From the NCBI GenBank assembly GCA_902770835.1, contig CACXUM010000001.1:1-64000 (forward strand): DNA of 64,000 bases, in the 5' to 3' direction. Position numbers and translations under genes: made by a program. Below are positions 1-64,000 of the stretch, piece after piece; position 1 is the stretch's first letter; every line of letters starts with the position of its first letter. The notes under the pieces are model-generated. The model was not told the origin of the DNA and made no database searches. It was given only the letters and a program-made list of their open reading frames with translations. This DNA comes from an uncultured Bacteroidia bacterium. Its GTDB lineage: Bacteria; Bacteroidota; Bacteroidia; Bacteroidales; F082.

Positions 1-2793
1 GCCGAAGGCATATTGCCTGCTGCAGTGACCCAACAGGGTGTCACCGTGCAAAAAAGCGTCAACTCCATCCTGCAAATCCAGTCTTTGGAGAGTACCGACG
101 ACAGATTTGACCAGAAGTTTATTATCAACTACTTGGACATCAATGTGATACCGCGTATTAGCCGTATCACAGGTGTGGGCAGTATCAACCTCCTCGGCGA
201 TACCTACGGCGTGCGTATCTGGATCAAACCGGATGTGATGGCCTCATACGGCGTCACCAGGGAGGAGATTATCAATGCCATCAATGAACAGCATTTGGTG
301 TCGCCCGTGGGTAGCATCGAGAGCACGGTAAACAAGATGGATATTGAGTTCAAGGGACAACTCAGTGAAATGAGCGAGTTTGGTGAAATCATCCTGCGTG
401 CCACCCCCGACGGTGAGGTTTTGCGCTTGAGAGACGTAGCCGACGTGGAGTTTGGAACCAAGACGTACTCCTTCCGTTCGAAGGTGGACGGACATCCCGG
501 AGCAATGTTCTTCGTCAAGCAGGCACCGGGTTCCAACGCTACAGAAGTCAACGCGGAAATCGACAAGGTGATCAAGGAAATCTCAAAGTCGTTGCCTGCC
601 GGTTTGGAATTCAAGCAGATGGAGACCTCCGATGACTTCCTTTACGCCTCCATCCACAATGTGGTCGAAACCCTTATCATCGCCATCGTCCTCGTTATCC
701 TCATTGTGTATCTGTTCTTGCAGGATTTCAAGGCGACTTTGATTCCCTCGATTTCCATCATCGTGTCATTGGTGGGCACCTTCGCCATTGTGTGGGCATT
801 GGGCTATTCGCTCAACCTAATCACGCTGTTCGCCTTGGTGTTGGCCATCGGAACCGTCGTGGACGATGCCATTGTGGTCGTCGAGGCAGTGATGACGAAG
901 ATGGAGACAGGCAAATACACCGCCGCTGCTGCCACCAGCGAGGCACTCCATGAAGTGACGGCAGCCGCTATTTCAACCACTTTGGTGTTTGTCGCCGTGT
1001 TTATCCCCGTGACCTTCATTTCGGGAACACAAGGCACCTTCTTCAAGCAGTTCGGTTTCATCATGTCAGGCTCGGTGTGTCTTTCCACACTTTCGGCCTT
1101 GACCATCTGTCCGGCCCTTTGCGCTCTTTTGTTCAAACCCAAAAAAGAAGGCGAAAAAGAGCGGAAGGGAGTCAGTTATTACGTCAAGCAAGCATACGAT
1201 GTGGCTTTCAATGCCCTGTTGGGCAAGTATATGAAAGGCGTGGGCAAATTTATCAAGCGTCCTGCTTTTTCTTGGATTCTGCTGGTGATTTTCGGATTGG
1301 GTATGGTATGGTTGATGAAGACCGCCCAATCGGAACTCGTTCCTCAGGAAGACCAGGGCTTCTTCTTCGTCGATGTGCAAACCGCGCCGGGCACCTATCT
1401 TAACGAAACGGAAACGGCTGTCAGTAAAATCGAGGAATACATCAAATCGATAGACGATGTCGAGTTGATAAGCACTGTGTCAGGTTACTCCATCATGAGC
1501 GGTGGTGCAGGCACCAACTATGGTACTGTGATGGTGCGTCTGAAAAACTGGGAGGAGCGCGACTTCTACAGCGTTGCCACCGTGGTGAACGACATCACTA
1601 TGTGGTCGATGGTAAATATGCCGGAGGCCAATGTCTCTGCATTCCAGATGCCCCAGATTCCGGGCTATGGTTCAGGCTCGGCGATAGAGTTGAACCTCCA
1701 GAACAGTTCGAGTGACGACGACGCCACCTTTATCAACTATGCGAAGGAGTTCACGCAGAAACTGAATGACCGTCCGGAGGTGGCCATAGCGGTGGCTTCC
1801 TATTCGGCCAACTATCCGAAATACGAGCTTACCGTTGATGTGCCAGCTTGCATAAGCAAGGGCATTTCGCCGAAGACTGTCGTCGAGACCATCGGCACCA
1901 ACCTCGCTGGTTCGTATATCGGCACCTACACCAAGTACGGCAAGGTTTACTATGTGATTGTGGAGGCGGGCGATGAGTATCGCATGGAGCTGAGCACGCT
2001 CAACAACATTTACGTTCAGGCGGGCACCGAGATGACTCCTGTGTCGGGGTTGGTCAACATCACCCCGATTTTGGGCACCTCGCAAGAGCGCCGTTTCAAC
2101 CTGTTTTCCTGCTACAACATCAACCTGATTGCAAGCCCGGGATATACCTCATCGCATGTGCGCACTGCCGTCGATGAGGTGATGGATGAGGTGTTCCCCG
2201 AAGGCTATAGTTACGAGTTCGGCGGTATGGCACGTGAGGAGGCTGCCAACGCGGGTTCAAACACCACCGCCATCATTTATGCCATCGCGGTATTGTTGGT
2301 CTACCTCATTCTCGCCGTGTTGTATAACTCAGTGTTTATCCCCTTCGCGGTGCTGTTGTCCATCCCGTTTGGTATCTTTGGCGCTTACTTGTCGGTTCGC
2401 CCCTTGGAGTCGCTGATGGGTGTGGGTGTCAATGTATATGTGCAAGTGGGTGTCATCATGTTGATGGGTTTGGCGGCCAAGACAGCCATTCTTATCACCG
2501 AGTTTGCCGTGCAGAAACGCAAGGAGGGCATGTCGATTTACGATGCTGCCATTGGTGCTTGCCAAGACCGTCTGCGTCCTATCCTGATGACCGTTTTGAC
2601 CATGATTATCGGTATGATCCCGCTGATTGTGGGCACGGGCGCAGGTGCCGTGGGCAACAAGTCGCTGTCCATCGCTGTGGTGGGCGGTATGACGGTGGCT
2701 ATCATCGCCATCCTGTTCGTCACGCCGGCTCTGTATATCGTGTTCCAGAAGATTCACGAGCGTTTGACACCCGACAAAGATGATGAAGAATAA
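1..2793 (+). CDS. RND-family efflux transporter, inner-membrane pump (5' end outside window)
   Basis: This is the C-terminal part of a tripartite efflux pump of the HAE-1 (AcrB/MexB-like) family, which exports drugs or hydrophobic compounds using the proton gradient. The frame is open from base 1, and the first visible residues (AEGILPAAVTQQGV) match the porter region about 120 residues into AcrB, so the start lies upstream. The proton-relay aspartates are in GTVVDDAIVVVEA (visible residues about 283-295), and the lysine helix is in GLAAKTAILITEFA. About 930 residues are visible, with hydrophobic helices in two clusters as expected. The outer-membrane factor follows after 7 nt, so the two are co-transcribed; the periplasmic adaptor gene is probably just upstream. 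Substrate is not predictable. Confidence 0.95.
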   Translation, partial: AEGILPAAVTQQGVTVQKSVNSILQIQSLESTDDRFDQKFIINYLDINVIPRISRITGVGSINLLGDTYGVRIWIKPDVMASYGVTREEIINAINEQHLVSPVGSIESTVNKMDIEFKGQLSEMSEFGEIILRATPDGEVLRLRDVADVEFGTKTYSFRSKVDGHPGAMFFVKQAPGSNATEVNAEIDKVIKEISKSLPAGLEFKQMETSDDFLYASIHNVVETLIIAIVLVILIVYLFLQDFKATLIPSISIIVSLVGTFAIVWALGYSLNLITLFALVLAIGTVVDDAIVVVEAVMTKMETGKYTAAAATSEALHEVTAAAISTTLVFVAVFIPVTFISGTQGTFFKQFGFIMSGSVCLSTLSALTICPALCALLFKPKKEGEKERKGVSYYVKQAYDVAFNALLGKYMKGVGKFIKRPAFSWILLVIFGLGMVWLMKTAQSELVPQEDQGFFFVDVQTAPGTYLNETETAVSKIEEYIKSIDDVELISTVSGYSIMSGGAGTNYGTVMVRLKNWEERDFYSVATVVNDITMWSMVNMPEANVSAFQMPQIPGYGSGSAIELNLQNSSSDDDATFINYAKEFTQKLNDRPEVAIAVASYSANYPKYELTVDVPACISKGISPKTVVETIGTNLAGSYIGTYTKYGKVYYVIVEAGDEYRMELSTLNNIYVQAGTEMTPVSGLVNITPILGTSQERRFNLFSCYNINLIASPGYTSSHVRTAVDEVMDEVFPEGYSYEFGGMAREEAANAGSNTTAIIYAIAVLLVYLILAVLYNSVFIPFAVLLSIPFGIFGAYLSVRPLESLMGVGVNVYVQVGVIMLMGLAAKTAILITEFAVQKRKEGMSIYDAAIGACQDRLRPILMTVLTMIIGMIPLIVGTGAGAVGNKSLSIAVVGGMTVAIIAILFVTPALYIVFQKIHERLTPDKDDEE

Positions 2794-2800
2794 ACATTAA

Positions 2801-4159
2801 ATGATGATTTCTATGAAAAGGTATATAATATTGATATTCGCAGGGTTGCTGCTGCTTCCGGGCTGCAATCTCTATAAGAAATACGAGTCGAATGTCACCG
2901 TCCAAGACAACATTTTGGGCGAAGTGATTAATCCGCAAGACACCACATCGATGGGAGATATGGGTTGGCGCGATGTTTTCAAAGACCCCTTACTCCAACG
3001 ACTCATCGAAACGGCTTGGGCCAACAACACCGACATGCGCACCACGCAACTCACCATCGAGCAGGCGCAAAACGAGGTGAGGTCAGCCAAATGGGGCTAT
3101 GCGCCCACCTTGGCGTTTGCCCCCAATGCCTCCTATAATTATCAGGGCGGAGCTGGTATCTACAATGTCCAAATTCCCGTGAGGGCCAGTTGGCAGTTGG
3201 GCATTTTCGGCCAGAACCGGAGCAAGATTCGTTCAGCCAAGGCAAAACTCGCTTACAATGAAAATTATCGTCAAGCAGTGCAAGTCGACTTGGCCGCCAA
3301 CGTCGCCAACCTTTATTACAATTTGGTGATGCTCGACCGCCAGTTGGAAATTTCCGAAGCGACCGAAAAACTGTATGAAGAGTCTTACAACACCACGCAG
3401 GCCTTGTTTCAGGCAGGCACCTACAACAGCCCCGCTGTGTATGAAATGCAGGCTTCGTTGGAGGCTTTGCGTGCAGATATTGTGACTTTGCGCTACAATA
3501 TCGTTATCACTGAGGCTGCGCTCTGCCAGTTGCTCGCCGAGCCGCCGCACCACATTGAGCGTTCCACATTCGACAAGTTTGAAATGCCCGAACAGATTCA
3601 TCTCGGTTTGCCCATCCGCTTGCTTGGTGCCCGTCCCGATGTCCGTATGGCCGAGAGCAATATGGAAATTGCTTATTACACCACCCAGCAGGCGCGTCAG
3701 TCGTTCTATCCTTCGCTCAGCATTGATGGTTTGTTCGGCTATGCTGGCACATTCAACGCCCTTGGCCTCATCGGGCAGGCCGTTGGCTCGTTGACGCAGC
3801 CTATCTTGCAAGGTGGACAACTCACAGCGCAACTCCGCAATGCCAAAGCCGAGCAAGAGAAGGCCCGCTTGGAGTTCGTCCAGACCCTTTACGACGCTGG
3901 TAGCGAGGTGTATCAATACAAGAAAGCCATCGAAACGGTAGAAGAAAAGACCAGCCACATCGACATCCGCGTCAATGCCTTGCAAGAGGCTTTTTCGGCC
4001 ACATCAGAGTTGATGAACCACGGCTCGACCACCTATTTGGAGGTTCTCACCGCGCAAGAATCATTGCTTTCGGCTCAACTCTCACAAGTGGAGAACCAAA
4101 ACGATATGATACAAGCACTCATTAACCTTTATACCGCATTGGGCGGGTTTGGGAAGTGA
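2801..4159 (+). CDS. TolC/OprM-like outer-membrane efflux lipoprotein
   Basis: Outer-membrane factor of the pump encoded just upstream; trimers of this family form the exit duct. The protein is 452 residues, close to the usual size of NodT-type factors. The N-terminus has a hydrophobic signal ending in a lipobox (LLPGC), so it should be lipid-anchored. Two long helical repeat halves can be seen, with the family signature LLGARPDVRMAE near residues 276-287. The ATG at 2801 is followed by other in-frame ATGs, of which 2813 (MKRYI) is an equally good start for the signal peptide. Its distance of 7 nt from the pump gene indicates one operon. Confidence 0.93.
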   Translation: MMISMKRYIILIFAGLLLLPGCNLYKKYESNVTVQDNILGEVINPQDTTSMGDMGWRDVFKDPLLQRLIETAWANNTDMRTTQLTIEQAQNEVRSAKWGYAPTLAFAPNASYNYQGGAGIYNVQIPVRASWQLGIFGQNRSKIRSAKAKLAYNENYRQAVQVDLAANVANLYYNLVMLDRQLEISEATEKLYEESYNTTQALFQAGTYNSPAVYEMQASLEALRADIVTLRYNIVITEAALCQLLAEPPHHIERSTFDKFEMPEQIHLGLPIRLLGARPDVRMAESNMEIAYYTTQQARQSFYPSLSIDGLFGYAGTFNALGLIGQAVGSLTQPILQGGQLTAQLRNAKAEQEKARLEFVQTLYDAGSEVYQYKKAIETVEEKTSHIDIRVNALQEAFSATSELMNHGSTTYLEVLTAQESLLSAQLSQVENQNDMIQALINLYTALGGFGK

Positions 4160-4194
4160 GTTTCAATAAGTTGACCATTTCCTTAGGATGGAAA

Positions 4195-4235
4195 AACCGC
4201 CGCAAAGGTCGCAGAAACCCTTGCGGCGGTTTTGT
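4195..4235 (+). terminator. Rho-independent terminator after the efflux operon
   Basis: An 11-bp perfect stem (arms 4195-4205 and 4221-4231, AACCGCCGCAA and its complement) is followed by a short T-run. It lies 36 nt after the outer-membrane factor stop codon. Confidence 0.85.
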
Positions 4236-4353
4236 GTATTGGCGATGCGGATGGACTACCGGTTTTCCCCCATTTTTCGCGGGAAAGGCCTTATGTGTTA
4301 CCATTCTGAGCCAAAAATGGGAAAATTGAGCCTGAAATTATTATTCAACAATA

Positions 4354-4380
4354 AATTTACCTAATTTTGCTCGGTAAATT
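4354..4380 (+). promoter_or_regulatory. Promoter of the type III R-M genes with an overlapping inverted repeat
   Basis: A Bacteroidetes-type -7 box, TAATTTTG, is at 4362-4369. It is enclosed by perfect 8-bp inverted-repeat arms, AATTTACC (4354-4361) and GGTAAATT (4373-4380). No clear -33 TTG is seen. A protein bound to this palindrome would block the promoter, so it may be an operator for self-control of the R-M system. That role is inferred. Confidence 0.5.
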
Positions 4381-4391
4381 GGGAAAACAGT

Positions 4392-6293
4392 ATGGACGGA
4401 AAATCGCAAACACCGCAAGAGGAACGGATAAAGATACTGCAATCGCTTATGCCTGAGGTATTTGACGAGGGCAAAATTGATTGGGAGAAACTGAAAGCAA
4501 CGCTTGGCGAGGAGGTGAATTTCGCCAACGAGCGTTATGTGCTGAATTGGGCAGGCAAAAGCGATGCTTTCCGTGTCATGCAGCAACCTTCGTCGGCTAC
4601 CTTGGTGCCTTGCCGCGAAGAATCCGTTGACTTTGACCAAACCGAAAACATCTTTATCGAAGGCGAGAATATGGAAGTGCTGAAAGTGCTCCAAAAGAGT
4701 TATTTCGGAAAAGTGAAGATGATATATATCGACCCGCCGTATAATACTGGAAATGATTCGTTTATCTATCCCGACAAGTTTTCCGAAACCAAGGAAGAGT
4801 ATCAGCGGCGAGTGGGCGACAAGGACGAGGAAGGCTATATGACCCGCGAGGGTATGTTCCGCAAAAACAGCAAGGAGAACGGGCAATACCATAGCAACTG
4901 GCTCTGTATGATGATGCCGCGCCTCTATTTGGCCAAGGCTTTGTTGCGTGAAGACGGCGTGATTTTCGTTTCCATCGACGACAACGAAGTGCATAACCTT
5001 CGTTTGCTGATGAATGAGATTTTCGGGGAGGAGAATTTTTTAGTTTCGGTAGTTTGGGAAAAGAGATATACGCGTAGTAATAACGCCAAAACATTTACTA
5101 CTTTGACAGAAAGTATATTGGTTTATCGGAAATCAGAAGTTGTTTCCATCATAAAAGAACCTCGTAATGAAAAAGCAGATTCGATTTATTCAAATCCAGA
5201 TAACGATCCAAGAGGAGTTTGGACAAGCGTTTCTTATGTGAATCCTGCAACCAAAGAACAACGCCCCAATTTGTCTTATCCGTTATGGAATCCTATTCTG
5301 AAGAAGGAGGTTGTTCATCCGACAAATGCCTGGAAATTTGAAAAGTCTAATTATGAAAAACATGTGGAAGAAAATAGGCTTTATTGGGGTAAAAACGGTG
5401 AGAATATATATCCTCGATTAAAGAAGTTTCTGTCAGAAATGGAAGGAGGAATGGTTCCTGTTGATTTATGGAAACACGAGGATACAGGAACAACAGATCA
5501 AGGAAGTAAAGAATTGGAAAACTTAATGGGTGGGAAGTTCTTTGATTTCCCCAAACCTGTTTCACTAATAAAACGTGCATTGTCACTTATCATTAACGAT
5601 GATGAGAAAGACGGTTTATACCTAGACTTTTTTGCAGGGACATCACCTACTGCCCAAGCAATTATGGAATTAAACCAAACAGACGGCGGCCATCGCAAAT
5701 TCATTTGTGTGCAGTTGCCCGAATTGTGCGACGAAAAGAGCGAGGCTTTCAAGGCTGGCTACAAGACCATTGCGGAAATTGGCAAGGAAAGGATTCGCAG
5801 AGCGGGGGCGAAAATCCGCAAGGAAGTGGAAGACGAGCAAGCCAAACAAAAAGAAAAACTTCCCTTCGGAGAAGAACCGACGATTAAGATGCCGGATTTG
5901 GGCTTCAAGGTGTTCAAGTTGTCGGAAAGCAACTTCAAGCAATGGCGTAAGGTAAAAGGCTCCGAAAATGAGGAATGGAAGTTGCAGATTGAGGATTCGC
6001 TTCATCCTATGGCAGAGATTGCCACGAAAAACAATATGGTGTATGAGTTGCTGCTCAGGAGCGGCAAGAGCCTGAACAGCACCATCGAACACCGTAACGG
6101 TTTCTACGCCATCAATGGCAAGGAACTGATACTGATGCTCGAAACCGCCACGCAAGAATTGGTGGATGCCATTCGCGCCGAGCATCCGCAAAAAGTAATC
6201 ACCTTAGACAGCCTGTTCGAAGGCAACGACCAACTGAAAACCAACACTGCCCTTCAGATGAGAGACGCTGGAGTGGAGTTTAGGAAGATATGA
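4392..6293 (+). CDS. mod: Type III restriction-modification system, DNA methyltransferase subunit (Mod)
   Basis: Adenine-specific DNA methyltransferase of the beta group, the modification and recognition subunit of a type III system; its restriction partner is the res gene at 8144. The catalytic motif IV is DPPYNTGND at residues 114-122. The AdoMet-binding motif I comes later, near residue 410, as DFFAGTSPTAQA; the usual form in this family is closer to FAGSGTT or FSGSATT, so the loop is a variant. The 633 residues fit the family. The middle third, about residues 215-420 (5040-5650), is visibly AT-richer than both ends and should be the target-recognition region, which suggests it was exchanged by recombination. 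The ATG follows the promoter at 4362. Confidence 0.93.
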   Translation: MDGKSQTPQEERIKILQSLMPEVFDEGKIDWEKLKATLGEEVNFANERYVLNWAGKSDAFRVMQQPSSATLVPCREESVDFDQTENIFIEGENMEVLKVLQKSYFGKVKMIYIDPPYNTGNDSFIYPDKFSETKEEYQRRVGDKDEEGYMTREGMFRKNSKENGQYHSNWLCMMMPRLYLAKALLREDGVIFVSIDDNEVHNLRLLMNEIFGEENFLVSVVWEKRYTRSNNAKTFTTLTESILVYRKSEVVSIIKEPRNEKADSIYSNPDNDPRGVWTSVSYVNPATKEQRPNLSYPLWNPILKKEVVHPTNAWKFEKSNYEKHVEENRLYWGKNGENIYPRLKKFLSEMEGGMVPVDLWKHEDTGTTDQGSKELENLMGGKFFDFPKPVSLIKRALSLIINDDEKDGLYLDFFAGTSPTAQAIMELNQTDGGHRKFICVQLPELCDEKSEAFKAGYKTIAEIGKERIRRAGAKIRKEVEDEQAKQKEKLPFGEEPTIKMPDLGFKVFKLSESNFKQWRKVKGSENEEWKLQIEDSLHPMAEIATKNNMVYELLLRSGKSLNSTIEHRNGFYAINGKELILMLETATQELVDAIRAEHPQKVITLDSLFEGNDQLKTNTALQMRDAGVEFRKI

Positions 6294-6326
6294 TAGATTA
6301 TCCTTTCACAAAATTAGTAATAACAG

Positions 6327-7789
6327 ATGAAAGCACTACTTGATACAAATATCATCATCCATCGGGAAGCGAATAGAATAGTTTCTCAGGACATCGGGAT
6401 TCTTTATCGTTGGTTGGATAGAGGGAAGTACACAAAATGTATTCATTCTGCAACAATTGATGAGATTAAAAAGAATCCAAACAAAGAAACGGTTAGATTC
6501 CTTCACCATTGCAAAAAGAAGTACAGGTCGTTTCAGATAAGATGGACTCGACTGAAAATGATAAAATTGATACCTTGCTTTTGAATGAATTGTTTGTTGG
6601 TAGGGTTGATATACTAATTACCGAGGATAAAAAAATTCATCGTAAAGCGGCAGAGTTAAATTTGTCAGACAAGGTTTTCACCATTGATGCTTTTCTTGAA
6701 AAAGTATTTGCTGAGCATCCTAATTTGGTGGATTATAAGGTTCTGAACGTTCAGAAATTAAAGTTTGGGAAAATCGACCTTAATGATAAGTTTTTTGATA
6801 GTTTAAAGGATGATTATCCTGGATTTGACAAATGGTTTATCAAAAAATATGATGATGAGGCGTATATAACCATAAATTCAAAAAACGGGATGTTACTTTC
6901 GTTTCTTTATTTGAAAGTTGAAGGAACGGATGAAGACTATTCGAATGTCAATCCTGTTTTGCCGCCCAAGAAGCGATTAAAAGTTGGCACTTTTAAGGTG
7001 ATAAACAATGGCTTTCGTTTAGGTGAGCGTTTTTTGAAGATTATCTTTGATAATGCGTTGAAAAACAAGGTTGATGAGATTTATGTAACCATTTTTGATA
7101 AGCGAGATGAGCAAAGGCGTTTAATAGATTTATTGGAACAATGGGGTTTTGTCTTTTGGGGAATGAAAAAAGGGGAAAGGGTATATGTTAGAGATTTCCG
7201 TCCAAAAGTTGATTTTGCAAATTTACGAAAAACATTTCCTTATATTTCAGATGATAGAAACATCTATATTGTTCCGATTTATCCTGAATACCATACGGAG
7301 TTATTACCTGATTCCATACTAAATACGGAATCACCAGAAGAGTTTGTTGAGGATTTTCCGCATCGTAATGCAATTGGTAAGGTGTATGTTTCATGGGCGT
7401 TGGAACCGCATCCAATTAAAGGAGATATATTGGTTTTCTATCGGACAGGAGGTTATTACAAGAGTGTTGTCACAACTATTGGACTGGTTGAAGGTTTACG
7501 TTATGATTTTGCGGACGAAGAAGATTTTGTCCAATATTGTAGGAAAGGCAGCGTTTTTCCAGAGAAAGACTTGAGAGCCATGTGGAATTATCGTGATGGC
7601 AGGCCTTTTGTTGTAAGTTTCCTATATGTTTATTCTTTCCCACATAGGATTAACATGAAGGAGTTGATAGAATTAAATGTTTTGGCGGGGGTTAATGATG
7701 CCCCGCGCGGTTTTAAGCGTATTTCGAAAGAACAATTTTTGACAATTATAAAAGAGACAAAAAGTGAAGACAGTTTTATTATCCATTAA
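6327..7789 (+). CDS. PIN-domain ribonuclease fused to GNAT and PUA-like (EVE/ASCH-type) domains; reading frame split by a -1 shift
   Basis: Two frames together give one protein of about 487 residues. Frame 1 (6327-6584) starts MKALLDTNIII, the first acidic strand of a PIN domain. Frame 2, entered near 6513-6520 and ending at 7789, carries the rest: NDKIDTLLLNEL and the second catalytic segment DILITEDKKIH, then a GNAT-like segment (GTFKVINNGFRLGERFL to the RVYVRDF strand), then a C-terminal PUA-like region with GDILVFYRTGG. The shift falls in the A5 run of GCAAAAAGAAG (6511-6521). One more A would restore a single frame, and a -1 ribosomal slip on C-AAA-AAG would do the same. So the gene is either broken, misread or frameshift-expressed. 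It is AT-rich compared with mod and res around it, and the next gene overlaps it by 26 nt. A role with the R-M system is inferred from position. Confidence 0.7.
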
Positions 7790-8138
7790 GCCCGAATTTG
7801 CGGAAAAGATATTTGACGGAACTAAAAAATACGAATTCCGTAAATCCATCTTTAAGAATTCAGATGTCCAGAAAGTCATCGTTTATGCTTCATCTCCTGT
7901 TCAGAAGGTTATTGGTGAGTTCTCAATTGTGGATATTTTGAATGATGATATTGAAACTATTTGGAAAAAAACCGCGCTTCAGTCTGGTATAACACACGAC
8001 TTTTATTTGTCATATTTTGCTAATAAAGAAAAAGCATACGCGATTAAAATTGGTAAAACTACGCGATATAAGAAGGCTCGGGCTTTGAGTGACTTCAATT
8101 TGAGTTTTGCCCCTCAATCATTTGCTTATTTATCGTAA
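7764..8138 (+). CDS. ASCH-domain protein
   Basis: Small (124-residue) protein of the ASCH family, a PUA-like fold thought to bind RNA or modified nucleotides. The start of the domain is seen in MKTVLLSIKPEFAEKIFDG, followed by the family signature GxKxxExR as GTKKYEFRK (residues 19-27). The start is GTG at 7764, inside the last codons of the PIN-GNAT gene (26-nt overlap), which implies translational coupling. The res gene begins 5 nt after its stop. Its position between mod and res suggests it serves the restriction system, perhaps as a sensor of modified bases. That is a guess from context, since ASCH proteins also occur alone. Confidence 0.8.
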   Translation: MKTVLLSIKPEFAEKIFDGTKKYEFRKSIFKNSDVQKVIVYASSPVQKVIGEFSIVDILNDDIETIWKKTALQSGITHDFYLSYFANKEKAYAIKIGKTTRYKKARALSDFNLSFAPQSFAYLS

Positions 8139-8143
8139 TTGTT

Positions 8144-10789
8144 ATGAAACTCTCCTTCGAATCCAATCTTCAGTATCAGCAGGAAGCCATTCAAGCGGTT
8201 GTCGGGCTCTTTGAGGGGCAGGCTCAGGACGAGTCTGTGTTTCAATACGATTTGAGTGAACAGCAGGCGAGTTTGATAGATGGTGTTGGGAATGATTTGG
8301 TGTTGTCGGAAGAGCAGATGCTTTCCAACTTGCAAAATGTGCAACGTCAAAATGAAATCACGCCGTCAGAGCAATTGGACGGGATGCACTTCTCAATCGA
8401 GATGGAAACCGGCACGGGCAAGACCTACGTCTATTTGCGCACAATCTATGAGTTGAACAAGCAATATGGATTCATGAAGTTTGTGATCGTTGTTCCATCC
8501 GTCCCGATTCGTGAGGGCGTGTTGAAAAACCTGCAAATCACGCATGAGCATTTCCAAACGCTATACGATAACACACCTATTCGCTTCTATGTTTACGACC
8601 GCAATAAAATATCGCAATTGAGAGGCTTTGCGGCAGGAGATAATATCGAAGTGCTTGTCATCAATATTGATTCTTTCGCCAAAGACGAGAATGTCATCAA
8701 TAAGCCCAACGACAAGCTGAACGGGCAGGAGCCAATCAATTTCATCAAGCAGGTTCAGCCTATTGTCATTGTGGACGAGCCGCAAAATATGGAGTCGGAG
8801 AAAAGGGCGGCGGCTATCAAGAATCTGAATCCGCTGTGTACCTTGCGTTATTCAGCCACGCATCGCAATCGCTATAACCTGATTTACAGCCTAAACCCCG
8901 TGAAGGCTTACGATTTGGGATTGGTCAAGCAAATAGAGGTGGATTCGGTGCTGGAAGAGAATGCCTTGAATGGCGCTTTTGTGGCATTGGAATCCATTAC
9001 CGCGACCAAGACAAAAGTCACCGCTAAAATCTCCATCGATGTCAACGACAAAAGCGGTGTCAAACGAAAATCGGTCACGGTTCGGGCGGGCGACGACCTA
9101 TACGCAAAAAGCGAGAATCGCGAAATATACCGCAACGGCTATATTGTTGAGGAAATTGATGCCTCAAACGGATGTGTTGTTTTTTCAAATGGTGACACGC
9201 TTTATCAAGGCCAGCGCAAGGATGAAATGAATGATGAGGTGATGAAATTTCAGATTCGCCGCACTGTTGAGGAACATCTGCGTAAGGAATTGAAACTGAA
9301 CAGGCAAGGAATAAAGGTGTTGTCTTTGTTTTTCATCGATAGGGTAGCCAATTATCGTGCATACGATGAGCACGGCAATGAGGTGAAAGGAAAATTCGCT
9401 GTTTGGTTTGAGGAGATTTATTCGGAATTGATTGAACGCCCTGAGTTCCAGTCACTGAATCAGTATCCTTTGGATAAGATTCATAACGGCTATTTCTCCC
9501 AGGACAAGAAAGGTCGCGTAAAAGACACTTCTGGTGAAACACAAGCCGATGACGACACGTATAATCTGATAATGAGGGATAAAGAAACACTGCTGGATAT
9601 GAAGAATCCGCTCCGTTTCATTTTCTCGCATACAGCATTACGAGAAGGCTGGGACAATCCGAATGTTTTTCAAATCTGCACTTTGAACGAAACGAAATCG
9701 GAAATCAAGAAACGCCAGGAAATTGGTCGGGGTTTGCGTTTGCCTGTCAATCAGGAAGGTGTGCGTTGTTACGACAGGAACATCAACCGTTTGACGGTGG
9801 TTGCCAACGAATCTTACAATGATTTTGCCAAGGCCTTGCAAACCGAGTTGCAGGAGGATTGTGGAGTTGACTTCGGCAACCGTATCAAGCCTAAACGTGA
9901 TAGGGTTTCAGTGAAGTACAAGAAGGGATTTGAGGCAGACCCACTTTTCCTCTCTATTTGGGAGAAACTGAAGGCTAAAACCACTTATCGCGTGAATTTC
10001 GATACCGACGTTCTCATCGAAAAAGCCGGCAAAGAAATCAAGGAAATGCCTCGCATTGTGGCACCGACCATTCGTTCTGTGAAAACGGAAATTGTCATCA
10101 CCGAAGAAGGTGTGACAACGGAATACAAAGGCGACAAACTTACTACCCATTCGTCAGATTATTTCATTCCCGACATACTGGGTTATGTTCAGAATCGTAC
10201 CGAGTTGACCCGTTCAACCATTTGGAAAATCTTGGGGAAGTCAGGCCGCTTGGATGATTTGGCTGTCAATCCGCAACTGTTTATGGATATGGTGGTGGAT
10301 AAAATCAAAATAGTGTTGCAAGATTTGATGATTGACGGCATTGAGTATCACAAAATTGGCGATTCGGATTACGAAATGCGACTCTTTGAAGAGCAAGAAC
10401 TTGAAATCTATCTGAATGATTTCACGTTCAAGGTTTCAAGGACGGACAAAACCATTTATGAAGAATATGTTCCTTTGGATTCTTCAGTGGAAAACAAGTT
10501 TGCCCGCGATTGCGAAACGAGCGACCAAGTGAAATACTATTTCAAGTTGCCGGAATGGTTCAAAATTCCCACTCCAATTGGAAGTTACAATCCCGATTGG
10601 GCAGTCGTGTTTGAAGATGAAAAGAAGGTGTATTTTGTCGCCGAAACCAAAGATACAGGAACGCCAAAGGTGGATTTGAACAAACTTCATCCAAGCGAAA
10701 GAAAGAAAATCCAATGCGGGGAGGCTCATTTCAAGCAGTTTGAGGGGTTGGAATATCGCGTTGTGAGCAAAGTGGGGGATTTGGTTTGA
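8144..10789 (+). CDS. res: Type III restriction-modification system, helicase-nuclease subunit (Res)
   Basis: The restriction subunit: a superfamily 2 ATPase that moves along DNA and cuts after meeting another complex. Walker A is METGTGKTY (GTGKT at residues 90-94). Motif II is VDEPQ (residues 210-214), the type III form. Motif VI is RQEIGRGLRLP near residue 525. The C-terminal endonuclease of the PD-(D/E)xK class is NPDWAVVF near residue 815 with AETK about 17 residues on. The 881 residues are somewhat shorter than many Res proteins, but all motifs are present, so it looks functional. It follows the ASCH gene by 5 nt and is the last gene of the unit. Confidence 0.94.
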   Translation: MKLSFESNLQYQQEAIQAVVGLFEGQAQDESVFQYDLSEQQASLIDGVGNDLVLSEEQMLSNLQNVQRQNEITPSEQLDGMHFSIEMETGTGKTYVYLRTIYELNKQYGFMKFVIVVPSVPIREGVLKNLQITHEHFQTLYDNTPIRFYVYDRNKISQLRGFAAGDNIEVLVINIDSFAKDENVINKPNDKLNGQEPINFIKQVQPIVIVDEPQNMESEKRAAAIKNLNPLCTLRYSATHRNRYNLIYSLNPVKAYDLGLVKQIEVDSVLEENALNGAFVALESITATKTKVTAKISIDVNDKSGVKRKSVTVRAGDDLYAKSENREIYRNGYIVEEIDASNGCVVFSNGDTLYQGQRKDEMNDEVMKFQIRRTVEEHLRKELKLNRQGIKVLSLFFIDRVANYRAYDEHGNEVKGKFAVWFEEIYSELIERPEFQSLNQYPLDKIHNGYFSQDKKGRVKDTSGETQADDDTYNLIMRDKETLLDMKNPLRFIFSHTALREGWDNPNVFQICTLNETKSEIKKRQEIGRGLRLPVNQEGVRCYDRNINRLTVVANESYNDFAKALQTELQEDCGVDFGNRIKPKRDRVSVKYKKGFEADPLFLSIWEKLKAKTTYRVNFDTDVLIEKAGKEIKEMPRIVAPTIRSVKTEIVITEEGVTTEYKGDKLTTHSSDYFIPDILGYVQNRTELTRSTIWKILGKSGRLDDLAVNPQLFMDMVVDKIKIVLQDLMIDGIEYHKIGDSDYEMRLFEEQELEIYLNDFTFKVSRTDKTIYEEYVPLDSSVENKFARDCETSDQVKYYFKLPEWFKIPTPIGSYNPDWAVVFEDEKKVYFVAETKDTGTPKVDLNKLHPSERKKIQCGEAHFKQFEGLEYRVVSKVGDLV

Positions 10790-10821
10790 GTTTTCGTGTT
10801 ATCGTTTGCCCACAAAAAAAA

Positions 10822-10861
10822 CCACAATCCGCAGACAACCTGCAAATTGTGGCCGTTTTTT
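10822..10861. terminator. Bidirectional terminator between res and the zeta-like kinase unit
   Basis: Arms CCACAAT (10822-10828) and ATTGTGG (10846-10852), with an inner GCAG/CTGC stem, have an A-run on the left and a T-run on the right. The hairpin can therefore end both rightward res transcripts and the leftward unit that stops at 10880. Confidence 0.8.
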
Positions 10862-10879
10862 CTATGTGACGAATAGTTT

Positions 10880-11080
10880 TTATTCCTGTTCCATCATGGC
10901 TCTGACTTCCTTGGCCTTTACGGTGTAGATGTTGCCGTTGGCGTCGCAGAAGCAGAAGGTGCCGTTGTGGCGGCAGCGCATGGTGAGCAGGCGTTGCATC
11001 GAGAGGTCGAGGCCGCTCATCAATTTCTTGGTGAAGGACGAAACTTCATTCTTCTTTGCATTCACTGTTACTGTTGTCAT
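10880..11080 (-). CDS. Small protein overlapping the zeta-like kinase gene, unknown function
   Basis: A 66-residue protein starting MTTVTVNAKKNEVSSF, rich in Lys, Ser and Met, with no membrane segment. The ATG at 11080 lies inside the end of the kinase gene, whose stop is at 11046, so the two overlap by 35 nt and are probably translated together. No family is recognised. Its small size and coupling to a toxin-like kinase suggest a regulator or antitoxin, but it is encoded after the kinase and shows no DNA-binding motif, so that is only a possibility. A longer 129-residue reading of the same frame has no better start and runs into the kinase gene. Confidence 0.55.
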   Translation of the reverse strand: MTTVTVNAKKNEVSSFTKKLMSGLDLSMQRLLTMRCRHNGTFCFCDANGNIYTVKAKEVRAMMEQE

Positions 11081-11639
11081 ATTGTCTGATTTTTTTGAAT
11101 TTTTCTTCGTTGTAAAACTTGATGGATTTGATGTTTCCTTCGGCGATGACCTCGGAGGGCATGATGCTGTTGTCGATGAACAGGAAGTAGTCGACGACGG
11201 GGCAATAAAGATTGAAAAGGTTCTTGATGCCCGCCTTGTAACGCCTGCGGATGATACTGTCGTCCACATGATGGCCGCCGTGCTTCACACGCTCCGCCAC
11301 GCGCTTGATGGCCAAGTCGGGGCTTTGAAGCCAGAAATAGATGAGGCTGGCTTTGTAGCCTTCCTCGCGGGCTTTCTTGATGAGTGCGTGATAGGATTTT
11401 GCGGCCAAGGTGGTCTCGATGGCAAAGTCGGCTTTGTCAGCGATGAGGGTCTTGATGCGCGACAGCATCAGGCGGCCTGCGGCGACCTTGGCGCCGTCGG
11501 GGTTGAGCGGGGAGAGGCCCTTCGCGATTTCGTCGCAGTTGACGAACTCCTTGCATTGAAGCGTCTCGGGCAAAACCGTCAGTGAGGCGGTTGTTTTTCC
11601 TGCTCCGTTGCAGCCTGATATGATATATAAACTCGGCAT
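11046..11639 (-). CDS. Zeta-toxin-like P-loop kinase
   Basis: A 197-residue P-loop NTPase of the zeta toxin group, whose members phosphorylate UDP-GlcNAc or other small molecules. The N-terminus is MPSLYIISGCNGAGKTT, with Walker A at residues 9-17. CDEIAKGLSPLNPDG follows in the place of the substrate-contacting aspartate, then the conserved ETTLAAKSY segment and HGGHHVDDSIIRRRYKAG, the basic helix typical of the chromosomal form. The start was taken as ATG 11639; a TTG one codon before also exists. Chromosomal members of this group in Bacteroidetes often stand alone and need not be toxins. Here only a 66-residue downstream gene overlaps it. Confidence 0.85.
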   Translation of the reverse strand: MPSLYIISGCNGAGKTTASLTVLPETLQCKEFVNCDEIAKGLSPLNPDGAKVAAGRLMLSRIKTLIADKADFAIETTLAAKSYHALIKKAREEGYKASLIYFWLQSPDLAIKRVAERVKHGGHHVDDSIIRRRYKAGIKNLFNLYCPVVDYFLFIDNSIMPSEVIAEGNIKSIKFYNEEKFKKIRQYDNSNSECKEE

Positions 11640-11806
11640 CAAATAAAAATCTGCTCGTTTTCAATTGGCATTTTTCGTGCCAAAACTGGCGGCAAAGATA
11701 CAACATTTGTGAACAAGTCAACACTTTTCCACACTTTTCCACGATATTTTTTTGAACGATGGTTGTTAATTGGCTGAAAATCAAGAAAAACTCAATTCAA
11801 ATATTG

Positions 11807-11839
11807 TTGTGTCCATTTCGCCAAAAATTCGTACTTTTA
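11807..11839 (+). promoter_or_regulatory. Promoter of the lipoprotein/M1 peptidase operon
   Basis: TTG at 11807-11809 and TACTTTTA at 11832-11839 are spaced 22 nt apart, close to the Bacteroidetes -33/-7 pattern, 41 nt before the start of the lipoprotein gene. Confidence 0.45.
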
Positions 11840-11880
11840 CCGCCTCAAATGTGAAGTGTCGACGAACTTAAACTGAAGAG

Positions 11881-12429
11881 ATGAAAATTCGGGAACTGAT
11901 AGGACTTCTTTTTTTGGCCTTGGCGACGGTGGCCTGCCAAAAGCCCGTGGAGTATCCCGTCGAGCCGAAGATTGCCTACGAGGGTTTCACCTACCTGTTC
12001 AATACCGACAGTACTTTCAGCGGCGAAGGCATCATTTCCTTCTCCTATACCGATGGTGACGGCGACCTCGGCCTTGATGAAAAGGACACTTTGTCGCCCT
12101 TCGGATTCAACGATGCACATTATTATAATATGGTGGTCGACTATCTGAAGTGCGTCAATGGCGAGTTTGTGAAGACCCCGCTGCTGAGTTGGAACGCGCA
12201 AACGCAAACCTACGACACGGTGACTTTCAACGCCCGTTTCAAACGCTTGCGTGACTCGGAAGAGCCGAAGGCCATCAGCGGCAAGATGGACTACACGCTG
12301 ACGGTGCAGAATCCGTTCTCGCCCAACGACACGGTGAAGTTTGAAATCCGCATACTCGACCGCGCCTTGCATGAAAGCAATGTGATTCAGACCGAGGCAA
12401 TCATCACTAATCCAATGTTGAACAAATAA
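11881..12429 (+). CDS. Lipoprotein of unknown function
   Basis: A 182-residue exported protein. The signal peptide MKIRELIGLLFLALATVAC ends in a lipobox (TVAC), so it should be anchored in the membrane. The mature part is beta-rich, with an acidic GDGDLGLDEKD stretch near residues 59-69 that resembles a calcium-binding loop, and no known catalytic motif. It resembles the many Bacteroidales lipoproteins of this size with no assigned role. It is first in a run of same-strand exported-protein genes (11881-16478), and the M1 peptidase begins 11 nt after it. Confidence 0.75.
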   Translation: MKIRELIGLLFLALATVACQKPVEYPVEPKIAYEGFTYLFNTDSTFSGEGIISFSYTDGDGDLGLDEKDTLSPFGFNDAHYYNMVVDYLKCVNGEFVKTPLLSWNAQTQTYDTVTFNARFKRLRDSEEPKAISGKMDYTLTVQNPFSPNDTVKFEIRILDRALHESNVIQTEAIITNPMLNK

Positions 12430-12440
12430 ATTCTGACGAT

Positions 12441-14748
12441 ATGAAAAAATTATCCTTTTTGTTGACCTTTTTGTTGGTTATGAACTTCGCCCAAGCCCAA
12501 ATCGCCGGCGAAGGCATTGACGTATCGCACTATGAAATCCACGTTTGGGATTTCGACTTCGCCAACCGCACGTTGCAAGGCGAAACCTTCATCGATTTCA
12601 CTACCACTGCGAACATAAATGCCGTTGTGTTGGAGTTGAAGAGCCTCACTGTCACCGATGTGGCCTCCGATTTCTACGGTGTGGAAAGTTTTGGTCAAGA
12701 AGGCGACTTTTTGACCGTCACTTTCGATGAACCTATAGCGGCAGGCGAGAGTGTCACCCTCGATGTGCGCTATGGCGGCTCCACCTTCAGCGAGACTTGG
12801 GGCGGCGTGGAATGGTGGCGTCCAAATCCTAACAGCGATCCTGATCGTGTCTACAACCTCGGCGTGGGCTTCGAAAGCCAGCCACACAATTTGGGCAAAA
12901 CTTGGTTCCCCTGTGTAGACAATTTCACCGATAAGGCCACATACGACCTTTTCATTACCGCGACCAACGACAAGAAAGCCATTTGCGGTGGCAACCTTGT
13001 GGATACTTTTGACAACGGCGACGGCACCACCACTTGGCATTGGAACACACCGCAGCACCTACCATATTTCCTTTGCGGTTGGCGATTATGTGGTTTGGGA
13101 AGATGTCTACAACGGCATTGAGCGCGACATCCCGATTGAGGTGTATGTCAAGCCCAACCAAATCAACAATGTGCCCGCTTCGATGGTGCATGTCAAGCAG
13201 ATTGCGGCTTTTTTTGAGGAGAGCTTGGGCACCTATCCGTTCAACCGCATTGGCTATGTGGTCACAAGCAAAGGTTGCATGGAACACACCGACAACATCG
13301 CCATCGTGTCCAGCGTTGTGGACGGCACGACCGACAATGAGGAATATATCGCCCACGAACTTTCTCACATGTGGTCGGGCAATTTGGTGACTTGTGCCGA
13401 GGCGGGCGACATGTGGCTCAACGAGGGCTTTGCGCAGTTTTGGGGCGTGTTCTACGAGGTGGGCGTTTACGGCGAGAAGCATTTCCAAAACACCATGTCG
13501 GCCAAGGTGAACAGCGTCAACAATTGGTGCAATAGTTCAAGCAACTGGATACCGCTCAACAACATGCCTTTGGATTTGACCTACAACACCATTCTGGTTT
13601 ACGAGCGCGGCGCGGTCATTGTCAACACGATGATGAACTACATGGGACGCGAAAACTTCCTCGCTGCCATGCGCCAATATTTCCAGCAATATGCCTACCA
13701 GACAGCGACTTCCGAACTCCTTTGCAATGCACTTACTGATTATTCGGGCATTGACATGCACGGGTTCTTCGACACTTATGTCTACAGTTCGGGGATGCCG
13801 CATCCTTACGCGACCATTGCCGAGGTGACGCCCGTGGGTGGCCAGTATGCGGTGACGCTCGATTTGCGTTACCAGCACATCGGCGACGACCACATCGGAC
13901 AGCACAATAGGTATGAGGTGACTTTCATCGGCCCAGAGTTCCAATTGGCCACTGAAATGGTGGAGTGGGATGGCTTGCAAGCAACGGCCACCGTCACCCT
14001 CGACTTTGAGCCTGTTGGCATAATCAATGATTTCAACAACAACTGGTTGGACGGCAGAACGCAGTCGAACATGATGCTTAAATCGACTTCGCAACAGAAT
14101 TTCGGCAATTTCAGGATGGAGGCCACTTCGCTCACCGATTCGGTGTTGATTGCCATCGAAAACCATTTGGTTGGGCCTTATGACGACCCTCAGATTCCGA
14201 ACCTGAACATGTCGACCAAGCATTTTTGGACCGTCAACCGCTATGATTTCGGCGATGCCGAAGTGACGGGCATGATTGATTTCACCAACACTTCTGAAAA
14301 CGACATCATCCATTCGGAGAACGACTCGGCCACGCTGATGTATCGCCGCAACGCTTCGGAGGCTTGGCACGAAATTGCCTACACCCTTTATCCGGGCAGC
14401 ACTTGGAAGCACGGACGCTTCGTTTTCGATAATCTCCAATCGGGCGAATATGCCATCGCCGTGTGGGACAAGGCCGCCCTTGGCACGGAGGAACATCACG
14501 CATCCGAAAGTCGTATGCAGGTGTTTCCCAATCCCACCGAAAGTCAGGTCAGCGTGTCGTGGAACGGCGTTACAGATGGCCAAATCCGCATCATCGGTGC
14601 CGACGGGAAGGAACTGAAAAGAATCGGTTTCACCCATGCCGACAGCGTCAATATTTCGACCTCTGATTTGCCTAAAGGCTGTTGCACGGTGCTTCGTTTG
14701 GGCAAGGATGGTAGCGTTTTGTCAACCGAAAAACTAATCATAAAATGA
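12441..14748 (+). CDS. Secreted M1-family zinc metallopeptidase with T9SS sorting domain, interrupted by a frameshift
   Basis: The first frame (12441 to about 13050) has a signal peptide (MKKLSFLLTFLLVMNFAQAQ) and the M1 N-terminal beta domain. The second frame (about 13045-14748) continues from HISFAVGDYVVWEDVY. The catalytic HExxH is HELSH (about 13354-13368), with the third zinc ligand Glu exactly 18 residues later in WLNEGF. The exopeptidase motif is GCMEH, where GxMEN is usual. The last 75 residues (VFPNPTESQVSVSW to EKLIIK) are a type A T9SS sorting domain. The break is a +1-type shift near 13050-13057, so one base is extra or two are missing. Unless this is a sequencing error, no full protein is made. 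Both halves are otherwise well kept. Confidence 0.85.
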
Positions 14749-15272
14749 ATAACATTATGAAAAACAGCAAATTATTGTTTCTGATTTGTGCGTTAAGTTT
14801 GCTCTTCGTTTCGTGTGAGAAAGTCCAAAAAAACGAATGGGCCAACTTCTATGGTTACACCAACGAGGACATCATCGGGACTTATTCCTTTTCCAATATT
14901 TCGGATGCCTTTGATGGTGTTGAAGGCACAGGCCGCCATGCCTGCCCCGATGCTGAAATCAGCATTTCTGCGGTGCCGGAGAGTTCATTAATCGATTTTG
15001 CGGTGAATTGCCCAAGTGCCAATTTCTCGAAGCAGATTGTGGCTGCGGCTACCCCAAACGAGGGCGACTTCATGATTCAAATGTCGACGGGCATCAATTA
15101 TAACAACAAGGCCTACGAGGTGGAAGCTCGTGTGCTTAAGAACGACAAGCAGGAGATTCGCCTGAGCGGTTTCATCGCCGAAACCACCTACGAGTATCAA
15201 GAGAGTGAAAACGTAGGTCACTATGTCAAGATTGATGGCGTGTATTATTATTTCGATGTCATTAAAAACTAA
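14745..15272 (+). CDS. Lipoprotein of unknown function
   Basis: A 175-residue protein whose signal peptide ends in a lipobox (LLFVSC). The ATG at 14745 overlaps the stop of the peptidase gene (ATGA); ATG 14757 (MKNSKLLF) is an alternative that gives a shorter, more typical signal. The mature part has two rather regular beta segments and ends in YVKIDGVYYYFDVIKN. No family is recognised. The overlap with the gene before and the 12-nt gap to the gene after show it belongs to the same operon. Confidence 0.75.
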   Translation: MNNIMKNSKLLFLICALSLLFVSCEKVQKNEWANFYGYTNEDIIGTYSFSNISDAFDGVEGTGRHACPDAEISISAVPESSLIDFAVNCPSANFSKQIVAAATPNEGDFMIQMSTGINYNNKAYEVEARVLKNDKQEIRLSGFIAETTYEYQESENVGHYVKIDGVYYYFDVIKN

Positions 15273-15284
15273 ATACTTACAACT

Positions 15285-16478
15285 ATGAAAAAAGGATTGT
15301 TTACTTTGGCCGTCCTTGTGATGGCGTTTGGAAATGTGGGCTTTGCGCAACACAAAGCCAATCTGAAATCGAATGTGACCCAAAATGTGCTCAAGCACTA
15401 TGGTGTGCGCGACGAAACCACGGTGGTGCCTCAAACCGCCGCTTGGCATACCGTTGACGGTGAGAAGTATCGCACCACTTACACTTACGATGAGTATGAC
15501 TATTACCTTATCAATGAGTTTACCGAAATGGACGAAGGCGATGGCTGGAATGACTTTTACGTAATTAATTACGAATACGATTTTGCAGGTAACGTGCTTG
15601 AGATTCAGGCTGAGGAGTATCTGTATGGAGATGTTTGGGTTCCCGATGCCAGAGCCTCTTTTTCATACGAAGGTGGCGAACTGAGCGAGGTCATTTACCA
15701 AGAGTGGGAAAATGGCAATTGGGTGAACGATACGAAGGAAGTCTACAACTACAACGGCAATGTGACCACCGTCCTCTATTGGGACTGGAACGGCAACAAT
15801 TGGTCGTCGGACGAGCTTTGGACTTACACCAGAAACGGCAACACCTTGGAAGTGCTTATCCAGTATATGCAAGGTGGCGCATGGCAAAACGACGAAAAAG
15901 AAACCTACACCCTCGATTTCGATGAGCATGTCACCGAGATTCTTTATGAATTATGGCAAAACAACGCTTGGGTGAATTTCGAAAAAGTCATCTATAACTA
16001 TAACGATGATGGTTGCTTTGACTCCAAACTTCTTCAGGGATGGATGGTTAATAGCTCGGTTTGGGAGGATGACATCATTTGCAGGTTCAGTTATGTTGAC
16101 GGCAATGCCGTTCATGGCGAAGCAGTGAAAGTAGAAGGTGGGATTGTGTGTGATGAGGAATTGGAAATGGCATACGGCTACAATGCTGCGACCAAGACGT
16201 TCTATGGCACCGAAGTCGATATGACTTATGTTGATCTTACTGGTGTAAACGAGAACGCCCAAGCCAATTTCAAGGTCTATCCCGTGCCTGCCGAGAACGA
16301 AATCCAGATTCAGGCCAAAGGCTTCCAAAAGGCTGAAATCTATAGTGTTACGGGACAGATGATGATGGAGAGCCTGAGCGAAACGGTGAATGTCAGCCAG
16401 TTGGCTTCGGGCGTTTACCTGCTGAAGGTTTACGACCAATCGGGCAGAACCGAGGCACAGAGGATTGTCGTGAAGTGA
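15285..16478 (+). CDS. Secreted repeat protein with T9SS sorting domain
   Basis: A 397-residue exported protein. A signal peptide (MKKGLFTLAVLVMAFGNVGFA) is followed by about five imperfect repeats of 30-35 residues between residues 85 and 280. Each repeat has a Trp/Asn-Gly core (ENGNWVNDTKEVYNYNGN, WNGNNWSSDELWTY, QGGAWQNDEKETYTL, WQNNAWVNFEKVIYNY). The last 75 residues (FKVYPVPAENEIQIQ to AQRIVVK) are a type A T9SS sorting domain, so it should be placed on the cell surface or released. The repeats resemble YD/RHS-like or toxin_R-type beta hairpins only loosely. Its function is unknown. It is the last gene of the operon, before a clear terminator. Confidence 0.8.
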   Translation: MKKGLFTLAVLVMAFGNVGFAQHKANLKSNVTQNVLKHYGVRDETTVVPQTAAWHTVDGEKYRTTYTYDEYDYYLINEFTEMDEGDGWNDFYVINYEYDFAGNVLEIQAEEYLYGDVWVPDARASFSYEGGELSEVIYQEWENGNWVNDTKEVYNYNGNVTTVLYWDWNGNNWSSDELWTYTRNGNTLEVLIQYMQGGAWQNDEKETYTLDFDEHVTEILYELWQNNAWVNFEKVIYNYNDDGCFDSKLLQGWMVNSSVWEDDIICRFSYVDGNAVHGEAVKVEGGIVCDEELEMAYGYNAATKTFYGTEVDMTYVDLTGVNENAQANFKVYPVPAENEIQIQAKGFQKAEIYSVTGQMMMESLSETVNVSQLASGVYLLKVYDQSGRTEAQRIVVK

Positions 16479-16581
16479 TTTTGATAACAAGAATTGCCAT
16501 GAATTAGGCACGAATTTTTCATAAATTAAATTTCTGATAATTCGTGAGTTATTTCTGGTAATTCATGTAAAAAAGAGCAAA

Positions 16582-16608
16582 GGTCGGATGGCAAATCCGG
16601 CCTTTTTT
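16582..16608. terminator. Bidirectional terminator
   Basis: Arms GGTCGGAT (16582-16589) and ATCCGGCC (16595-16602) form an eight-pair stem with one G-U pair; T-rich sequence follows on the right and an A-rich stretch precedes it. It separates the rightward operon ending at 16478 from the leftward kinase gene ending at 16608. Confidence 0.8.
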
Positions 16609-18116
16609 CATTTCTTTAAGGTAATCCGGAACGTCGTCCCTTCGCCGACCACCGACGACTTCACGAAAATCTTGCCCTTGTGGTAATCCTCTATGATGCG
16701 TTTGGCCAACGAAAGACCGAGGCCCCAGCCGCGTTTCTTGCTCGTGAAGCCAGGGTTGAACACCTGCTTGATTTGCGACTTCGGGATGCCTTTGCCGGTG
16801 TCGCTCAGGTCCAAATGGATGTGGTCGCCGTCGTCGATGAGGTCGAGGGTGATTTTGCCTCGGTCGCCCATCGCGTCAACGGCGTTTTTGGTCAGGTTTT
16901 CCAAAACCCAGCGGAACAGCGAAGGAATCAGCGGCATAACCAATTCACCTTCAGGCAAGTTGATTTCAAACTCGAACTTCTTGGAGAACCGCTTTTGCAG
17001 GTAGTCCATCGTGTCGCGGATGAGATAGTTGATGTCAGTAGGCTCAGGCACGGGCACGGAGCCGATTTTCGAGAAACGGTCGGCCACGATTTGCAGCCGC
17101 TCGATGTCTTTTTCCATCTCGTGCGTGCCCACAAAAGGCTCCTCCTGCATTTTCAGCAATTCAATCCATCCCATCAGTGAGGAGAGCGGCGTGCCCAATT
17201 GGTGCGCGGTTTCCTTGGCCATGCCTGCCCACACTTGGTTTTGTTCCGAGCGGCGGGCGTAGCTGAAAAGGAGATAGGCCACAATGAGGAAAAGTGCAAA
17301 CACAACCAATTGAATCATAGGATAATAGCGCATCTGTTCCACCAAATCTGAAGTACGGTAGAAGACGGTGGCCTTGCCCGTGTTCATAAATTCAATTTGC
17401 AGCGGGTCGTTCTCGTCGCGCATGAATTCCAATTGTTGGGTCACATAATTGCGGTCTTTCATCAACAGCGAGTCTAAGTTGCCGAAACTTAGGATTTGGC
17501 TTTGGTCTTCGTTGGTGATGATGACGGGCGCGCCCACCGAATTGAGGGTGATTTCTTCCATGAAATGGTCAATCATGCCCTCCAAAACTGCCTTCAACTC
17601 CGTGTAAATCAGCGATTCGTTGTAATGCAAGTATTGCACCGAGCCATAGCCGGGGTCGATTTTGATGGGCGGGAACTTGGAGTAATAATGCTTCATTTCG
17701 CCGTCGAAGGTCTTCTTGCCTTCTTGCGTCGGCGGCAGGTTGCTCGAAAAGATGATGTTGTCTTTCGTGTCGGTGATGACCAACGGGATGCTGATGTTGT
17801 TTTGGATGATTTCGAGGTAGATGGCGGTGTTCTCGTTGGTCGAAATGTCGATGACGCGACGGTAGGCATTGGCCAAAAGGTCGACGCGCAGTTGTTCTTG
17901 TTCGCTCACTTTGTTGAAAAACTCCTCCGTCGATTTCATCATTATGGCCTGTTGCTCCATAGCGGCAGCCCACATTTTCACCTGTCGGGTTTCTTGCTCG
18001 GCGATGGACTTCACAAGGCGATTGGTGTACCAAAGCGAGGCCGCAATGATGAGCAGGGCGATGATGGCCAAAGCCCATTTCCAGTGCTTTTTGTTCGTGT
18101 AGAGGTTCGTTTTCAC
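16608..18116 (-). CDS. Membrane sensor histidine kinase
   Basis: A 502-residue two-component sensor. Two membrane segments (about residues 14-30 and 268-286) enclose a periplasmic sensing part of about 235 residues, which is not a recognised domain. The cytoplasmic part has the H-box AKETAHQLGTPLSSLMGW (phosphorylated His near residue 308), the N-box NLTKNAVDAMGD, the G1 box DTGKGI and the G2 box GWGLGLSLAKRI. No HAMP domain or response regulator is visible here, so its partner must be elsewhere. The start is a GTG at 18116. It lies 87 nt after rpoN on the same strand. A link to sigma-54 control is possible but unproven. Confidence 0.9.
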   Translation of the reverse strand: MKTNLYTNKKHWKWALAIIALLIIAASLWYTNRLVKSIAEQETRQVKMWAAAMEQQAIMMKSTEEFFNKVSEQEQLRVDLLANAYRRVIDISTNENTAIYLEIIQNNISIPLVITDTKDNIIFSSNLPPTQEGKKTFDGEMKHYYSKFPPIKIDPGYGSVQYLHYNESLIYTELKAVLEGMIDHFMEEITLNSVGAPVIITNEDQSQILSFGNLDSLLMKDRNYVTQQLEFMRDENDPLQIEFMNTGKATVFYRTSDLVEQMRYYPMIQLVVFALFLIVAYLLFSYARRSEQNQVWAGMAKETAHQLGTPLSSLMGWIELLKMQEEPFVGTHEMEKDIERLQIVADRFSKIGSVPVPEPTDINYLIRDTMDYLQKRFSKKFEFEINLPEGELVMPLIPSLFRWVLENLTKNAVDAMGDRGKITLDLIDDGDHIHLDLSDTGKGIPKSQIKQVFNPGFTSKKRGWGLGLSLAKRIIEDYHKGKIFVKSSVVGEGTTFRITLKK

Positions 18117-18177
18117 AATGATAAAAACGATAAAGTTTCCAAAATAGTATGTTTCACTCCCTCGCCGCTTTGCGCCT

Positions 18178-18195
18178 CCCCCTTTGCAAAGGGGG
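18178..18195. repeat. Perfect 18-bp GC-rich palindrome
   Basis: CCCCCTTTGCAAAGGGGG at 18178-18195, followed by GTAGGGGG-like sequence, lies between rpoN and the kinase gene. Such palindromes are often dispersed repeats in Bacteroidetes; other copies cannot be checked from this window alone. It could also act as a weak hairpin. Confidence 0.6.
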
Positions 18196-18203
18196 TAGGG
18201 GGA

Positions 18204-19706
18204 TTAAATCTTCTTCCTCATTCTGCCCACGGGAATCCCCAACTGTTCACGATATTTCGCCACAGTGCGCCGTGCGATGGGGTAGCCCTTGTCCTTCAGC
18301 ACGAACATCAGTTGCTCATCGGTCATGGGGTTGGCCTTGTCCTCGCTGTCGACGCTGTCCTTCAGGATTTTCTTGATTTCGCGGGTCGAAACCTCTTCGC
18401 CTTCCTCGTTGGTAATGCCTTCGCTGAAGAAGAATTTCAGCAGGTGGGTGCCGTATGGAGTTTGCACATATTTGCTGTTGGCCACGCGCGAAATGGTGGA
18501 AATGTCCAATCCAACCTTATCGGCTACATCCTTGAGAATCATTGGCTTGAGTTTGGTTTCATCGCCCGTGAGGAAATACTCCTCTTGGATGTCTACTATG
18601 GCTTTCATCGTGACATACAGCGTGTTTTGCCGCTGGTTGATGGCATCGATGAACCATTTGGCGGAGTCGATTTTCTGCTTCACGAACTGCACTGCCTCTT
18701 GCATTTGGCGCGTGTCCTTGCTCTTGGAGAAGTCCTCTAACATCTTGATATAACTCTTGCTGACGTGCAGTTCGGGTGTGTTGCGACCGTCCAACGAGAG
18801 TTCCACCTTGCCGTCCCTGACGAAAACGAAGAAATCGGGGGTGATGTAGTGGATGTTTTTCGTGCCGGAGGTGGAGGCATCGGCGGGCTTCGGGTTGAGT
18901 TTCAGGATTTCGTCTAAGGCTGGCTTCAGTTCGCGGTTGCTGACCTCCATTTTCTTGGCAATCTTGTCGTAATGCTTGCGCGTGAATTCCTCAAAAAAGT
19001 CTTTGATGATGGCGATGGAGAGGCTGTAGTCCTTGAAAGGATTGTCCTCCTGATGGCGTTTGAGTTGGATGAGCAGGCACTCTTGCAGGTCGCGGGCGGC
19101 GATTCCGGGCGGGTCGAGTTCCTGAACGATGCGAAGCACCTCGGCCACTTCCTCTTCCGTGGTGGATACGTTCATCGTGAAAAGCATGTCGTCCACGATG
19201 TTGGGTACGGAACGGCTGAGGTAGCCGTTGTCGTCCAAGTTGCCGATGATATACTGTCCGATTTCGCGTTGTTTTTCGGTCAGGTCGCGATAGGCAAGTT
19301 GTTGGTTCAGATAGTCTTGGAAGGTTTCTTCATTGACAATCGGAGCCTCGTAAGGGTCGTCATCGGGGCTGTAGTTGTTGGTCTGCAACTTATAGGAATA
19401 GTCGTCAATGTCCTCGTCTTGGAGATAGTCGGTGATGTCGAATTCGTCGTCCTTGCTGAAATCGACTTCCTCGTCGTTGTAGTCGTCGTTTTCGCCGTTG
19501 TCGGTATCTTCAGTGATTGGCTCATTGTCCTCGTAATCATCGTTTTCGTGCGATTCTTCCAAGGCGGGATTTGCCTCAATTTCTTCCTTGATGCGTTGCT
19601 CAAGTTCGATGATGGGCAGTTGCAGCAGTTTCATCAGTTGGATCTGCTGCGGCGACAGTTTCAGTTCCTGCCGCTGGGTTTGAGTCAATCGTTGGTTGTT
19701 CATCAT
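18204..19706 (-). CDS. rpoN: RNA polymerase sigma-54 factor
   Basis: The alternative sigma factor that needs AAA activators to open promoters. The N-terminal Gln/Leu-rich activator region is seen at the start (LTQTQRQELKLSPQQIQLMKLLQLP, broken here for length: it begins at residue 7). A very acidic linker (about residues 45-110) follows, then the core-binding domain. The RpoN box is ARRTVAKYRE near residue 480, followed by QLGIPVGRMRKKI at the C-terminus. The length of 500 residues is normal. The start is one of two adjacent ATGs (19706, 19703). The kinase gene lies downstream on the same strand. Confidence 0.97.
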   Translation of the reverse strand: MMNNQRLTQTQRQELKLSPQQIQLMKLLQLPIIELEQRIKEEIEANPALEESHENDDYEDNEPITEDTDNGENDDYNDEEVDFSKDDEFDITDYLQDEDIDDYSYKLQTNNYSPDDDPYEAPIVNEETFQDYLNQQLAYRDLTEKQREIGQYIIGNLDDNGYLSRSVPNIVDDMLFTMNVSTTEEEVAEVLRIVQELDPPGIAARDLQECLLIQLKRHQEDNPFKDYSLSIAIIKDFFEEFTRKHYDKIAKKMEVSNRELKPALDEILKLNPKPADASTSGTKNIHYITPDFFVFVRDGKVELSLDGRNTPELHVSKSYIKMLEDFSKSKDTRQMQEAVQFVKQKIDSAKWFIDAINQRQNTLYVTMKAIVDIQEEYFLTGDETKLKPMILKDVADKVGLDISTISRVANSKYVQTPYGTHLLKFFFSEGITNEEGEEVSTREIKKILKDSVDSEDKANPMTDEQLMFVLKDKGYPIARRTVAKYREQLGIPVGRMRKKI

Positions 19707-19713
19707 TTATTGA

Positions 19714-19803
19714 ATTATGAATGCGGAATGCTGAATGCGGAATAGCGCGAAGCGATGCTGGGCTTTGTCCATATTCCGCATTTCGTATTCCGAATTCCGC
19801 ATT
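19714..19803. repeat. Imperfect long palindrome made of AATGCGGAAT units
   Basis: Left arm (19714-19744) and right arm (19781-19803) carry repeated AATGCGGAAT and its complement ATTCCGCATT, so the region folds into a long hairpin between rpoN and asnS. Both genes are on the minus strand, so it may act as a processing or termination structure. It may also be a MITE-like repeat. Confidence 0.55.
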
Positions 19804-21241
19804 AATACAAACAGTTTTTCGGTGTTCTCGGGAAAGGAATCACGTCGCGGATGTTGCCCATGCCTGTGATGAAGAGCATAAGACGCTCGAAACCAAGGCC
19901 GTAGCCAGAATGAGGCACGGAACCGAAGCGACGGCTGTCCAAGTACCAGTTCATGCTTTCCTCGGGGATGCCCACTTCGTGCATACGGGTGAGAATCTTA
20001 TTAATATCGGTCTCACGCTCTGAGCCACCGATGATTTCGCCGATGCCGGGGAAAAGCACATCCATGGCGCGGACGGTCTTTCCGTCTTCGTTCTGCTTCA
20101 TGTAGAAAGCCTTGATTTCCTTAGGATAATCGGTCAAAATAACAGGCTTCTTGAAATGCTTCTCGACCAAATAACGCTCGTGCTCGGATTGAAGGTCAAC
20201 GCCCCAGCCGTCGACGGGATATTGGAACTTGCCTTTCTTATTATAATTCGAGTTGTGCAAGATGTCAATAGCCTCGGTGTAGGTCAAGCGGACAAACTCA
20301 TGCTCAAGCACAAAATGCAGTTTGCTGATGAGTTCCATCGATTTCTCGTCCTCTTTCTTGCCCTTTTCTTCGTCTTGCAGGCGCTTGCTGAGGAACTGGA
20401 GGTCGTCCATGCAGTTGTCCAAAGCATACTGAATCAAGTATTTGAGCATCTCCTCGGCCAAATCCATGTTGTCGTTGATGTCGTAGAAGGCCATCTCGGG
20501 TTCAATCATCCAGAACTCGGCCAAGTGGCGCGTGGTGTTTGAGTTTTCGGCGCGGAAGGTCGGACCGAAAGTATAAATCTTGCCCAAGGCCGTGGCTGCC
20601 AACTCGCCTTCCAACTGACCCGAAACGGTGAGGTTGGTCGACTTGCCGAAGAAGTCTTGTTTATAGTCGATGTTGCCTTGCTCGTCGCGAGGCGGGTTGT
20701 TCAAATCCAAGGTGGTCACTTGGAACATTTCGCCGGCACCTTCGCAGTCGGAGGCGGTGATAAGCGGCGTATGGATGTTGTAGAAGCCTTTCTCGGTGAA
20801 GAACTTGTGGATGGCGAACACCATGGCGTGGCGCAGACGCATCACGGCCCCGAAGGTGTTGGTGCGGAAGCGCAGGTGGGCGATGTCGCGAAGGAACTCC
20901 AAGGAGTGTTTTTTGGGTTGCAGCGGGTATTCATCGGGGTTGGCCGGACCGAACAGCCCGATTTCCTTCACGCTGAGTTCCACGGCCTGACCGCTACCCA
21001 TCGAAGCGACCAAGACGCCCTTGGCCCACAGCGACGCGCCGGCGTGCATGAGGGCAAGATTCTCTTCGGGAATCACGTTCAGGTCGATGACCAATTGCAG
21101 GTTGTTGATGGTGGAGCCGTCGTTCAGGGCGATGAAGGCCACGTTCTTGCTGCCGCGCTTGTTGCGCACCCAGCCCATTACAGTAATCTCATTGTCAGAG
21201 GCTTGCATCTGCAAGGCTTGCTTGATTTCTACTCTTTTCAT
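19802..21241 (-). CDS. asnS: Asparagine-tRNA ligase
   Basis: Class IIb aminoacyl-tRNA synthetase that charges tRNA-Asn. The anticodon-binding OB fold is at residues about 17-110 ([19 protein letters not shown]). Motif 2 of the catalytic core is [20 protein letters not shown], and motif 3 is [12 protein letters not shown] near residue 460. The protein has 479 residues from ATG 21241 ([10 protein letters not shown]). An upstream in-frame extension to 21286 is rejected because it would read through the promoter region. The gene ends near the palindrome that precedes rpoN. Confidence 0.97.
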
Positions 21242-21324
21242 TGTATGGTGTTGTTCTTTGTTGCTATATATATAATTAAGGTGCAAAGTAACGAAAAAAA
21301 ACGCAATGTTTGGATAAAATTATG

Positions 21325-21332
21325 TACATTTG
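21325..21332 (+). promoter_or_regulatory. Candidate -7 box for the DUF1016 gene
   Basis: TACATTTG at 21325-21332 fits the Bacteroidetes -7 consensus, 40 nt before the ATG at 21372. On the other strand, GTTACTTTGC (near 21281-21293) is a possible -7 box for asnS. No convincing -33 boxes were found for either. Confidence 0.4.
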
Positions 21333-21371
21333 CAATTTGTATCAAAATAGGAATTCAATGATTGATGAATA

Positions 21372-22502
21372 ATGGTCATGGACTTTGAACATATTGTTGA
21401 AAAGAATACGGAGTACAATCAGTCGATAGTGCAAAACGGGGTGTCGCAAAACGATGAGTTAGTTGTTGGATATAAGGAAACGGAAGATTTGTTGCAAGAT
21501 GCCATCCTTATCATTGACAAGGCTAAAGAGGTTGCATATCAGGCTGTGAATGTTGCGCTGATTCAACGCAACTGGTTGCTTGGTCACCGTATCGATGTTG
21601 AGATTCTGCATGGCGAACAACGAGCCGATTATGGTGAAGCGGTCATTAATAAGTTGGCATTGGACCTGACATCTCACTATGGTAAAGGATTTGATGCCAG
21701 CAATTTATATAAGTTCTTGCAGTTTTCAAGATTGTTTCCTGAAATTTTAGACGCAGCGCGTCTAAAATCATTGTCGCTAACATGGTCGCATTACCGTTCT
21801 CTGCTTCGTGTTGATAACAAGGGCGCTCGTGATTGGTACCTGAAGGAAGCGGCAAGTCAAATGTGGAGTACGCGTACCCTCGACCGTAACATTGCTTCGC
21901 AATATTATTTCAGATTGTTGAAATCGCAGGATAAGCAGGCGGTTGAAGATGAAATGAAGCAGAAAACCAAGTCTTTTCAAAACGACAAGTTGGAGTTTGT
22001 CAAAAATCCCGTTGTTGCGGAGTTTCTTGGGCTTTCACTGAATAGTTCATTTGTCGAGACCGAATTGGAGTCGGCCATCATCAGCAATTTGCAACAGTTC
22101 TTGCTTGAATTGGGCAAAGGTTTCAGTTTTGTTGCCCGCCAGAAATTGGTAAGGACGGAGAAGCGAAACTATTATATCGATTTGGTTTTCTACAATTATA
22201 TTCTGAAGTGTTTCGTTCTCTTTGATTTGAAGACGGACACTATTTCGCATCAGGATGTTGGGCAGATGGACATGTATGTCAGGATGTTCGACGAGCAAAT
22301 GAAAGGAGAAAGCGACAACCCGACCATTGGAATAGTGTTAAGTTCAGACACAGATGCTGACATTGCCAAATATTCTGTCCTTCATGACAATGACCATTTA
22401 TTTCAGGCGAAATATATGCTGTATATGCCTTCGGAAGAAGAGTTGCGCAAAGAAATTGAGCAACAAAAGGAGGTGTTTCGGTTGCAACATCTTGATAATT
22501 GA
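21372..22502 (+). CDS. YhcG-type PD-(D/E)xK nuclease, DUF1016 family
   Basis: A 376-residue protein of the YhcG/DUF1016 family. An N-terminal helical DNA-binding part contains LTSHYGKGFDASNLYKFLQF and LTWSHYRSLLRVD, both typical. The C-terminal PD-(D/E)xK nuclease core is YYIDLVFYNYILKCFVLFDLKTD, given here as the parts IDLVFYN and FDLKTD near residues 257-277. The last acid is Asp rather than the usual Glu. Members are often found in R-M and other defence islands and in mobile regions, though the exact role is not settled. The AT-rich composition and the transposase gene just after it suggest acquired DNA. Confidence 0.85.
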   Translation: MVMDFEHIVEKNTEYNQSIVQNGVSQNDELVVGYKETEDLLQDAILIIDKAKEVAYQAVNVALIQRNWLLGHRIDVEILHGEQRADYGEAVINKLALDLTSHYGKGFDASNLYKFLQFSRLFPEILDAARLKSLSLTWSHYRSLLRVDNKGARDWYLKEAASQMWSTRTLDRNIASQYYFRLLKSQDKQAVEDEMKQKTKSFQNDKLEFVKNPVVAEFLGLSLNSSFVETELESAIISNLQQFLLELGKGFSFVARQKLVRTEKRNYYIDLVFYNYILKCFVLFDLKTDTISHQDVGQMDMYVRMFDEQMKGESDNPTIGIVLSSDTDADIAKYSVLHDNDHLFQAKYMLYMPSEEELRKEIEQQKEVFRLQHLDN

Positions 22503-22583
22503 ATGGAAAGATTGTTTTTTTTGCGGGTGATGAAGCGCAGCGAAATCCCTGCCAACGAAAAACAACGACAAAACCAACAAACA

Positions 22584-23039
22584 ATGGCCAACACATACAC
22601 ACAGATAAACACCCACATTGTTTTCCACACGAAAAGCGCGGGTATAGTCATTCGTGATGAGGATTTGGAGCGTGTGTTCCAATATATTGGAGGCATTATC
22701 CATGATGAAGGCGGGATTCCATTTGCGATTGGTGGTGTAGCCGACCATATCCATATTTTGACGACATTACCAAAAACAGTTGCGTTGTCGGATTTTGTGC
22801 GCAACATTAAGGCAAAAAGCAGTAAATGGTTGAAAACTGTGGATGAGTATTATGAGTTTTTCCAATGGCAGGAAGGGTATGGGGCATTCAGCGTTAGTCC
22901 ATCATTGATGGAGCGGACGACGAAATATATATTTACGCAGGCTGAACACCACAAAACAAGGACCTATCGTGAAGAATACAAAGGGCTTTTGGATGGTTAT
23001 GGGATTGAATATGATGAACATTATGCGTTTTGTGACTGA
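22584..23039 (+). CDS. IS200-like / REP-associated Y1 transposase
   Basis: A 151-residue HUH single-strand DNA transposase. The metal-binding HUH motif is DHIHIL (near residues 55-60), and the C-terminal part has the family stretch YGAFSVSPS, a Tyr in the helix TKYIFTQAEHH, and TYREEYKGLLDGYGIEYD. Start ATG 22584 (MANTYTQINTHIVF) fits family N-termini; the frame opens earlier at 22503, but those residues do not match. Palindromes with a CCCTACGGG core lie downstream, as expected for RAYTs that act on REP sequences. No tnpB-like gene is nearby. Confidence 0.88.
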   Translation: MANTYTQINTHIVFHTKSAGIVIRDEDLERVFQYIGGIIHDEGGIPFAIGGVADHIHILTTLPKTVALSDFVRNIKAKSSKWLKTVDEYYEFFQWQEGYGAFSVSPSLMERTTKYIFTQAEHHKTRTYREEYKGLLDGYGIEYDEHYAFCD

Positions 23040-23056
23040 TTTGGCAGAATCCTGTC

Positions 23057-23069
23057 ACCCCTACGGGGT
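23057..23069. repeat. REP-like palindrome (ACCCCTACGGGGT)
   Basis: A 13-bp hairpin 17 nt after the transposase stop codon. It is related to, but not identical with, the GTCCCTACGGGAC copies at 23139 and 23601. Confidence 0.55.
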
Positions 23070-23138
23070 TTATGGGAATGGTGGTTTCGTTTGTCGGCAG
23101 GGGTTCCATTGCATTCCACCGCCTGCCTATTGTCCGTC

Positions 23139-23151
23139 GTCCCTACGGGAC
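23139..23151. repeat. REP-like palindrome (GTCCCTACGGGAC)
   Basis: A hairpin just before the GNAT-DAHP synthase gene. Together with its neighbours (TCGTCCCTACGGGACT) it recurs in inverted orientation at 23600-23615, inside that gene. Confidence 0.6.
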
Positions 23152-23179
23152 TTAGCAACACTGGTTAAAAAGGTTGAAA

Positions 23180-24727
23180 ATGAATATAATACTGAGACTC
23201 TGGACCAATGACGACAAAGCCGAATTAATTGCTTTGTGCAATGCCGTAGATAGAACCTATCTGTCTGCTCGTTTGCCAAATCCATATACTAATGCCGATG
23301 CCGATTGGTGGCTCAATATGGTTCAGTTGAACGAAGGGAAAAATGGAATCTTTCGTGCCATTGTTGTGGATGGAAAAATCATCGGGAGCATTTCGGTTGA
23401 ACGCAATGCAGAGAACCCTAACGAGGGCGAAATCGGCTATATGTTGCTCACCGAGTACTGGTCGAAAGGCATTGCAACGGAAGCCGTTTCACAAATTTGT
23501 AAAACTGCATTTCGTGAATTGTCGGTGGATAGAATTGTGGCGAAGGTACATGAATCCAATGCGGCATCATTCCGCGTTTTGGAGAAGAATGGCTTCGGTA
23601 GTCCCGTAGGGACGAAGGATATTAAGCAGGTGGTTTTAACCCCTGCATCCCCATCCAGCGCAACCCTAGCCTTCACCTCCAGCGATACTCCTCTCATCCT
23701 CGCTGGCCCCTGCAGCATAGAAAGCGAAAACCAGATAATGGCCACCGCTCAAGCCTTGGCCAAAATCCCCGAGGTGAAAATGCTGCGTGGAGGCATCTGG
23801 AAACCCCGCACCCGCCCCGACGCTTTCGAGGGCAGGGGAGAGGAAGGCTTGGTGTGGCTCCGCGAAGCGAAAAAAGAAACGGGCTTGCCCACAGCCACCG
23901 AAGTTGCCACTCCGGAACATATCGAGTTGGCCCTGAAATACGATGTCGATGCGCTATGGATTGGGGCGCGGACAGTCGTCAATCCGTTCTCGGTGCAGCA
24001 GTTGGCCGACGCCTTGAAAGGTGTGGATGTTCCCGTGTTCATCAAAAACCCCATTTCGCCCGACTTGAACCTTTGGATCGGCGCTTTTGAGCGTTTCCAA
24101 AAGGCGGGCGTGAAGCAGTTGGCGGCCATCCATCGCGGCTTCTCTTATTATAAGGAGTCGCCGTATCGTAACTTCCCGATGTGGGAAATTCCCATCGAAC
24201 TGACGCAACGACTGAATGTGCCGCTCATCACTGACGTGAGCCACATCTGTGGCAATCGCGAATTGTTGTTACCCACAGCACAAAAGGCCCTCGACCTTGC
24301 CACGGACGGCCTGATGATAGAATGTCACATCAATCCCGATGAGGCTTTGACCGATGCCAAACAACAAATCACTCCCGACGAATTGAAGGATTTGCTCTCC
24401 AACTTGATCTTCCGCGCCAAAAATTCATGCAACGTGGAGCGCGACTTGGCCAACCTTCGCGGCGAAATCGACGACATCGACGCGGAGTTGCTGCAACTGC
24501 TGGCCCGACGCATGGAAGTCAGTGCGCAGATTGGGGAATACAAGAAACGCAACAATGTGACCGTCGTACAGATGGACCGCTGGAAGAAAATCCTCGCCGA
24601 TCATATCGCCACAGGCAACGATTTGGGCTTGTCGCCACAATTAATTAATGAGGTGTTCGAGGCCATCCATCAGGCTTCCATCGAGCGGCAGAGCCGCATC
24701 ATGGAAAGCAATTCCAATCAGTTGTAA
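23180..24727 (+). CDS. GNAT acetyltransferase domain fused to DAHP synthase / chorismate mutase
   Basis: A three-part protein of 515 residues. Residues 1-140 are a RimJ/RimL-type GNAT domain (IILRLWTNDDKAELI, acetyl-CoA loop YWSKGIATEAV, end VLEKNGFG). Residues about 165-420 are DAHP synthase, the first shikimate-pathway enzyme (LILAGPCSIES, MLRGGIWKPRTRPDAF, GFSYYKESPYRN, PLITDVSHICGNRELL). Residues about 425-510 are an AroQ chorismate mutase (LANLRGEIDDIDAELLQLLARR, seen as its parts). The last two domains are normally one protein in Bacteroidetes; the GNAT part is not normal. The junction holds a REP-like palindrome (23601-23613) coding SPVGTKD, and the GNAT part is AT-richer. Start ATG 23180; a TTG at 23174 is less likely. 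Confidence 0.9.
   Translation: MNIILRLWTNDDKAELIALCNAVDRTYLSARLPNPYTNADADWWLNMVQLNEGKNGIFRAIVVDGKIIGSISVERNAENPNEGEIGYMLLTEYWSKGIATEAVSQICKTAFRELSVDRIVAKVHESNAASFRVLEKNGFGSPVGTKDIKQVVLTPASPSSATLAFTSSDTPLILAGPCSIESENQIMATAQALAKIPEVKMLRGGIWKPRTRPDAFEGRGEEGLVWLREAKKETGLPTATEVATPEHIELALKYDVDALWIGARTVVNPFSVQQLADALKGVDVPVFIKNPISPDLNLWIGAFERFQKAGVKQLAAIHRGFSYYKESPYRNFPMWEIPIELTQRLNVPLITDVSHICGNRELLLPTAQKALDLATDGLMIECHINPDEALTDAKQQITPDELKDLLSNLIFRAKNSCNVERDLANLRGEIDDIDAELLQLLARRMEVSAQIGEYKKRNNVTVVQMDRWKKILADHIATGNDLGLSPQLINEVFEAIHQASIERQSRIMESNSNQL
23601..23613. repeat. REP-like palindrome inside the GNAT-DAHP synthase gene
   Basis: GTCCCGTAGGGAC, the reverse complement of the copy at 23139-23151. 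With neighbouring bases the match is about 16 bp. It sits exactly at the join between the GNAT domain and the DAHP synthase domain. Confidence 0.65.
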
Positions 24728-25227
24728 ATCACCAATTTGTTTCCATCGAATTGGGTGTGGTATTGGATGAGGGGATAGACTGGAACGCCGTCGGTGGGGA
24801 AGTTGGGTGCCATGTCCATATCGGTACTGATGATAATTTGTCCGTTTAGGATGCTGTAGTAGGCGTTGTTGCAGCGGTCTACGACAAAGGGAAAATCCAC
24901 CACCATGCGCGTGGTGTTGCCTTGGTTGTCGGTGCAGGCATCGGGATAGTTGGGCGGCATACGGTCGTAGGCGGCAAAAGCGTCCTCGATGTTGTCGGCA
25001 TCGGGTCTGCGAAACACGATGATGCCTCGGCTCGTGCTTTCCATCTCGGAAGTGATGTATTCCCAACCGCCAATGGTGTGAAGTTGCTGATATTGCATCT
25101 GGTTCGGGTAAATCGTGATGGGGTAGGGCAGAATCGGTCTGTTGGGATTCTCAGGGTACTTTTGGCAGCCGTTTAGTAGGGTGGCGGCGCATATTAATAT
25201 TAATAGGTGTAGAGTCGCGCGTTTCAT
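24718..25227 (-). CDS. Rieske-like lipoprotein lacking the usual Fe-S ligands
   Basis: A 169-residue protein with a lipobox signal (LICAATLLNGC). The pattern GGWEYIT, then RGIIVFRR, AFAAYDR and finally QYHTQFDGNKLVIYN matches a Bacteroidales lipoprotein family with a Rieske-type fold. In related proteins AYDR is followed by TCPHD-like ligands; here the sequence reads DRMPPNYPDAC. The second pair (CxxC/GH) is also changed (DRCNNAYYSI). It probably does not hold an iron-sulfur cluster. Its last 10 bases overlap the end of the gene on the other strand. Function unknown. Confidence 0.7.
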   Translation of the reverse strand: MKRATLHLLILICAATLLNGCQKYPENPNRPILPYPITIYPNQMQYQQLHTIGGWEYITSEMESTSRGIIVFRRPDADNIEDAFAAYDRMPPNYPDACTDNQGNTTRMVVDFPFVVDRCNNAYYSILNGQIIISTDMDMAPNFPTDGVPVYPLIQYHTQFDGNKLVIYN

Positions 25228-25282
25228 AATGCTGAATAAACTCTTTTTTTCGCGAAATCGTATGTTTTTGCGAGAAAAATGT

Positions 25283-25290
25283 TACATTTG
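25283..25290 (+). promoter_or_regulatory. Candidate -7 box for the small lipoprotein gene
   Basis: TACATTTG at 25283-25290, 18 nt before the ATG at 25309. A TTTTTG stretch upstream (25265-25270) is nearer than the usual -33 distance. Confidence 0.4.
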
Positions 25291-25308
25291 CCCGCAAAAT
25301 CTAAAGCC

Positions 25309-25575
25309 ATGAAGAAGAAAATGACCTTGATTTCGTGCCTGATGGTGCTCGTTTTGCTGTTCGGTTCGTGCGCCTCGTCGCAGTCGTCGCGGGCCATGCG
25401 GAAGGCCGAAAGGCAGATGGAAAGAATGGAAAAACGCTCGAAGAAGCAGTATGAGCAGGCCAAGTCGGCACACTACAAGCATCAGGCAAAAAAGACCAAA
25501 CAAATGATCAAAAAAGACAAACGACACGCCGAAAGGATGCGTCGGAGACAACGGAGCAATCCGTTTTTCTCCTGA
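25309..25575 (+). CDS. Small, highly basic lipoprotein
   Basis: An 88-residue protein. The signal MKKKMTLISCLMVLVLLFGSC ends in a lipobox (LFGSC). The mature part is a single charged helix with many Lys, Arg and Gln (QMERMEKRSKKQYEQAKSA, KKTKQMIKKDKRHAERMRRR) and ends in NPFFS. Small basic lipoproteins of this sort are common in Bacteroidales and have no known role. The start was set at ATG 25309 because earlier in-frame codons would add a charged segment before the signal. Confidence 0.7.
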   Translation: MKKKMTLISCLMVLVLLFGSCASSQSSRAMRKAERQMERMEKRSKKQYEQAKSAHYKHQAKKTKQMIKKDKRHAERMRRRQRSNPFFS

Positions 25576-25761
25576 TTCAATCTTGTTTTCTCCTGATTCA
25601 ATCCAAAAATTTCAATTTTTTGACCTGATTTTTGACGGAAACCGAAAAAAAACGAAAAAAAGTGTAAAAAACCGTTTTGCCATAAATGATTATATATCAA
25701 AATGTTGTATTGGATTTCAAGTTTTTTTGGAAGAAAAAAACGCCGAAAATGAATTTTTTTC

Positions 25762-25792
25762 TTGCGTACTTTCCAAGAAGGTTGTAATTTTG
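25762..25792 (+). promoter_or_regulatory. Promoter of the TonB receptor operon
   Basis: TTG at 25762-25764 and TAATTTTG at 25785-25792, 20 nt apart, fit the Bacteroidetes consensus well. The 5' leader is about 45 nt. The AT-rich stretch 25576-25760 before it shows no gene. Confidence 0.65.
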
Positions 25793-25841
25793 ACGACTTT
25801 TAATGCACTAAACAAAGTAGTATTACATAAAATTACAAGGT

Positions 25842-28800
25842 ATGTTTAAAAATTTACTAATGACCCTTGCCGTTATCCTGGCCACCTGCACGATGACCAT
25901 GGCTCAAGCGCAAGGAAGACTCAAAGGCAAGATTACCGATGACACTGGAGAACCGGTACCATTTGCAAACGTCATTGTAGAAAAGGGCGGAACGCAGGTG
26001 GGAGGAGCATCCTCTGACTTTGACGGTAATTATGACATCAACCCGATCCCTCCGGGAACCTACACCCTGAAGGCAAGTTGCATTGGCTACAGTGCCTATG
26101 TTGTGAACAACATCGTCATTCCGGCCAACAGAATCACCTTCTACGACATTAAGATGGCCAGTGGCGCAATCAACCTGAATGAGGTCACGGTCGTCGATTA
26201 CGAAGTTCCTTTGATTTCGAAGGACAACACGACACAAGGTGCCTCCATCACCTCAGAGGAAATCGCCAAGTTGCCGGTGCGTTCGGCAGAAGGCGTTGCC
26301 GCCAGCGTCGGTGGCGTGTTCTCACAAGACGGTGAGGTCGGCTCCATTCGTGGTTCGCGTGAAGGAGCCGTCTATTACATTGACGGTGTGAAGGTTATCG
26401 GTAGTTCCAGTGTGCCTCAAGGTGCCATCGACCAAGTCGACGTCATCTTGGGTGGTACGCCTGCCATGTATGGTGACGCCATGGGCGGTATCATCAACAT
26501 GACCACCAAAGGCCCCAGCCGTACTTGGGGTGGCGGTATCGAAGCCGAGTATTCGGTGGATGGTTACGGCCACGGACGTCTCGGCGGTAGCTTGCAAGGA
26601 CCGCTCATCAAGAGCAAGAAAAACGACCAGGAAGCCCTCCTCGGTTTCTTCCTCGCTTTCGACTACAACCGCAGACAGTATGGAAGCTCTTCCGCAGTGG
26701 GTTACTATCGTGCCAAAGACGATTGGATGGACTACATCACCAACAATCCTCTGACCCTTTCAGGACTGGGTGGCAGCACCGGTACGAACCAATCTGCCGC
26801 TTACACCCACAAGGACAACCTCTTCCATACCCGTTTCCTCAACAACACGACCAACCAGAACATCAACGTTACGGGTAAGATTGACGTCCGCACTGGTTCG
26901 ACCACCAACTTGACCATTGGCGGTTCGTTCTACAGATCGGGCGGTCACTATGCCTACAACAGACGTCAGTATTACTTCAATACGGAAAAGAACTATTTGG
27001 CAAAGAGCGGCACCTATCGTGGCTACATCCGCTTCACGCAACGTTTCCCCTCCGATGCCGAGAGTTCTTCGTTGATTTCCAATGTGTACTATAGCATTCA
27101 GGCCGACATTTCGCGCTACACATCTGAGACGGGCGACCCCGACCTCTGGAACAATGTGTTCGCCTACGGTTATCTTGGCAAGTTCAAGACCACCAGACAA
27201 CCTGACTTCCGCTTCGAACAGGGCACCATCGACTCAGTGATGGTGAACGGCCAATACAAGACCCTCAGCAATGTGTACGTCCTGCAAAACTACTTCGACA
27301 CCAATGTTGAGTTTGAGGAAATCAATGCCAACTTCAATCCCAAATTGGCCATCTATGCCAAGAATTACTTTGATCTTTATAAGGATTATGGTGCATTCGG
27401 TTACTACAACAACTTGTCGAACATCATCCTGAACAACGGCTTGGTTAACGGTTTGGCCCCGAGTTATGTGTACGGTTTGTATGCAGTGCCCGGCACCGTG
27501 CAGACTTCATACGACAAGATCATCAATGACCAGATTGCCGTCAACATCAACGGTTCGTTGACCCTCGGTCGTGGCGACAACTCTCACGACATCAAGTTGG
27601 GCTTCCAGTATGAGCAGCAGAACAACTCGCGTATGTTGTACAACAACAATTCGTACAACTACAACTACTGGACCTTGATGCGCGACTACGTCAACTACCA
27701 CATCAACGAACTTGACATGGCCCATCCGTATGCCATCAGCTACGACGGCTTTGCCGATACAGTGATGTACAACAGACTGTATGACGCCGATATGCAATAC
27801 ACATTCGATGCCCGCCTGCGTCAGGCTATGGGTCTGCCGGTCAACGGAACAGAATGGATCCTCATCGATACCTACAACTTCGACAACAACACCATCAGTT
27901 ATTATGATGCTGCCGGCAATCTCCATGAGAACGTGAAGGTGGAAGGCGGCCTCGACATGAGCATGTTCGGTGCCGACGAGTTGACCCGTAACGGCAACTT
28001 CTCGGTGTATTACTATGGCTACTCCTACGACGGCCACACCAAGTACAGCCTCACCGAGCGTCCTTCGCTCACCGACTTCTTCAACAAGACGGATGCCGAC
28101 AATGTGTTGACCCGCCCGATTGGTGCCCAACAGCCTATCTACATGGCCGGTTACATTCAAGACAAGTTCGCCTTCAAAGACCTAATTTTCAACATCGGTG
28201 TGCGTGTCGACCGCTTCGATGCCAACCAGAGCGTGCTGAAGGATCCTTACATCCTTTATGACCACTATCTCGTGGGCGACCTCAGAAACGGCAACATCCC
28301 CGCTGGCGAAATGAGCAGCCTGACTTCATACGACATTCCTGACAACATCGGTGACGACTACGCCCTCTATGTCAACAAACTTGAGGAAATCACCTCGATT
28401 GTCGGTTATCGTAAAGGCAATGTTTGGTACAACGAAGTCGGTGCCGAAATCAGCGACCCGAATGTCCTCGACATGGGTACTGGTGTTTCGCCTTGGGTGA
28501 AGGGTGAATATATTAAGATGGAGAACCGTAAGGTCGACATCAAGTCGTTCAAGGACTACGATCCCGCTTGGAGCGTCATGCCCCGTATCTCCTTCTCCTT
28601 CCCGATTTCCGACGAAGCCTTGTTCTTCGCCCACTATGACGTGCTGACCCAGCGTCCTACCAGTGACTTCTACTGCAGCCCGCTGTACTACCTCCGCTTT
28701 AATGACATCGGAGACGATATTGCCAACCCTGACTTGAGACCCGCCCAGACCATTGAGTATGAACTCGGTTTCACTCAGAAGGTGACCAACACTTCGTCAA

Positions 28801-29648
28801 TGACCATCACGGGTTACTACCACGAATTGCGTAACATGATTCAGATGTACCGTTTCAATGGTGCTTTCCCGAAGTCATACAACTCCTACAGCAACCTCGA
28901 CTTTGGTACTGTCAAGGGCTTGACCGCCAGTTACGACATGCGTCGTACGAAGAACGCCCGTATCCGTGCCAGCTACACTTTGCAGTTCGCTGACATGACC
29001 GGTTCTTCAACCTCCACCGCTTCAGCCTTGATTGCTGCTGGTGTGCCTAATTTGAGGTCAACCTTCCCGACCAATGCCGACCGTCGTCACGGCTTCAACC
29101 TGACCCTCGACTATCGTTTCAGCATCGGTAAGGACTATGACGGCCCCGTCATCCATCGCAAGGACGGCAAAGACATCCAGATTCTCTCGAACACTGGTTT
29201 CGCTCTGCAAGTCAATGGTGGTTCGGGCACCCCATTCACCGCTTCTCGTACGGTTTCGTCACCCATCTCGGGCGGCAACAACCTGCTGCAAGGCACTTAC
29301 AACGGTTCGCGTATCCCCGCCTCGTTCCGTTTCGACCTCCGCGTCGACAAGGACTTCAACTTCACCATTGGTGGCAAGAAGGAAGGCGAATCGAAGGGTC
29401 GCGATGCTTACGTGAACGTTTACCTGCAAATACTGAACCTGCTCAACTCGAAGAACGTTACCAATGTGTATAACGCCACTGGTAACCCCGACGACGACGG
29501 TTATCTTTCGGCTCCCGAATGGCAGCGCGAAATCAACAGCCAGATTGACCCGCAGGCCTTTGCTCAAATGTACTCCTTGTATGTCAATAGCGGCGGCAAC
29601 TACTCGATGCCTCGCCAATTCAGAATCGGTTTGAGCTTCAACTTCTAA
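25842..29648 (+). CDS. TonB-dependent outer-membrane receptor with carboxypeptidase-regulatory domain
   Basis: A 1268-residue outer-membrane transporter. After the signal peptide (ending TMAQAQ) there is a CarboxypepD_reg-like beta sandwich (GRLKGKITDDTGEPVPFANV, about residues 25-115), then a plug domain (ITSEEIAKLPVRSAEGVAA, VYYIDGVKV, MYGDAMGGIINMTTK, about 115-240), and a 22-strand barrel ending in the aromatic LSFNF. No SusD partner follows. Instead a 1520-residue secreted protein and a PorV/PorQ-family protein are in the same operon (gaps of 36 and 35 nt), so it probably works with these. The imported or exported substrate is unknown. Confidence 0.92.
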   Translation: MFKNLLMTLAVILATCTMTMAQAQGRLKGKITDDTGEPVPFANVIVEKGGTQVGGASSDFDGNYDINPIPPGTYTLKASCIGYSAYVVNNIVIPANRITFYDIKMASGAINLNEVTVVDYEVPLISKDNTTQGASITSEEIAKLPVRSAEGVAASVGGVFSQDGEVGSIRGSREGAVYYIDGVKVIGSSSVPQGAIDQVDVILGGTPAMYGDAMGGIINMTTKGPSRTWGGGIEAEYSVDGYGHGRLGGSLQGPLIKSKKNDQEALLGFFLAFDYNRRQYGSSSAVGYYRAKDDWMDYITNNPLTLSGLGGSTGTNQSAAYTHKDNLFHTRFLNNTTNQNINVTGKIDVRTGSTTNLTIGGSFYRSGGHYAYNRRQYYFNTEKNYLAKSGTYRGYIRFTQRFPSDAESSSLISNVYYSIQADISRYTSETGDPDLWNNVFAYGYLGKFKTTRQPDFRFEQGTIDSVMVNGQYKTLSNVYVLQNYFDTNVEFEEINANFNPKLAIYAKNYFDLYKDYGAFGYYNNLSNIILNNGLVNGLAPSYVYGLYAVPGTVQTSYDKIINDQIAVNINGSLTLGRGDNSHDIKLGFQYEQQNNSRMLYNNNSYNYNYWTLMRDYVNYHINELDMAHPYAISYDGFADTVMYNRLYDADMQYTFDARLRQAMGLPVNGTEWILIDTYNFDNNTISYYDAAGNLHENVKVEGGLDMSMFGADELTRNGNFSVYYYGYSYDGHTKYSLTERPSLTDFFNKTDADNVLTRPIGAQQPIYMAGYIQDKFAFKDLIFNIGVRVDRFDANQSVLKDPYILYDHYLVGDLRNGNIPAGEMSSLTSYDIPDNIGDDYALYVNKLEEITSIVGYRKGNVWYNEVGAEISDPNVLDMGTGVSPWVKGEYIKMENRKVDIKSFKDYDPAWSVMPRISFSFPISDEALFFAHYDVLTQRPTSDFYCSPLYYLRFNDIGDDIANPDLRPAQTIEYELGFTQKVTNTSSMTITGYYHELRNMIQMYRFNGAFPKSYNSYSNLDFGTVKGLTASYDMRRTKNARIRASYTLQFADMTGSSTSTASALIAAGVPNLRSTFPTNADRRHGFNLTLDYRFSIGKDYDGPVIHRKDGKDIQILSNTGFALQVNGGSGTPFTASRTVSSPISGGNNLLQGTYNGSRIPASFRFDLRVDKDFNFTIGGKKEGESKGRDAYVNVYLQILNLLNSKNVTNVYNATGNPDDDGYLSAPEWQREINSQIDPQAFAQMYSLYVNSGGNYSMPRQFRIGLSFNF

Positions 29649-29684
29649 ACGCGAGAAAATTCATAACGATAAATTACAAGTATT

Positions 29685-32600
29685 ATGAAGAATATATTTA
29701 GAATTTTGTTTGTGGCGCTGCTCATCACAAGCGCTGTGATTCCCGGAAAGGCTGAGATGTACAAAGGCCAGAGCAACAATGGCCAGCGTGCCGTGACTGC
29801 AGCCGGCTGTACGCCTTCCGCGTCTTTCGAATGGCTTGACATCAACAATGTCAAAACGCGTATCAATTCAGGCGGTGATATGTGGTGGGATCTTCCCGCT
29901 GGTACTGGTTCAAAGTACTATATCCCTGCCAACGGTTCCGCTACCTCCTTGTTTGCTGGCTCCTTGTGGATTGCCGGTGTCGACGTCAACAACCAGTTGA
30001 AGTGCGCCGCCTTGCGTTTCCGCCAAGTCGGTAACGACTATTTCACCGGCCCGCTTACCGTCGACGGCAGAGCCTCCATCACTCCCGAAACTTGCGCCAG
30101 ATGGGACAAGATCTTCAAGATTACCCGCGCCGAAGTGGACGAGTTCCTCTCCAACGTGGACGCCAGCGGTCATGTCGATCCTAGCGTAATCCCCTCCATC
30201 ATCAAGAACTGGCCCGCTCACCCGGATCCGGAAAACGACCCCGAAGGCATTGCCAACTACCTCGCTCCCTTCTATGATGCGGACGGCGACTATGAGTATC
30301 ACCCCGAAAATGGTGACTATCCTTATTATGATGTCAACAACGAACTCTGCCACACCAAGATTCCGACAATGGAAGAGGAAAAGGACGGCACTATGCACGG
30401 CTCTATCCTTGCCGACCAAGTGCTGAAAGGCGACCAAACCCTGTGGTGGATTTTCAATGATAAAGGTGCTACGCACACTGAGTCAGGTGGTCAGGCCATC
30501 GGTATCGAAGTTCGCGCCCAGGCTTTCGCCTTCGCCACGAATGACGAAATCAACAACATGACCTTCTATAGCTACGAAATCATCAACCGTTCAACCTATA
30601 CCTTGACTGGCACTTACTTCTCGCCCTGGACCGACGTTGACCTCGGTTACGGCTGGGACGACTATGTAGGTTGCGACGTCCGTCGTGGTTTGGGTTATGG
30701 TTACAACGGTTCTGCTGTTGACGGTAGCGGTGAACCCGAAGCCTACGGTGCCCAGCCTCCGGCGATTGGTATCGACTTCTTCCAAGGCCCCTACATGGAC
30801 CCCGATGGAATCGACAACCCCAAGTTCACCTTCGAACAGATTTTTGATCACATCGACCCCGTTACGGGCGACTCTATCTTTGTCAACGACTCGACCACTG
30901 CCTTGCAAGTGGTTGACGAAAGCATCAACGGTGTGAACTTCGGCAACGGTATCATCGACGATGAACGTTTCGGTATGCGCCGTTTCGTGTATCACAACAA
31001 CAGTAATGCCGACAATGGCGACCCGAACACCGCTCCCCAATATTACAACTACCTCCGTGGTATTTGGAAGAACGGCGCCAAGATGCGCTACGGCGGCAAC
31101 GCCTTCACGGGCAGTGATGTGGTTGGCCCTGAGTGCGACTTCATGTTCCCCGGCGATTCCGACCCGTGGAACTGGGGTACTGGTGGCACCCCGCCTATGG
31201 GTGGCTACAACGCTGATGGTCTTTACTGGTCAGAGGAACAGTGCCAAAACGCTCCTAACGACCGTCGTTTCATGCAGTCGGCAGGCCCCTTCACCTTGGA
31301 ACCCGGTGCTGTCAACTACATCACCTTCGGTGTGCCGTGGGCAAGAGCCACTTCTGGTGGTGCTTGGGCTTCGGTTGAATTGCTCCGCGTGGTCGACGAC
31401 AAGTGCCAAGCCTTGTTCGACAACTGCTTCAAGGTTATCGACGGCCCCAGCGCTCCCGACATGACCATCCGCGAACTCGACCAACAACTTATTTTCTATC
31501 TGTCGAATACAGAACTTTCCAACAACTATAAGGAAGGCTACATCGAAATGGATCCTGAGATTCCGAATTCGAGAGTCGATACCCAAATCGAAAAGGATTC
31601 TATCCCGTACATCACTCCTCACGGCGACACCGTGATTATCCCTCACGAGACTGAAGATCCCGTTGAAGTGTTCTATGATAGGTATTATCGCTTCGAAGGC
31701 TATAAGGTGTATCAGTTGGCCAATGCCGAAGTGGGTGCTGACGAACTCAGCAACACCGACAAGGCTCGCCTCGTGTTCCAATGCGACGTGCGCAACAATG
31801 TGGGCCGCCTCCTCAACTATGAGTTTGACGAAGCTCTGCAAGCCAATGTGCCTGTGCTGAAAGTGAATGGCGGCGATGCCGGTATCGTCCACAGTTTCGT
31901 TATCACTGAGGACAAGTTCGCCCAAGGCGACAACCCGAATCTCGTCAACCACAAGCAATATTACTTCATGGCCGTTGCCTATGCCTACAACAACTACTTG
32001 ACCTACAACCAAGAGGACGCTTTGGGTCTGCAAGGCCAAAAGAAGCCTTACCTCGAAGGCAGAAAGAACATCCAAGTCTATACCGCCATGCCTCACAAGA
32101 CTGTTAATGGTACCAAGCTGAGAGCCGCTTACGGCGACAAGCCTGCTATCAAGCGTCTTGTTGGTGTGGGTAATGGTTCCAACGAACTTGAACTCACCAA
32201 AGAAACCATCGACTCCATCATGATGAAGCCTATGGCGTGGTACGACACCTGCCTGTTCCCGCTGAACAAGTTCGGCAACCCCAACTACCCGATTTCCTAC
32301 CATCCGGATTACGTGGCTGGTTATGGTCCTATCGACGTGAAAATCATTGACCCGCTGAATGTGAAGTCGCATAGATATGAACTTTGGTTTGGCGATATGA
32401 CTGAGCAATACACGCAACACATCACCAACGACAATGAAGTGTTTGGCGACTCGGCCAAGCGTCTTGTGAACCACTGGTATCTGATGGATTTGGATGAACC
32501 GGAAGTGGCAGGCGTGAATCCTGTCAAGAGCGATACCACCACGATTTACGACAATGAGCAAATGTTCATCGATCGTGGTATCTCCATCAATGTGACCCAA

Positions 32601-34247
32601 ACCTACGACATCGGTCGTATCAAGATAGGTCAGTTCTACTATGATGACGGTCAAGGCAACACGTGGCACGACTACGCTACTGTTGTTGCACCCAAGAACG
32701 GTTTTATCACTTCGTCCATCGAGTTCCAAGATCCCAGCAAACCCTGGTTGGATGGTATCCGCGACTTGGATGTGCCCGGTTCCTATTTGAACTGGATTCG
32801 TTCAGGAACGTATGTCGATATGGATAAAGCCGCCAACAACGACTACTCCATGTCATCGAACAAGACGGGTAAGGGCGACAGCCAGCCTTGGGACCCGACT
32901 GAGGACTTTGAGAAGACAGCCAACCGCACATGGTCGCCTGCCCTGCTGACCACCATCTGGAAGCAAGGTGATGCCATGAATCCTGGCCCGATGTTTAGTT
33001 CCAACTCGCGTTTGGATAGCGCTTTCTATCATACGCCCAGCATCGACATCGTGTTCACTTCCGACTCCAGCAAGTGGACCCGCTGCCCGGTCATTGAGAT
33101 GTGTGCCGACAAGCGTCTTGCCGAAAACGGTGCCGAGCGCTTCTTCTTGCGTAAGCACGCCTCCGTCGACAAGAAGGGCAATCCTTATATGATTAAGGGT
33201 GACGCCAACCAAGACATCCCGTTCGATTTGTGGGCCGAGTCAAGCAATACGCAATATGCCAGCGCCAACGAGGACGACCCGAACTTCATCGCTCCTCAGG
33301 GCATGAGCTGGTTCCCGGGCTATGTGATTGATGTTGAAACAGGTGCCCGTCTGAATGTTGCTTTCGGTGAAGACTCCTACCTCGCCGACCTCAACGGACG
33401 CGACATGCTCTTCAATCCTGCCAAGTTGATGAAGACCACTGTTGACGACAACTCAGGCTATAAGCAAATGGATGACCCCGCCCTTTACCGTGGCGCTGAC
33501 GCCGATCCTGTGTTTGGCGGCAAGCACTTCGTTTACATCTGGCGTATGGACTCCCTCCCGATGAACGACGACGCTCCGTGGAAGCATGTGAAGAACTACG
33601 GTTACGATGGTGGCCGTTTGCTCTACAATACTTTGTCGACCGCACAAAACCTGCCTACTGCCAATGGCCGTAACAACACGACCACCCACTTCTACAAACT
33701 GGCTATGTGGATTGGTATGCCGATGGGTATTGAAGGTGCCGACTGGCTGCCTAAGGACAACGATTGCCGTATCCGCATCCGTCTGGCCAAGCCTTACGCC
33801 CGTGGTTATGGTTATCCTTTGCAGACACCCAATGAGAGCCTGATGATCAACAACCTCAACCCGAAGTATTCCTTCACGATTGATGGTTGGGATCCGATTG
33901 AGAACGACCCGGAGAAGACCGAAGAAGACCTCAACCTCATCACTGTGGTGCCCAATCCTTACTATGCTTACGACTCCTACGAGGGCAATGCCTTGACCAA
34001 CAAGGTGAAGATTACCAATCTGCCTACCAAGTGCGTGGTTTCCATCTTCACGATGAGTGGCACGAAGGTGCGCCAGTTCCGTAAGGACAACGAAGACCCG
34101 AGCATTGAATGGGATTTGACCAACTTTGCCAACACGCCTGTGGCCAGCGGTTTCTACCTGATTCACATCAAGGATTTGACCAGCGGCGGCGAGCGCGTCA
34201 TCAAGTTCTTCGGAGCCATGCGCCAAGTTGACCTGAACACATTCTAA
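29685..34247 (+). CDS. Very large exported protein with T9SS-type C-terminal domain
   Basis: A 1520-residue protein with a signal peptide (ISRILFV-type hydrophobic start, cleaved near GKA-EM) and a long, beta-rich, Asp/Asn/Tyr-rich body. There is no catalytic motif that I recognise. The C-terminus starts with TVVPNPYYAYDSYEG and has strands KVKITNLPTKCVVSIFTMSGTKV and GFYLIHIKD (about residues 1425-1505), as in T9SS sorting domains, but ends in the unusual FFGAMRQVDLNTF. Proteins of this length and ending are found in many T9SS-bearing Bacteroidetes beside TonB receptors and PorV-like proteins. It is probably a surface protein assembled with its two operon partners. That is inferred from context. 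Confidence 0.8.
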   Translation: MKNIFRILFVALLITSAVIPGKAEMYKGQSNNGQRAVTAAGCTPSASFEWLDINNVKTRINSGGDMWWDLPAGTGSKYYIPANGSATSLFAGSLWIAGVDVNNQLKCAALRFRQVGNDYFTGPLTVDGRASITPETCARWDKIFKITRAEVDEFLSNVDASGHVDPSVIPSIIKNWPAHPDPENDPEGIANYLAPFYDADGDYEYHPENGDYPYYDVNNELCHTKIPTMEEEKDGTMHGSILADQVLKGDQTLWWIFNDKGATHTESGGQAIGIEVRAQAFAFATNDEINNMTFYSYEIINRSTYTLTGTYFSPWTDVDLGYGWDDYVGCDVRRGLGYGYNGSAVDGSGEPEAYGAQPPAIGIDFFQGPYMDPDGIDNPKFTFEQIFDHIDPVTGDSIFVNDSTTALQVVDESINGVNFGNGIIDDERFGMRRFVYHNNSNADNGDPNTAPQYYNYLRGIWKNGAKMRYGGNAFTGSDVVGPECDFMFPGDSDPWNWGTGGTPPMGGYNADGLYWSEEQCQNAPNDRRFMQSAGPFTLEPGAVNYITFGVPWARATSGGAWASVELLRVVDDKCQALFDNCFKVIDGPSAPDMTIRELDQQLIFYLSNTELSNNYKEGYIEMDPEIPNSRVDTQIEKDSIPYITPHGDTVIIPHETEDPVEVFYDRYYRFEGYKVYQLANAEVGADELSNTDKARLVFQCDVRNNVGRLLNYEFDEALQANVPVLKVNGGDAGIVHSFVITEDKFAQGDNPNLVNHKQYYFMAVAYAYNNYLTYNQEDALGLQGQKKPYLEGRKNIQVYTAMPHKTVNGTKLRAAYGDKPAIKRLVGVGNGSNELELTKETIDSIMMKPMAWYDTCLFPLNKFGNPNYPISYHPDYVAGYGPIDVKIIDPLNVKSHRYELWFGDMTEQYTQHITNDNEVFGDSAKRLVNHWYLMDLDEPEVAGVNPVKSDTTTIYDNEQMFIDRGISINVTQTYDIGRIKIGQFYYDDGQGNTWHDYATVVAPKNGFITSSIEFQDPSKPWLDGIRDLDVPGSYLNWIRSGTYVDMDKAANNDYSMSSNKTGKGDSQPWDPTEDFEKTANRTWSPALLTTIWKQGDAMNPGPMFSSNSRLDSAFYHTPSIDIVFTSDSSKWTRCPVIEMCADKRLAENGAERFFLRKHASVDKKGNPYMIKGDANQDIPFDLWAESSNTQYASANEDDPNFIAPQGMSWFPGYVIDVETGARLNVAFGEDSYLADLNGRDMLFNPAKLMKTTVDDNSGYKQMDDPALYRGADADPVFGGKHFVYIWRMDSLPMNDDAPWKHVKNYGYDGGRLLYNTLSTAQNLPTANGRNNTTTHFYKLAMWIGMPMGIEGADWLPKDNDCRIRIRLAKPYARGYGYPLQTPNESLMINNLNPKYSFTIDGWDPIENDPEKTEEDLNLITVVPNPYYAYDSYEGNALTNKVKITNLPTKCVVSIFTMSGTKVRQFRKDNEDPSIEWDLTNFANTPVASGFYLIHIKDLTSGGERVIKFFGAMRQVDLNTF

Positions 34248-34282
34248 ACAATGTAATTGCTAACCGTAAATAATTTATCATC

Positions 34283-35383
34283 ATGAAGAAATCATTTAGA
34301 TATATCGTATTGAGTTTCGTAATCCTTATGGGATTAAGTGCTCCTCAAGCATTTGCAGGAAACAAAGACCGTTCAGGCCAAGCCGGTGCTTCAGAGTTGT
34401 TGATCAATCCTTGGGCCGCCTCCTCCGGCTGGGGCAATGCGGGCATGTCGTTCGTGCATGGTCTTGATGCCATGTTCGGCAATGTGGCTGGCATCTCCAG
34501 TTGCAATAGGTTGGACGTGAATTTCACGCACACCACTTGGCTGGCTGGCGTGGGCAACGACACCCGTGTTTCCTCATTCGGCTTTTTGGCTCGCGTGGGC
34601 GAATCGAGTGTGTTGGGCGTTTCTTTAATGACATTTGGCATCGGCGCGATTCCGATTACCACTCCCCAAAACCCTGATCCGGGTACCCTCGGCACCTACA
34701 AACCCAACTTGATGAACATCAACGTTGCGTTTGCCAAGGCGTTCTCCAACAGTATCAGCGGCGGCTTCAACCTGAAGATCATCAGCGAGTCGATTAAGGA
34801 TATGAGCGGTATCGGTGTCGCCATCGACGCAGGTATCCAGTATGTCACTGGCCCATTCGACAACATCCACTTTGGTATCACTTTGAAGAACATTGGACCC
34901 ACCATGAAGTTCTCCGGCGACGGTATCTCCTTGAAGGTGTTCATGAACCAGACTGACAACCAACAGTTCACAATGGTGCAGCGCGTCGATGACTTCGAAT
35001 TGCCCACCCAGTTGAGCATTGCTGCCGCCTATGACTTCCTGTTTGCCGAAACAAACAGAATCACCTTGGCTGGTAACTTCTGCTCCAACTCCTTCACCAA
35101 CGACCAATACACCCTTGGCTTGGAGTATGGTTGGAGGGAAATGTTCCTGGTTCGTGCGGGCTACACCTTTGAGAGAGGTGTGTTGTCGAAGAAAGGCTTC
35201 AAGGAAGGTTTCATTGACGACAATGACTGCATGAACATCAACCGTGGCCTCAGTGCCGGTGTGTCAATCAAGGTGCCGCTGTCCAAGAAGGAAGACGGCC
35301 TGAAGTTGGCTGTGGATTATTCCTTCAGAGACACCTATGTCTTCAACGGAACCCATAGCGTTGGCGCAAGAATTATTTTCTAA
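34283..35383 (+). CDS. PorV/PorQ-family outer-membrane protein
   Basis: A 366-residue beta-barrel protein of the PorV/PorQ (FadL-like) group. A signal peptide ending in AFA is followed by GASELLINPWAASSGWGNAG and the typical segment DAMFGNVAGISS (the early PorV motif, N-P-A-type). The C-terminus is SVGARIIF, a barrel-type end. In the type IX system PorV binds cargo leaving the SprA translocon and shuttles it to the attachment complex. Here the gene is in an operon with a TonB receptor and a large T9SS-tailed protein, so this copy may be dedicated to that cargo and need not be the general PorV. Confidence 0.82.
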   Translation: MKKSFRYIVLSFVILMGLSAPQAFAGNKDRSGQAGASELLINPWAASSGWGNAGMSFVHGLDAMFGNVAGISSCNRLDVNFTHTTWLAGVGNDTRVSSFGFLARVGESSVLGVSLMTFGIGAIPITTPQNPDPGTLGTYKPNLMNINVAFAKAFSNSISGGFNLKIISESIKDMSGIGVAIDAGIQYVTGPFDNIHFGITLKNIGPTMKFSGDGISLKVFMNQTDNQQFTMVQRVDDFELPTQLSIAAAYDFLFAETNRITLAGNFCSNSFTNDQYTLGLEYGWREMFLVRAGYTFERGVLSKKGFKEGFIDDNDCMNINRGLSAGVSIKVPLSKKEDGLKLAVDYSFRDTYVFNGTHSVGARIIF

Positions 35384-35410
35384 ATCTGGTTCAGATAAAG
35401 AAATAATTCG

Positions 35411-35418
35411 TATTTTTG
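35411..35418 (+). promoter_or_regulatory. -7 box of the greA promoter
   Basis: TATTTTTG at 35411-35418, 28 nt after the PorV-like gene. Transcription should start near 35425, so the hairpin at 35437 lies inside the greA leader. Confidence 0.6.
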
Positions 35419-35436
35419 CAGTCGCAAACCAAAAGA

Positions 35437-35467
35437 AGACCCTTATTTCGGTAAGGGTCTCTTTTTT
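35437..35467 (+). terminator. Terminator-like hairpin in the greA leader
   Basis: A perfect 9-bp stem (arms 35437-35445 and 35452-35460, AGACCCTTA and its complement) with a 6-nt loop is followed by CTTTTTTG. It can end the upstream operon. It also stands after the greA promoter and may limit greA transcription or release a short leader RNA. Confidence 0.75.
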
Positions 35468-35502
35468 GCAACTTGCTTTGAAACAAAACAAATAATCTTA
35501 CT

Positions 35503-35976
35503 ATGTCAGAAATCAAATACTTTACCCCAGAGGGGTTGCAGAAGCTGAAAGACGAACTGGACGACCTCATCCTTCGTGAGCGTCCGCGCATCGTCCAAGC
35601 CATTCAGGAAGCCCGCGACAAAGGCGACCTTTCGGAAAACGCCGAATATGATGCCGCCAAGGAAGCCCAAGGTCTGCTCGAAGCCAAGATTGCCGAGTTG
35701 CAAGACCTGATTTTCAACGCCCGCATCCTCGACGAGTCGAAGATGGACACCTCAAAGGTGTTGCTCTATTCGACCGTGAAAATCAAGAATACCAAGTCGG
35801 GCATGACGATGACCTACGCCATCGTTCCCGAAAAGGAAGCCAATTTCAAGGAAAGCAAGATTTCCATCAACTCGCCCATAGGCAAAGGCTTGCTCGGCAA
35901 GCAGGTGGGCGAAGTTGCCGAAATCATGGTGCCTGCCGGAAAGGTTCATTTTGAAGTTTTGGAAATAACCCGATAA
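35503..35976 (+). CDS. greA: Transcription elongation factor GreA
   Basis: A 157-residue factor that enters the secondary channel of RNA polymerase and helps it cleave backtracked RNA. The N-terminal coiled coil is at residues about 8-78 and contains the acidic tip signature DLSENAEYDAAKE, with the conserved acids needed for cleavage. The C-terminal FKBP-like domain ends with GKVHFEVLEI. Length and all key residues are normal. The HIT gene follows after 11 nt, so they are probably read together. Confidence 0.97.
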   Translation: MSEIKYFTPEGLQKLKDELDDLILRERPRIVQAIQEARDKGDLSENAEYDAAKEAQGLLEAKIAELQDLIFNARILDESKMDTSKVLLYSTVKIKNTKSGMTMTYAIVPEKEANFKESKISINSPIGKGLLGKQVGEVAEIMVPAGKVHFEVLEITR

Positions 35977-35987
35977 ATCCTAATATT

Positions 35988-36380
35988 ATGGCTACCATTT
36001 TTTCAAGAATCGTGAAAGGGGAAATCCCCTGCTACAAGATTGCCGAAGACGAGCGTTTCTTCGCTTTCATGGACATCAATCCCGTGCAAAAAGGCCACAC
36101 TTTGGTGATTCCCAAACGCGAGGATGACTATATCTTCAACCTCACTGACGACGAAATCGGGGCAATGATGGTCTTTGCCAAGAAAGTGGCCAAGGCCATC
36201 GAAAAGGCAGTGCCTTGCAAACGCATTGGCGTGGCCGTCATTGGATTGGAAGTGCCTCATGCGCACATACACCTCATCCCCATCACGCAAGAAGGCGACA
36301 TGGACTTCAAGAAGGAACATGTCAAGATGAGCGAAGAGGAATTCAAGGAGGTGCAAAAGCGCATCGTTGAGAATCTCTAA
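35988..36380 (+). CDS. HIT-family nucleotide hydrolase/transferase
   Basis: A 130-residue histidine-triad protein; family members hydrolyse AMP-linked compounds such as adenosine phosphoramidates. The triad is HAHIHLIPI near residues 93-101. The N-terminal strands (MATIFSRIVKGEIPCYKI, FFAFMDINPVQKGHTLVIPK) are typical. It starts 11 nt after greA and ends just before a strong terminator, so the greA-HIT pair is one unit. Confidence 0.93.
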   Translation: MATIFSRIVKGEIPCYKIAEDERFFAFMDINPVQKGHTLVIPKREDDYIFNLTDDEIGAMMVFAKKVAKAIEKAVPCKRIGVAVIGLEVPHAHIHLIPITQEGDMDFKKEHVKMSEEEFKEVQKRIVENL

Positions 36381-36385
36381 CAAAA

Positions 36386-36410
36386 AGCCGTTGAAAAACG
36401 GCTTTTTTTG
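36386..36410 (+). terminator. Rho-independent terminator after the HIT gene
   Basis: A 7-bp stem AGCCGTT / AACGGCT (36386-36392, 36397-36403) with a GAAA tetraloop is followed by a T7 run. Confidence 0.88.
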
Positions 36411-36411
36411 T

Positions 36412-36419
36412 TACTTTTG
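36412..36419 (+). promoter_or_regulatory. -7 box of the T9SS plug-protein gene
   Basis: TACTTTTG at 36412-36419 directly after the terminator, 20 nt before the ATG at 36439, so the leader is very short (about 15 nt). Confidence 0.55.
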
Positions 36420-36438
36420 CCGAAAATTACTTTTCACC

Positions 36439-37710
36439 ATGAGGAAATACATCTTATTAATACTGGCATTTTGCGCGGCATCAGGCCTTTTCGCGCAAGA
36501 CTTCAACCTGCCTTGTGGCAACCTCAACTACAAACCCGAGGTGCAAACCGTTTTGCTCTTTGCCGACGACAACCAATTCAACGACCCCATCATTCCATTG
36601 GAGGACATGACCGAGCGGCTCACCCTCACGTTTGACCTCATCGACGGCCAAGGAGAAATCCTCAACTACACCTTCATCCATTGCAGTTACGATTGGCAAC
36701 CGACCGACCTCCAACGGATGCAGTATGCTTCGGGCTTCGATTCCGACCGCTTGGACGACTATGCTTTCTCGCGCAACACATTAATTGATTATGTCAACTA
36801 TCGGCTCAAGTTCCCGAAGGAGGATATGATGCCGCTCGTTTCGGGCAATTACCTCCTCATCGTTTACGGCGACGACCTTAACGACCTCTATTTCACCCGT
36901 CGTTTCATGGTGGTTGACGAGAAAGTGCATCTTGGGGTGAGTGTGCCGCGCTATCCCGACGACCTCGCGCTGACCGACACACACCAGCAACTCAATGTGA
37001 TGGTCAACATGAACACCTACATTATGAACAACACGCAGCAGTTCAGCCACTTGACCATCCGTCAGAATGGCCGATGGGACAATGCCGCTGAGGGTTTGCA
37101 GGCCACTTACATCTATCCCGATCACCTGACTTACGAACACCATCCCCAAACCGTTTTCGAGGGTACGAATCAATACCGGCGTTTCAATACCAGTAATTTC
37201 TATTTCCAGTCGGAGAATTTGGCCCATATCCGCCGGACGGACGATTCCTACGTAATTGACATTGCCACATGTGAGTCGCGGGCGAAGAAGGCCTATTCCA
37301 CTTACGAAGACATCAACGGCGAAAAATTCATTTATGTTGAGGATGAGAATCTTGACAATTCCACCGAGGCCGACTATTGCTTGGTGAACTTCTTCTATAA
37401 AAGCGAGGCTCCGCTGACTCATGAAGACATTTATCTCATGGGCGCACTCAACGATTGGCGATTCGACGAGAGTAACAAAATGACTTACGACTATAGGCTT
37501 CACGGCTACACATGCTCGATGATGCTCAAGCAAGGCTACTATAACTTTATGATTACCAACGTTGACCGCGAATCGCATAAGGTGGGGACAGACCTGACAG
37601 AAGGCAACCATTGGGAAACCGATAATGTCTACAAGTTGTATTTCTATTTTTACAATATCGTCAAAGGTTATGACGAGTTGATTGGTTATGCCACGGTGAA
37701 TTCACATTAA
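36439..37710 (+). CDS. Type IX secretion system plug protein (DUF5103)
   Basis: A 423-residue exported protein of the DUF5103 / T9SS plug family. The plug is the periplasmic protein that closes the SprA translocon when no cargo or PorV is bound. The signal peptide MRKYILLILAFCAASGLFA ends before QDF. The first beta domain (residues about 25-150) has FDLIDGQGEILNYTFIHCSYDW, seen as FDLIDGQ and HCSYDW, and SGNYLLIVYGDDLNDLYFTRRFMV. The C-terminal Ig-like domain includes YLMGALNDWRFDESNKMTYD. ATG 36439 was preferred because an earlier in-frame codon (36367) lies inside the HIT gene and terminator. Confidence 0.85.
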   Translation: MRKYILLILAFCAASGLFAQDFNLPCGNLNYKPEVQTVLLFADDNQFNDPIIPLEDMTERLTLTFDLIDGQGEILNYTFIHCSYDWQPTDLQRMQYASGFDSDRLDDYAFSRNTLIDYVNYRLKFPKEDMMPLVSGNYLLIVYGDDLNDLYFTRRFMVVDEKVHLGVSVPRYPDDLALTDTHQQLNVMVNMNTYIMNNTQQFSHLTIRQNGRWDNAAEGLQATYIYPDHLTYEHHPQTVFEGTNQYRRFNTSNFYFQSENLAHIRRTDDSYVIDIATCESRAKKAYSTYEDINGEKFIYVEDENLDNSTEADYCLVNFFYKSEAPLTHEDIYLMGALNDWRFDESNKMTYDYRLHGYTCSMMLKQGYYNFMITNVDRESHKVGTDLTEGNHWETDNVYKLYFYFYNIVKGYDELIGYATVNSH

Positions 37711-37844
37711 GTTTCACACAAAGAAATGTATTATTAATCACATGCAGAATACGCTGAATTTTGTGAAGCGCAAGGCGGCGAAAAGACAGCAGCCGGTAGG
37801 TTCTGCGGATTCTGCGATTTCTGCGTGAAAAAGATAATAATCCC

Positions 37845-40328
37845 ATGACTTCTGAACGTTTGACTTTGTTTGCTGAAATCCTGTTGCCGATACCGGTGCC
37901 GGGCACTTTCACCTATCGTGTACCGTTTGCCTTGAATGACCAAGTGCGCGTGGGCCAAAGGGCGGTGGTGCAGTTCGGCAAGACCAAAATCATGTCGGGA
38001 CTGATTGTCGGGCTTTCAGAAACGGTGCCCTCAGTTGAAGTCAAATTCCTCATGGATTTGCTTGACGACCAGCCTGTTGTGAACGAAAAACAATTGAAGT
38101 TTTGGGACTGGGTGAAGACTTATTATATGTGTCATCTCGGCGAAGTGATGCAAGCCGCGCTACCTTCCGCCCTGAAGCTCAGCAGCGAAACCACTGTCGC
38201 CCTATCACCCGATTATGTCCTTGATTCCGTGACGCTTAACGATTTCGAGTACATGATAGTGGAAGCCCTGCAAATCAAGCCGAAAATCGCCATCAGCGAG
38301 GTGAGCAAAATCATCGGTTTCAAGAAGGTGATGCCGCTGGTTCACACGATGATGGAAAAGGGCATTTTGGTGATGGAGGAGGAATTGAACGAGAAGTATA
38401 AGGCTAAGTATGAGCGTTTTGTGCGGCTTTCGGCAGATTATCGCGACGAGGCGAAAGTCCATGAATTAATGGATAATTTGACCAAAAAAGCCTATAAGCA
38501 ACTTGAGGTTTTGCTTTCTTTCATTTCCCTCGGCGGCGATGCCGACAACGACATCATGGCCAAGGCTTTGCTGCAAAAGGCCAACGCCAACTCCACGATT
38601 CTGAAAAACATGGCCGAAAAGGGCATTTTCGAGGTGTATGAGCGTAAGGTCAGCCGATTGAAGGAATTCAAGGAACAAACTTCTGTTGATTCGATACAAC
38701 TTACTGAGGCACAACAGAAAGCATACGAAGGGATTCATACAGGATTTGGCGAAAACAAACCGGTTTTGCTCCACGGCGTGACTTCGAGCGGCAAGACGGA
38801 AATCTATATCAAGCTCATCAAGGAGGCAATTGACAAGGGGAAACAGGTATTGTATCTCTTGCCAGAAATCGCCCTTACCGCACAAATTATCAATCGCTTG
38901 AAGGAATATTTTGGCGACAGATTAGGTGTTTATCATTCAAAATACGGCACCAATGAAAGGGTGGAGGTTTGGGAACAAGTGCGCGACTTTGGTCAAACCC
39001 AATCATCGAAGCATCAAATCATTATCGGTTCGCGCTCGGCCATCTTTTTGCCTTATTCCGACATCGGGCTTATCATCGTTGACGAGGAACACGACAGTAG
39101 TTTCAAGCAAATCGACCCTGCGCCGCGCTACAATGCCCGCGATGCCGCCATTGTGCTTGCAGCCATGCACAAGGCGAATATCGTACTTGGCTCGGCCACA
39201 CCATCTTACGAGAGCTATTACAACGCCTTGAATGGTCGTTATCATCTCGTGGAAATCACGGAGCGTTTCGGTGGCGTGCAAATGCCCGAAATCATCCTCA
39301 GCGACATGCGCGTGGAGCGTCGGCGCAAAACCATGAAGGCCGACTTTGGCAGCACGTTATTGGACGCGATGAAAGAGACCTTGGACGAGCACAACCAGAC
39401 CATCTTGTTCCAAAACCGGCGCGGTTTTTCGCTGCGCTTGGAGTGCGACGAGTGCCATCATGTGCCGCAGTGCATCAATTGCGATGTGAGCCTGATTTAC
39501 CACAAGAGCCAGAACGTGTTGCGGTGCCATTATTGCGGCTACACGGCCTCCGTCCCGACCGAATGTCCCGTTTGCCATAGCACTAATATCCGGATGCACG
39601 GCTTTGGCACTGAGAAGATTGAGGAGGATTTGAGCCTCGTCATGCCCGAAGCCAAGGTCGCCCGCCTCGACTTGGACACGACACGCTCAAGAAATGATTA
39701 TCAAAGCATTTTGGAATCCTTCCAAGACCATGAAACCAACATCCTCGTGGGCACGCAGATGGTCACCAAGGGCTTGGATTTCGACTCGGTGAAGGTGGTG
39801 GGCATCCTCAATGCCGACAACATGCTCTCTTTCCCCGATTTTCGCGCCCACGAGCGCAGTTTCCAACTGATGGCGCAGGTGGCGGGTAGGGCAGGGCGCA
39901 AAGGCAAGCAGGGCAAGGTCATCATCCAAACCTACGAGCCGGCGCATCCCGTATTGCAAGATGTGCTTCGCAACGATTTCCGTGGGCTTTACGAAAAACA
40001 GATGGTCATCCGTCAGCAGTTTGGCTATCCGCCTTTTTATCGGCTCATCCTTATCCGCCTGAAACACAAGGACTACCAAAAACTCAATCCCGCCGCAGCG
40101 GAGTTGGCCTCAATGTTGCGCCCCATCTTCAAACAAGATTTGCTTGGCCCGGAATATCCTGTTGTTTCGAGGGTCAAAAACTTGTATATCAAGCAGATGA
40201 TGGTGAAGTTCCGTCGAGAATATAATGCCCAAAAAGTGAAGGAGCTGATTGCTGAACAGATTCATTTGTTTCAGCAGAATTCCGAGTATAAGGCCGTTTT
40301 GGTGCAGATTGATGTGGATCCGATGTGA
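37845..40328 (+). CDS. priA: Primosomal replication-restart helicase PriA
   Basis: A superfamily 2 helicase that reloads the replisome at stalled forks. The N-terminal DNA-binding and winged-helix part is at residues about 1-230. Walker A is GVTSSGKTE (about residue 311) and the DEEH box VDEEHDSSFKQ (about 411). The eight-cysteine zinc-binding region lies at residues about 528-575 (CDECHHVPQCINC, RCHYCGY, CPVCHS). The late motifs GTQMVTKGLDF and QVAGRAGRKG follow. The 827 residues match Bacteroidetes PriA. It converges with the ATPase gene starting at 40329 on the minus strand with no gap. Confidence 0.97.
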   Translation: MTSERLTLFAEILLPIPVPGTFTYRVPFALNDQVRVGQRAVVQFGKTKIMSGLIVGLSETVPSVEVKFLMDLLDDQPVVNEKQLKFWDWVKTYYMCHLGEVMQAALPSALKLSSETTVALSPDYVLDSVTLNDFEYMIVEALQIKPKIAISEVSKIIGFKKVMPLVHTMMEKGILVMEEELNEKYKAKYERFVRLSADYRDEAKVHELMDNLTKKAYKQLEVLLSFISLGGDADNDIMAKALLQKANANSTILKNMAEKGIFEVYERKVSRLKEFKEQTSVDSIQLTEAQQKAYEGIHTGFGENKPVLLHGVTSSGKTEIYIKLIKEAIDKGKQVLYLLPEIALTAQIINRLKEYFGDRLGVYHSKYGTNERVEVWEQVRDFGQTQSSKHQIIIGSRSAIFLPYSDIGLIIVDEEHDSSFKQIDPAPRYNARDAAIVLAAMHKANIVLGSATPSYESYYNALNGRYHLVEITERFGGVQMPEIILSDMRVERRRKTMKADFGSTLLDAMKETLDEHNQTILFQNRRGFSLRLECDECHHVPQCINCDVSLIYHKSQNVLRCHYCGYTASVPTECPVCHSTNIRMHGFGTEKIEEDLSLVMPEAKVARLDLDTTRSRNDYQSILESFQDHETNILVGTQMVTKGLDFDSVKVVGILNADNMLSFPDFRAHERSFQLMAQVAGRAGRKGKQGKVIIQTYEPAHPVLQDVLRNDFRGLYEKQMVIRQQFGYPPFYRLILIRLKHKDYQKLNPAAAELASMLRPIFKQDLLGPEYPVVSRVKNLYIKQMMVKFRREYNAQKVKELIAEQIHLFQQNSEYKAVLVQIDVDPM

Positions 40329-41684
40329 TTAAAATTCCACTGTCCCCGATTCCCCTTGGGCATCCAAAAACAGGGCATAATAGACTGGCATATAAGTCAC
40401 TTGGCTTTCTTGCCGAACTTCTCGGTCGTTGGAGAGCACAATGGCAGATTTCACATGATAGTCAGGCGTGGAAAGCAGGTTGTTCAAGGCACTGTGAATG
40501 GAATAATCTTTCCCCGATTTCACCTCAATAGGCAGGATGCTCGTGTTCGAGTAGTCGTCGATGAGGAAATCCACTTCGCCTTTCTTGCGGTTGTCGTAAT
40601 AAAACAGCCGGTGACCGTTGGCTTTCAACTGCTGTGCGACGGCACTTTCATACACTGCGCCGAGGTTCACACTTCTTTCGTCTTCGAGGACGGGGCGAAG
40701 GTTGTTGCGGTACAATTGCGCCGTCAACATTCCGACATCGTTCAAGTAAAGTTTCAGCAGGTTCTTGTGTACGCTCTCGCTCAACGGGAAACGCGGATTG
40801 GAAACCGCATGGACATCGAGCGCAATCCCCGATGAGATAAGGTATTCAAACTCCTCCTGATACTGCACAAAACGGTCGCCAGCCTTGTCGCGGATGTCCT
40901 TGGCCACAATCCGTTTCTTCTTGTTTTCCATCTGCGACGGAATCATGTCATAAATCCGCCTAATCAGCAAATGCTTTTGGCTGTCTTGCTCGTATTTGGA
41001 AGCGTCGTCGCCATAGAGTGTCTTTATGGAATCTTGTATTTCCCTGACTTTTACAATATTATGCGTTTCCAAATAGACATTGACGGCATCGGGCATACCG
41101 CCAATGAGCAGATAGCGGCGAAACAGCCCAAGCAAATGTTGGTGTTGTTCTTCAGAAAGGCTTTCCTTATTCTTGAATTTTTCCCTCAATCCGTCAATGG
41201 CTTCCGAATTGAAATTGTTGGCCATCAAAAACTCCTCGAAATCAAGTTGGTACATTTGCTTTCTGATGATACTGCCAACTGGAATGGAAGTTGTTGAGCG
41301 CAAGGCAATGCCCAACAAACTGCCGCTGGCGATGAAGCGGTAGCGGCGTTCCTGACGGAAAAATTTCAGCATAGTCAGGTATTGCGGATAGGTCTGGATT
41401 TCGTCGAGAAAGATTAATGTGTCTTCAAAATTGCCGAGTTGGTTGCCCGCCACCATGCTCAAGGTGAAGTAAAACGCCTCGGTGGAATGGATGTTCTTGA
41501 AATGTTGAGGCCCTTCATCATCCTCCGCAAAATTGACTTCCACGAAGTTTTTGTACGATCTGTTTCCTATCTCTCTGATGATGAAAGACTTGCCGATTTG
41601 TCGTGCGCCTTCCAAAACCAAAATCTTGTCGGACGGCGAAGCCAAATGCGCCTCGATTTCCTTGCTGATTTTCCTGTACAACAT
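40329..41684 (-). CDS. AAA ATPase with DUF4143 C-terminal domain
   Basis: A 451-residue protein of the AAA_14 + DUF4143 family. Walker A is EGARQIGKSF (near residue 30), Walker B IFLDEIQTYPQYL (near residue 93) and the sensor FIASGSLLGIAL. The C-terminal DUF4143 part has the PD-(D/E)xK-like strand GEVDFLIDDY and IEVKSGKDYSIHSAL (near residues 375-410). Such proteins are common in Bacteroidetes and have no settled role; some are thought to act on DNA or as toxins. The start is ATG 41684. Four copies of TTGAAAAGTGTA lie upstream at an exact 33-bp period. It ends 1 nt after priA on the opposite strand. Confidence 0.88.
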   Translation of the reverse strand: MLYRKISKEIEAHLASPSDKILVLEGARQIGKSFIIREIGNRSYKNFVEVNFAEDDEGPQHFKNIHSTEAFYFTLSMVAGNQLGNFEDTLIFLDEIQTYPQYLTMLKFFRQERRYRFIASGSLLGIALRSTTSIPVGSIIRKQMYQLDFEEFLMANNFNSEAIDGLREKFKNKESLSEEQHQHLLGLFRRYLLIGGMPDAVNVYLETHNIVKVREIQDSIKTLYGDDASKYEQDSQKHLLIRRIYDMIPSQMENKKKRIVAKDIRDKAGDRFVQYQEEFEYLISSGIALDVHAVSNPRFPLSESVHKNLLKLYLNDVGMLTAQLYRNNLRPVLEDERSVNLGAVYESAVAQQLKANGHRLFYYDNRKKGEVDFLIDDYSNTSILPIEVKSGKDYSIHSALNNLLSTPDYHVKSAIVLSNDREVRQESQVTYMPVYYALFLDAQGESGTVEF

Positions 41685-41692
41685 AGCCAATA

Positions 41693-41803
41693 TACACTTT
41701 TCAATAACTTTTCAGGCTGCAAATATACACTTTTCAATATAAAACCAAGCCAAAAAACTACACTTTTCAATAGAAATTTGGGGTTAAAAACTACACTTTT
41801 CAA
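41693..41803 (-). repeat. Array of four 12-bp repeats at exact 33-bp period in the promoter of the DUF4143 ATPase gene
   Basis: Reading the gene strand, TTGAAAAGTGTA occurs four times; on the plus strand the copies are at 41693-41704, 41726-41737, 41759-41770 and 41792-41803, each 33 bp from the next. The promoter (-7 box TATATTTG, plus strand 41720-41727; TTG -33 at 41746-41748) lies within the array. Two copies are upstream of -33, one touches the -7 box, and one is in the leader. The likely role is an operator with bound protein on one side of the DNA. Confidence 0.85.
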
Positions 41804-41881
41804 AGTTTTCTGATTTTTCAAAGGCAGCAATGTCGGCTTTTTTCATGCCGTTTTTGGTAATGCATAACAATAAAAAGGCCT

Positions 41882-41938
41882 CTATAATCAGCCATAACTC
41901 AAAATTTTTCCGACTTATGGCTGATTATAACATGTTTT
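41882..41938. repeat. 57-bp palindromic repeat, copy upstream of the DUF234 ATPase
   Basis: Arms TATAATCAGCCATAA (41883-41897) and TTATGGCTGATTATA (41915-41929) are exact inverted repeats with a 17-nt spacer. The whole unit (CTATAATCAG to ACATGTTTT) recurs almost unchanged at 43406-43462, after the gene. This copy overlaps the -33 region of the ATPase promoter. Confidence 0.9.
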
Positions 41939-41942
41939 CTTG

Positions 41943-41950
41943 TATTTTTG
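41943..41950 (+). promoter_or_regulatory. -7 box of the DUF234 ATPase gene
   Basis: TATTTTTG at 41943-41950, 20 nt before the ATG at 41971. The repeat's right arm covers the -33 position, so binding there would control the gene. Confidence 0.6.
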
Positions 41951-41970
41951 CCGCATAAAAACGACAAACC

Positions 41971-43398
41971 ATGAAAGAGAACATCATTGGGAGAAAGGCG
42001 GAAATCCAAGAGTTGGAGCGGCTTTACCATTCCAACAAGGCTGAATTTGTAGCGGTTTATGGTCGCCGAAGGGTGGGCAAAACCTTCTTGGTGAAACAAC
42101 TTTTCGAGAAAGAATTGGTGTTTTCCGTGGCGGGATTGGCCAACGAGAAGACAGCAAAACAATTGAAGAACTTCTTCAAAACCTTGCAATTATACGACAA
42201 AGGCATTGCCGACAAGCCCAAGGATTGGATTGACGCTTTCGACCTTTTGATTCGTTATCTCCTGTCGCTTGGCGAAGGCCGAAAAGTCATCCTTTTGGAT
42301 GAACTGCCGTGGATGGACACGCCCCGCTCGGGCTTCATCGCAGCCCTCGAACATTTCTGGAACGGCTGGGCCTCGATGCGGAATGACATCATGCTCATCG
42401 TATGCGGCTCCGTGTCGTCGTGGATTATGGACAAACTCATCAACAACCACGGCGGCTTGCACAACCGGATTACGAAACGCCTCTTGCTGCGGCCTTTCAA
42501 CTTGAGCGAGTCGGAGGAAATGCTGCAAAGCGTGGGGATGAATTTGTCGCGCTACGAGGTGGCCGAGGCTTATATGATTTTTGGCGGCATCCCTTTCTAT
42601 CTGAGCATGTTCGATGCGTCGAAGAGTTTGAGCCAAAATGTGGATGCCCTGCTTTTCAATAAAGACGCTGCTTTTGCGGATGAGTTTGGGAATTTGTATG
42701 CGTCATTGTTCAGAAATTCAGAGGATTACGTGAAGATTGTCACCTGTATGAGCAAGAACAGGAACGGCTTGACGCGCGAACAAATCCTTAAGGATTCGGG
42801 GATTACCTCTGGAGGTTCGCTCTCGAAAATCCTCAAAAACCTTGAAATTTGCGGCTTCATCAGGAAATACGACCTGATTGGAGTCGATGCACGGCGCAAA
42901 CGCTATCAGTTGCTTGATTTCTTCACTTTGTTTTACTTTCATTTCTTGGCAGACGACAAGGCAAAAAAGGCGCATTATTGGTCGTCGATTCAAGGCACGC
43001 AGGCGTTTTACACTTGGGCGGGCTTGTCGTTTGAGATGTTGGCCTTGCAGCATGTCACCCAAATCAAGGCCAAGTTGGGCATCAGCGGGATTTTGACCGA
43101 GGAATTTGCTTGGATGAAGCCAGGGAACGATGATGAACTGGGCTCTCAAATCGATTTGGTCATTTACCGCAAAGACAAGACGGTCAACCTTTGCGAGATG
43201 AAGTTTTGCGAGGCTCCGTATGCTTTGGACAAGGACGAGGACCTGAAACTGAGGACGCGACTGAAGAATTTTAGGGAATCGTTGGCATCTCCAAGTTATT
43301 CTATCCAACTGACGCTCGTGTCTTCGTTTGGATTGGCCAAAGGGAAATATGCCAGCACCTTCCAAAACGAGGTCACTCTTGACGACTTGTTTTCATAG
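41971..43398 (+). CDS. AAA ATPase with DUF234-type C-terminal nuclease-like domain
   Basis: A 475-residue protein of the archaeal-ATPase-like family. Walker A is YGRRRVGKTF (near residues 30-39). Walker B is LLDELPWMD (near residue 108) and sensor VCGSVSSWIMD. A winged-helix part is at residues about 255-320 (LTREQILKDSGITSGGSLSKILKNLE). The C-terminal DUF234 PD-(D/E)xK-like domain has IDLVIYRKDKTVNLCEMKF (residues about 400-420). The role of this family is not known. An identical-looking 57-bp palindromic repeat flanks the gene on both sides, which is unusual and may mark a mobile or self-regulated unit. Confidence 0.88.
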   Translation: MKENIIGRKAEIQELERLYHSNKAEFVAVYGRRRVGKTFLVKQLFEKELVFSVAGLANEKTAKQLKNFFKTLQLYDKGIADKPKDWIDAFDLLIRYLLSLGEGRKVILLDELPWMDTPRSGFIAALEHFWNGWASMRNDIMLIVCGSVSSWIMDKLINNHGGLHNRITKRLLLRPFNLSESEEMLQSVGMNLSRYEVAEAYMIFGGIPFYLSMFDASKSLSQNVDALLFNKDAAFADEFGNLYASLFRNSEDYVKIVTCMSKNRNGLTREQILKDSGITSGGSLSKILKNLEICGFIRKYDLIGVDARRKRYQLLDFFTLFYFHFLADDKAKKAHYWSSIQGTQAFYTWAGLSFEMLALQHVTQIKAKLGISGILTEEFAWMKPGNDDELGSQIDLVIYRKDKTVNLCEMKFCEAPYALDKDEDLKLRTRLKNFRESLASPSYSIQLTLVSSFGLAKGKYASTFQNEVTLDDLFS

Positions 43399-43405
43399 AA
43401 AACCG

Positions 43406-43462
43406 CTATAATCAGCCATAACTCAAATTTTTTCCGACTTATGGCTGATTATAACATGTTTT
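43406..43462. repeat. 57-bp palindromic repeat, copy downstream of the DUF234 ATPase
   Basis: The same unit as at 41882-41938: arms 43407-43421 and 43439-43453 with a 17-nt spacer. It differs in one A/T position of the spacer. It begins 8 nt after the ATPase stop codon and lies about 65 nt before the promoter of the next gene. Confidence 0.9.
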
Positions 43463-43527
43463 TGGGCATGGGATTTGAAAAATAATCCGATTTGGCGAAG
43501 AAATCGGGTGCTTGTGCCAAAAATGAC

Positions 43528-43535
43528 TATTTTTG
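43528..43535 (+). promoter_or_regulatory. -7 box of the outer-membrane barrel gene
   Basis: TATTTTTG at 43528-43535, 30 nt before the ATG at 43566. No good -33 TTG was found at the usual distance. Confidence 0.5.
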
Positions 43536-43565
43536 CACCCTTTTAACGAGCAAAAATTCCATTCA

Positions 43566-46052
43566 ATGAAAAAACAACTCCTTCTATTACTGACACTTGT
43601 ATGCTGTTTTCACTATTCCTTCGCTTCCATTACCGTAAAAGGCCGTGTGTTCGACAAAGCGACGGGTCTGCCGATGGAATATGCCACGGTGCGTGCCTGC
43701 ACCTTGCCCGACACCACCTTCATTGCGGGCTGCATCACCGAGCCTACGGGCAACTTCTCCATGCAGTTGGAGAAAGGTCGTTATGTGCTTGAAATTCAAT
43801 ATATGGGCTTCGTTCCAGTGTATAAGAATGTCACCCTCGACGGCTCGAAAAACCCATTCGATGTGGGCAAAATCAACCTCTCGCCCGACCATCAAATGCT
43901 CGGTGAGGTGGATGTGGTGGCCGAACAAAGCACCTACGAAATGACCCTCGACAAGCGCGTCTTCAACGTGGGCAAGGACGTGAGCAACACTGCCGGCAAC
44001 GCCATCGAAGTGTTGGAGAACATTCCCGCCGTGTCGGTGGATGTGGAGGGCAATGTCAGTCTGCGCGGCGATGACGGCGTGCGCATCCTCATCGATGGAA
44101 AAGAGTCGGGGCTTTCGGGCATGAGCACTCAGGACGCGCTTCGTACCCTGCAAGGCGACATGATTGAGCGTATCGAGGTAATCACCAATCCTTCAGTGCG
44201 TTATGATGCTGAAGGCTCGGCGGGCATCATTAATATCATATTGAAAAAGGACAAACGCCAAGGCTTCAACGGCGCGGTCAACATCCGTGGCGGCTATCCG
44301 TGGATGTACGGCGCGAGCCTCACGGCCAACTACCGCCTGAAACGCTGGAACCTCTTTGCGAGTTACGGCTTCAACAACCGATCGAACATCGGCGGCGGCG
44401 TGAACCTGACCAAACGCTACAGCGACATCATCGAAGGCGATACGATTTTTACCCAACTCACCGACCAAACCACCGAGCGCCGTATGCGCCGCAAAGGGCA
44501 CAATGTGCGCGTGGGTGCCGACTACTATATCACTGACCGTGACATCATTAGCGCGGCTTTCGTCTATCGCAATGGCCGGCTGGAAACCCATCCCGTGGTG
44601 AAATATTATGACGAATATCCGCAATTGGGCACTTCGACCTACGACGAGCGTGCCGAAGATTACGAGGAAATCACGCCCATGTATGAGGTGACGATGGACT
44701 ACGACAAGAAATTTGAGCGCGAAGGCCGCAGCCTGAAAGCCAACGTGCGCTTTTTCACCAATTCGGAGGATGCCCATTCCGACATCACGGAGAAGGTCTA
44801 TCCCAATCAGGAAATGCAGCAATTAATAAAGGAAGTCTACCAAAAGACGGGCAACGACCAGCGTATGCGCAACTTGCAGGCCAGCTTGGACTATGTGCAT
44901 CCTTTCGCGACCAAGGCGCAGTGGGAAATCGGCGGAAAATACACCAACCGCAACATCAACAGCCTATCGGAAGTGACTGAAAGAGACAGCCTTGGCGTGT
45001 ATCGTCCTTTGCCCGACTACTGCTACGACTACGAATACAAGGAACAAGTGGCGGCACTTTATACCAGTCTCGGCAACGACTGGGGTCGCTGGTCGGGACA
45101 GGTGGGCGTGCGTGCCGAAATGACGAATATCTTCACGAACCTGAAAGGCTATGCCCACGACGGCACCGACTCCATCAACGGCGGCAAGCCTTACATCGAC
45201 TTTTTCCCGAGTGCGCACCTGAACTATTCGGTGAACGAAAACAACCAGTTCCAAGTGAGCTACACGCGCCGCATCCGACGCCCGGGTTTCTGGCAGATGA
45301 GCCCGTTCCGCTCCTACAACGACAACCGCAATATCCGCATGGGCAACCCCGCCCTGAAGCCGACTTATATGGACAGCTACGAACTCGGTTACATCCACTT
45401 CTGGGACAAGGCGAGTTTCAACTTCACGGCCTATTACCGTCACGGTAACAACACGATACGCAGTTATACTTACATGGCCGACAGCGTGTTCTACAGTATG
45501 CCCGTCAACTTCGGCAAGGCCGACGACTTCGGCGTGGAGTTGGTGGCGCAAGGCCAAATGACCAAGTGGTGGAACCTGAACGGCAACGTGAATTTCTTCC
45601 GTTCCTATTCCAACGGTACCATTAATGGCAAGGAATATCCTACTGAGTCGTGGATGCTGTTTGGGCGTGCCGTGTCGAAGTTCAAAATCAAGAATTGGTT
45701 TGATTTCCAACTGACGGCGCATGTGATGGGTCCGCACAAGGAGCCGCTCGGTATGCGCAAGGGCAACTGGTGGATGGACCTCGCGGTGAGCAAGGAAGTT
45801 TTTCATGGCAACGGCACCATCACCTTCAACGTGCGCGACCTGTTCAACTCGCGCAGCTGGGGTGGCGAGTCGTGGGGCGACGGCTTCTGGCAATACAACA
45901 CCAGCACATGGAACCGCCGCTCGTTTTCCATTAATTTCAACTACCGCATCAACCAACAGAGCATGAAGCGCAATCGTCCGGGTGGTGGAGAAGAAGGCGG
46001 CGGTGATGAAGGAGGCGGAGGCGAGGAGCAGCAGGGCGAGGAGGAGTTCTGA
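43566..46052 (+). CDS. Outer-membrane beta-barrel protein of the TonB-receptor superfamily
   Basis: An 828-residue outer-membrane protein. The signal peptide ends near SFA-SI. A CarboxypepD_reg-like domain follows (ITVKGRVFDKATGLPMEYA, residues about 19-105). A plug-like region has LENIPAVSVDVEGNVSLRGD and VRILIDGKESGL, and the barrel begins after IERIEVITNPSVRYDAEGSAG. The family (OMP_b-brl_3 type) has unknown substrates. The barrel seems to end at SFSINFNYRIN; after it comes a tail of about 35 residues rich in Gly and Glu (GGGEEGGGDEGGGG), which is unusual because barrels normally end in the last strand. ATG 43566 follows from the signal peptide; the frame opens earlier. Confidence 0.88.
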   Translation: MKKQLLLLLTLVCCFHYSFASITVKGRVFDKATGLPMEYATVRACTLPDTTFIAGCITEPTGNFSMQLEKGRYVLEIQYMGFVPVYKNVTLDGSKNPFDVGKINLSPDHQMLGEVDVVAEQSTYEMTLDKRVFNVGKDVSNTAGNAIEVLENIPAVSVDVEGNVSLRGDDGVRILIDGKESGLSGMSTQDALRTLQGDMIERIEVITNPSVRYDAEGSAGIINIILKKDKRQGFNGAVNIRGGYPWMYGASLTANYRLKRWNLFASYGFNNRSNIGGGVNLTKRYSDIIEGDTIFTQLTDQTTERRMRRKGHNVRVGADYYITDRDIISAAFVYRNGRLETHPVVKYYDEYPQLGTSTYDERAEDYEEITPMYEVTMDYDKKFEREGRSLKANVRFFTNSEDAHSDITEKVYPNQEMQQLIKEVYQKTGNDQRMRNLQASLDYVHPFATKAQWEIGGKYTNRNINSLSEVTERDSLGVYRPLPDYCYDYEYKEQVAALYTSLGNDWGRWSGQVGVRAEMTNIFTNLKGYAHDGTDSINGGKPYIDFFPSAHLNYSVNENNQFQVSYTRRIRRPGFWQMSPFRSYNDNRNIRMGNPALKPTYMDSYELGYIHFWDKASFNFTAYYRHGNNTIRSYTYMADSVFYSMPVNFGKADDFGVELVAQGQMTKWWNLNGNVNFFRSYSNGTINGKEYPTESWMLFGRAVSKFKIKNWFDFQLTAHVMGPHKEPLGMRKGNWWMDLAVSKEVFHGNGTITFNVRDLFNSRSWGGESWGDGFWQYNTSTWNRRSFSINFNYRINQQSMKRNRPGGGEEGGGDEGGGGEEQQGEEEF

Positions 46053-46101
46053 GGTTTATGAGTGTTTTTTGTTCTAATCCTCTAATAATTCCATAAAATC
46101 C

Positions 46102-46848
46102 TCAATAACATAGTTTTACAGAAAAGCAAGCCTTCCCGCCAAGTCGGCCTTCCACATGCCAAATGTTGTCGCTGAAGTGCCTATATAGTTGCACGCACTC
46201 GCCTTCAGTGGTTTCCTTGATGAAGTTGATATAGAGGTCTTTCACGAGGCGCAATGCCTCTTCTGAGGGCAGGCTGCTGATGGCCCATACCACATAGCAA
46301 GCGTTGTTGGTGTGGCCGTTAATGTCGATTTCGGTACTCAACACAGTGTGTTCGCCAGCCAGTTCCATCTCTTTGGGAAGGGCGATTTTCGGGGCAGGCT
46401 CACTAATGGCGTGTTCGACTTGTTCCACTTGCACGAGTTTCAGCAAGTCTTCTGGCTTGACCATTCGGCGGCTGCGCTCGTCGATGACCACCCATGAACT
46501 GGTCGCAGCAATGGATGTTGCGCCTGTTGCATCACACATCAAGAAATCACGGAGGAAAAGAAGGCCGCTGGAGCCTTTGTGCCAAGTGAAGAGCGTCACG
46601 CTGTCGCGCCAACGGACAGGCTGCAGGAATTGGATGTGGAGTCGCGCCATCACCCAAGCCGTGTGGTGGATATGGAGGCTGTCGTATCCGAAGCCCAATG
46701 CTTCAGCCGCCCAATAGGCGATTTCCTGCGCCATGTCCATAAAGCCGGACGGTTTCAGCAAGCCTTGGCGGTCAGTTTGATAACACGGAACGCAAAGTTC
46801 CTGACGGAATTTGTTCCCTTCTTGATGTACGGGTAAGTTTGTGTTCAT
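46102..46848 (-). CDS. Acyl-ACP thioesterase
   Basis: A 248-residue thioesterase of the FatA/FatB-like bacterial family, which frees fatty acids from acyl carrier protein. Two hot-dog folds are visible: residues about 10-135 (MDMAQEIAYWAAEALGFGYD, WVMARLHIQFLQPVRWRD) and 150-245 (STEIDINGHTNNACYVVW, where the NGHTNN segment holds the catalytic Asn/His region). Start ATG 46848 was chosen because the longer frame (47010) overlaps the next gene's end and is not conserved-looking. It is followed by the barrel gene in opposite orientation. Confidence 0.88.
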   Translation of the reverse strand: MNTNLPVHQEGNKFRQELCVPCYQTDRQGLLKPSGFMDMAQEIAYWAAEALGFGYDSLHIHHTAWVMARLHIQFLQPVRWRDSVTLFTWHKGSSGLLFLRDFLMCDATGATSIAATSSWVVIDERSRRMVKPEDLLKLVQVEQVEHAISEPAPKIALPKEMELAGEHTVLSTEIDINGHTNNACYVVWAISSLPSEEALRLVKDLYINFIKETTEGECVQLYRHFSDNIWHVEGRLGGKACFSVKLCY

Positions 46849-46904
46849 GGCAGGTTTGGTTGCTTTAGGTTGCAAAAATAGGAAAAGTGTCGCAAATTGG
46901 CTCA

Positions 46905-48581
46905 TCACACCAAATCGCGAATCGTTTTGCCGACGTTGGTGATGTGGTCGGCCACACGCTCTGCATTTTGCGCCAACGAGAGGTATTCCGCCCCGACCGA
47001 AGGTGTACACACCCCGCGCACAAGCCGCTCGATGTGGTTCTTCTCCATAAGGTCGGTATAGTCATCTATCTCATCCTCAATCTGATTGGCACGGTTGAGG
47101 GCTTCGAGGTCAAGTTTGTGATAGGCCTGCATGGTTTCCTTGTACAAACCGAGAATCAGTTGCTCCATCTTCAGGATTTCAGCGATGGCGTCCGCCGAGA
47201 AAGAGGCGTTCTGCTCCTTGAGTGCGTCGGCATATTCGACTATGTTTTCTGCGTAGTCGCCGATGCGCTCGAGGTCGCTCACCGTCCGGATGGTCGAAGA
47301 AAGATAGCGTTGGTCGAAGCTGTTGAGCCGCTTTCCAGAGAGTTTCACCGTGTAGTTCACCAACTCCTTGTTCAGGTAATTCAGCAAGTTTTCCGTCTTT
47401 CTAAAAATCTCTATCTCGCTGTAATCCAATGTGGTGACAATATGAATCGACCTTTGGAAATTCTGCAAGGCAAGTTCGGCCATATTCTCGATTTCGGCCT
47501 TCAATTGGCGGATGGCGACCACGGGCGTGCGCAGCATCTGCTCATCAAGGAAGCGCAAATGCGGCTCGTCGGTTTTCTCCTTGGGAACCTCTTTCACAAT
47601 GCGGCAAGCCAAGTTCACCAAGGCATTGGTCAAAGGCATCGCAACTAACATAGTGCAAACATTGAACACCGTGTGGAACATAGCCAATTGCAGTTGTGGC
47701 GCGGCGGGAAACATCCGATTGAACACCTGACCGAAACTCCAATTGCCGCCTGTCGCCGAGCGCAGCAAGAAACCTATCAGCATAAAGATTACAACACCCA
47801 TTACGTTGAAAATCAAGTGTATGGTTGCGGTGCGTTTGGCAGCTGTGCCACTCGTTACGCCTGCGATGATGGCCACGACGCACGAGCCGATGTTGCTGCC
47901 CATCGTCAGGTAGATGCCTTGGTCGAGGGTGACCAAACCCGAAACGACCATCGTTATGGCGATGGAAGTCATCACCGACGAAGACTGGATGATGGCCGTC
48001 AGCACCGCGCCGACCAAAACCAACAGCACGGCATTGTTGATGTTGGCCAAGAATTGCCTGACGGACTCCAACGCGGCAAATTCGTCCATAGCGTCCGCCA
48101 TCATCGAAAGGCCGACGAACAACATTCCGAATCCTGTCAGGATGCCGCCTATCTGCTTGGTTGTGTTGCGTTTGCTGAACAAGGTCATAAACGCGCCAAT
48201 GCCCGCAAAAGCCGCAAAAATGACGGTAGTGGAGATGCTGTTGGTGCCAAACATTCCCAAGGCCACCAATTGCGCCGTGACCGTGGTGCCGATGTTGGCA
48301 CCATAAATGATGGTGGCCGCCTGCGCCAGCGACAAGATGCCCACATTGACGAAGCCGATGACCATCACCGTGACGGCGCCGCTGCTTTGGATGGCGGCAG
48401 TGCCCACCGTGCCGATGCCCACGCCGAGCCACTTGTTTCGGCCCGTCTTGGAAAAAAGTTGTTTCAGCCGCTTCGACGACACGGCTTCGAGGTGGGTACT
48501 CATCATCTGGCAGGCCACGAGAAACACGCCTATGCCCGCCGTCAAGGTCAGGATGGCAATTAAAATGCTTGTAAAGTCCAT
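46905..48581 (-). CDS. Na+/phosphate cotransporter with PhoU-like C-terminal domain
   Basis: A 558-residue protein of the NptA/YjbB family. Two inverted repeats each carry the QSS signature (AAIQSSGAVTVMVIGF near residue 63; TAIIQSSSVMTSIAI near residue 198), with eight to ten membrane segments in residues 1-340. The C-terminal third (about 350-558) is an amphipathic helical PhoU-like domain (SFDQRYLSSTIRTVSDLERIGDYAENIVEY). It moves phosphate across the inner membrane, probably with sodium. The start codon lies within the last 22 nt of the small membrane-protein gene upstream, so they are coupled. Confidence 0.94.
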   Translation of the reverse strand: MDFTSILIAILTLTAGIGVFLVACQMMSTHLEAVSSKRLKQLFSKTGRNKWLGVGIGTVGTAAIQSSGAVTVMVIGFVNVGILSLAQAATIIYGANIGTTVTAQLVALGMFGTNSISTTVIFAAFAGIGAFMTLFSKRNTTKQIGGILTGFGMLFVGLSMMADAMDEFAALESVRQFLANINNAVLLVLVGAVLTAIIQSSSVMTSIAITMVVSGLVTLDQGIYLTMGSNIGSCVVAIIAGVTSGTAAKRTATIHLIFNVMGVVIFMLIGFLLRSATGGNWSFGQVFNRMFPAAPQLQLAMFHTVFNVCTMLVAMPLTNALVNLACRIVKEVPKEKTDEPHLRFLDEQMLRTPVVAIRQLKAEIENMAELALQNFQRSIHIVTTLDYSEIEIFRKTENLLNYLNKELVNYTVKLSGKRLNSFDQRYLSSTIRTVSDLERIGDYAENIVEYADALKEQNASFSADAIAEILKMEQLILGLYKETMQAYHKLDLEALNRANQIEDEIDDYTDLMEKNHIERLVRGVCTPSVGAEYLSLAQNAERVADHITNVGKTIRDLV

Positions 48582-48988
48582 AGTTTAAGTATTTGATTTT
48601 CAGAATGAAAAATGGCACAAACCTGAAAAAGGTCCATGCCATTATTGAAAGGTTGATAATAAGTCGGAATCGGTCGCGGCGCATAGCGGCGTACCAATCC
48701 CTTGAATTGTTCAGCCGATTGTTTGGACGAGGAAAGTTGCATCGTACCGAGGAAAACATACGCTATACCATTGGGAATCAATGAATACGGGCTAAAACTT
48801 GCTTCTTCGGCAATATCATCTTCCTCATATTCCGATTCGTCGGCTTCCATTTCCGCAAAACATTCCGCGACAACGCCTTTCGTTTTTCGTGGCTCGTCGG
48901 CGTAATCATCAATGACGAAAGTCACGAAAAACAATCCCAACAGAATGGGAATCAATAATTTTGCGTATTTTCTGAGATGTTCAAACAT
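48560..48988 (-). CDS. Small membrane-anchored protein of unknown function
   Basis: A 142-residue protein with one N-terminal membrane segment (LLIPILLGLFFVTFVI, residues 11-26), then an acidic stretch (AEMEADESEYEEDDIAEE) and a basic segment (GLVRRYAPRPIPTYYQP). It resembles no family that I know. ATG 48988 was chosen; a longer frame (to 49399) crosses the neighbouring flavin-reductase gene on the same strand and is not real. It overlaps the start of the phosphate cotransporter by 22 nt, so it may affect or accompany it. Confidence 0.6.
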   Translation of the reverse strand: MFEHLRKYAKLLIPILLGLFFVTFVIDDYADEPRKTKGVVAECFAEMEADESEYEEDDIAEEASFSPYSLIPNGIAYVFLGTMQLSSSKQSAEQFKGLVRRYAPRPIPTYYQPFNNGMDLFQVCAIFHSENQILKLWTLQAF

Positions 48989-49061
48989 CGGGTGCAAAGG
49001 TACGGAAAAAGGAGTCAGAGTTTTCTCTACTGAATGAAAAAAGTTTAGAAAGCCGACATTC

Positions 49062-49673
49062 CTACCGCTTCCAAGCCCCGATGACCTCGCCCACATATAC
49101 CGTGTGGATGCCCGCCTCGAAGCCGTCATACCACTTCTTGGGGGTGTCGTTGCGGAAGTCTTGCTCGGTTTGGTGCCATGCCGACATGGTTTCGCACTCG
49201 ATGACCAAGTTGGCTTCCTCATAGTAGGGCGTACCATGCTCAGTATAAGCCACATGCAGGCCAAGGGCTGCGGCCTTGTCGCCGTCGCGACCGCTGTATT
49301 TGCCCATGTATTGCCACACTTTTGGGTCGTCGAACTGCATGATGGTGAAGCGCGGATATTTCTCCATGAACTCCCAAGTGTAGCGTCCGGGAGCCACATA
49401 AACGGTCACTGCCGGGCGGTTGTGGCCCAAGTAGTTGCCGATGCCGCCCCAGCCGATGGTCATGGCGTTGCTCACGGTGGTGTCGCCACTGCAAACGATG
49501 AGGTTCTCCGTGAACCAGTTGAAGCCGTTCTTCTCGAACTCTTTCTGCACATCGAAGGCGGTTAATTCTTTGTTTTCCTTATTCATGGTTTCGTTGTTTT
49601 GTTCCTGTTGTTGGGGCGTAGAGCAGCCGATTAGAATTACAGCCACCAATGCGGTTACAAAAGTCTTCTTCAT
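49062..49673 (-). CDS. Lipoprotein with flavin-reductase-like domain
   Basis: A 203-residue protein. The signal MKKTFVTALVAVILIGC ends in a lipobox. After a Gln/Asn-rich linker (residues 18-40) there is a flavin reductase-like (FMN-binding split barrel) domain, with NAMTIGWGGIGNYLGHNRPAVTVYV, seen as AMTIGWGGIG and RPAVTVYV, then TIMQFDDPKVWQYMGK and a C-terminal HTVYVGEVIGAW. The family binds FMN and often reduces it. Export of such a domain as a lipoprotein is seen in some Bacteroidales; the partner and substrate are unknown. Confidence 0.85.
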   Translation of the reverse strand: MKKTFVTALVAVILIGCSTPQQQEQNNETMNKENKELTAFDVQKEFEKNGFNWFTENLIVCSGDTTVSNAMTIGWGGIGNYLGHNRPAVTVYVAPGRYTWEFMEKYPRFTIMQFDDPKVWQYMGKYSGRDGDKAAALGLHVAYTEHGTPYYEEANLVIECETMSAWHQTEQDFRNDTPKKWYDGFEAGIHTVYVGEVIGAWKR

Positions 49674-49722
49674 AGGTTGTTATGTTTTGATTTAATGTTT
49701 TCGTCAACAATTAATTTGAAAG

Positions 49723-52641
49723 TTACACCATTTTTTGATACATTTTGAATAGTTCTGCTACACACTCGCTTTCACTCATCTTGATGTTGAAACCATACGC
49801 AGCCATGACAGTGCGGTCGTTTTCTTGATGAGCTTTGCGCAGGTCGGGTGGCATGGCAGCCTCATCGTAAAGGTCGGCAAGACTGCAATCTGGGAATTTG
49901 TTGCGAGCGTCAAGGATGGCTTGAGCGGTTTGTTCTATTTTGGCTTTCTGTGCTTCCGTGGGAGTAGGCCAAGGGAAGTTGTTGTACACGATAGACGCAC
50001 TGTAACGGTAATCGCTCTTCAGTCTTCCGCAAACCACTCGCATCCATGCCATGTGGACATTGCTGGTGAGGATTCCAAAATGATATAATGAGGCGTTGGG
50101 AACAATCAGATTTGCGTTGCTGGAAATCACATTGCAATCAAGAAAGCCAAAAGGAACATATCTTCTCTTTTCGGATGATGTACTTGGAACCAAAAGATAT
50201 GTTCCGCTTACAGGCTGACGTATTTCACCAAAAAGCGTTGGAGTGGTTGCCAGTTTTTGGGTTGCTGCACGTTTGCTCTCACTTCTTAATTTCTGCACAT
50301 TCGCAACTCTCTCCATAATCGGAGGAATTTTTCTCATCTCTGCCGGGCTTGCATTAACGAGCCACAAACAATAGCGTTTCTTGTTGTTGATGAACTCTTC
50401 CGCCCCCAAAAACTTCTTGATAAACTTTTCGCTTTCTGGATATTTGGATTTCATCACCGCAACTTCCTCTTCGCTTAAAATGAAATTCCCTCCGTCATTA
50501 GGCATACTACCAAACAGCATTTCTGGAACTTGCGACAACGGAACCTTTCTGCTTTCCACAAAGACATCCGGCGAGTCAATCAGATAGCCATTGATATTGC
50601 TTGCTGCAATCGATTGGGAATCATTGAGATAAATCGTCTTTTCTTTTACGCTTTCTGAGCAACTGAAGCCAACTATGACACAATGCACATGTGCCTTGAT
50701 TTCTGCTTCGCTGTCCCAACGGAAAGTACGGTAGGCGAAATCAATTCTTATTCCCATTTTGGCCAATGCTTTCCAAAGGATTGCGACTTGTTCGCCTTGG
50801 GTGATGGAGTTGGTTGATACCAATGCGGCGTGAGTGTTCGTGCCTTGCAAAAGGGCGGCAGCCTTCTTGTACCAACAACTCACATAGTCGAGGTTTCCAA
50901 CGTTCTTCATATTGCCAAAAACCGACAGTACATCGTTCTTTTGTGATTCAGACATAAGCCTTGCCCCCACAAACGGCGGATTGCCCATAACGTAGTCAAA
51001 TCGTACATGATAGGTTGTTGGTTTCTTTTTGGGAAGGACTTGAACCGATTCCGTATGTATCTCCAAATTGTTGTAATACAAGGGTTCGCTTGCCATTGTT
51101 GGTGCAATCTTGGACAAGTCGGTGTAGGCTACAGTTTGTTTGGCGAAAATGGTCGGCACTTTCTTTTCCGATTCCCATTCATCCCAAGGAAGCCTCAAAG
51201 CATTGCCTTCCTTGATATTGGCATAGCTTTTCAGCGGCAGGAAGTCGATGTCGTGCTGGATGATGCGCTCGGTTTCGGCGAGCATTTGGGCCTCCGAAAT
51301 CCATAGGGCGGTGGTGGCCACGGTGACGGCGAAGTCGTTGATTTCTATGCCATAGAACTGGTTGATGCTCACTTTGATGGGGTTCAAGAACTCGCCCATC
51401 ATCATCTGGCCATGATACTTTTCGCGAAATATTTCATTCTCCAATCGGCGCAGGCTCAGGTAGGTTTCGGTCAGGAAGTTGCCGCTGCCGCAAGCGGGGT
51501 CGAGGAAGGTGAGCGAAGCCAATTTGTCCTGATATTCGTCGAGGTGGCGCAAGCGGGTTTTCTCCACTTTTTCTTCAAGAATCTCATCCAACTCGCGGCG
51601 CAAGTCGTTCAAAAACAGCGGGTCAATCACCTTGTGGATGTTCTCGATGCTCGTGTAGTGCATTCCACCGTTGCGACGTGTTTCGGGATTCAAAGTGCTT
51701 TCAAACACGGCCCCAAAGATGGTGGGCGAAATCTCGCTCCAATCGAAATCGAGGCTGGCGTTTTGGAGCAAGGTTTGTTTCAGTTCTTCCGTGAATTGCG
51801 GAATCTCAATCTCTTCCTCAAACAATCCGCCGTTGGTATAGGGGAAAGCCTTCAAGTCGTCCTTCAGATACTTGCTGCGCTTTTCCAAAGGGGTGTTGAG
51901 CACCTTGAACAGCTTCAACAAGGCATCACTCAGGTCCTCGGCATTATAGCCGTTGAGGAAATCATGGAATTGGTCGTGCCTGAACACGCCTGCATCCTCG
52001 GCATATAGGCAGAACACGATGCGCACGCAAAGGATATTCAGCCATCGCAAAGCCTCAGCCGAGGTGTCGTCATATTGCTCCAGCAAGGCATCGTAAACCT
52101 TGCCGACAATCTCGCCGGCCTTCATCGAGACCCGCATCTCCTTGGTGATGTGTTCGCTCTTGGCATCGACGAGGAACTGCAAGCGGTAATATTCCTTGCC
52201 CAAGTCTTTCAGGAAGATTTGCTCAGGCTCGCCGTTGGGCTGTTCCATGTCGTAAACCAGAAATTCCTTGAAGTTGCAGGTCACAATCCACTTCGGATGT
52301 TGTGACAGCGGCAGGTTGGCCACATATTTCTTGCCTTGCTGGAACGGCGTGAGTTTGCCGCCCTCGCTTTGCGGAATGGGGGCGCGCAAGTCCTTGTCGA
52401 TGGATTTCTGCTCGATGAGCACCCTCGTCGAGGGGATGTGCCCATCGATGAAGTTGGTGGAATCCACCATACTGTTCACTCGTTCCTCATAGCGAATGAA
52501 ATCAGGCAGGTTTTCCACGCCATAGACATTCGAAAGCAAGTCCGTCCAAAACAATTGCGACTCGCCGCGTTCATATCCTCTTCCTTGCCATCTCTCGGCA
52601 AACGCGGCAGCCGCCGCAGCGATTTGTCTATCGGTTTTCAT
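49723..52641 (-). CDS. Single-chain MmeI-like (type IIL) restriction enzyme and DNA methyltransferase
   Basis: A 972-residue enzyme with cutting and modifying parts in one chain. The N-terminal PD-(D/E)xK nuclease has D66 in FIDGHIPS and VLIEQKS (E77, K79), as in MmeI. A helical spacer (about residues 160-330) follows, then the amino-methyltransferase domain with motif I LDPACGSGNFL (about 379-389) and motif IV GNPPFVGARL (about 550). The last 300 residues should hold the target-recognition part. The DNA for residues about 510-850 is AT-richer than the first half, which suggests exchange of the recognition region. No separate specificity gene is present, consistent with a stand-alone enzyme. 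It looks intact. Confidence 0.9.
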   Translation of the reverse strand: MKTDRQIAAAAAAFAERWQGRGYERGESQLFWTDLLSNVYGVENLPDFIRYEERVNSMVDSTNFIDGHIPSTRVLIEQKSIDKDLRAPIPQSEGGKLTPFQQGKKYVANLPLSQHPKWIVTCNFKEFLVYDMEQPNGEPEQIFLKDLGKEYYRLQFLVDAKSEHITKEMRVSMKAGEIVGKVYDALLEQYDDTSAEALRWLNILCVRIVFCLYAEDAGVFRHDQFHDFLNGYNAEDLSDALLKLFKVLNTPLEKRSKYLKDDLKAFPYTNGGLFEEEIEIPQFTEELKQTLLQNASLDFDWSEISPTIFGAVFESTLNPETRRNGGMHYTSIENIHKVIDPLFLNDLRRELDEILEEKVEKTRLRHLDEYQDKLASLTFLDPACGSGNFLTETYLSLRRLENEIFREKYHGQMMMGEFLNPIKVSINQFYGIEINDFAVTVATTALWISEAQMLAETERIIQHDIDFLPLKSYANIKEGNALRLPWDEWESEKKVPTIFAKQTVAYTDLSKIAPTMASEPLYYNNLEIHTESVQVLPKKKPTTYHVRFDYVMGNPPFVGARLMSESQKNDVLSVFGNMKNVGNLDYVSCWYKKAAALLQGTNTHAALVSTNSITQGEQVAILWKALAKMGIRIDFAYRTFRWDSEAEIKAHVHCVIVGFSCSESVKEKTIYLNDSQSIAASNINGYLIDSPDVFVESRKVPLSQVPEMLFGSMPNDGGNFILSEEEVAVMKSKYPESEKFIKKFLGAEEFINNKKRYCLWLVNASPAEMRKIPPIMERVANVQKLRSESKRAATQKLATTPTLFGEIRQPVSGTYLLVPSTSSEKRRYVPFGFLDCNVISSNANLIVPNASLYHFGILTSNVHMAWMRVVCGRLKSDYRYSASIVYNNFPWPTPTEAQKAKIEQTAQAILDARNKFPDCSLADLYDEAAMPPDLRKAHQENDRTVMAAYGFNIKMSESECVAELFKMYQKMV

Positions 52642-52664
52642 GCCGCAAAGGTATTAAAAAATCC

Positions 52665-52805
52665 TCAACTCAAGGCATTTTGGTTAGCAGCATTTCCAAC
52701 AGCGGTTCGTCGCCTCATGCCTGTGGGGTCAAGCCACATCATTACCGCACCAGCCACTGCGCCGATGGCGATGAACGAGGTAAGGATTTTTTCAAGTGTT
52801 TTCAT
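52665..52805 (-). CDS. Very small membrane protein after the cupin gene
   Basis: A 46-residue reading frame: MKTLEKILTSFIAIGAVAG begins a single membrane helix (about residues 6-24), followed by a short basic tail ending TAVGNAANQNALS. The ATG follows the cupin stop codon without a gap (TAG-ATG), which strongly suggests co-translation. It is too short to assign to a family. It could also be a remnant of a longer gene. Confidence 0.45.
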   Translation of the reverse strand: MKTLEKILTSFIAIGAVAGAVMMWLDPTGMRRRTAVGNAANQNALS

Positions 52806-53195
52806 CTATTCCATTGGGATTTCAGGGTGTGGTACTGAAAGGGGTTGCCTTTTTTGGGAAAGGTAGAACATGTCAAGAACTACGGTGACGTTGCCTCGGT
52901 TCTCGCCGTGATGGATGGTGCCTACCATCTCCACGACCGCCTCGCCTTCGTGAACGGTCTTTTCTTTCCCGTCGAGGGTGATGATGGTGAGCTCGCCTTG
53001 CTGCACCACGCCGTAGTTCATCACGTCGTGGTGGTGCCAGCCCAATTTCTTTCCGGGAGGGAACTCGTAACGGATGGCCACCAATTCGGGCCGCCCAATA
53101 GGGTAGTCGGGCATCTCGGCCCCATCCCAGCTCTGCGACGTGCGCAAGAGTTCGGTGATCTGCACATCGCTATCTCTGTCGTGTCCTTTTTCCAT
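52806..53195 (-). CDS. Cupin-domain protein
   Basis: A 129-residue single-domain cupin. Motif 1 residues are GWHHHDVMNYGVVQQGELTI (about residues 50-69), with the two His, the later Glu (QGEL) and a His in motif 2 (GTIHHGENRGN, near residue 93). This fits a metal-binding beta barrel. The function cannot be told; cupins range from isomerases to sensors. A very small membrane protein is encoded directly after it. Confidence 0.85.
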   Translation of the reverse strand: MEKGHDRDSDVQITELLRTSQSWDGAEMPDYPIGRPELVAIRYEFPPGKKLGWHHHDVMNYGVVQQGELTIITLDGKEKTVHEGEAVVEMVGTIHHGENRGNVTVVLDMFYLSQKRQPLSVPHPEIPME

Positions 53196-53206
53196 GGTTT
53201 TGTTTT

Positions 53207-53317
53207 TTAGTGTATATGATTAGCAACGGCAAAAACCAAATGGCACACGGCAAACACCGTGACAAACAAGGCTGCCGGAATGTTTTTCCTGTCGGCGGCG
53301 AACAAGATGAATGCCAG
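53207..53317 (-). pseudogene. Remnant of a small integral-membrane protein
   Basis: Directly after the stop of the GNAT gene, and in the same frame, 36 codons read LAFILFAADRKNIPA then a hydrophobic helix ALFVTVFAVCHLVFAVA and NHIH-stop. No good start codon precedes it. It looks like the C-terminal end of a small membrane protein left from a deletion. It could also be chance. Confidence 0.3.
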
Positions 53318-53956
53318 CTATCCCTCATATCCTAACTGTCCGGGCAGGCGGAGTTTCTCTTTTTTCGGGAAGGTGGCATCGTATGCCTCAAATGCTTCCG
53401 GATGTTCGTCCGCCACGAAATAGCCTTTTGGCGGGCAATAGGTGGCTTCGGTGATTCCTTCCTTCCGAAGCCAGCCTGTGATGAGCTCTTGGGCAAGGAA
53501 GTAAGGCACTTCGGCATCGCGTGGCTCGTCGTGATAATGGATCTTGAATTTGCTGGCGAGGCCGAAGCCTGCGTGCTTGTAGAAGTCGATGTTGCCTTCC
53601 ATGCAAAGGAAGCCGATGCCCAATTCACGCGCTTTGTCCAAAGCATAATTCAACAGCTTCAATCCGTAGCCCTTGCGCTTGTAGTCGGGATGGATGCTGA
53701 TGGGGCCGAAGGTCCACGAGGGTTTTCGGCTACCGTCGTCAAGCGTCAACTCGGCCTTCGAAAACATGATGTGGCCTATGATTTTGCCTTCTTCCTCCAT
53801 CACGAAGTCGAGTTCGGGGATGAAATCGGGGCTCTTCCTGTATTGGTTGAGCACATAATGCTCCAAGCATCCGGGACGATAGACGTTCCAAAATGCCTCG
53901 CGTGTCAGGTTCTCCACTTCACGCCAGTCTTGCGGTTGTTCTAATCTGATGTTCAT
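53318..53956 (-). CDS. GNAT-family N-acetyltransferase
   Basis: A 212-residue acetyltransferase. The acetyl-CoA-binding motif is ISIHPDYKRKGYGLKLLNYALDKA (seen as HPDYKRKGYGLKLL near residues 90-103), preceded by IGHIMFSKAELT and followed by GFLCMEGNIDFYKHAGF. The C-terminal part (AEVPYFLAQELITGWLRK, YCPPKGYF) belongs to a subgroup of GNATs in which substrates are unknown. ATG 53956 was used; a GTG one codon before is possible. A -7-like box TAATTTTG reads leftward at 53981-53988. Confidence 0.88.
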   Translation of the reverse strand: MNIRLEQPQDWREVENLTREAFWNVYRPGCLEHYVLNQYRKSPDFIPELDFVMEEEGKIIGHIMFSKAELTLDDGSRKPSWTFGPISIHPDYKRKGYGLKLLNYALDKARELGIGFLCMEGNIDFYKHAGFGLASKFKIHYHDEPRDAEVPYFLAQELITGWLRKEGITEATYCPPKGYFVADEHPEAFEAYDATFPKKEKLRLPGQLGYEG

Positions 53957-54075
53957 CACTCTTCCATATTAATTCGGTTGCAAAATTAGCGTATTATTTG
54001 TTCCGAAACGAAAACCAATATGGACAAAAATGTGGACAATATGCACTCGGATTACCTTTGCAAATGAAAAAACCA

Positions 54076-54083
54076 TAGTTTTG
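54076..54083 (+). promoter_or_regulatory. -7 box of the C10 peptidase gene
   Basis: TAGTTTTG at 54076-54083, 24 nt before the start at 54108. TACCTTTG at 54053-54060 is a second candidate. Confidence 0.45.
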
Positions 54084-54107
54084 CAGCGTTAATCAAATTT
54101 GAATGAT

Positions 54108-55190
54108 ATGTCGAAAGTCCTTTCCTTGTTATTAATTGCTTTTTGCGCTTTGAACGGTTGGGCGCAAGCTCCTCTCCTTAAGACCGTGGAAGCTCCTATT
54201 GCAGCCACTCCGATGCTTCGTGCTGAAGGTTTGCTCAACACGCATTGGACGCAGGATTATCCTTACAACCAACTTTGCCCAAGAGACCCGGTGAATGGCA
54301 ATGCCTACAGTGTTGCGGGATGTCCTGCCGTTGCTATGGGGCAGATTATCAACTATCTGCGGACGACACAAGACACCCGCTTTACCGACGATGACGACTA
54401 TGTCCATTACTATGCGGGTCGCAATTATGTCATTGATGACGATTGGGCGACCTTGAAATTCCCGTCTTTCCCGATGTTGAATGAAATGCTGGATTCCATC
54501 GATGCCACTTTCCAGCGTGGCGAGGAACTATCTGACGAGTTGGCCGCCGCCTTGGTCTTTGCTTGCGGCACGGCACTCAAGCAGGTCTATACTTCGCAAA
54601 GCTCCGGCACCTTCTATGTGGACCAAGCGTTTGAGGCCTACCAACGCTTTGGCTTTGCGGACTGTGTGCTGATTCGCGAGCCTGATTCGGTGATGTATGC
54701 CACCTTGATTTCCAATCTGAAAGCCGGTTATCCAGCACATTTGGCAGTCGAGAATCCCGCTGGAACGGTCGGGCACAACGTTGTGGTCGACGGTTATCGC
54801 GAAACGGATGGCAAGTTCCATATCAACTTCGGCTACGGTGGCACTTTGGACAACTGGTACGACATCCCCGACCCGAATTTCTATTACGGTATGACTAAGG
54901 TGGAAGGGATTGTCCTGAATATCATCCCCTCTATGGGACCTTTGACCGTTCAAGAGCCCACAGCCCAGCAGCCGCTTGAAGTCTATCCCAATCCCGTTTC
55001 CGAGGTTCTCTATGTGCAAAACCTTCCTTGTGAGGAGATGGAGTATGCCATTTTCAATGTTTTTGGCCAAAAGGCGATGGATGGTTCATCAAGAGGAACC
55101 ATTTCCGTTGCCGGATTGGGAAAGGGGCTTTATTTCTTGCAGGTCAAAGGTGAAGGTTTTGGCAAAACGGCCAAGTTTGTTGTGGATTAA
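54108..55190 (+). CDS. Secreted C10 (streptopain-like) cysteine peptidase with T9SS sorting domain
   Basis: A 360-residue exported protease. After the signal peptide (ends GWAQA) the catalytic Cys is in VAGCPAVAMGQ (C72) and the His in GTVGHNVVVDGY (H223), followed by FHINFGYGG with the conserved Asn/Trp region. The last 75 residues (LEVYPNPVSEVLYVQ to AKFVVD) are a T9SS sorting domain, so it is secreted. The pro-region before the catalytic core is very short (about 25 residues), while streptopain has a much longer inhibitory one. Start ATG 54108 (MSKVLSLLL); TTG 54099 is less likely. Confidence 0.88.
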   Translation: MSKVLSLLLIAFCALNGWAQAPLLKTVEAPIAATPMLRAEGLLNTHWTQDYPYNQLCPRDPVNGNAYSVAGCPAVAMGQIINYLRTTQDTRFTDDDDYVHYYAGRNYVIDDDWATLKFPSFPMLNEMLDSIDATFQRGEELSDELAAALVFACGTALKQVYTSQSSGTFYVDQAFEAYQRFGFADCVLIREPDSVMYATLISNLKAGYPAHLAVENPAGTVGHNVVVDGYRETDGKFHINFGYGGTLDNWYDIPDPNFYYGMTKVEGIVLNIIPSMGPLTVQEPTAQQPLEVYPNPVSEVLYVQNLPCEEMEYAIFNVFGQKAMDGSSRGTISVAGLGKGLYFLQVKGEGFGKTAKFVVD

Positions 55191-55207
55191 ACTAATTTTA
55201 GTTGTAC

Positions 55208-56299
55208 TCAATTGGAAACTGGGGCTATCATCTTTTTCACTTCGTCGCGGTGCTCATAGAGGGTGCAGCCGCCGGTGTGTTCCCAGCCGAGGGCGCGGGC
55301 ATCGCGGATTTTGCTGAAAAGGGGTGATGCTATGGCATCGCGGAGCCCCGTTTGCGCCACGTTGCGGTCGCTGAAGGGCGAAAAGGGGCATGGCTCGGCA
55401 CTGCCGTCAGGACCGATGTGGAAGAAGCCTCGTTCGGCAGCCATACAGCCGTCGAGGGCTTTCTCGTCGCCGGGGAAACTCAGGAAAATCATCTCCTTGA
55501 ACTGCTCGCGGCGCATTTCCAGAATTTGTTCCATCGCGGCCACATGTTCATCGCGGAAGGCAAGATGCTCGGTGCTTTCGTCGAAAGGCACGTATTCCAC
55601 ATAAAACACGAGCCTACAACCCAACGAGACAAGGTGGGAGAGAAATTCCTCGGAGGTCACTTCGCGGTAGTTCTCCGTGGTGACGGTGATGCTGGTGCCG
55701 AAGAAAAGTTTTTCTTTTTGGAGCATTTCCATCGAGAGCAGCGCACGCTGGAAAACGCCCTTTCCGCGACGGTTGTCGGTGGCTGCCAACTCGCCCTCAA
55801 TGCTGATGACGGGAACCATGTTGAGGTGGCGTTTGAAGAAGTCGGTGTAGAGCGCCCCGATGAGTGTGCCATTGGTAAAAATGGGGAAGATGATGTCCTC
55901 GATTTTGGCGGCACTTTCCAACAAGTCGCGCCGTGTGAGGGGTTCGCCTCCGGCAAGGAGACAGAAACTGACACCCAATTCGGCGGCTTCGCTGAAAATG
56001 GCGCTCCATTGTTCGGGCGATAGGGTGGCTTTGGCGGGTGTGTCGCCGGCAATGCCGTTTTTGCGGGCATAGCAGCCTTTGCACTGCAAGTTGCAAGTGG
56101 TGGCGATGCTGGCAATGAGGAACGGCGGCACCACGAGTCCCTCTTTTTCGAGGAGCGCTTTGCGCCGCCGTTCAGTTTTGCCCATTACGCGCTGCATCCG
56201 TGCCACAAAACGCGCTTCGCGGGGATTGCCCAGCACGTTCAGGTAGGCTGTCGCCATGATGTTGCGGATGCTCTCCGACATATAGGCACTGAGATCCAT
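55208..56299 (-). CDS. Radical SAM protein
   Basis: A 363-residue enzyme with the Fe-S-binding motif CNLQCKGC (Cys 69, 73, 76) near the front and the S-adenosylmethionine fold after it (LLAGGEPLTRRDLL, IFTNGTLIGALY, ISIEGELAATDNRRGKGVF). The C-terminal part has further cysteines (DGCMAAERGFFHIG, PDGSAEPCPFSPF) that may be a SPASM-like auxiliary cluster. The substrate is not predictable. It follows a 59-residue winged-helix gene by 23 nt on the same strand, and that gene may control or assist it. It is at the end of an oxidative-stress cluster. Confidence 0.88.
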   Translation of the reverse strand: MDLSAYMSESIRNIMATAYLNVLGNPREARFVARMQRVMGKTERRRKALLEKEGLVVPPFLIASIATTCNLQCKGCYARKNGIAGDTPAKATLSPEQWSAIFSEAAELGVSFCLLAGGEPLTRRDLLESAAKIEDIIFPIFTNGTLIGALYTDFFKRHLNMVPVISIEGELAATDNRRGKGVFQRALLSMEMLQKEKLFFGTSITVTTENYREVTSEEFLSHLVSLGCRLVFYVEYVPFDESTEHLAFRDEHVAAMEQILEMRREQFKEMIFLSFPGDEKALDGCMAAERGFFHIGPDGSAEPCPFSPFSDRNVAQTGLRDAIASPLFSKIRDARALGWEHTGGCTLYEHRDEVKKMIAPVSN

Positions 56300-56322
56300 T
56301 TTTTTCGTGTTGGATTTCTACA

Positions 56323-56502
56323 TCATTTGGCCGGTTCCCACTTGCAGCGGACGGGCGACACGATGGCGCCTTCTTTCTTCAGCGCATCGAAGGCCTTGTC
56401 GACCACCTTGCGGTCGAGGCCGGTCACTTCAGCGATTTTGCCCGCATTGACGGGTGCGCCAATTTCGCGCATGGCTTGCAGCACTTGATCTTTTGCTTCC
56501 AT
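56323..56502 (-). CDS. Small winged-helix DNA-binding protein
   Basis: A 59-residue frame starting MEAKDQVLQAMREIGAPVNA, with a helix-turn-helix pattern GKIAEVTGLDRKVVDKAFDALKKEG followed by IVSPVRCKWEPAK, which looks like a winged-helix wing. It is too short to be listed by most gene finders but has good helical periodicity and clean codon use. It lies upstream of the radical SAM gene on the same strand (23 nt apart) and after the glutathione peroxidase gene. Partner or regulator of the radical SAM enzyme is the best guess. Confidence 0.65.
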   Translation of the reverse strand: MEAKDQVLQAMREIGAPVNAGKIAEVTGLDRKVVDKAFDALKKEGAIVSPVRCKWEPAK

Positions 56503-56568
56503 TTTTGTTCTGTTTTAGTGTTGTTTGATTCTTTGATTTATTTCTGATTACCATGACCATTGAAAATC

Positions 56569-57192
56569 TCACTTCAGCATGGCCTCAATCTCAGCCTCCA
56601 TCTCTTCTGGCTTCGTTACGGGCGGGAAACGCTTGATGATGCTGCCGTCTTTCGAGATGAGGAACTTGGTGAAATTCCAGCGGATTTCGCCGTCTTTGCG
56701 GCCTTCGGACTTGCTCAGGCTGTCGACGAGTTTCATCGTGGCTTTGTCTGCCAAGCCGTGGACTTCTTCGTCGGGCACTTGTTGGGTCAGATACTTGAAG
56801 ATGGGGTGGGCGTTCTCGCCAAACACGTCGATTTTCTTCATCAACGGGAAGGTCACGCCGTGGTTGAGGCGGCAGAACTCGGCGATTTCCTCGTCGGTGC
56901 CGGGCTCTTGGTGCTTGAATTGGTCGCAGGGGAAGCCGAGAATCACAAAGCCTTGGTCTTGATACTTCTTGTAAAGGGCTTCCAAGCCGTCATATTGAGG
57001 AGTGAAACCGCACTTCGAGGCGGTGTTGACAATCATCAGGACCTTGCCGCGATATTGCGCCATGTCCACCTCTTCGCCCTTGTTGTTCAGGGCCTTAAAG
57101 TCATAAATCGTAGCCATTTTGTTCGTGTTTTGTGCGCAGGCGGTCATCATTATCATGAGGCCGACAATTGCGCAGGTGATACTTTTGTTCAT
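56569..57192 (-). CDS. Glutathione peroxidase family lipoprotein
   Basis: A 207-residue peroxidase. The signal MNKSITCAIVGLMIMMTAC ends in a lipobox. The catalytic Cys is in NTASKCGFTPQY; the second motif is LGFPCDQFKHQEPG, where the conserved Gln lies, and WNFTKFLI carries the Trp/Asn. It reduces hydroperoxides, probably with thioredoxin-like donors. Start ATG 57192; the longer frame reads into the ferritin gene. The ferritin-like gene ends 5 nt upstream, so they share one transcript. Confidence 0.92.
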   Translation of the reverse strand: MNKSITCAIVGLMIMMTACAQNTNKMATIYDFKALNNKGEEVDMAQYRGKVLMIVNTASKCGFTPQYDGLEALYKKYQDQGFVILGFPCDQFKHQEPGTDEEIAEFCRLNHGVTFPLMKKIDVFGENAHPIFKYLTQQVPDEEVHGLADKATMKLVDSLSKSEGRKDGEIRWNFTKFLISKDGSIIKRFPPVTKPEEMEAEIEAMLK

Positions 57193-57197
57193 GTTTT

Positions 57198-57653
57198 TTA
57201 CATTTGTTTGATGAGCCAATTCTGATAGCCAATCTTCTCGATGAGGTCGAGTTGGGTCTCGCTCCAGTACATGTCTTCCTCTTCGTCTTTCAGATATTCT
57301 TTCATAATGTCGAAAGTGGTGACATCTTCGCAAAGGTCGTTCATGCACTTGCGGAGGAGTTCGATGCCGTCAACGGAAACCTGAAGGTCGCATTTGATGT
57401 ATTCGCAGGGATCGGTGAAGAGTTTTCCTTCGGGGCGCGTTTCGTGTTTCAGTTCGCCGCCGAGGTCAAGGAGGCGACCGATGAACTTGTCGACCCAGCC
57501 CATTTCCTCGTCGTGGTGGCCCATGTATTTGGCACCGAGTTTCTCAAAGCCTTGGTCGGCGAAGACCTTGCCTTGCAGTTTGTGGCCGAAAGCCTGATTG
57601 GAAAGGTTGGTTACGAAAAATTGTAACGCATTGATTGATTTTTGTTTGTCCAT
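57198..57653 (-). CDS. Bacterioferritin/ferritin-like protein
   Basis: A 151-residue four-helix protein of the bacterioferritin group. Conserved pieces are NLSNQAFGHKLQGKVFADQG, the metal-ligand helix YMGHHDEEMGWVDKFIGRLLDLGG and EYLKDEEEDMYWSETQLDLIEKIG (the last with the paired Glu/Asp ligands and an unusual Tyr-Trp). It stores or oxidises iron. The position between an OhrR-type regulator and a glutathione peroxidase suggests a role in limiting iron-driven peroxide damage. Confidence 0.85.
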   Translation of the reverse strand: MDKQKSINALQFFVTNLSNQAFGHKLQGKVFADQGFEKLGAKYMGHHDEEMGWVDKFIGRLLDLGGELKHETRPEGKLFTDPCEYIKCDLQVSVDGIELLRKCMNDLCEDVTTFDIMKEYLKDEEEDMYWSETQLDLIEKIGYQNWLIKQM

Positions 57654-57710
57654 GATTTTTGATGTTTAATTAACTTCGTTGAATCTTCGATTTGTTGATT
57701 GATTAATTGT

Positions 57711-58160
57711 TTATTTGTTTGTTTGTTTCAGTCCTTCAATGAGTTTGTCGAGGGAGGGAATCATCTTGGCGAATTCTTCCTCTTCTCCTGTTTTTTGGAT
57801 GATGTCGGTGGCAAGACATTCGGGGATGTGCTTGGCCTGTTCACGCATTTCGATGCCTTTTTTCGTCAGTGAAACGATGCGCTGGCGCGAGTCCTCTTGG
57901 CCTTTTGTACGCACTATCAGCCCGGCTTTTTCCATGCGTTGCAAAAGCGGGGTGACGGTGTTGGTTTCCAACATCAATCGGCGTGCAATGTCGTTCACGG
58001 GTTGCCTGTCTTTTTCCCAAAGCACCAATAATACAAGGTATTGCGGATAGGTGATGCCCAACGGTTCAAGATAGGGATGATAGGCCCCCGTCGTGAGGCG
58101 CGCCGCCGTGTAAAGCCTGAAGCAAAGTTGGTTGTCCAATTTGAGTTGTTCGTATTCCAT
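57711..58160 (-). CDS. MarR-family regulator of the OhrR type
   Basis: A 149-residue winged-helix regulator. The N-terminal part LDNQLCFRLYTAARL carries Cys13, which matches the peroxide-sensing Cys of OhrR. The DNA-binding part is VNDIARRLMLETNTVTPLLQRMEKAGLIVR and DSRQRIVSLTKKG. OhrR represses genes for organic hydroperoxide defence and releases DNA when that Cys is oxidised. Here it is first in a leftward cluster with ferritin-like protein and glutathione peroxidase, but no ohr gene is in view. A 16-bp palindrome lies at its promoter. Confidence 0.87.
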   Translation of the reverse strand: MEYEQLKLDNQLCFRLYTAARLTTGAYHPYLEPLGITYPQYLVLLVLWEKDRQPVNDIARRLMLETNTVTPLLQRMEKAGLIVRTKGQEDSRQRIVSLTKKGIEMREQAKHIPECLATDIIQKTGEEEEFAKMIPSLDKLIEGLKQTNK

Positions 58161-58186
58161 CGCACAAATTTATGTCGTTCACGATG

Positions 58187-58222
58187 CAAAAGTACACATT
58201 ATTTTTATATCGCAAGCGATAT
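58187..58222 (-). promoter_or_regulatory. OhrR promoter with perfect palindrome
   Basis: Leftward -7 box TACTTTTG (plus strand 58187-58194), TTG -33 (plus strand 58213-58215). ATATCGC-AA-GCGATAT at 58207-58222 is a perfect 7+2+7 inverted repeat lying on the -33 box. It is a likely operator for the OhrR-type protein. Confidence 0.6.
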
Positions 58223-58261
58223 TTTCGATTTTTTTTCGATTTTTTTGTTTTTTTTGCGAAA

Positions 58262-58346
58262 GCAAAAAAAAATAGTGCGGGACAAGTGGCTTCGGCCCGC
58301 ACTTTAAAACTAACTCAAAACTCATTCTAAAATGTATGACAAAAAT
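58262..58346 (-). ncRNA. Putative short leftward transcript in the OhrR/SulP gap
   Basis: On the minus strand a -7 box TACTTTTG (plus 58353-58360) is followed after about 45 nt by a terminator with arms AGTGCGGG and CCCGCACT. The predicted RNA is about 85 nt. It carries a tiny frame (MSFELVLKCGPKPL) that runs into the hairpin. It could be a small RNA or an attenuated upstream leader of the ohrR gene. No -33 box is clear. Confidence 0.3.
58263..58303 (-). terminator. Leftward rho-independent terminator
   Basis: Stem AGTGCGGG (58274-58281) with CCCGCACT (58296-58303). Read leftward it is followed by a T-run (A9-type run at 58264-58272). The GC-rich 8-bp stem is strong. Confidence 0.7.
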
Positions 58347-58378
58347 CTGCTGCAAAAGTACGGCGCCCCTGAAACCTG

Positions 58379-58435
58379 TGAAATCCCCTTTGGTAGGTAT
58401 TTTCAAGGGTTTCCATCCCCTGTTTCGGGGATTTC
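58379..58435. repeat. Structured inverted-repeat region before the SulP gene
   Basis: GAAATCCCC (58379-58387) pairs with GGGGATTTC (58427-58435), and ATCCCC/GGGGAT (58415-58432) forms an inner hairpin. This is the structured part of the 363-nt gap 58161-58524. The gap otherwise holds only poly-T/A runs (58227-58272), the two promoters and the short putative RNA; no gene is seen. Confidence 0.5.
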
Positions 58436-58470
58436 CAGAAGCAAGCCGTCGCAAAGTCTTGAAACTGTTT

Positions 58471-58501
58471 TTGTAAGGTTCAATTATTCTTCATACTTTT
58501 G
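58471..58501 (+). promoter_or_regulatory. Promoter of the SulP transporter gene
   Basis: TTG at 58471-58473 and TACTTTTG at 58494-58501, 20 nt apart, match the Bacteroidetes consensus well. The start codon is 23 nt further. Confidence 0.65.
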
Positions 58502-58524
58502 CAGCCGTTTCCAAGACACATCAA

Positions 58525-60204
58525 ATGGCAAAATTCGATATTAAAGACGTTTTCTATCCCAAGTTTTTCAGTGTTTTGAAAAAGGGATACACGAAGAAAC
58601 AATTCACAAAAGACCTGTTTTCGGGCATCATCGTGGGCATCGTGGCGTTGCCGTTGGCCATTGCGTTTGCGGTGGCTTCGGGCGTGTCGCCCGACAAGGG
58701 TATCGTCACCGCCATCATTGCGGGATTCCTGATTTCGCTGTTGGGCGGCAGCCGTGTGCAGATTGGCGGTCCCACGGGGGCTTTCGTCATCATCATCGCG
58801 GGCGTTGTGTCGCAATACGGGCTTGACGGCCTGATGATTTCGACCATTCTGGCAGGCATTTTTATGATTATGTTCGGGTTGCTGAAATTGGGTTCGCTGT
58901 TGCGCTTCATTCCCCATCCTTTGGTGGTGGGCTTCACCAGTGGTATTGCCCTGACCATCTTCTCAACCCAGATAAAAGACGCCCTCGGACTTGAAATCGC
59001 CAATGTGCCGGCAGGGTTTGTCGACAAATGGGGCGTGTATTTCGACAGCCTCGGAACCATCAACTATTGGGCATTGGGCATCACAGTTGCAACCATTGTG
59101 ATAAGTTTGACATTCAATAAGTTGACCAACAAAATCCCTGGTTCGTTTGTGGCCATCATCTTGGTTTCGGCTTTGGTGGCCATCTTCGACATTCCCGTGA
59201 CCACCATCGAAAGCATGTTCGGCGAAATCAAGGGCAGCCTCGCGTTGAGCATCCCGGAGGTGCATTGGGAGAATGTAGGAAACTATGTGCAGCCGGCCAT
59301 TACCATCGCCTTGCTCGGTTCTATCGAATCGTTGTTGTCGGCGGTCGTTGCCGACGGTATGATCGGTAGCCACCACCGCAGCAACACCGAGCTTATCGGT
59401 CAGGGCATCGCCAACATCATCACGCCTTTGTTTGGCGGTATTCCGGCCACGGGAGCCATTGCACGCACCGCCACCAACATCAAGAACGGAGGTCGCACGC
59501 CCGTTGCGGGTATTGTTCATGCTATCACTTTGTTGCTCATCATGTTATGTTTGGGAAACTATGCCAAACTGATTCCCATGTCGTGCCTCGCGGGCATCCT
59601 CATCGTGGTGGCCTACAACATGAGCGAATGGCGCAGTTTCGCCTCCATCCTTCGCGGCTCGCCCTACGACATCATCATCCTGCTTGTGACCTTCTTCCTC
59701 ACCGTGCTCGTCGATTTGACCGTGGCCATCGAGGTCGGCATTGTGCTGGCATCGTTGATGTTCATGAAGCGCATGGCCGACAATGGCGAGGCCATTTTGA
59801 AGAACGACTTGGACACCAATACGATGGAAAACTACGACGACATCCCCAAAGGCATCGAGATTTACGAAATCAGCGGGCCGTTCTTCTTCGGCGCAGCGAA
59901 GCATTTTAGTGAGGTGCTGAAAGGCCGTCCCGATTCCACCAAGATATTGATTATCAGAATGAGGCATGTGCCTTTCATGGACGAAACCGGAGAGCGCAAC
60001 TTCATGGAAGCCATCAAGTCGCTCCAAACCGACAACAAGAAAATCATCCTTTCGGGCGTGCAGCCCAACGTCCGCAAATCGTTAGACAAATGCCGCATTT
60101 CCTTCCTCATCGGCAAGGGCAACATCCACGACAACTTCGACGCGGCTTTGGCCCATGCCAAGGAAGCATTGGAAGAGGAAAAATCCGCTACAAATAATCA
60201 GTAA
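58525..60204 (+). CDS. SulP-family anion transporter with STAS domain
   Basis: A 559-residue inner-membrane transporter for sulfate, bicarbonate or similar anions. The transport core (about residues 25-430) has the conserved GIIVGIVALPLAIAFAVASG, the segment GGSRVQIGGPTGAFVIIIAG and GGIPATGAIARTATN, with about 12 to 14 membrane helices. The C-terminal STAS domain (about 440-555) has ISGPFFFGAAKHF and FMDETGERNFMEA. In many members the substrate is bicarbonate or sulfate and cannot be told from sequence. It has its own promoter and ends before a weak hairpin near 60229-60245. Confidence 0.94.
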   Translation: MAKFDIKDVFYPKFFSVLKKGYTKKQFTKDLFSGIIVGIVALPLAIAFAVASGVSPDKGIVTAIIAGFLISLLGGSRVQIGGPTGAFVIIIAGVVSQYGLDGLMISTILAGIFMIMFGLLKLGSLLRFIPHPLVVGFTSGIALTIFSTQIKDALGLEIANVPAGFVDKWGVYFDSLGTINYWALGITVATIVISLTFNKLTNKIPGSFVAIILVSALVAIFDIPVTTIESMFGEIKGSLALSIPEVHWENVGNYVQPAITIALLGSIESLLSAVVADGMIGSHHRSNTELIGQGIANIITPLFGGIPATGAIARTATNIKNGGRTPVAGIVHAITLLLIMLCLGNYAKLIPMSCLAGILIVVAYNMSEWRSFASILRGSPYDIIILLVTFFLTVLVDLTVAIEVGIVLASLMFMKRMADNGEAILKNDLDTNTMENYDDIPKGIEIYEISGPFFFGAAKHFSEVLKGRPDSTKILIIRMRHVPFMDETGERNFMEAIKSLQTDNKKIILSGVQPNVRKSLDKCRISFLIGKGNIHDNFDAALAHAKEALEEEKSATNNQ

Positions 60205-60310
60205 CCATCTGTTTGTTTTGCATGATTTGCCTAACAGAAGAGGCAGGTTTTTAAGTTTTTCCAGCGTAATAACAGACGCTGCTGGACTTGATTAATCAGA
60301 AGAATTGAGC

Positions 60311-60377
60311 AAAAACTTGCCGATAGCGGCAAAAACCACTATTTTTGTGGCGGATTTTGAAGAAAAACTTGCCGATA
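60311..60377 (+). promoter_or_regulatory. Fic gene promoter with duplicated operator-like repeat
   Basis: The 15-bp sequence AAAAACTTGCCGATA occurs at 60311-60325 and 60363-60377 (52 bp apart). Between them is the -7 box TATTTTTG (60340-60347). The first copy also contains TTGCCG-ATAG-CGGCAA, a perfect inverted repeat (60317-60332), around the -33 position. The second copy touches the Fic start codon. The arrangement suits autoregulation. Confidence 0.6.
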
Positions 60378-60378
60378 A

Positions 60379-61260
60379 ATGAAATACATTTCAGTCAGTC
60401 AGTTTGCCGAAAAACACGGCATCAGTGAGCGCACCGCCCGTAACTATTGCGCTACGGGGAAAATAGATGGCGCGTTCCTCACGGGAAAGACATGGAACAT
60501 TCCCGCCGAGGCCATCATACCCAAACGCAGCAAAATCAAGGTGTCGCCTTTGCTTGCCGCTTTGCGCGAGCAGAAGGAAACAAAGCTGAAAGGCGGCATC
60601 TACCATCGCACCCAAATCGACCTGACCTACAATTCCAACCATATTGAAGGAAGCCGATTGACCAAAGAACAGACGCGCTACATTTTCGAGACCAACACCT
60701 TGGGCATCACTACGGAGAGCACACGCATCGACGACATTTTGGAAACCGTGAACCATTTCCGCTGCGTCGATTATGTCATCGACCATGCCACCGACAAGAT
60801 TACCGAGGCGCACATCAAGCAATTGCATTTGTTGTTGAAAACCAACACTTCCGACAGCCAAAAATCGTGGTTTGCCGTAGGCGACTACAAGCGTTTGGCC
60901 AATGCCGTTGGAGAAGAGGAAACCGCCCAGCCCAAAGAAGTCCATCGTCAAATGAAGTCGCTATTGGCCGAATACAATGCCAAAAAGCAGATTAAATTTG
61001 ATGACCTTTTGGACTTCCATGTGCGTTTTGAGCGCGTCCATCCGTTTCAGGATGGCAACGGACGTGTCGGGCGGCTATTGTTGTTTTGGCAATGCCTTCA
61101 AACAAACATAGTGCCGTTCATCATCACAGAGGATTTGCGTTTGTTCTATTACAGAGGTATCCAAAACTGGGGCAAAATCAACGGCTATTTGTGCGACACC
61201 TGCTTGACGGCACAGGATAATTTCAAGGCGTTGTTGGAGTATTATAAGATACGGTATTGA
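60379..61260 (+). CDS. Fic-family protein with N-terminal helix-turn-helix
   Basis: A 293-residue Fic enzyme, predicted to transfer AMP to a target protein. The catalytic motif is HPFQDGNGRVGR (near residue 220), complete. The self-inhibitory motif is at the front of the Fic domain: NSNHIEGSRLT (the S/T-x-x-x-E-G form). Residues 1-45 are a MerR/excisionase-like DNA-binding helix-turn-helix (VSQFAEKHGISERTARNYC). Such proteins can repress their own gene, and two repeats of AAAAACTTGCCGATA lie around its promoter. No separate antitoxin gene is next to it. Confidence 0.9.
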   Translation: MKYISVSQFAEKHGISERTARNYCATGKIDGAFLTGKTWNIPAEAIIPKRSKIKVSPLLAALREQKETKLKGGIYHRTQIDLTYNSNHIEGSRLTKEQTRYIFETNTLGITTESTRIDDILETVNHFRCVDYVIDHATDKITEAHIKQLHLLLKTNTSDSQKSWFAVGDYKRLANAVGEEETAQPKEVHRQMKSLLAEYNAKKQIKFDDLLDFHVRFERVHPFQDGNGRVGRLLLFWQCLQTNIVPFIITEDLRLFYYRGIQNWGKINGYLCDTCLTAQDNFKALLEYYKIRY

Positions 61261-61314
61261 TGGGTGGAAACACATTGTCGCGAAAGACTTTGAAAGAAAT
61301 CAACCATCGTTTTT

Positions 61315-61342
61315 TTGTTTCGTAAAAAATGCCCTATATTTG
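61315..61342 (+). promoter_or_regulatory. Promoter of the nitroreductase gene
   Basis: TTG at 61315-61317 and TATATTTG at 61335-61342. The last bases of the -7 box include the TTG at 61340 that would be the longest start, so the true start must be the ATG at 61364. Confidence 0.6.
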
Positions 61343-61363
61343 CAGCCTACAAACAAATACATT

Positions 61364-62035
61364 ATGACACTAAACGAAGCAATCGTTGCCCGCCACTCGG
61401 TGCGGCAATACTTGGAAAAACCTATCGAATCGGAAAAGGTCGCGCAGCTGCAGGCCTTGATTGAAGAATGTAATAAGGAAGGTCAACTGCACCTTCAGTT
61501 GGTCACCAACGAGCCAAAAGCCTTTGCCGCTGGCATGGCCAAATATGGCGGGTTCAAAGGGGTCGGCAACTATATCGCCGTTGTAGGGCCGAAAGGCGAG
61601 GACGTGAAACTCGGCTACTACGGCGAGAAAGTAGTGCTGTTGGCACAAACCCTCGGCCTGAACACTTGTTGGGTGGGCTTGTCCTACAAGAAACAACCCG
61701 ACCAATACCAAGTGCTTGACGGTGAATCTTTGGTGGCAGTAATCGCTTTGGGCTATGGAGCCAACCAAGGCAACGCCCATCCGCAAAAAAAAGGCATTGA
61801 GCATTTCTGCCATGTGGAAGGTGCCATGCCTGAATGGTTCCGCAAGGGCATGGAAGCCGCTTTGTTAGCACCCACGGCCGTCAACCAGCAGAAGTTTGAG
61901 TTCATCCTGCATGAAGGCAACCGCGTGGAGGCCAAGGCGAAGTTCTCATTCATCGGCTACGCCGCCCTCGACCTCGGTATCGCCAAGTGCCATTTCGAGA
62001 TTGGAGCAGGGAGGGAGAATTTCAGTTGGGTTTGA
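61364..62035 (+). CDS. Nitroreductase-family protein
   Basis: A 223-residue FMN-dependent oxidoreductase of the nitroreductase family (TM1586-like, with the second half a diverged repeat). The N-terminus TLNEAIVARHSVRQYLEKPI is the flavin phosphate-binding segment (Arg, Ser, Arg). LLAQTLGLNTCWVGLSY and ALGYGANQG follow, then LLAPTAVNQQKFEF, the segment that contacts the flavin, and FSFIGYAALDLGIAKCHFEIGAG. The start is ATG 61364 (MTLNEAIV), which the promoter position requires. It converges with the macrodomain gene, 9 nt away. Confidence 0.88.
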   Translation: MTLNEAIVARHSVRQYLEKPIESEKVAQLQALIEECNKEGQLHLQLVTNEPKAFAAGMAKYGGFKGVGNYIAVVGPKGEDVKLGYYGEKVVLLAQTLGLNTCWVGLSYKKQPDQYQVLDGESLVAVIALGYGANQGNAHPQKKGIEHFCHVEGAMPEWFRKGMEAALLAPTAVNQQKFEFILHEGNRVEAKAKFSFIGYAALDLGIAKCHFEIGAGRENFSWV

Positions 62036-62044
62036 ACGCCGCTG

Positions 62045-62869
62045 TTATGAAGCGGACGATACCAAGTGTAGATAGATTTCCCTATCCACATCCTTGAACA
62101 CATTGAAAACCACTTGCTTGATACTGCAATCGGGATGCTTGGTCAAGTAATCCTTGACGGTTCGCACAGCGATTTCGGCGGCCAATCGGTTCGGGAAACG
62201 GAACTCACCCGTGGAAATGCAGCAGAAAGCGATGCTTTCGAGGCTGTTTTCGTCGGCACAGGCCATAATGGAACGGTAACAAGAAGTCAATTGATTCTTC
62301 TGAAAATCAGTCGGGATGCCGTTGGGGATAATCGGCCCCACCGTGTGGATGACATATTTGCAGGGTAGATTGTAGGCTTTCGTGATTTTGGCCTGGCCAG
62401 TAGGTTCCTCGTGACCTTGTTGGTGCATCAGTTGGTAACATTCCTCGCGCAGTTGCACGCCCGCTGCGGAATGGATGGCGTTGTCGATGCACTTGTGCAA
62501 AGGATGGAAGCAACCTAACATTTGGCTGTTGGCCGCATTGACGATGGCATCCACTTTCAGGCGGGTGATGTCGCCTTGCCATAGGATATAGTTTAGAGTT
62601 GAGGGTTTAGAGTTTAGAGTAGTTGAAAGTTGGAAGTTGATAGTGGAAAGTTGAGATGGTTCTACAATGCCTTTCTCTTGCAACTGGGCCTGTAGCTCCT
62701 CGTCCTGCAAACGCAGAAATTCCTCGCTGACAGGTTTCGGCCAGCGCACATTGCGCAAGGCACGGAACAGGTCGCGCTTGCCTTGCAAATCCTCTGGAAT
62801 CTGCATTTCGGAATACTGAGGGTCTTCCTTCAGAAGATAGTCTATCAAATAGTCCAAACGATTCATCAT
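62045..62869 (-). CDS. Protein-ADP-ribose hydrolase (macrodomain), partner of the class M sirtuin
   Basis: A 274-residue macrodomain protein. The N-terminal helical part is residues about 1-70. The macro fold then runs from YILWQGDITRLKVDAIVNAAN, with the key Asn/Asp, to SQMLGCFHPLHKCIDNAIHSAAGVQLREEC (which carries zinc-type ligands of this subgroup), HTVGPIIP and CCISTGEFRFPN. It removes ADP-ribose that the SirTM enzyme (next gene) attaches. Between the two domains is a low-complexity stretch PSQLSTINFQLSTTLNSKP, encoded by nine heptanucleotide repeats, which is unusual. Start ATG 62869; TTG codons upstream are less likely. Confidence 0.9.
   Translation of the reverse strand: MMNRLDYLIDYLLKEDPQYSEMQIPEDLQGKRDLFRALRNVRWPKPVSEEFLRLQDEELQAQLQEKGIVEPSQLSTINFQLSTTLNSKPSTLNYILWQGDITRLKVDAIVNAANSQMLGCFHPLHKCIDNAIHSAAGVQLREECYQLMHQQGHEEPTGQAKITKAYNLPCKYVIHTVGPIIPNGIPTDFQKNQLTSCYRSIMACADENSLESIAFCCISTGEFRFPNRLAAEIAVRTVKDYLTKHPDCSIKQVVFNVFKDVDREIYLHLVSSAS
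62591..62653 (-). repeat. Nine heptanucleotide repeat units inside the macrodomain gene
   Basis: Plus-strand units of 7 nt: GTTTAGA (62591, 62605, 62612), GTTGAGG (62598), then GTAGTTG, AAAGTTG, GAAGTTG, ATAGTGG and AAAGTTG up to 62653. Nine units make 63 nt, a multiple of three, so the frame holds. Gain or loss of one unit would shift it. Confidence 0.8.
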
Positions 62870-62891
62870 CAACAATTAAACGATTAAACAA

Positions 62892-63722
62892 TCAACACTT
62901 CAACAATTCCTCTAATACTTCTCCAATATCCCCATCAATCACAATCGACCTGTCTTTGATTTGTTCCACGGTGAACGCCTCGCCAAGGTTGATGGTGGCA
63001 TAAATCGCCTCTGGGTTTTTGTAGGTCATCTGCATGAACGGCAGTTTGATGATGGTCGGGGTGTTGCTCCCGATGCCGAGGTCCCAATACAGGATTTTGC
63101 CATGTTGGTGACCGTTCACGAAATCGAGGTAACGCTGTGCGGCCTTGTGCCAGCCCTCGTCCTCCACAAAGGTGTCGTCGGAACGCAGGTTGACCTTCAT
63201 GGAATCGCCGCAGACGGGACAATGGGGAATCAATTCGGTCGGGATTTTCATATCATTTTGTGCCGCAATCATTTTCCTTATGCTTTCCTCATTGTCGTAG
63301 GTCTTTTGGTGACAAGGTTTTGAGCATTGGAACAACCCATAATCGCCTTGGGTATAGAACAGCCTTTGTTTGTCGAAGCCCGCCTTTTGGAATTGGTGGT
63401 CGACGTTGGTGGTGATGACGAAATAGTCCTTGTCCTGCACGAGTTTCAAGAGGTTGTCGTAAACGGGTTTCGGGGCAGGCACATAGCGATTGTAGTAGAT
63501 ATGCCGACTCCAATAGGCCCAATGTTCCTCTTCGGTCGGGAACTGATGGAACCCCGCTGTGTACATATAGGTGAAGCCATATTTCCCGATGAAGTCGGCA
63601 AAGTGTTGCTCGAAACGTTCGCCGGAATAGGTGAAGCCCGCCGATGTCGATAGCCCCGCGCCGGCACCGACAATGATGGCGTCGGCAGATTTCAATGCTA
63701 TGTTAAGTTTCTCTATTTCCAT
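62892..63722 (-). CDS. Class M sirtuin (SirTM) protein ADP-ribosyltransferase
   Basis: A 276-residue Sir2-family protein. The NAD-binding start is IVGAGAGLSTSAGFTYSG (near residues 18-35). TTNVDHQFQKAGFD replaces the usual TQNID, and a zinc site is formed by CSKPCH and CPVCG. SirTM enzymes in bacteria ADP-ribosylate lipoylated carrier proteins and are encoded with a macrodomain hydrolase, as here. The usual carrier (GcvH-like) and lipoate ligase genes are not adjacent in this window. The start is ATG 63722 (MEIEKLNIALKSADA). Confidence 0.9.
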   Translation of the reverse strand: MEIEKLNIALKSADAIIVGAGAGLSTSAGFTYSGERFEQHFADFIGKYGFTYMYTAGFHQFPTEEEHWAYWSRHIYYNRYVPAPKPVYDNLLKLVQDKDYFVITTNVDHQFQKAGFDKQRLFYTQGDYGLFQCSKPCHQKTYDNEESIRKMIAAQNDMKIPTELIPHCPVCGDSMKVNLRSDDTFVEDEGWHKAAQRYLDFVNGHQHGKILYWDLGIGSNTPTIIKLPFMQMTYKNPEAIYATINLGEAFTVEQIKDRSIVIDGDIGEVLEELLKC

Positions 63723-63892
63723 AAAATCAAAATACACTGCAAAAATACACAAGATTTCTATATTTCAGCCACTTATCCTTTTTTCAATACACAAACCTTT
63801 TTGTAAGTATTGCTGAAAAACAACAAGTTAATACAAGAAGAAAAATCACTTCGCCGCCAACCAGCACCCCACCGCCATAATGAAAAAAAATA

Positions 63893-63932
63893 TTCGTAAA
63901 ATTACGAACAATTCAAAAAATGTGTATTTTTG
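63893..63932 (+). promoter_or_regulatory. Promoter with palindrome before the last gene
   Basis: TTCGTAA-AA-TTACGAA (63893-63908) is a perfect inverted repeat lying just upstream of a -7 box TATTTTTG at 63925-63932. It could be an operator covering the -33 position. Confidence 0.5.
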
Positions 63933-63958
63933 CCGCGTCAAACCAATGAAATTTAGGC

Positions 63959-64000
63959 ATGGAAAAACAAGAATACACCGAAATACAGATTCGTATGGCA
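63959..64000 (+). CDS. Unidentified protein, first 14 codons only (3' end outside window)
   Basis: ATG at 63959 starts MEKQEYTEIQIRMA and runs off the edge. It is 27 nt after a good -7 box and has normal codons. The length is too short to identify a family. Confidence 0.5.
   Translation, partial: MEKQEYTEIQIRMA

What the first reader, a model, noticed from the sequence alone, without database searches (positions are those of the whole stretch)
4392..10789. PIN-GNAT-PUA-like and ASCH genes nested inside a type III R-M system
A type III system normally has just mod and res. Here two extra genes lie between them, read in the same direction, with a 26-nt overlap and a 5-nt gap, so the four behave as one operon. 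One combines a nuclease fold (PIN), an acetyltransferase fold and a C-terminal PUA-like domain. The other is an ASCH protein, also PUA-like. PUA-like domains (ASCH, EVE) are known to be linked to readers of modified bases or RNA. The extra genes are AT-rich compared with their neighbours, so they may be an inserted module. The pair may extend R-M into an RNA-cutting or abortive response when phage DNA is sensed. The combined function is inference.
Basis: partly seen in the sequence, partly recalled or inferred. Interest (0 to 1): 0.7.

Follow-up and report, generated by a model that had tools for sequence, protein, structure and literature searches.

The report
Swappable defence cargo inside R-M operon
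Between the two genes of a bacterial DNA-cutting defence system lies a cargo slot; here it holds a known pair of candidate anti-virus genes (one broken), while related bacteria carry different defence-like genes in the same spot.

Summary
The observation mostly holds. A PIN-GNAT-EVE gene and an ASCH gene sit between mod and res of a type III R-M system, same strand, 26-nt overlap, 5-nt gap. One correction: the PIN-GNAT-EVE gene is broken. Two relatives have 40 nt that the window lacks inside PIN, so the PIN start and the GNAT-EVE part lie in different frames. The pair is not new: PADLOC lists it as PDC-M11A/B, and Bell et al. 2020 describe PIN-GNAT-EVE+ASCH operons near type I R-M. It looks autonomous: ASCH lies within three genes in 82 of 88 loci, an R-M gene was detected within six genes in only 25 of 88 (a lower bound).

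The more interesting object is the slot. In 57 of 65 captured Bacteroidota mod-then-res systems the interval is filled, with 43 cargo clusters. Against three same-genus relatives, homology stops at the mod stop and resumes at the res start, the cargo being unrelated; the probable recognition region of mod is replaced too. Five slots hold an internal remnant of a res start, in four followed by mod 3' sequence, as if modules recombine and stack. Embedding in type I R-M is published; I saw no description of this type III slot, but the key preprint was not readable. Cargo function is untested.

The parts
4346..4391 (.). upstream flank; together with the first codons of mod (4346-4449) shared with the G018 site (L010)
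   Evidence: blastn 87.5% over 104 nt
4392..6293 (+). type III mod (DNA methyltransferase), 633 aa
   Evidence: PADLOC MTase_III 4.5e-192, Pfam N6_N4_Mtase 7.9e-29
5040..5621 (+). part of mod without nucleotide alignment to same-genus L130-L132, probably the target recognition domain (inferred; the 3' limit is 5621, 5648 or 5663 depending on the relative)
   Evidence: alignments end at 5039 and resume at 5622/5664/5649; identity in 60-nt bins there 0.42-0.70
6294..8143 (.). cargo slot between the mod stop and the res start
   Evidence: homology to L130, L131, L132 ends at 6293/6291/6291 and resumes at 8144/8143/8143
6327..6584 (+). 5' fragment of the PIN-GNAT-EVE gene (start of PIN), out of frame with the rest
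   Evidence: PDC-M11A 9.3e-23; 40 nt missing between 6494 and 6495 against L003 and L004
6509..7789 (+). rest of PIN plus GNAT and EVE/PUA-like domains; 426-aa open frame with possible internal starts
   Evidence: PDC-M11A 7.6e-185; model of an intact relative
7764..8138 (+). ASCH protein, 124 aa, GTG start
   Evidence: Pfam ASCH 4.2e-05, PDC-M11B 6.2e-50
8144..10789 (+). type III res (helicase-nuclease), 881 aa
   Evidence: REase_III E=0; ResIII 1.2e-15, RE_endonuc 4.2e-34
10816..11055 (.). downstream flank shared with the G018 site
   Evidence: blastn 92.1% over 241 nt

Best explanation
This is a type III R-M operon whose mod-res interval serves as a cargo slot, here filled by the two-gene PIN-GNAT-EVE/ASCH module (PDC-M11). 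Shown: cargo in this slot is almost always same-strand, mostly starts within 30 nt of mod and often overlaps the res start, and in three same-genus comparisons differs as a block between the mod stop and the res start while mod and res stay homologous. Inferred: exchange is by homologous recombination through the conserved mod and res genes (the probable recognition region of mod is swapped too), and expression is tied to the R-M operon. Inferred for this cargo: the ASCH and EVE domains bind modified nucleic acid, and the GNAT (and PIN when intact) act on tRNA/RNA as a back-up, growth-arresting defence when restriction fails. In this genome the PIN part is disrupted, so at most a GNAT-EVE form plus ASCH is likely to work.
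For: Breakpoints: L130, L131, L132 align to the window up to 6293/6291/6291 and again from 8144/8143/8143 (sequences); their cargo is PHP/SMC-like+AlbA_2, type IIG-like+227 aa, DarT+DarG. L133 and L168 have Res 94.5% identical and cargo of different clusters. Slot filled in 57 of 65 captured mod-then-res systems; genes abut in 5 of 5 res-then-mod systems. 95 same-strand against 4 opposite-strand cargo ORFs; first cargo within 30 nt of mod in 48 of 57, last overlaps res in 38 of 57. 94 cargo ORFs of 100 aa or more in 43 clusters, 28 of them seen in one locus only. 8 of 10 randomly drawn cargo ORFs match PADLOC against 1 of 10 mechanically chosen first ORFs downstream of res. Module: ASCH within three genes in 82 of 88 loci.
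Against: No expression, phage or biochemical data. PDC families were found by guilt-by-embedding (PMC12988326, passages), so PDC matches are partly circular. Control ORFs downstream of res were called mechanically and some may not be genes. The 77 loci were chosen (mostly full-length Res with room upstream) and include near-duplicates (L158/L166, L198/L199/L206, several of L172-L185). Cargo follows the Res tree in part: 45 changes against 54-61 in 200 label shuffles, 37 being the least possible for 38 states. The PIN gene here is broken. Most copies of the pair are not near a detected R-M gene. Some cargo does not look defensive (TPR protein, DUF488, truncated ORFs). Empty slots are common elsewhere: 5 of 13 in a second group, 7 of 14 plasmid records.
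Confidence: 0.7

Rival explanations
1. The pair is a self-sufficient toxin-antitoxin or defence unit that happened to land in an R-M operon; there is no functional link to R-M beyond shared transcription.
For: 63 of 88 loci have no R-M gene detected within six genes. In G018 the pair is intact without mod/res at the orthologous site. It occurs beside type I, type II (HaeIII-like, L011) and type III systems.
Against: Recurrent embedding between mod and res: window, L020-L022 and the type III system of L076, whose Res is only 20% identical to the window's. The R-M profiles used are few, so distant R-M genes are missed.
Confidence: 0.5
2. Ordinary defence-island clustering: genes accumulate anywhere near R-M genes, and the mod-res interval is nothing special.
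For: Defence genes cluster (PMC12255303, passages). Extra genes also lie 5' of mod in type III systems (PMC8259958, passages); a helicase-related gene and a DUF4391 gene are annotated 5' of mod in L229, L233, L234, L235, L236 and L238.
Against: Cargo is bounded by the mod stop and res start in three same-genus comparisons, is nearly all same-strand and absent in 5 of 5 res-then-mod systems. PADLOC matched 8 of 10 random cargo ORFs and 1 of 10 first ORFs downstream of res. The interval upstream of mod was not tested as a control.
Confidence: 0.25
3. The window module is a decaying relic: the broken PIN shows that the cargo is non-functional here.
For: 40 nt missing and frame broken in PIN; other slots also hold short or truncated cargo (L176, L214, L215).
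Against: GNAT-EVE and ASCH frames are open. Shorter GNAT-EVE frames without PIN occur in two same-genus genomes (367 and 375 aa, each match with one stop inside), and GNAT-EVE proteins are described by Bell et al.. An assembly error is possible.
Confidence: 0.4

Closest known systems
PIN-GNAT-EVE + ASCH operons (Bell et al. 2020, PMC7641849; passages read)
   Same: Domain order and ASCH partner; often an AAA_17 gene (a cluster whose representative is AAA_17 lies upstream in 13 of the 88 loci); association with R-M
   Different: Reported near type I R-M; the term 'type III' was not found in that main text. Here the pair lies inside a type III operon and its PIN is broken
PDC-M11 in PADLOC-DB 2.0.0 (by its naming from Payne et al. 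2024, a preprint not seen; known from citations)
   Same: Both proteins match the A and B models strongly
   Different: A candidate; I saw no test of its function
DarTG2 embedded in a type I R-M island of E. coli (PMC12255303, passages)
   Same: Defence genes between R-M subunit genes; the authors call hsdS-hsdR a potential recombination hotspot; the L132 slot carries a DarT/DarG pair
   Different: Type I; here type III, many cargo kinds, boundaries at the mod stop and res start
PrrC in the type IC EcoprrI locus (PMC12707154, passages)
   Same: RNA-cutting effector gene inside an R-M locus, activated when restriction is inhibited
   Different: Different protein and R-M type; no such trigger is shown here
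Type III systems with an extra helicase-like gene 5' of mod (PMC8259958, passages)
   Same: Type III operon with an extra gene
   Different: The gene lies 5' of mod, not between mod and res, and is conserved rather than swapped

Membership tests
Type III R-M system | Mod of the N6/N4 methylase family | tested here: met
   MTase_III 4.5e-192; N6_N4_Mtase 7.9e-29
Type III R-M system | Res with helicase and C-terminal endonuclease domains | tested here: met
   ResIII 1.2e-15, RE_endonuc 4.2e-34
Type III R-M system | Modification and cleavage activity | not testable with these tools
   needs methylome and cleavage assays
PDC-M11 / PIN-GNAT-EVE + ASCH | Sequence match to both subunit models | tested here: met
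   PDC-M11A 7.6e-185 and PDC-M11B 6.2e-50
PDC-M11 / PIN-GNAT-EVE + ASCH | Intact PIN domain fused to GNAT-EVE | tested here: not met
   frame broken in the window; intact in relatives such as L010-L013 and in the 42 rows chosen
PDC-M11 / PIN-GNAT-EVE + ASCH | GNAT and PUA-like folds | tested here: met
   on intact relative L017, not on the window's own product: Foldseek to GNAT (2oh1_A 2.2e-05) and ZmASCH (5y6c_A 2.5e-05)
PDC-M11 / PIN-GNAT-EVE + ASCH | ASCH gene next to it | tested here: met
   window; 82 of 88 loci within three genes
PDC-M11 / PIN-GNAT-EVE + ASCH | Anti-phage activity | not testable with these tools
   no published test seen
Defence gene embedded in an R-M system | Cargo between R-M genes, same strand, operon-like spacing | tested here: met
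   window and 57 of 65 Bacteroidota mod-then-res systems
PrrC-like R-M-linked back-up effector | Activation on inhibition of the host R-M enzyme | not testable with these tools
   mechanism offered by analogy only

The most novel reading that the evidence does not exclude
The mod-res interval of type III R-M operons is a dedicated plug-in bay. Cargo modules are swapped, and sometimes stacked, by recombination through the ends of mod and res. Five slots keep an internal res start (26-101 nt from its first codon). In four of them mod 3' sequence follows, directly in L134, L185 and L193 and after 29 nt in L195, reaching or nearly reaching the mod stop in L134, L193 and L195. That is the join left when two mod-cargo-res units, or a circle of one, recombine. 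Being placed between protective mod and dangerous res, any effector there becomes a back-up for restriction.
Probability: 0.35. Interest if true: 0.8.

Novelty: new variant of a known kind. Interest (0 to 1): 0.6.

Why it matters
If the slot is general, two conserved genes delimit a place where new anti-phage genes can be read off by position, in more than one phylum, with ends defined almost to the base. It would also make testable why bacteria put back-up defences between the protective and the cutting gene of an R-M system, and how such modules move.

Tried and rejected
Intact PIN-GNAT-PUA gene in the window: rejected on the frame break. The pair as an obligate R-M part: rejected on its distribution and on the G018 site. 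A remnant of R-M ends inside the window's own slot: looked for, not found. Promoter/terminator scan: 15 promoter-like and 9 terminator-like sites against 14.0 and 6.7 in shuffles, so uninformative. Counting R-M genes by Pfam family in whole genomes was dropped because hits could not be tied to the loci. The first try at another phylum (centre G744, the genome of L093) returned the same places as and adds nothing; (centre G748) gave different genomes, whose phylum is not named. The end-remnant test had seven of 61 slots with no shuffle of 200 reaching the score at one end or both; L173 and L197 (mod end only, narrow margins) I treat as possible chance, since two ends of 61 slots were tested. 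Cargo independent of the Res tree: not borne out; cargo labels need 45 changes against a mean of 58 in shuffles, so close relatives often share cargo.

Full report
Observation. The window holds type III mod (4392-6293), a PIN-GNAT-EVE region (6327-7789), ASCH (7764-8138) and res (8144-10789), all on +. G+C is 0.351 and 0.344 for the two inner genes against 0.444 and 0.446 for mod and res. The PIN-GNAT-EVE gene is not intact. The PIN start (6327-6584) and the rest (6509-7789) are in different frames, and two relatives, L003 and L004, have 40 nt that the window lacks between 6494 and 6495. An assembly error cannot be excluded.

The pair. PADLOC calls the proteins PDC-M11A (7.6e-185) and PDC-M11B (6.2e-50). 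A model of the intact relative L017 (42-row alignment, mean pLDDT 83.9) matches GNAT enzymes and the ASCH protein of Zymomonas in the PDB; the 50 hits listed include no PIN entry that I recognise. PIN is supported by weak Pfam hits and by Bell et al. 2020 (PMC7641849, passages), who describe PIN-GNAT-EVE with ASCH, often with AAA_17, near type I R-M, and propose a toxin-antitoxin role. Of 199 relatives searched, 8 (own included) have a homologue. The species-genome scan kept the best 80 of 152 confirmed relatives. With the window, seven relatives' regions and two plasmids, and after dropping two duplicates (L017, L024), 88 loci were examined. ASCH lies within three genes in 82 of 88 (not in L014, L021, L023, L048, L070, L082). 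R-M genes were detected within six genes in 25 of 88: type I 17, type III 4, Mod only 1 (L076, whose neighbour is REase_III by PADLOC, 1.2e-136), C5 methylase 3. These labels come from profiles built here from few seeds and are lower bounds.

A third partner without a name. In 29 of these loci a protein of about 343 aa lies one or two genes upstream, always on the same strand. The representatives scanned have no Pfam match at 0.1 and no PADLOC match at 0.01. It is absent from the window. In L020-L022 the order is mod, 136 aa, 334 aa (this family), PIN-GNAT-EVE, ASCH, res (in L021 an opposite-strand ORF was called where ASCH is expected; in L022 the mod frame is split in two).

The slot. I searched 396 relatives with Res; 66 (own included) matched at E<=1e-60. 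I searched 345 Bacteroidota genomes with a Res profile; 58 (own included) matched at E<=1e-80. From the places listed I fetched 38 and 39 loci, choosing mostly full-length Res with room upstream. Of these 77, 65 have mod then res, 5 have res then mod, and in 7 mod was not captured. Of the 65, 57 are filled and 8 empty (15/0, 12/4 and 30/4 in the three batches). In all 5 res-then-mod systems the genes abut (gaps -14 to +15). Cargo in the 57 is 95 same-strand and 4 opposite-strand ORFs; the first starts within 30 nt of mod in 48 of 57, and the last overlaps res in 38 of 57. The 94 cargo ORFs of 100 aa or more form 43 clusters, 28 seen in one locus only (105 ORFs in 47 clusters with L020-L022 added). 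Of 20 cargo ORFs given to Pfam, 17 have a match at 0.001, among them DUF1016/YhcG nuclease, Fic, Schlafen AlbA_2, RhuM, DarT, macro domain, DUF4276, Abi_2, Abi_C, GmrSD, KilA-N, Bro-N, type IIG-like methylase, TPR and DUF488. PADLOC matched 9 of 10 cargo proteins that I chose and 8 of 10 drawn at random, against 1 of 10 drawn from first ORFs downstream of res; those control ORFs were called mechanically and some may not be genes. PDC names are partly circular, since those families were found by embedding; DarTG, AbiD and GmrSD are known on their own (recalled).

Exchange. Against L130, L131 and L132 (Res 88% identical) nucleotide homology runs from the start of mod, or a little upstream, to 5039, drops in what is probably the recognition domain, resumes to 6293/6291/6291, and returns at 8144/8143/8143. 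All four carry unrelated cargo. L133 and L168 have 94.5% identical Res and cargo of different clusters. On a FastTree tree of 69 Res with 38 cargo states the fewest changes are 45 (several long branches). The least possible is 37, and 200 label shuffles give 54-61. So cargo is partly inherited among close relatives, yet turns over often. The same modules recur on distant Res: PHP/SMC-like+AlbA in L130, L139, L174 and in L212/L213 of another group. Where shared, such cargo is mostly no more alike than the Res beside it (for example 51.6% and 52.9% against Res 68.2% for L130-L139), so recent transfer of these shared modules is not shown.

Orthologous site. In G018 the flanks match the window on both sides (4346-4449 at 87.5%, 10816-11055 at 92.1%). 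Between them are 19 codons of mod, an intact PIN-GNAT-EVE and ASCH, and a HARE-HTH protein instead of res. The G018 contig ends at the downstream flank. Another, distant type III Res lies elsewhere in that genome. So cargo and R-M genes can be lost separately.

Remnants. In 61 filled slots (57, window, L020-L022) I aligned the slot to its own res start and mod end, with 200 codon shuffles each. L134, L185, L193 and L195 exceed all shuffles for both ends, and L163 for the res start; L173 and L197 exceed them narrowly for the mod end alone. In the five, the res piece begins at codon 1. In L193 and L195 the mod piece ends at the stop codon; in L134 it ends one base short of it; in L185 about 60 nt before it. 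In L163, L185, L193 and L195 the remnant lies between two cargo genes; in L134 it lies between mod and its single cargo. L193 and L195 carry the same two cargo kinds and may be one event. In L134 the two pieces join at a shared 8-nt word, seen by eye in the alignments. This fits recombination between two mod-cargo-res units with loss of the inner res and mod. The window's slot has no such remnant.

Other groups. In a second, unnamed group (phylum of G748) 19 of 326 genomes matched; of 14 loci fetched, 8 are filled, 5 empty, 1 without mod. L223 is counted filled though its interval holds only an opposite-strand ORF, and L214 and L215 hold short ORFs. Of 14 plasmid records that I chose from 241 with a match, four have annotated genes other than methylases or transposases between mod and res (Chryseobacterium, a planctomycete, Rhizobium, Thiodictyon), Acinetobacter has 1.7 kb without a listed gene, Lactococcus has further methylase genes there, Monoglobus has a transposase and a second methylase before a short ORF, and seven are adjacent. 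So the slot is not only in Bacteroidota, but empty ones look commoner elsewhere.

What is known. Defence genes inside type I R-M loci are published (DarTG2, PMC12255303, passages; PrrC, PMC12707154, passages). Extra genes 5' of mod in type III systems are published (PMC8259958, passages). Text searches aimed at embedding or at genes between mod and res listed no paper that I recognised as describing the slot, and the passages I read of PMC8259958 and PMC3874151 do not; most listed papers were not opened. That library holds only open-licence papers, and the preprint of Payne et al. 2024 was not seen.

Verdict. The pair is a member of a known candidate defence kind, broken in this genome. The slot is a well-supported regularity in the loci examined; its function as a coupled back-up is inference.

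Noticed in passing
window 11046-11642 (-): Zeta-toxin-like P-loop protein (Pfam Zeta_toxin 8.9e-10) just downstream of res on the other strand; no PADLOC match at 0.01.
   Followed up: no
window 13-4159 (+): An RND-type efflux pump and an outer-membrane factor, judged by eye from the translations, lie upstream of mod.
   Followed up: no
L020:8990-9994 and relatives in 29 of 88 loci: Uncharacterised ~343-aa protein upstream of PIN-GNAT-EVE, always on the same strand, without Pfam or PADLOC match in the representatives scanned.
   Followed up: partly
L010:271-1230 (-): HARE-HTH protein (Pfam 2.7e-14) stands where res would be at the G018 site.
   Followed up: partly
L176:4044-4496 (-): A 150-aa cargo ORF matches the start of PDC-M59A and the end of PDC-M59B, as if cargo decays by internal deletion.
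   Followed up: no
L093: A contig titled Limnohabitans (a proteobacterium, recalled) lies in a genome whose phylum sample gives the same places as the window's phylum sample, so the record title is probably wrong.
   Followed up: no
L014, L015: Same-genus genomes G044 and G041 carry shorter GNAT-EVE frames without the PIN part.
   Followed up: partly
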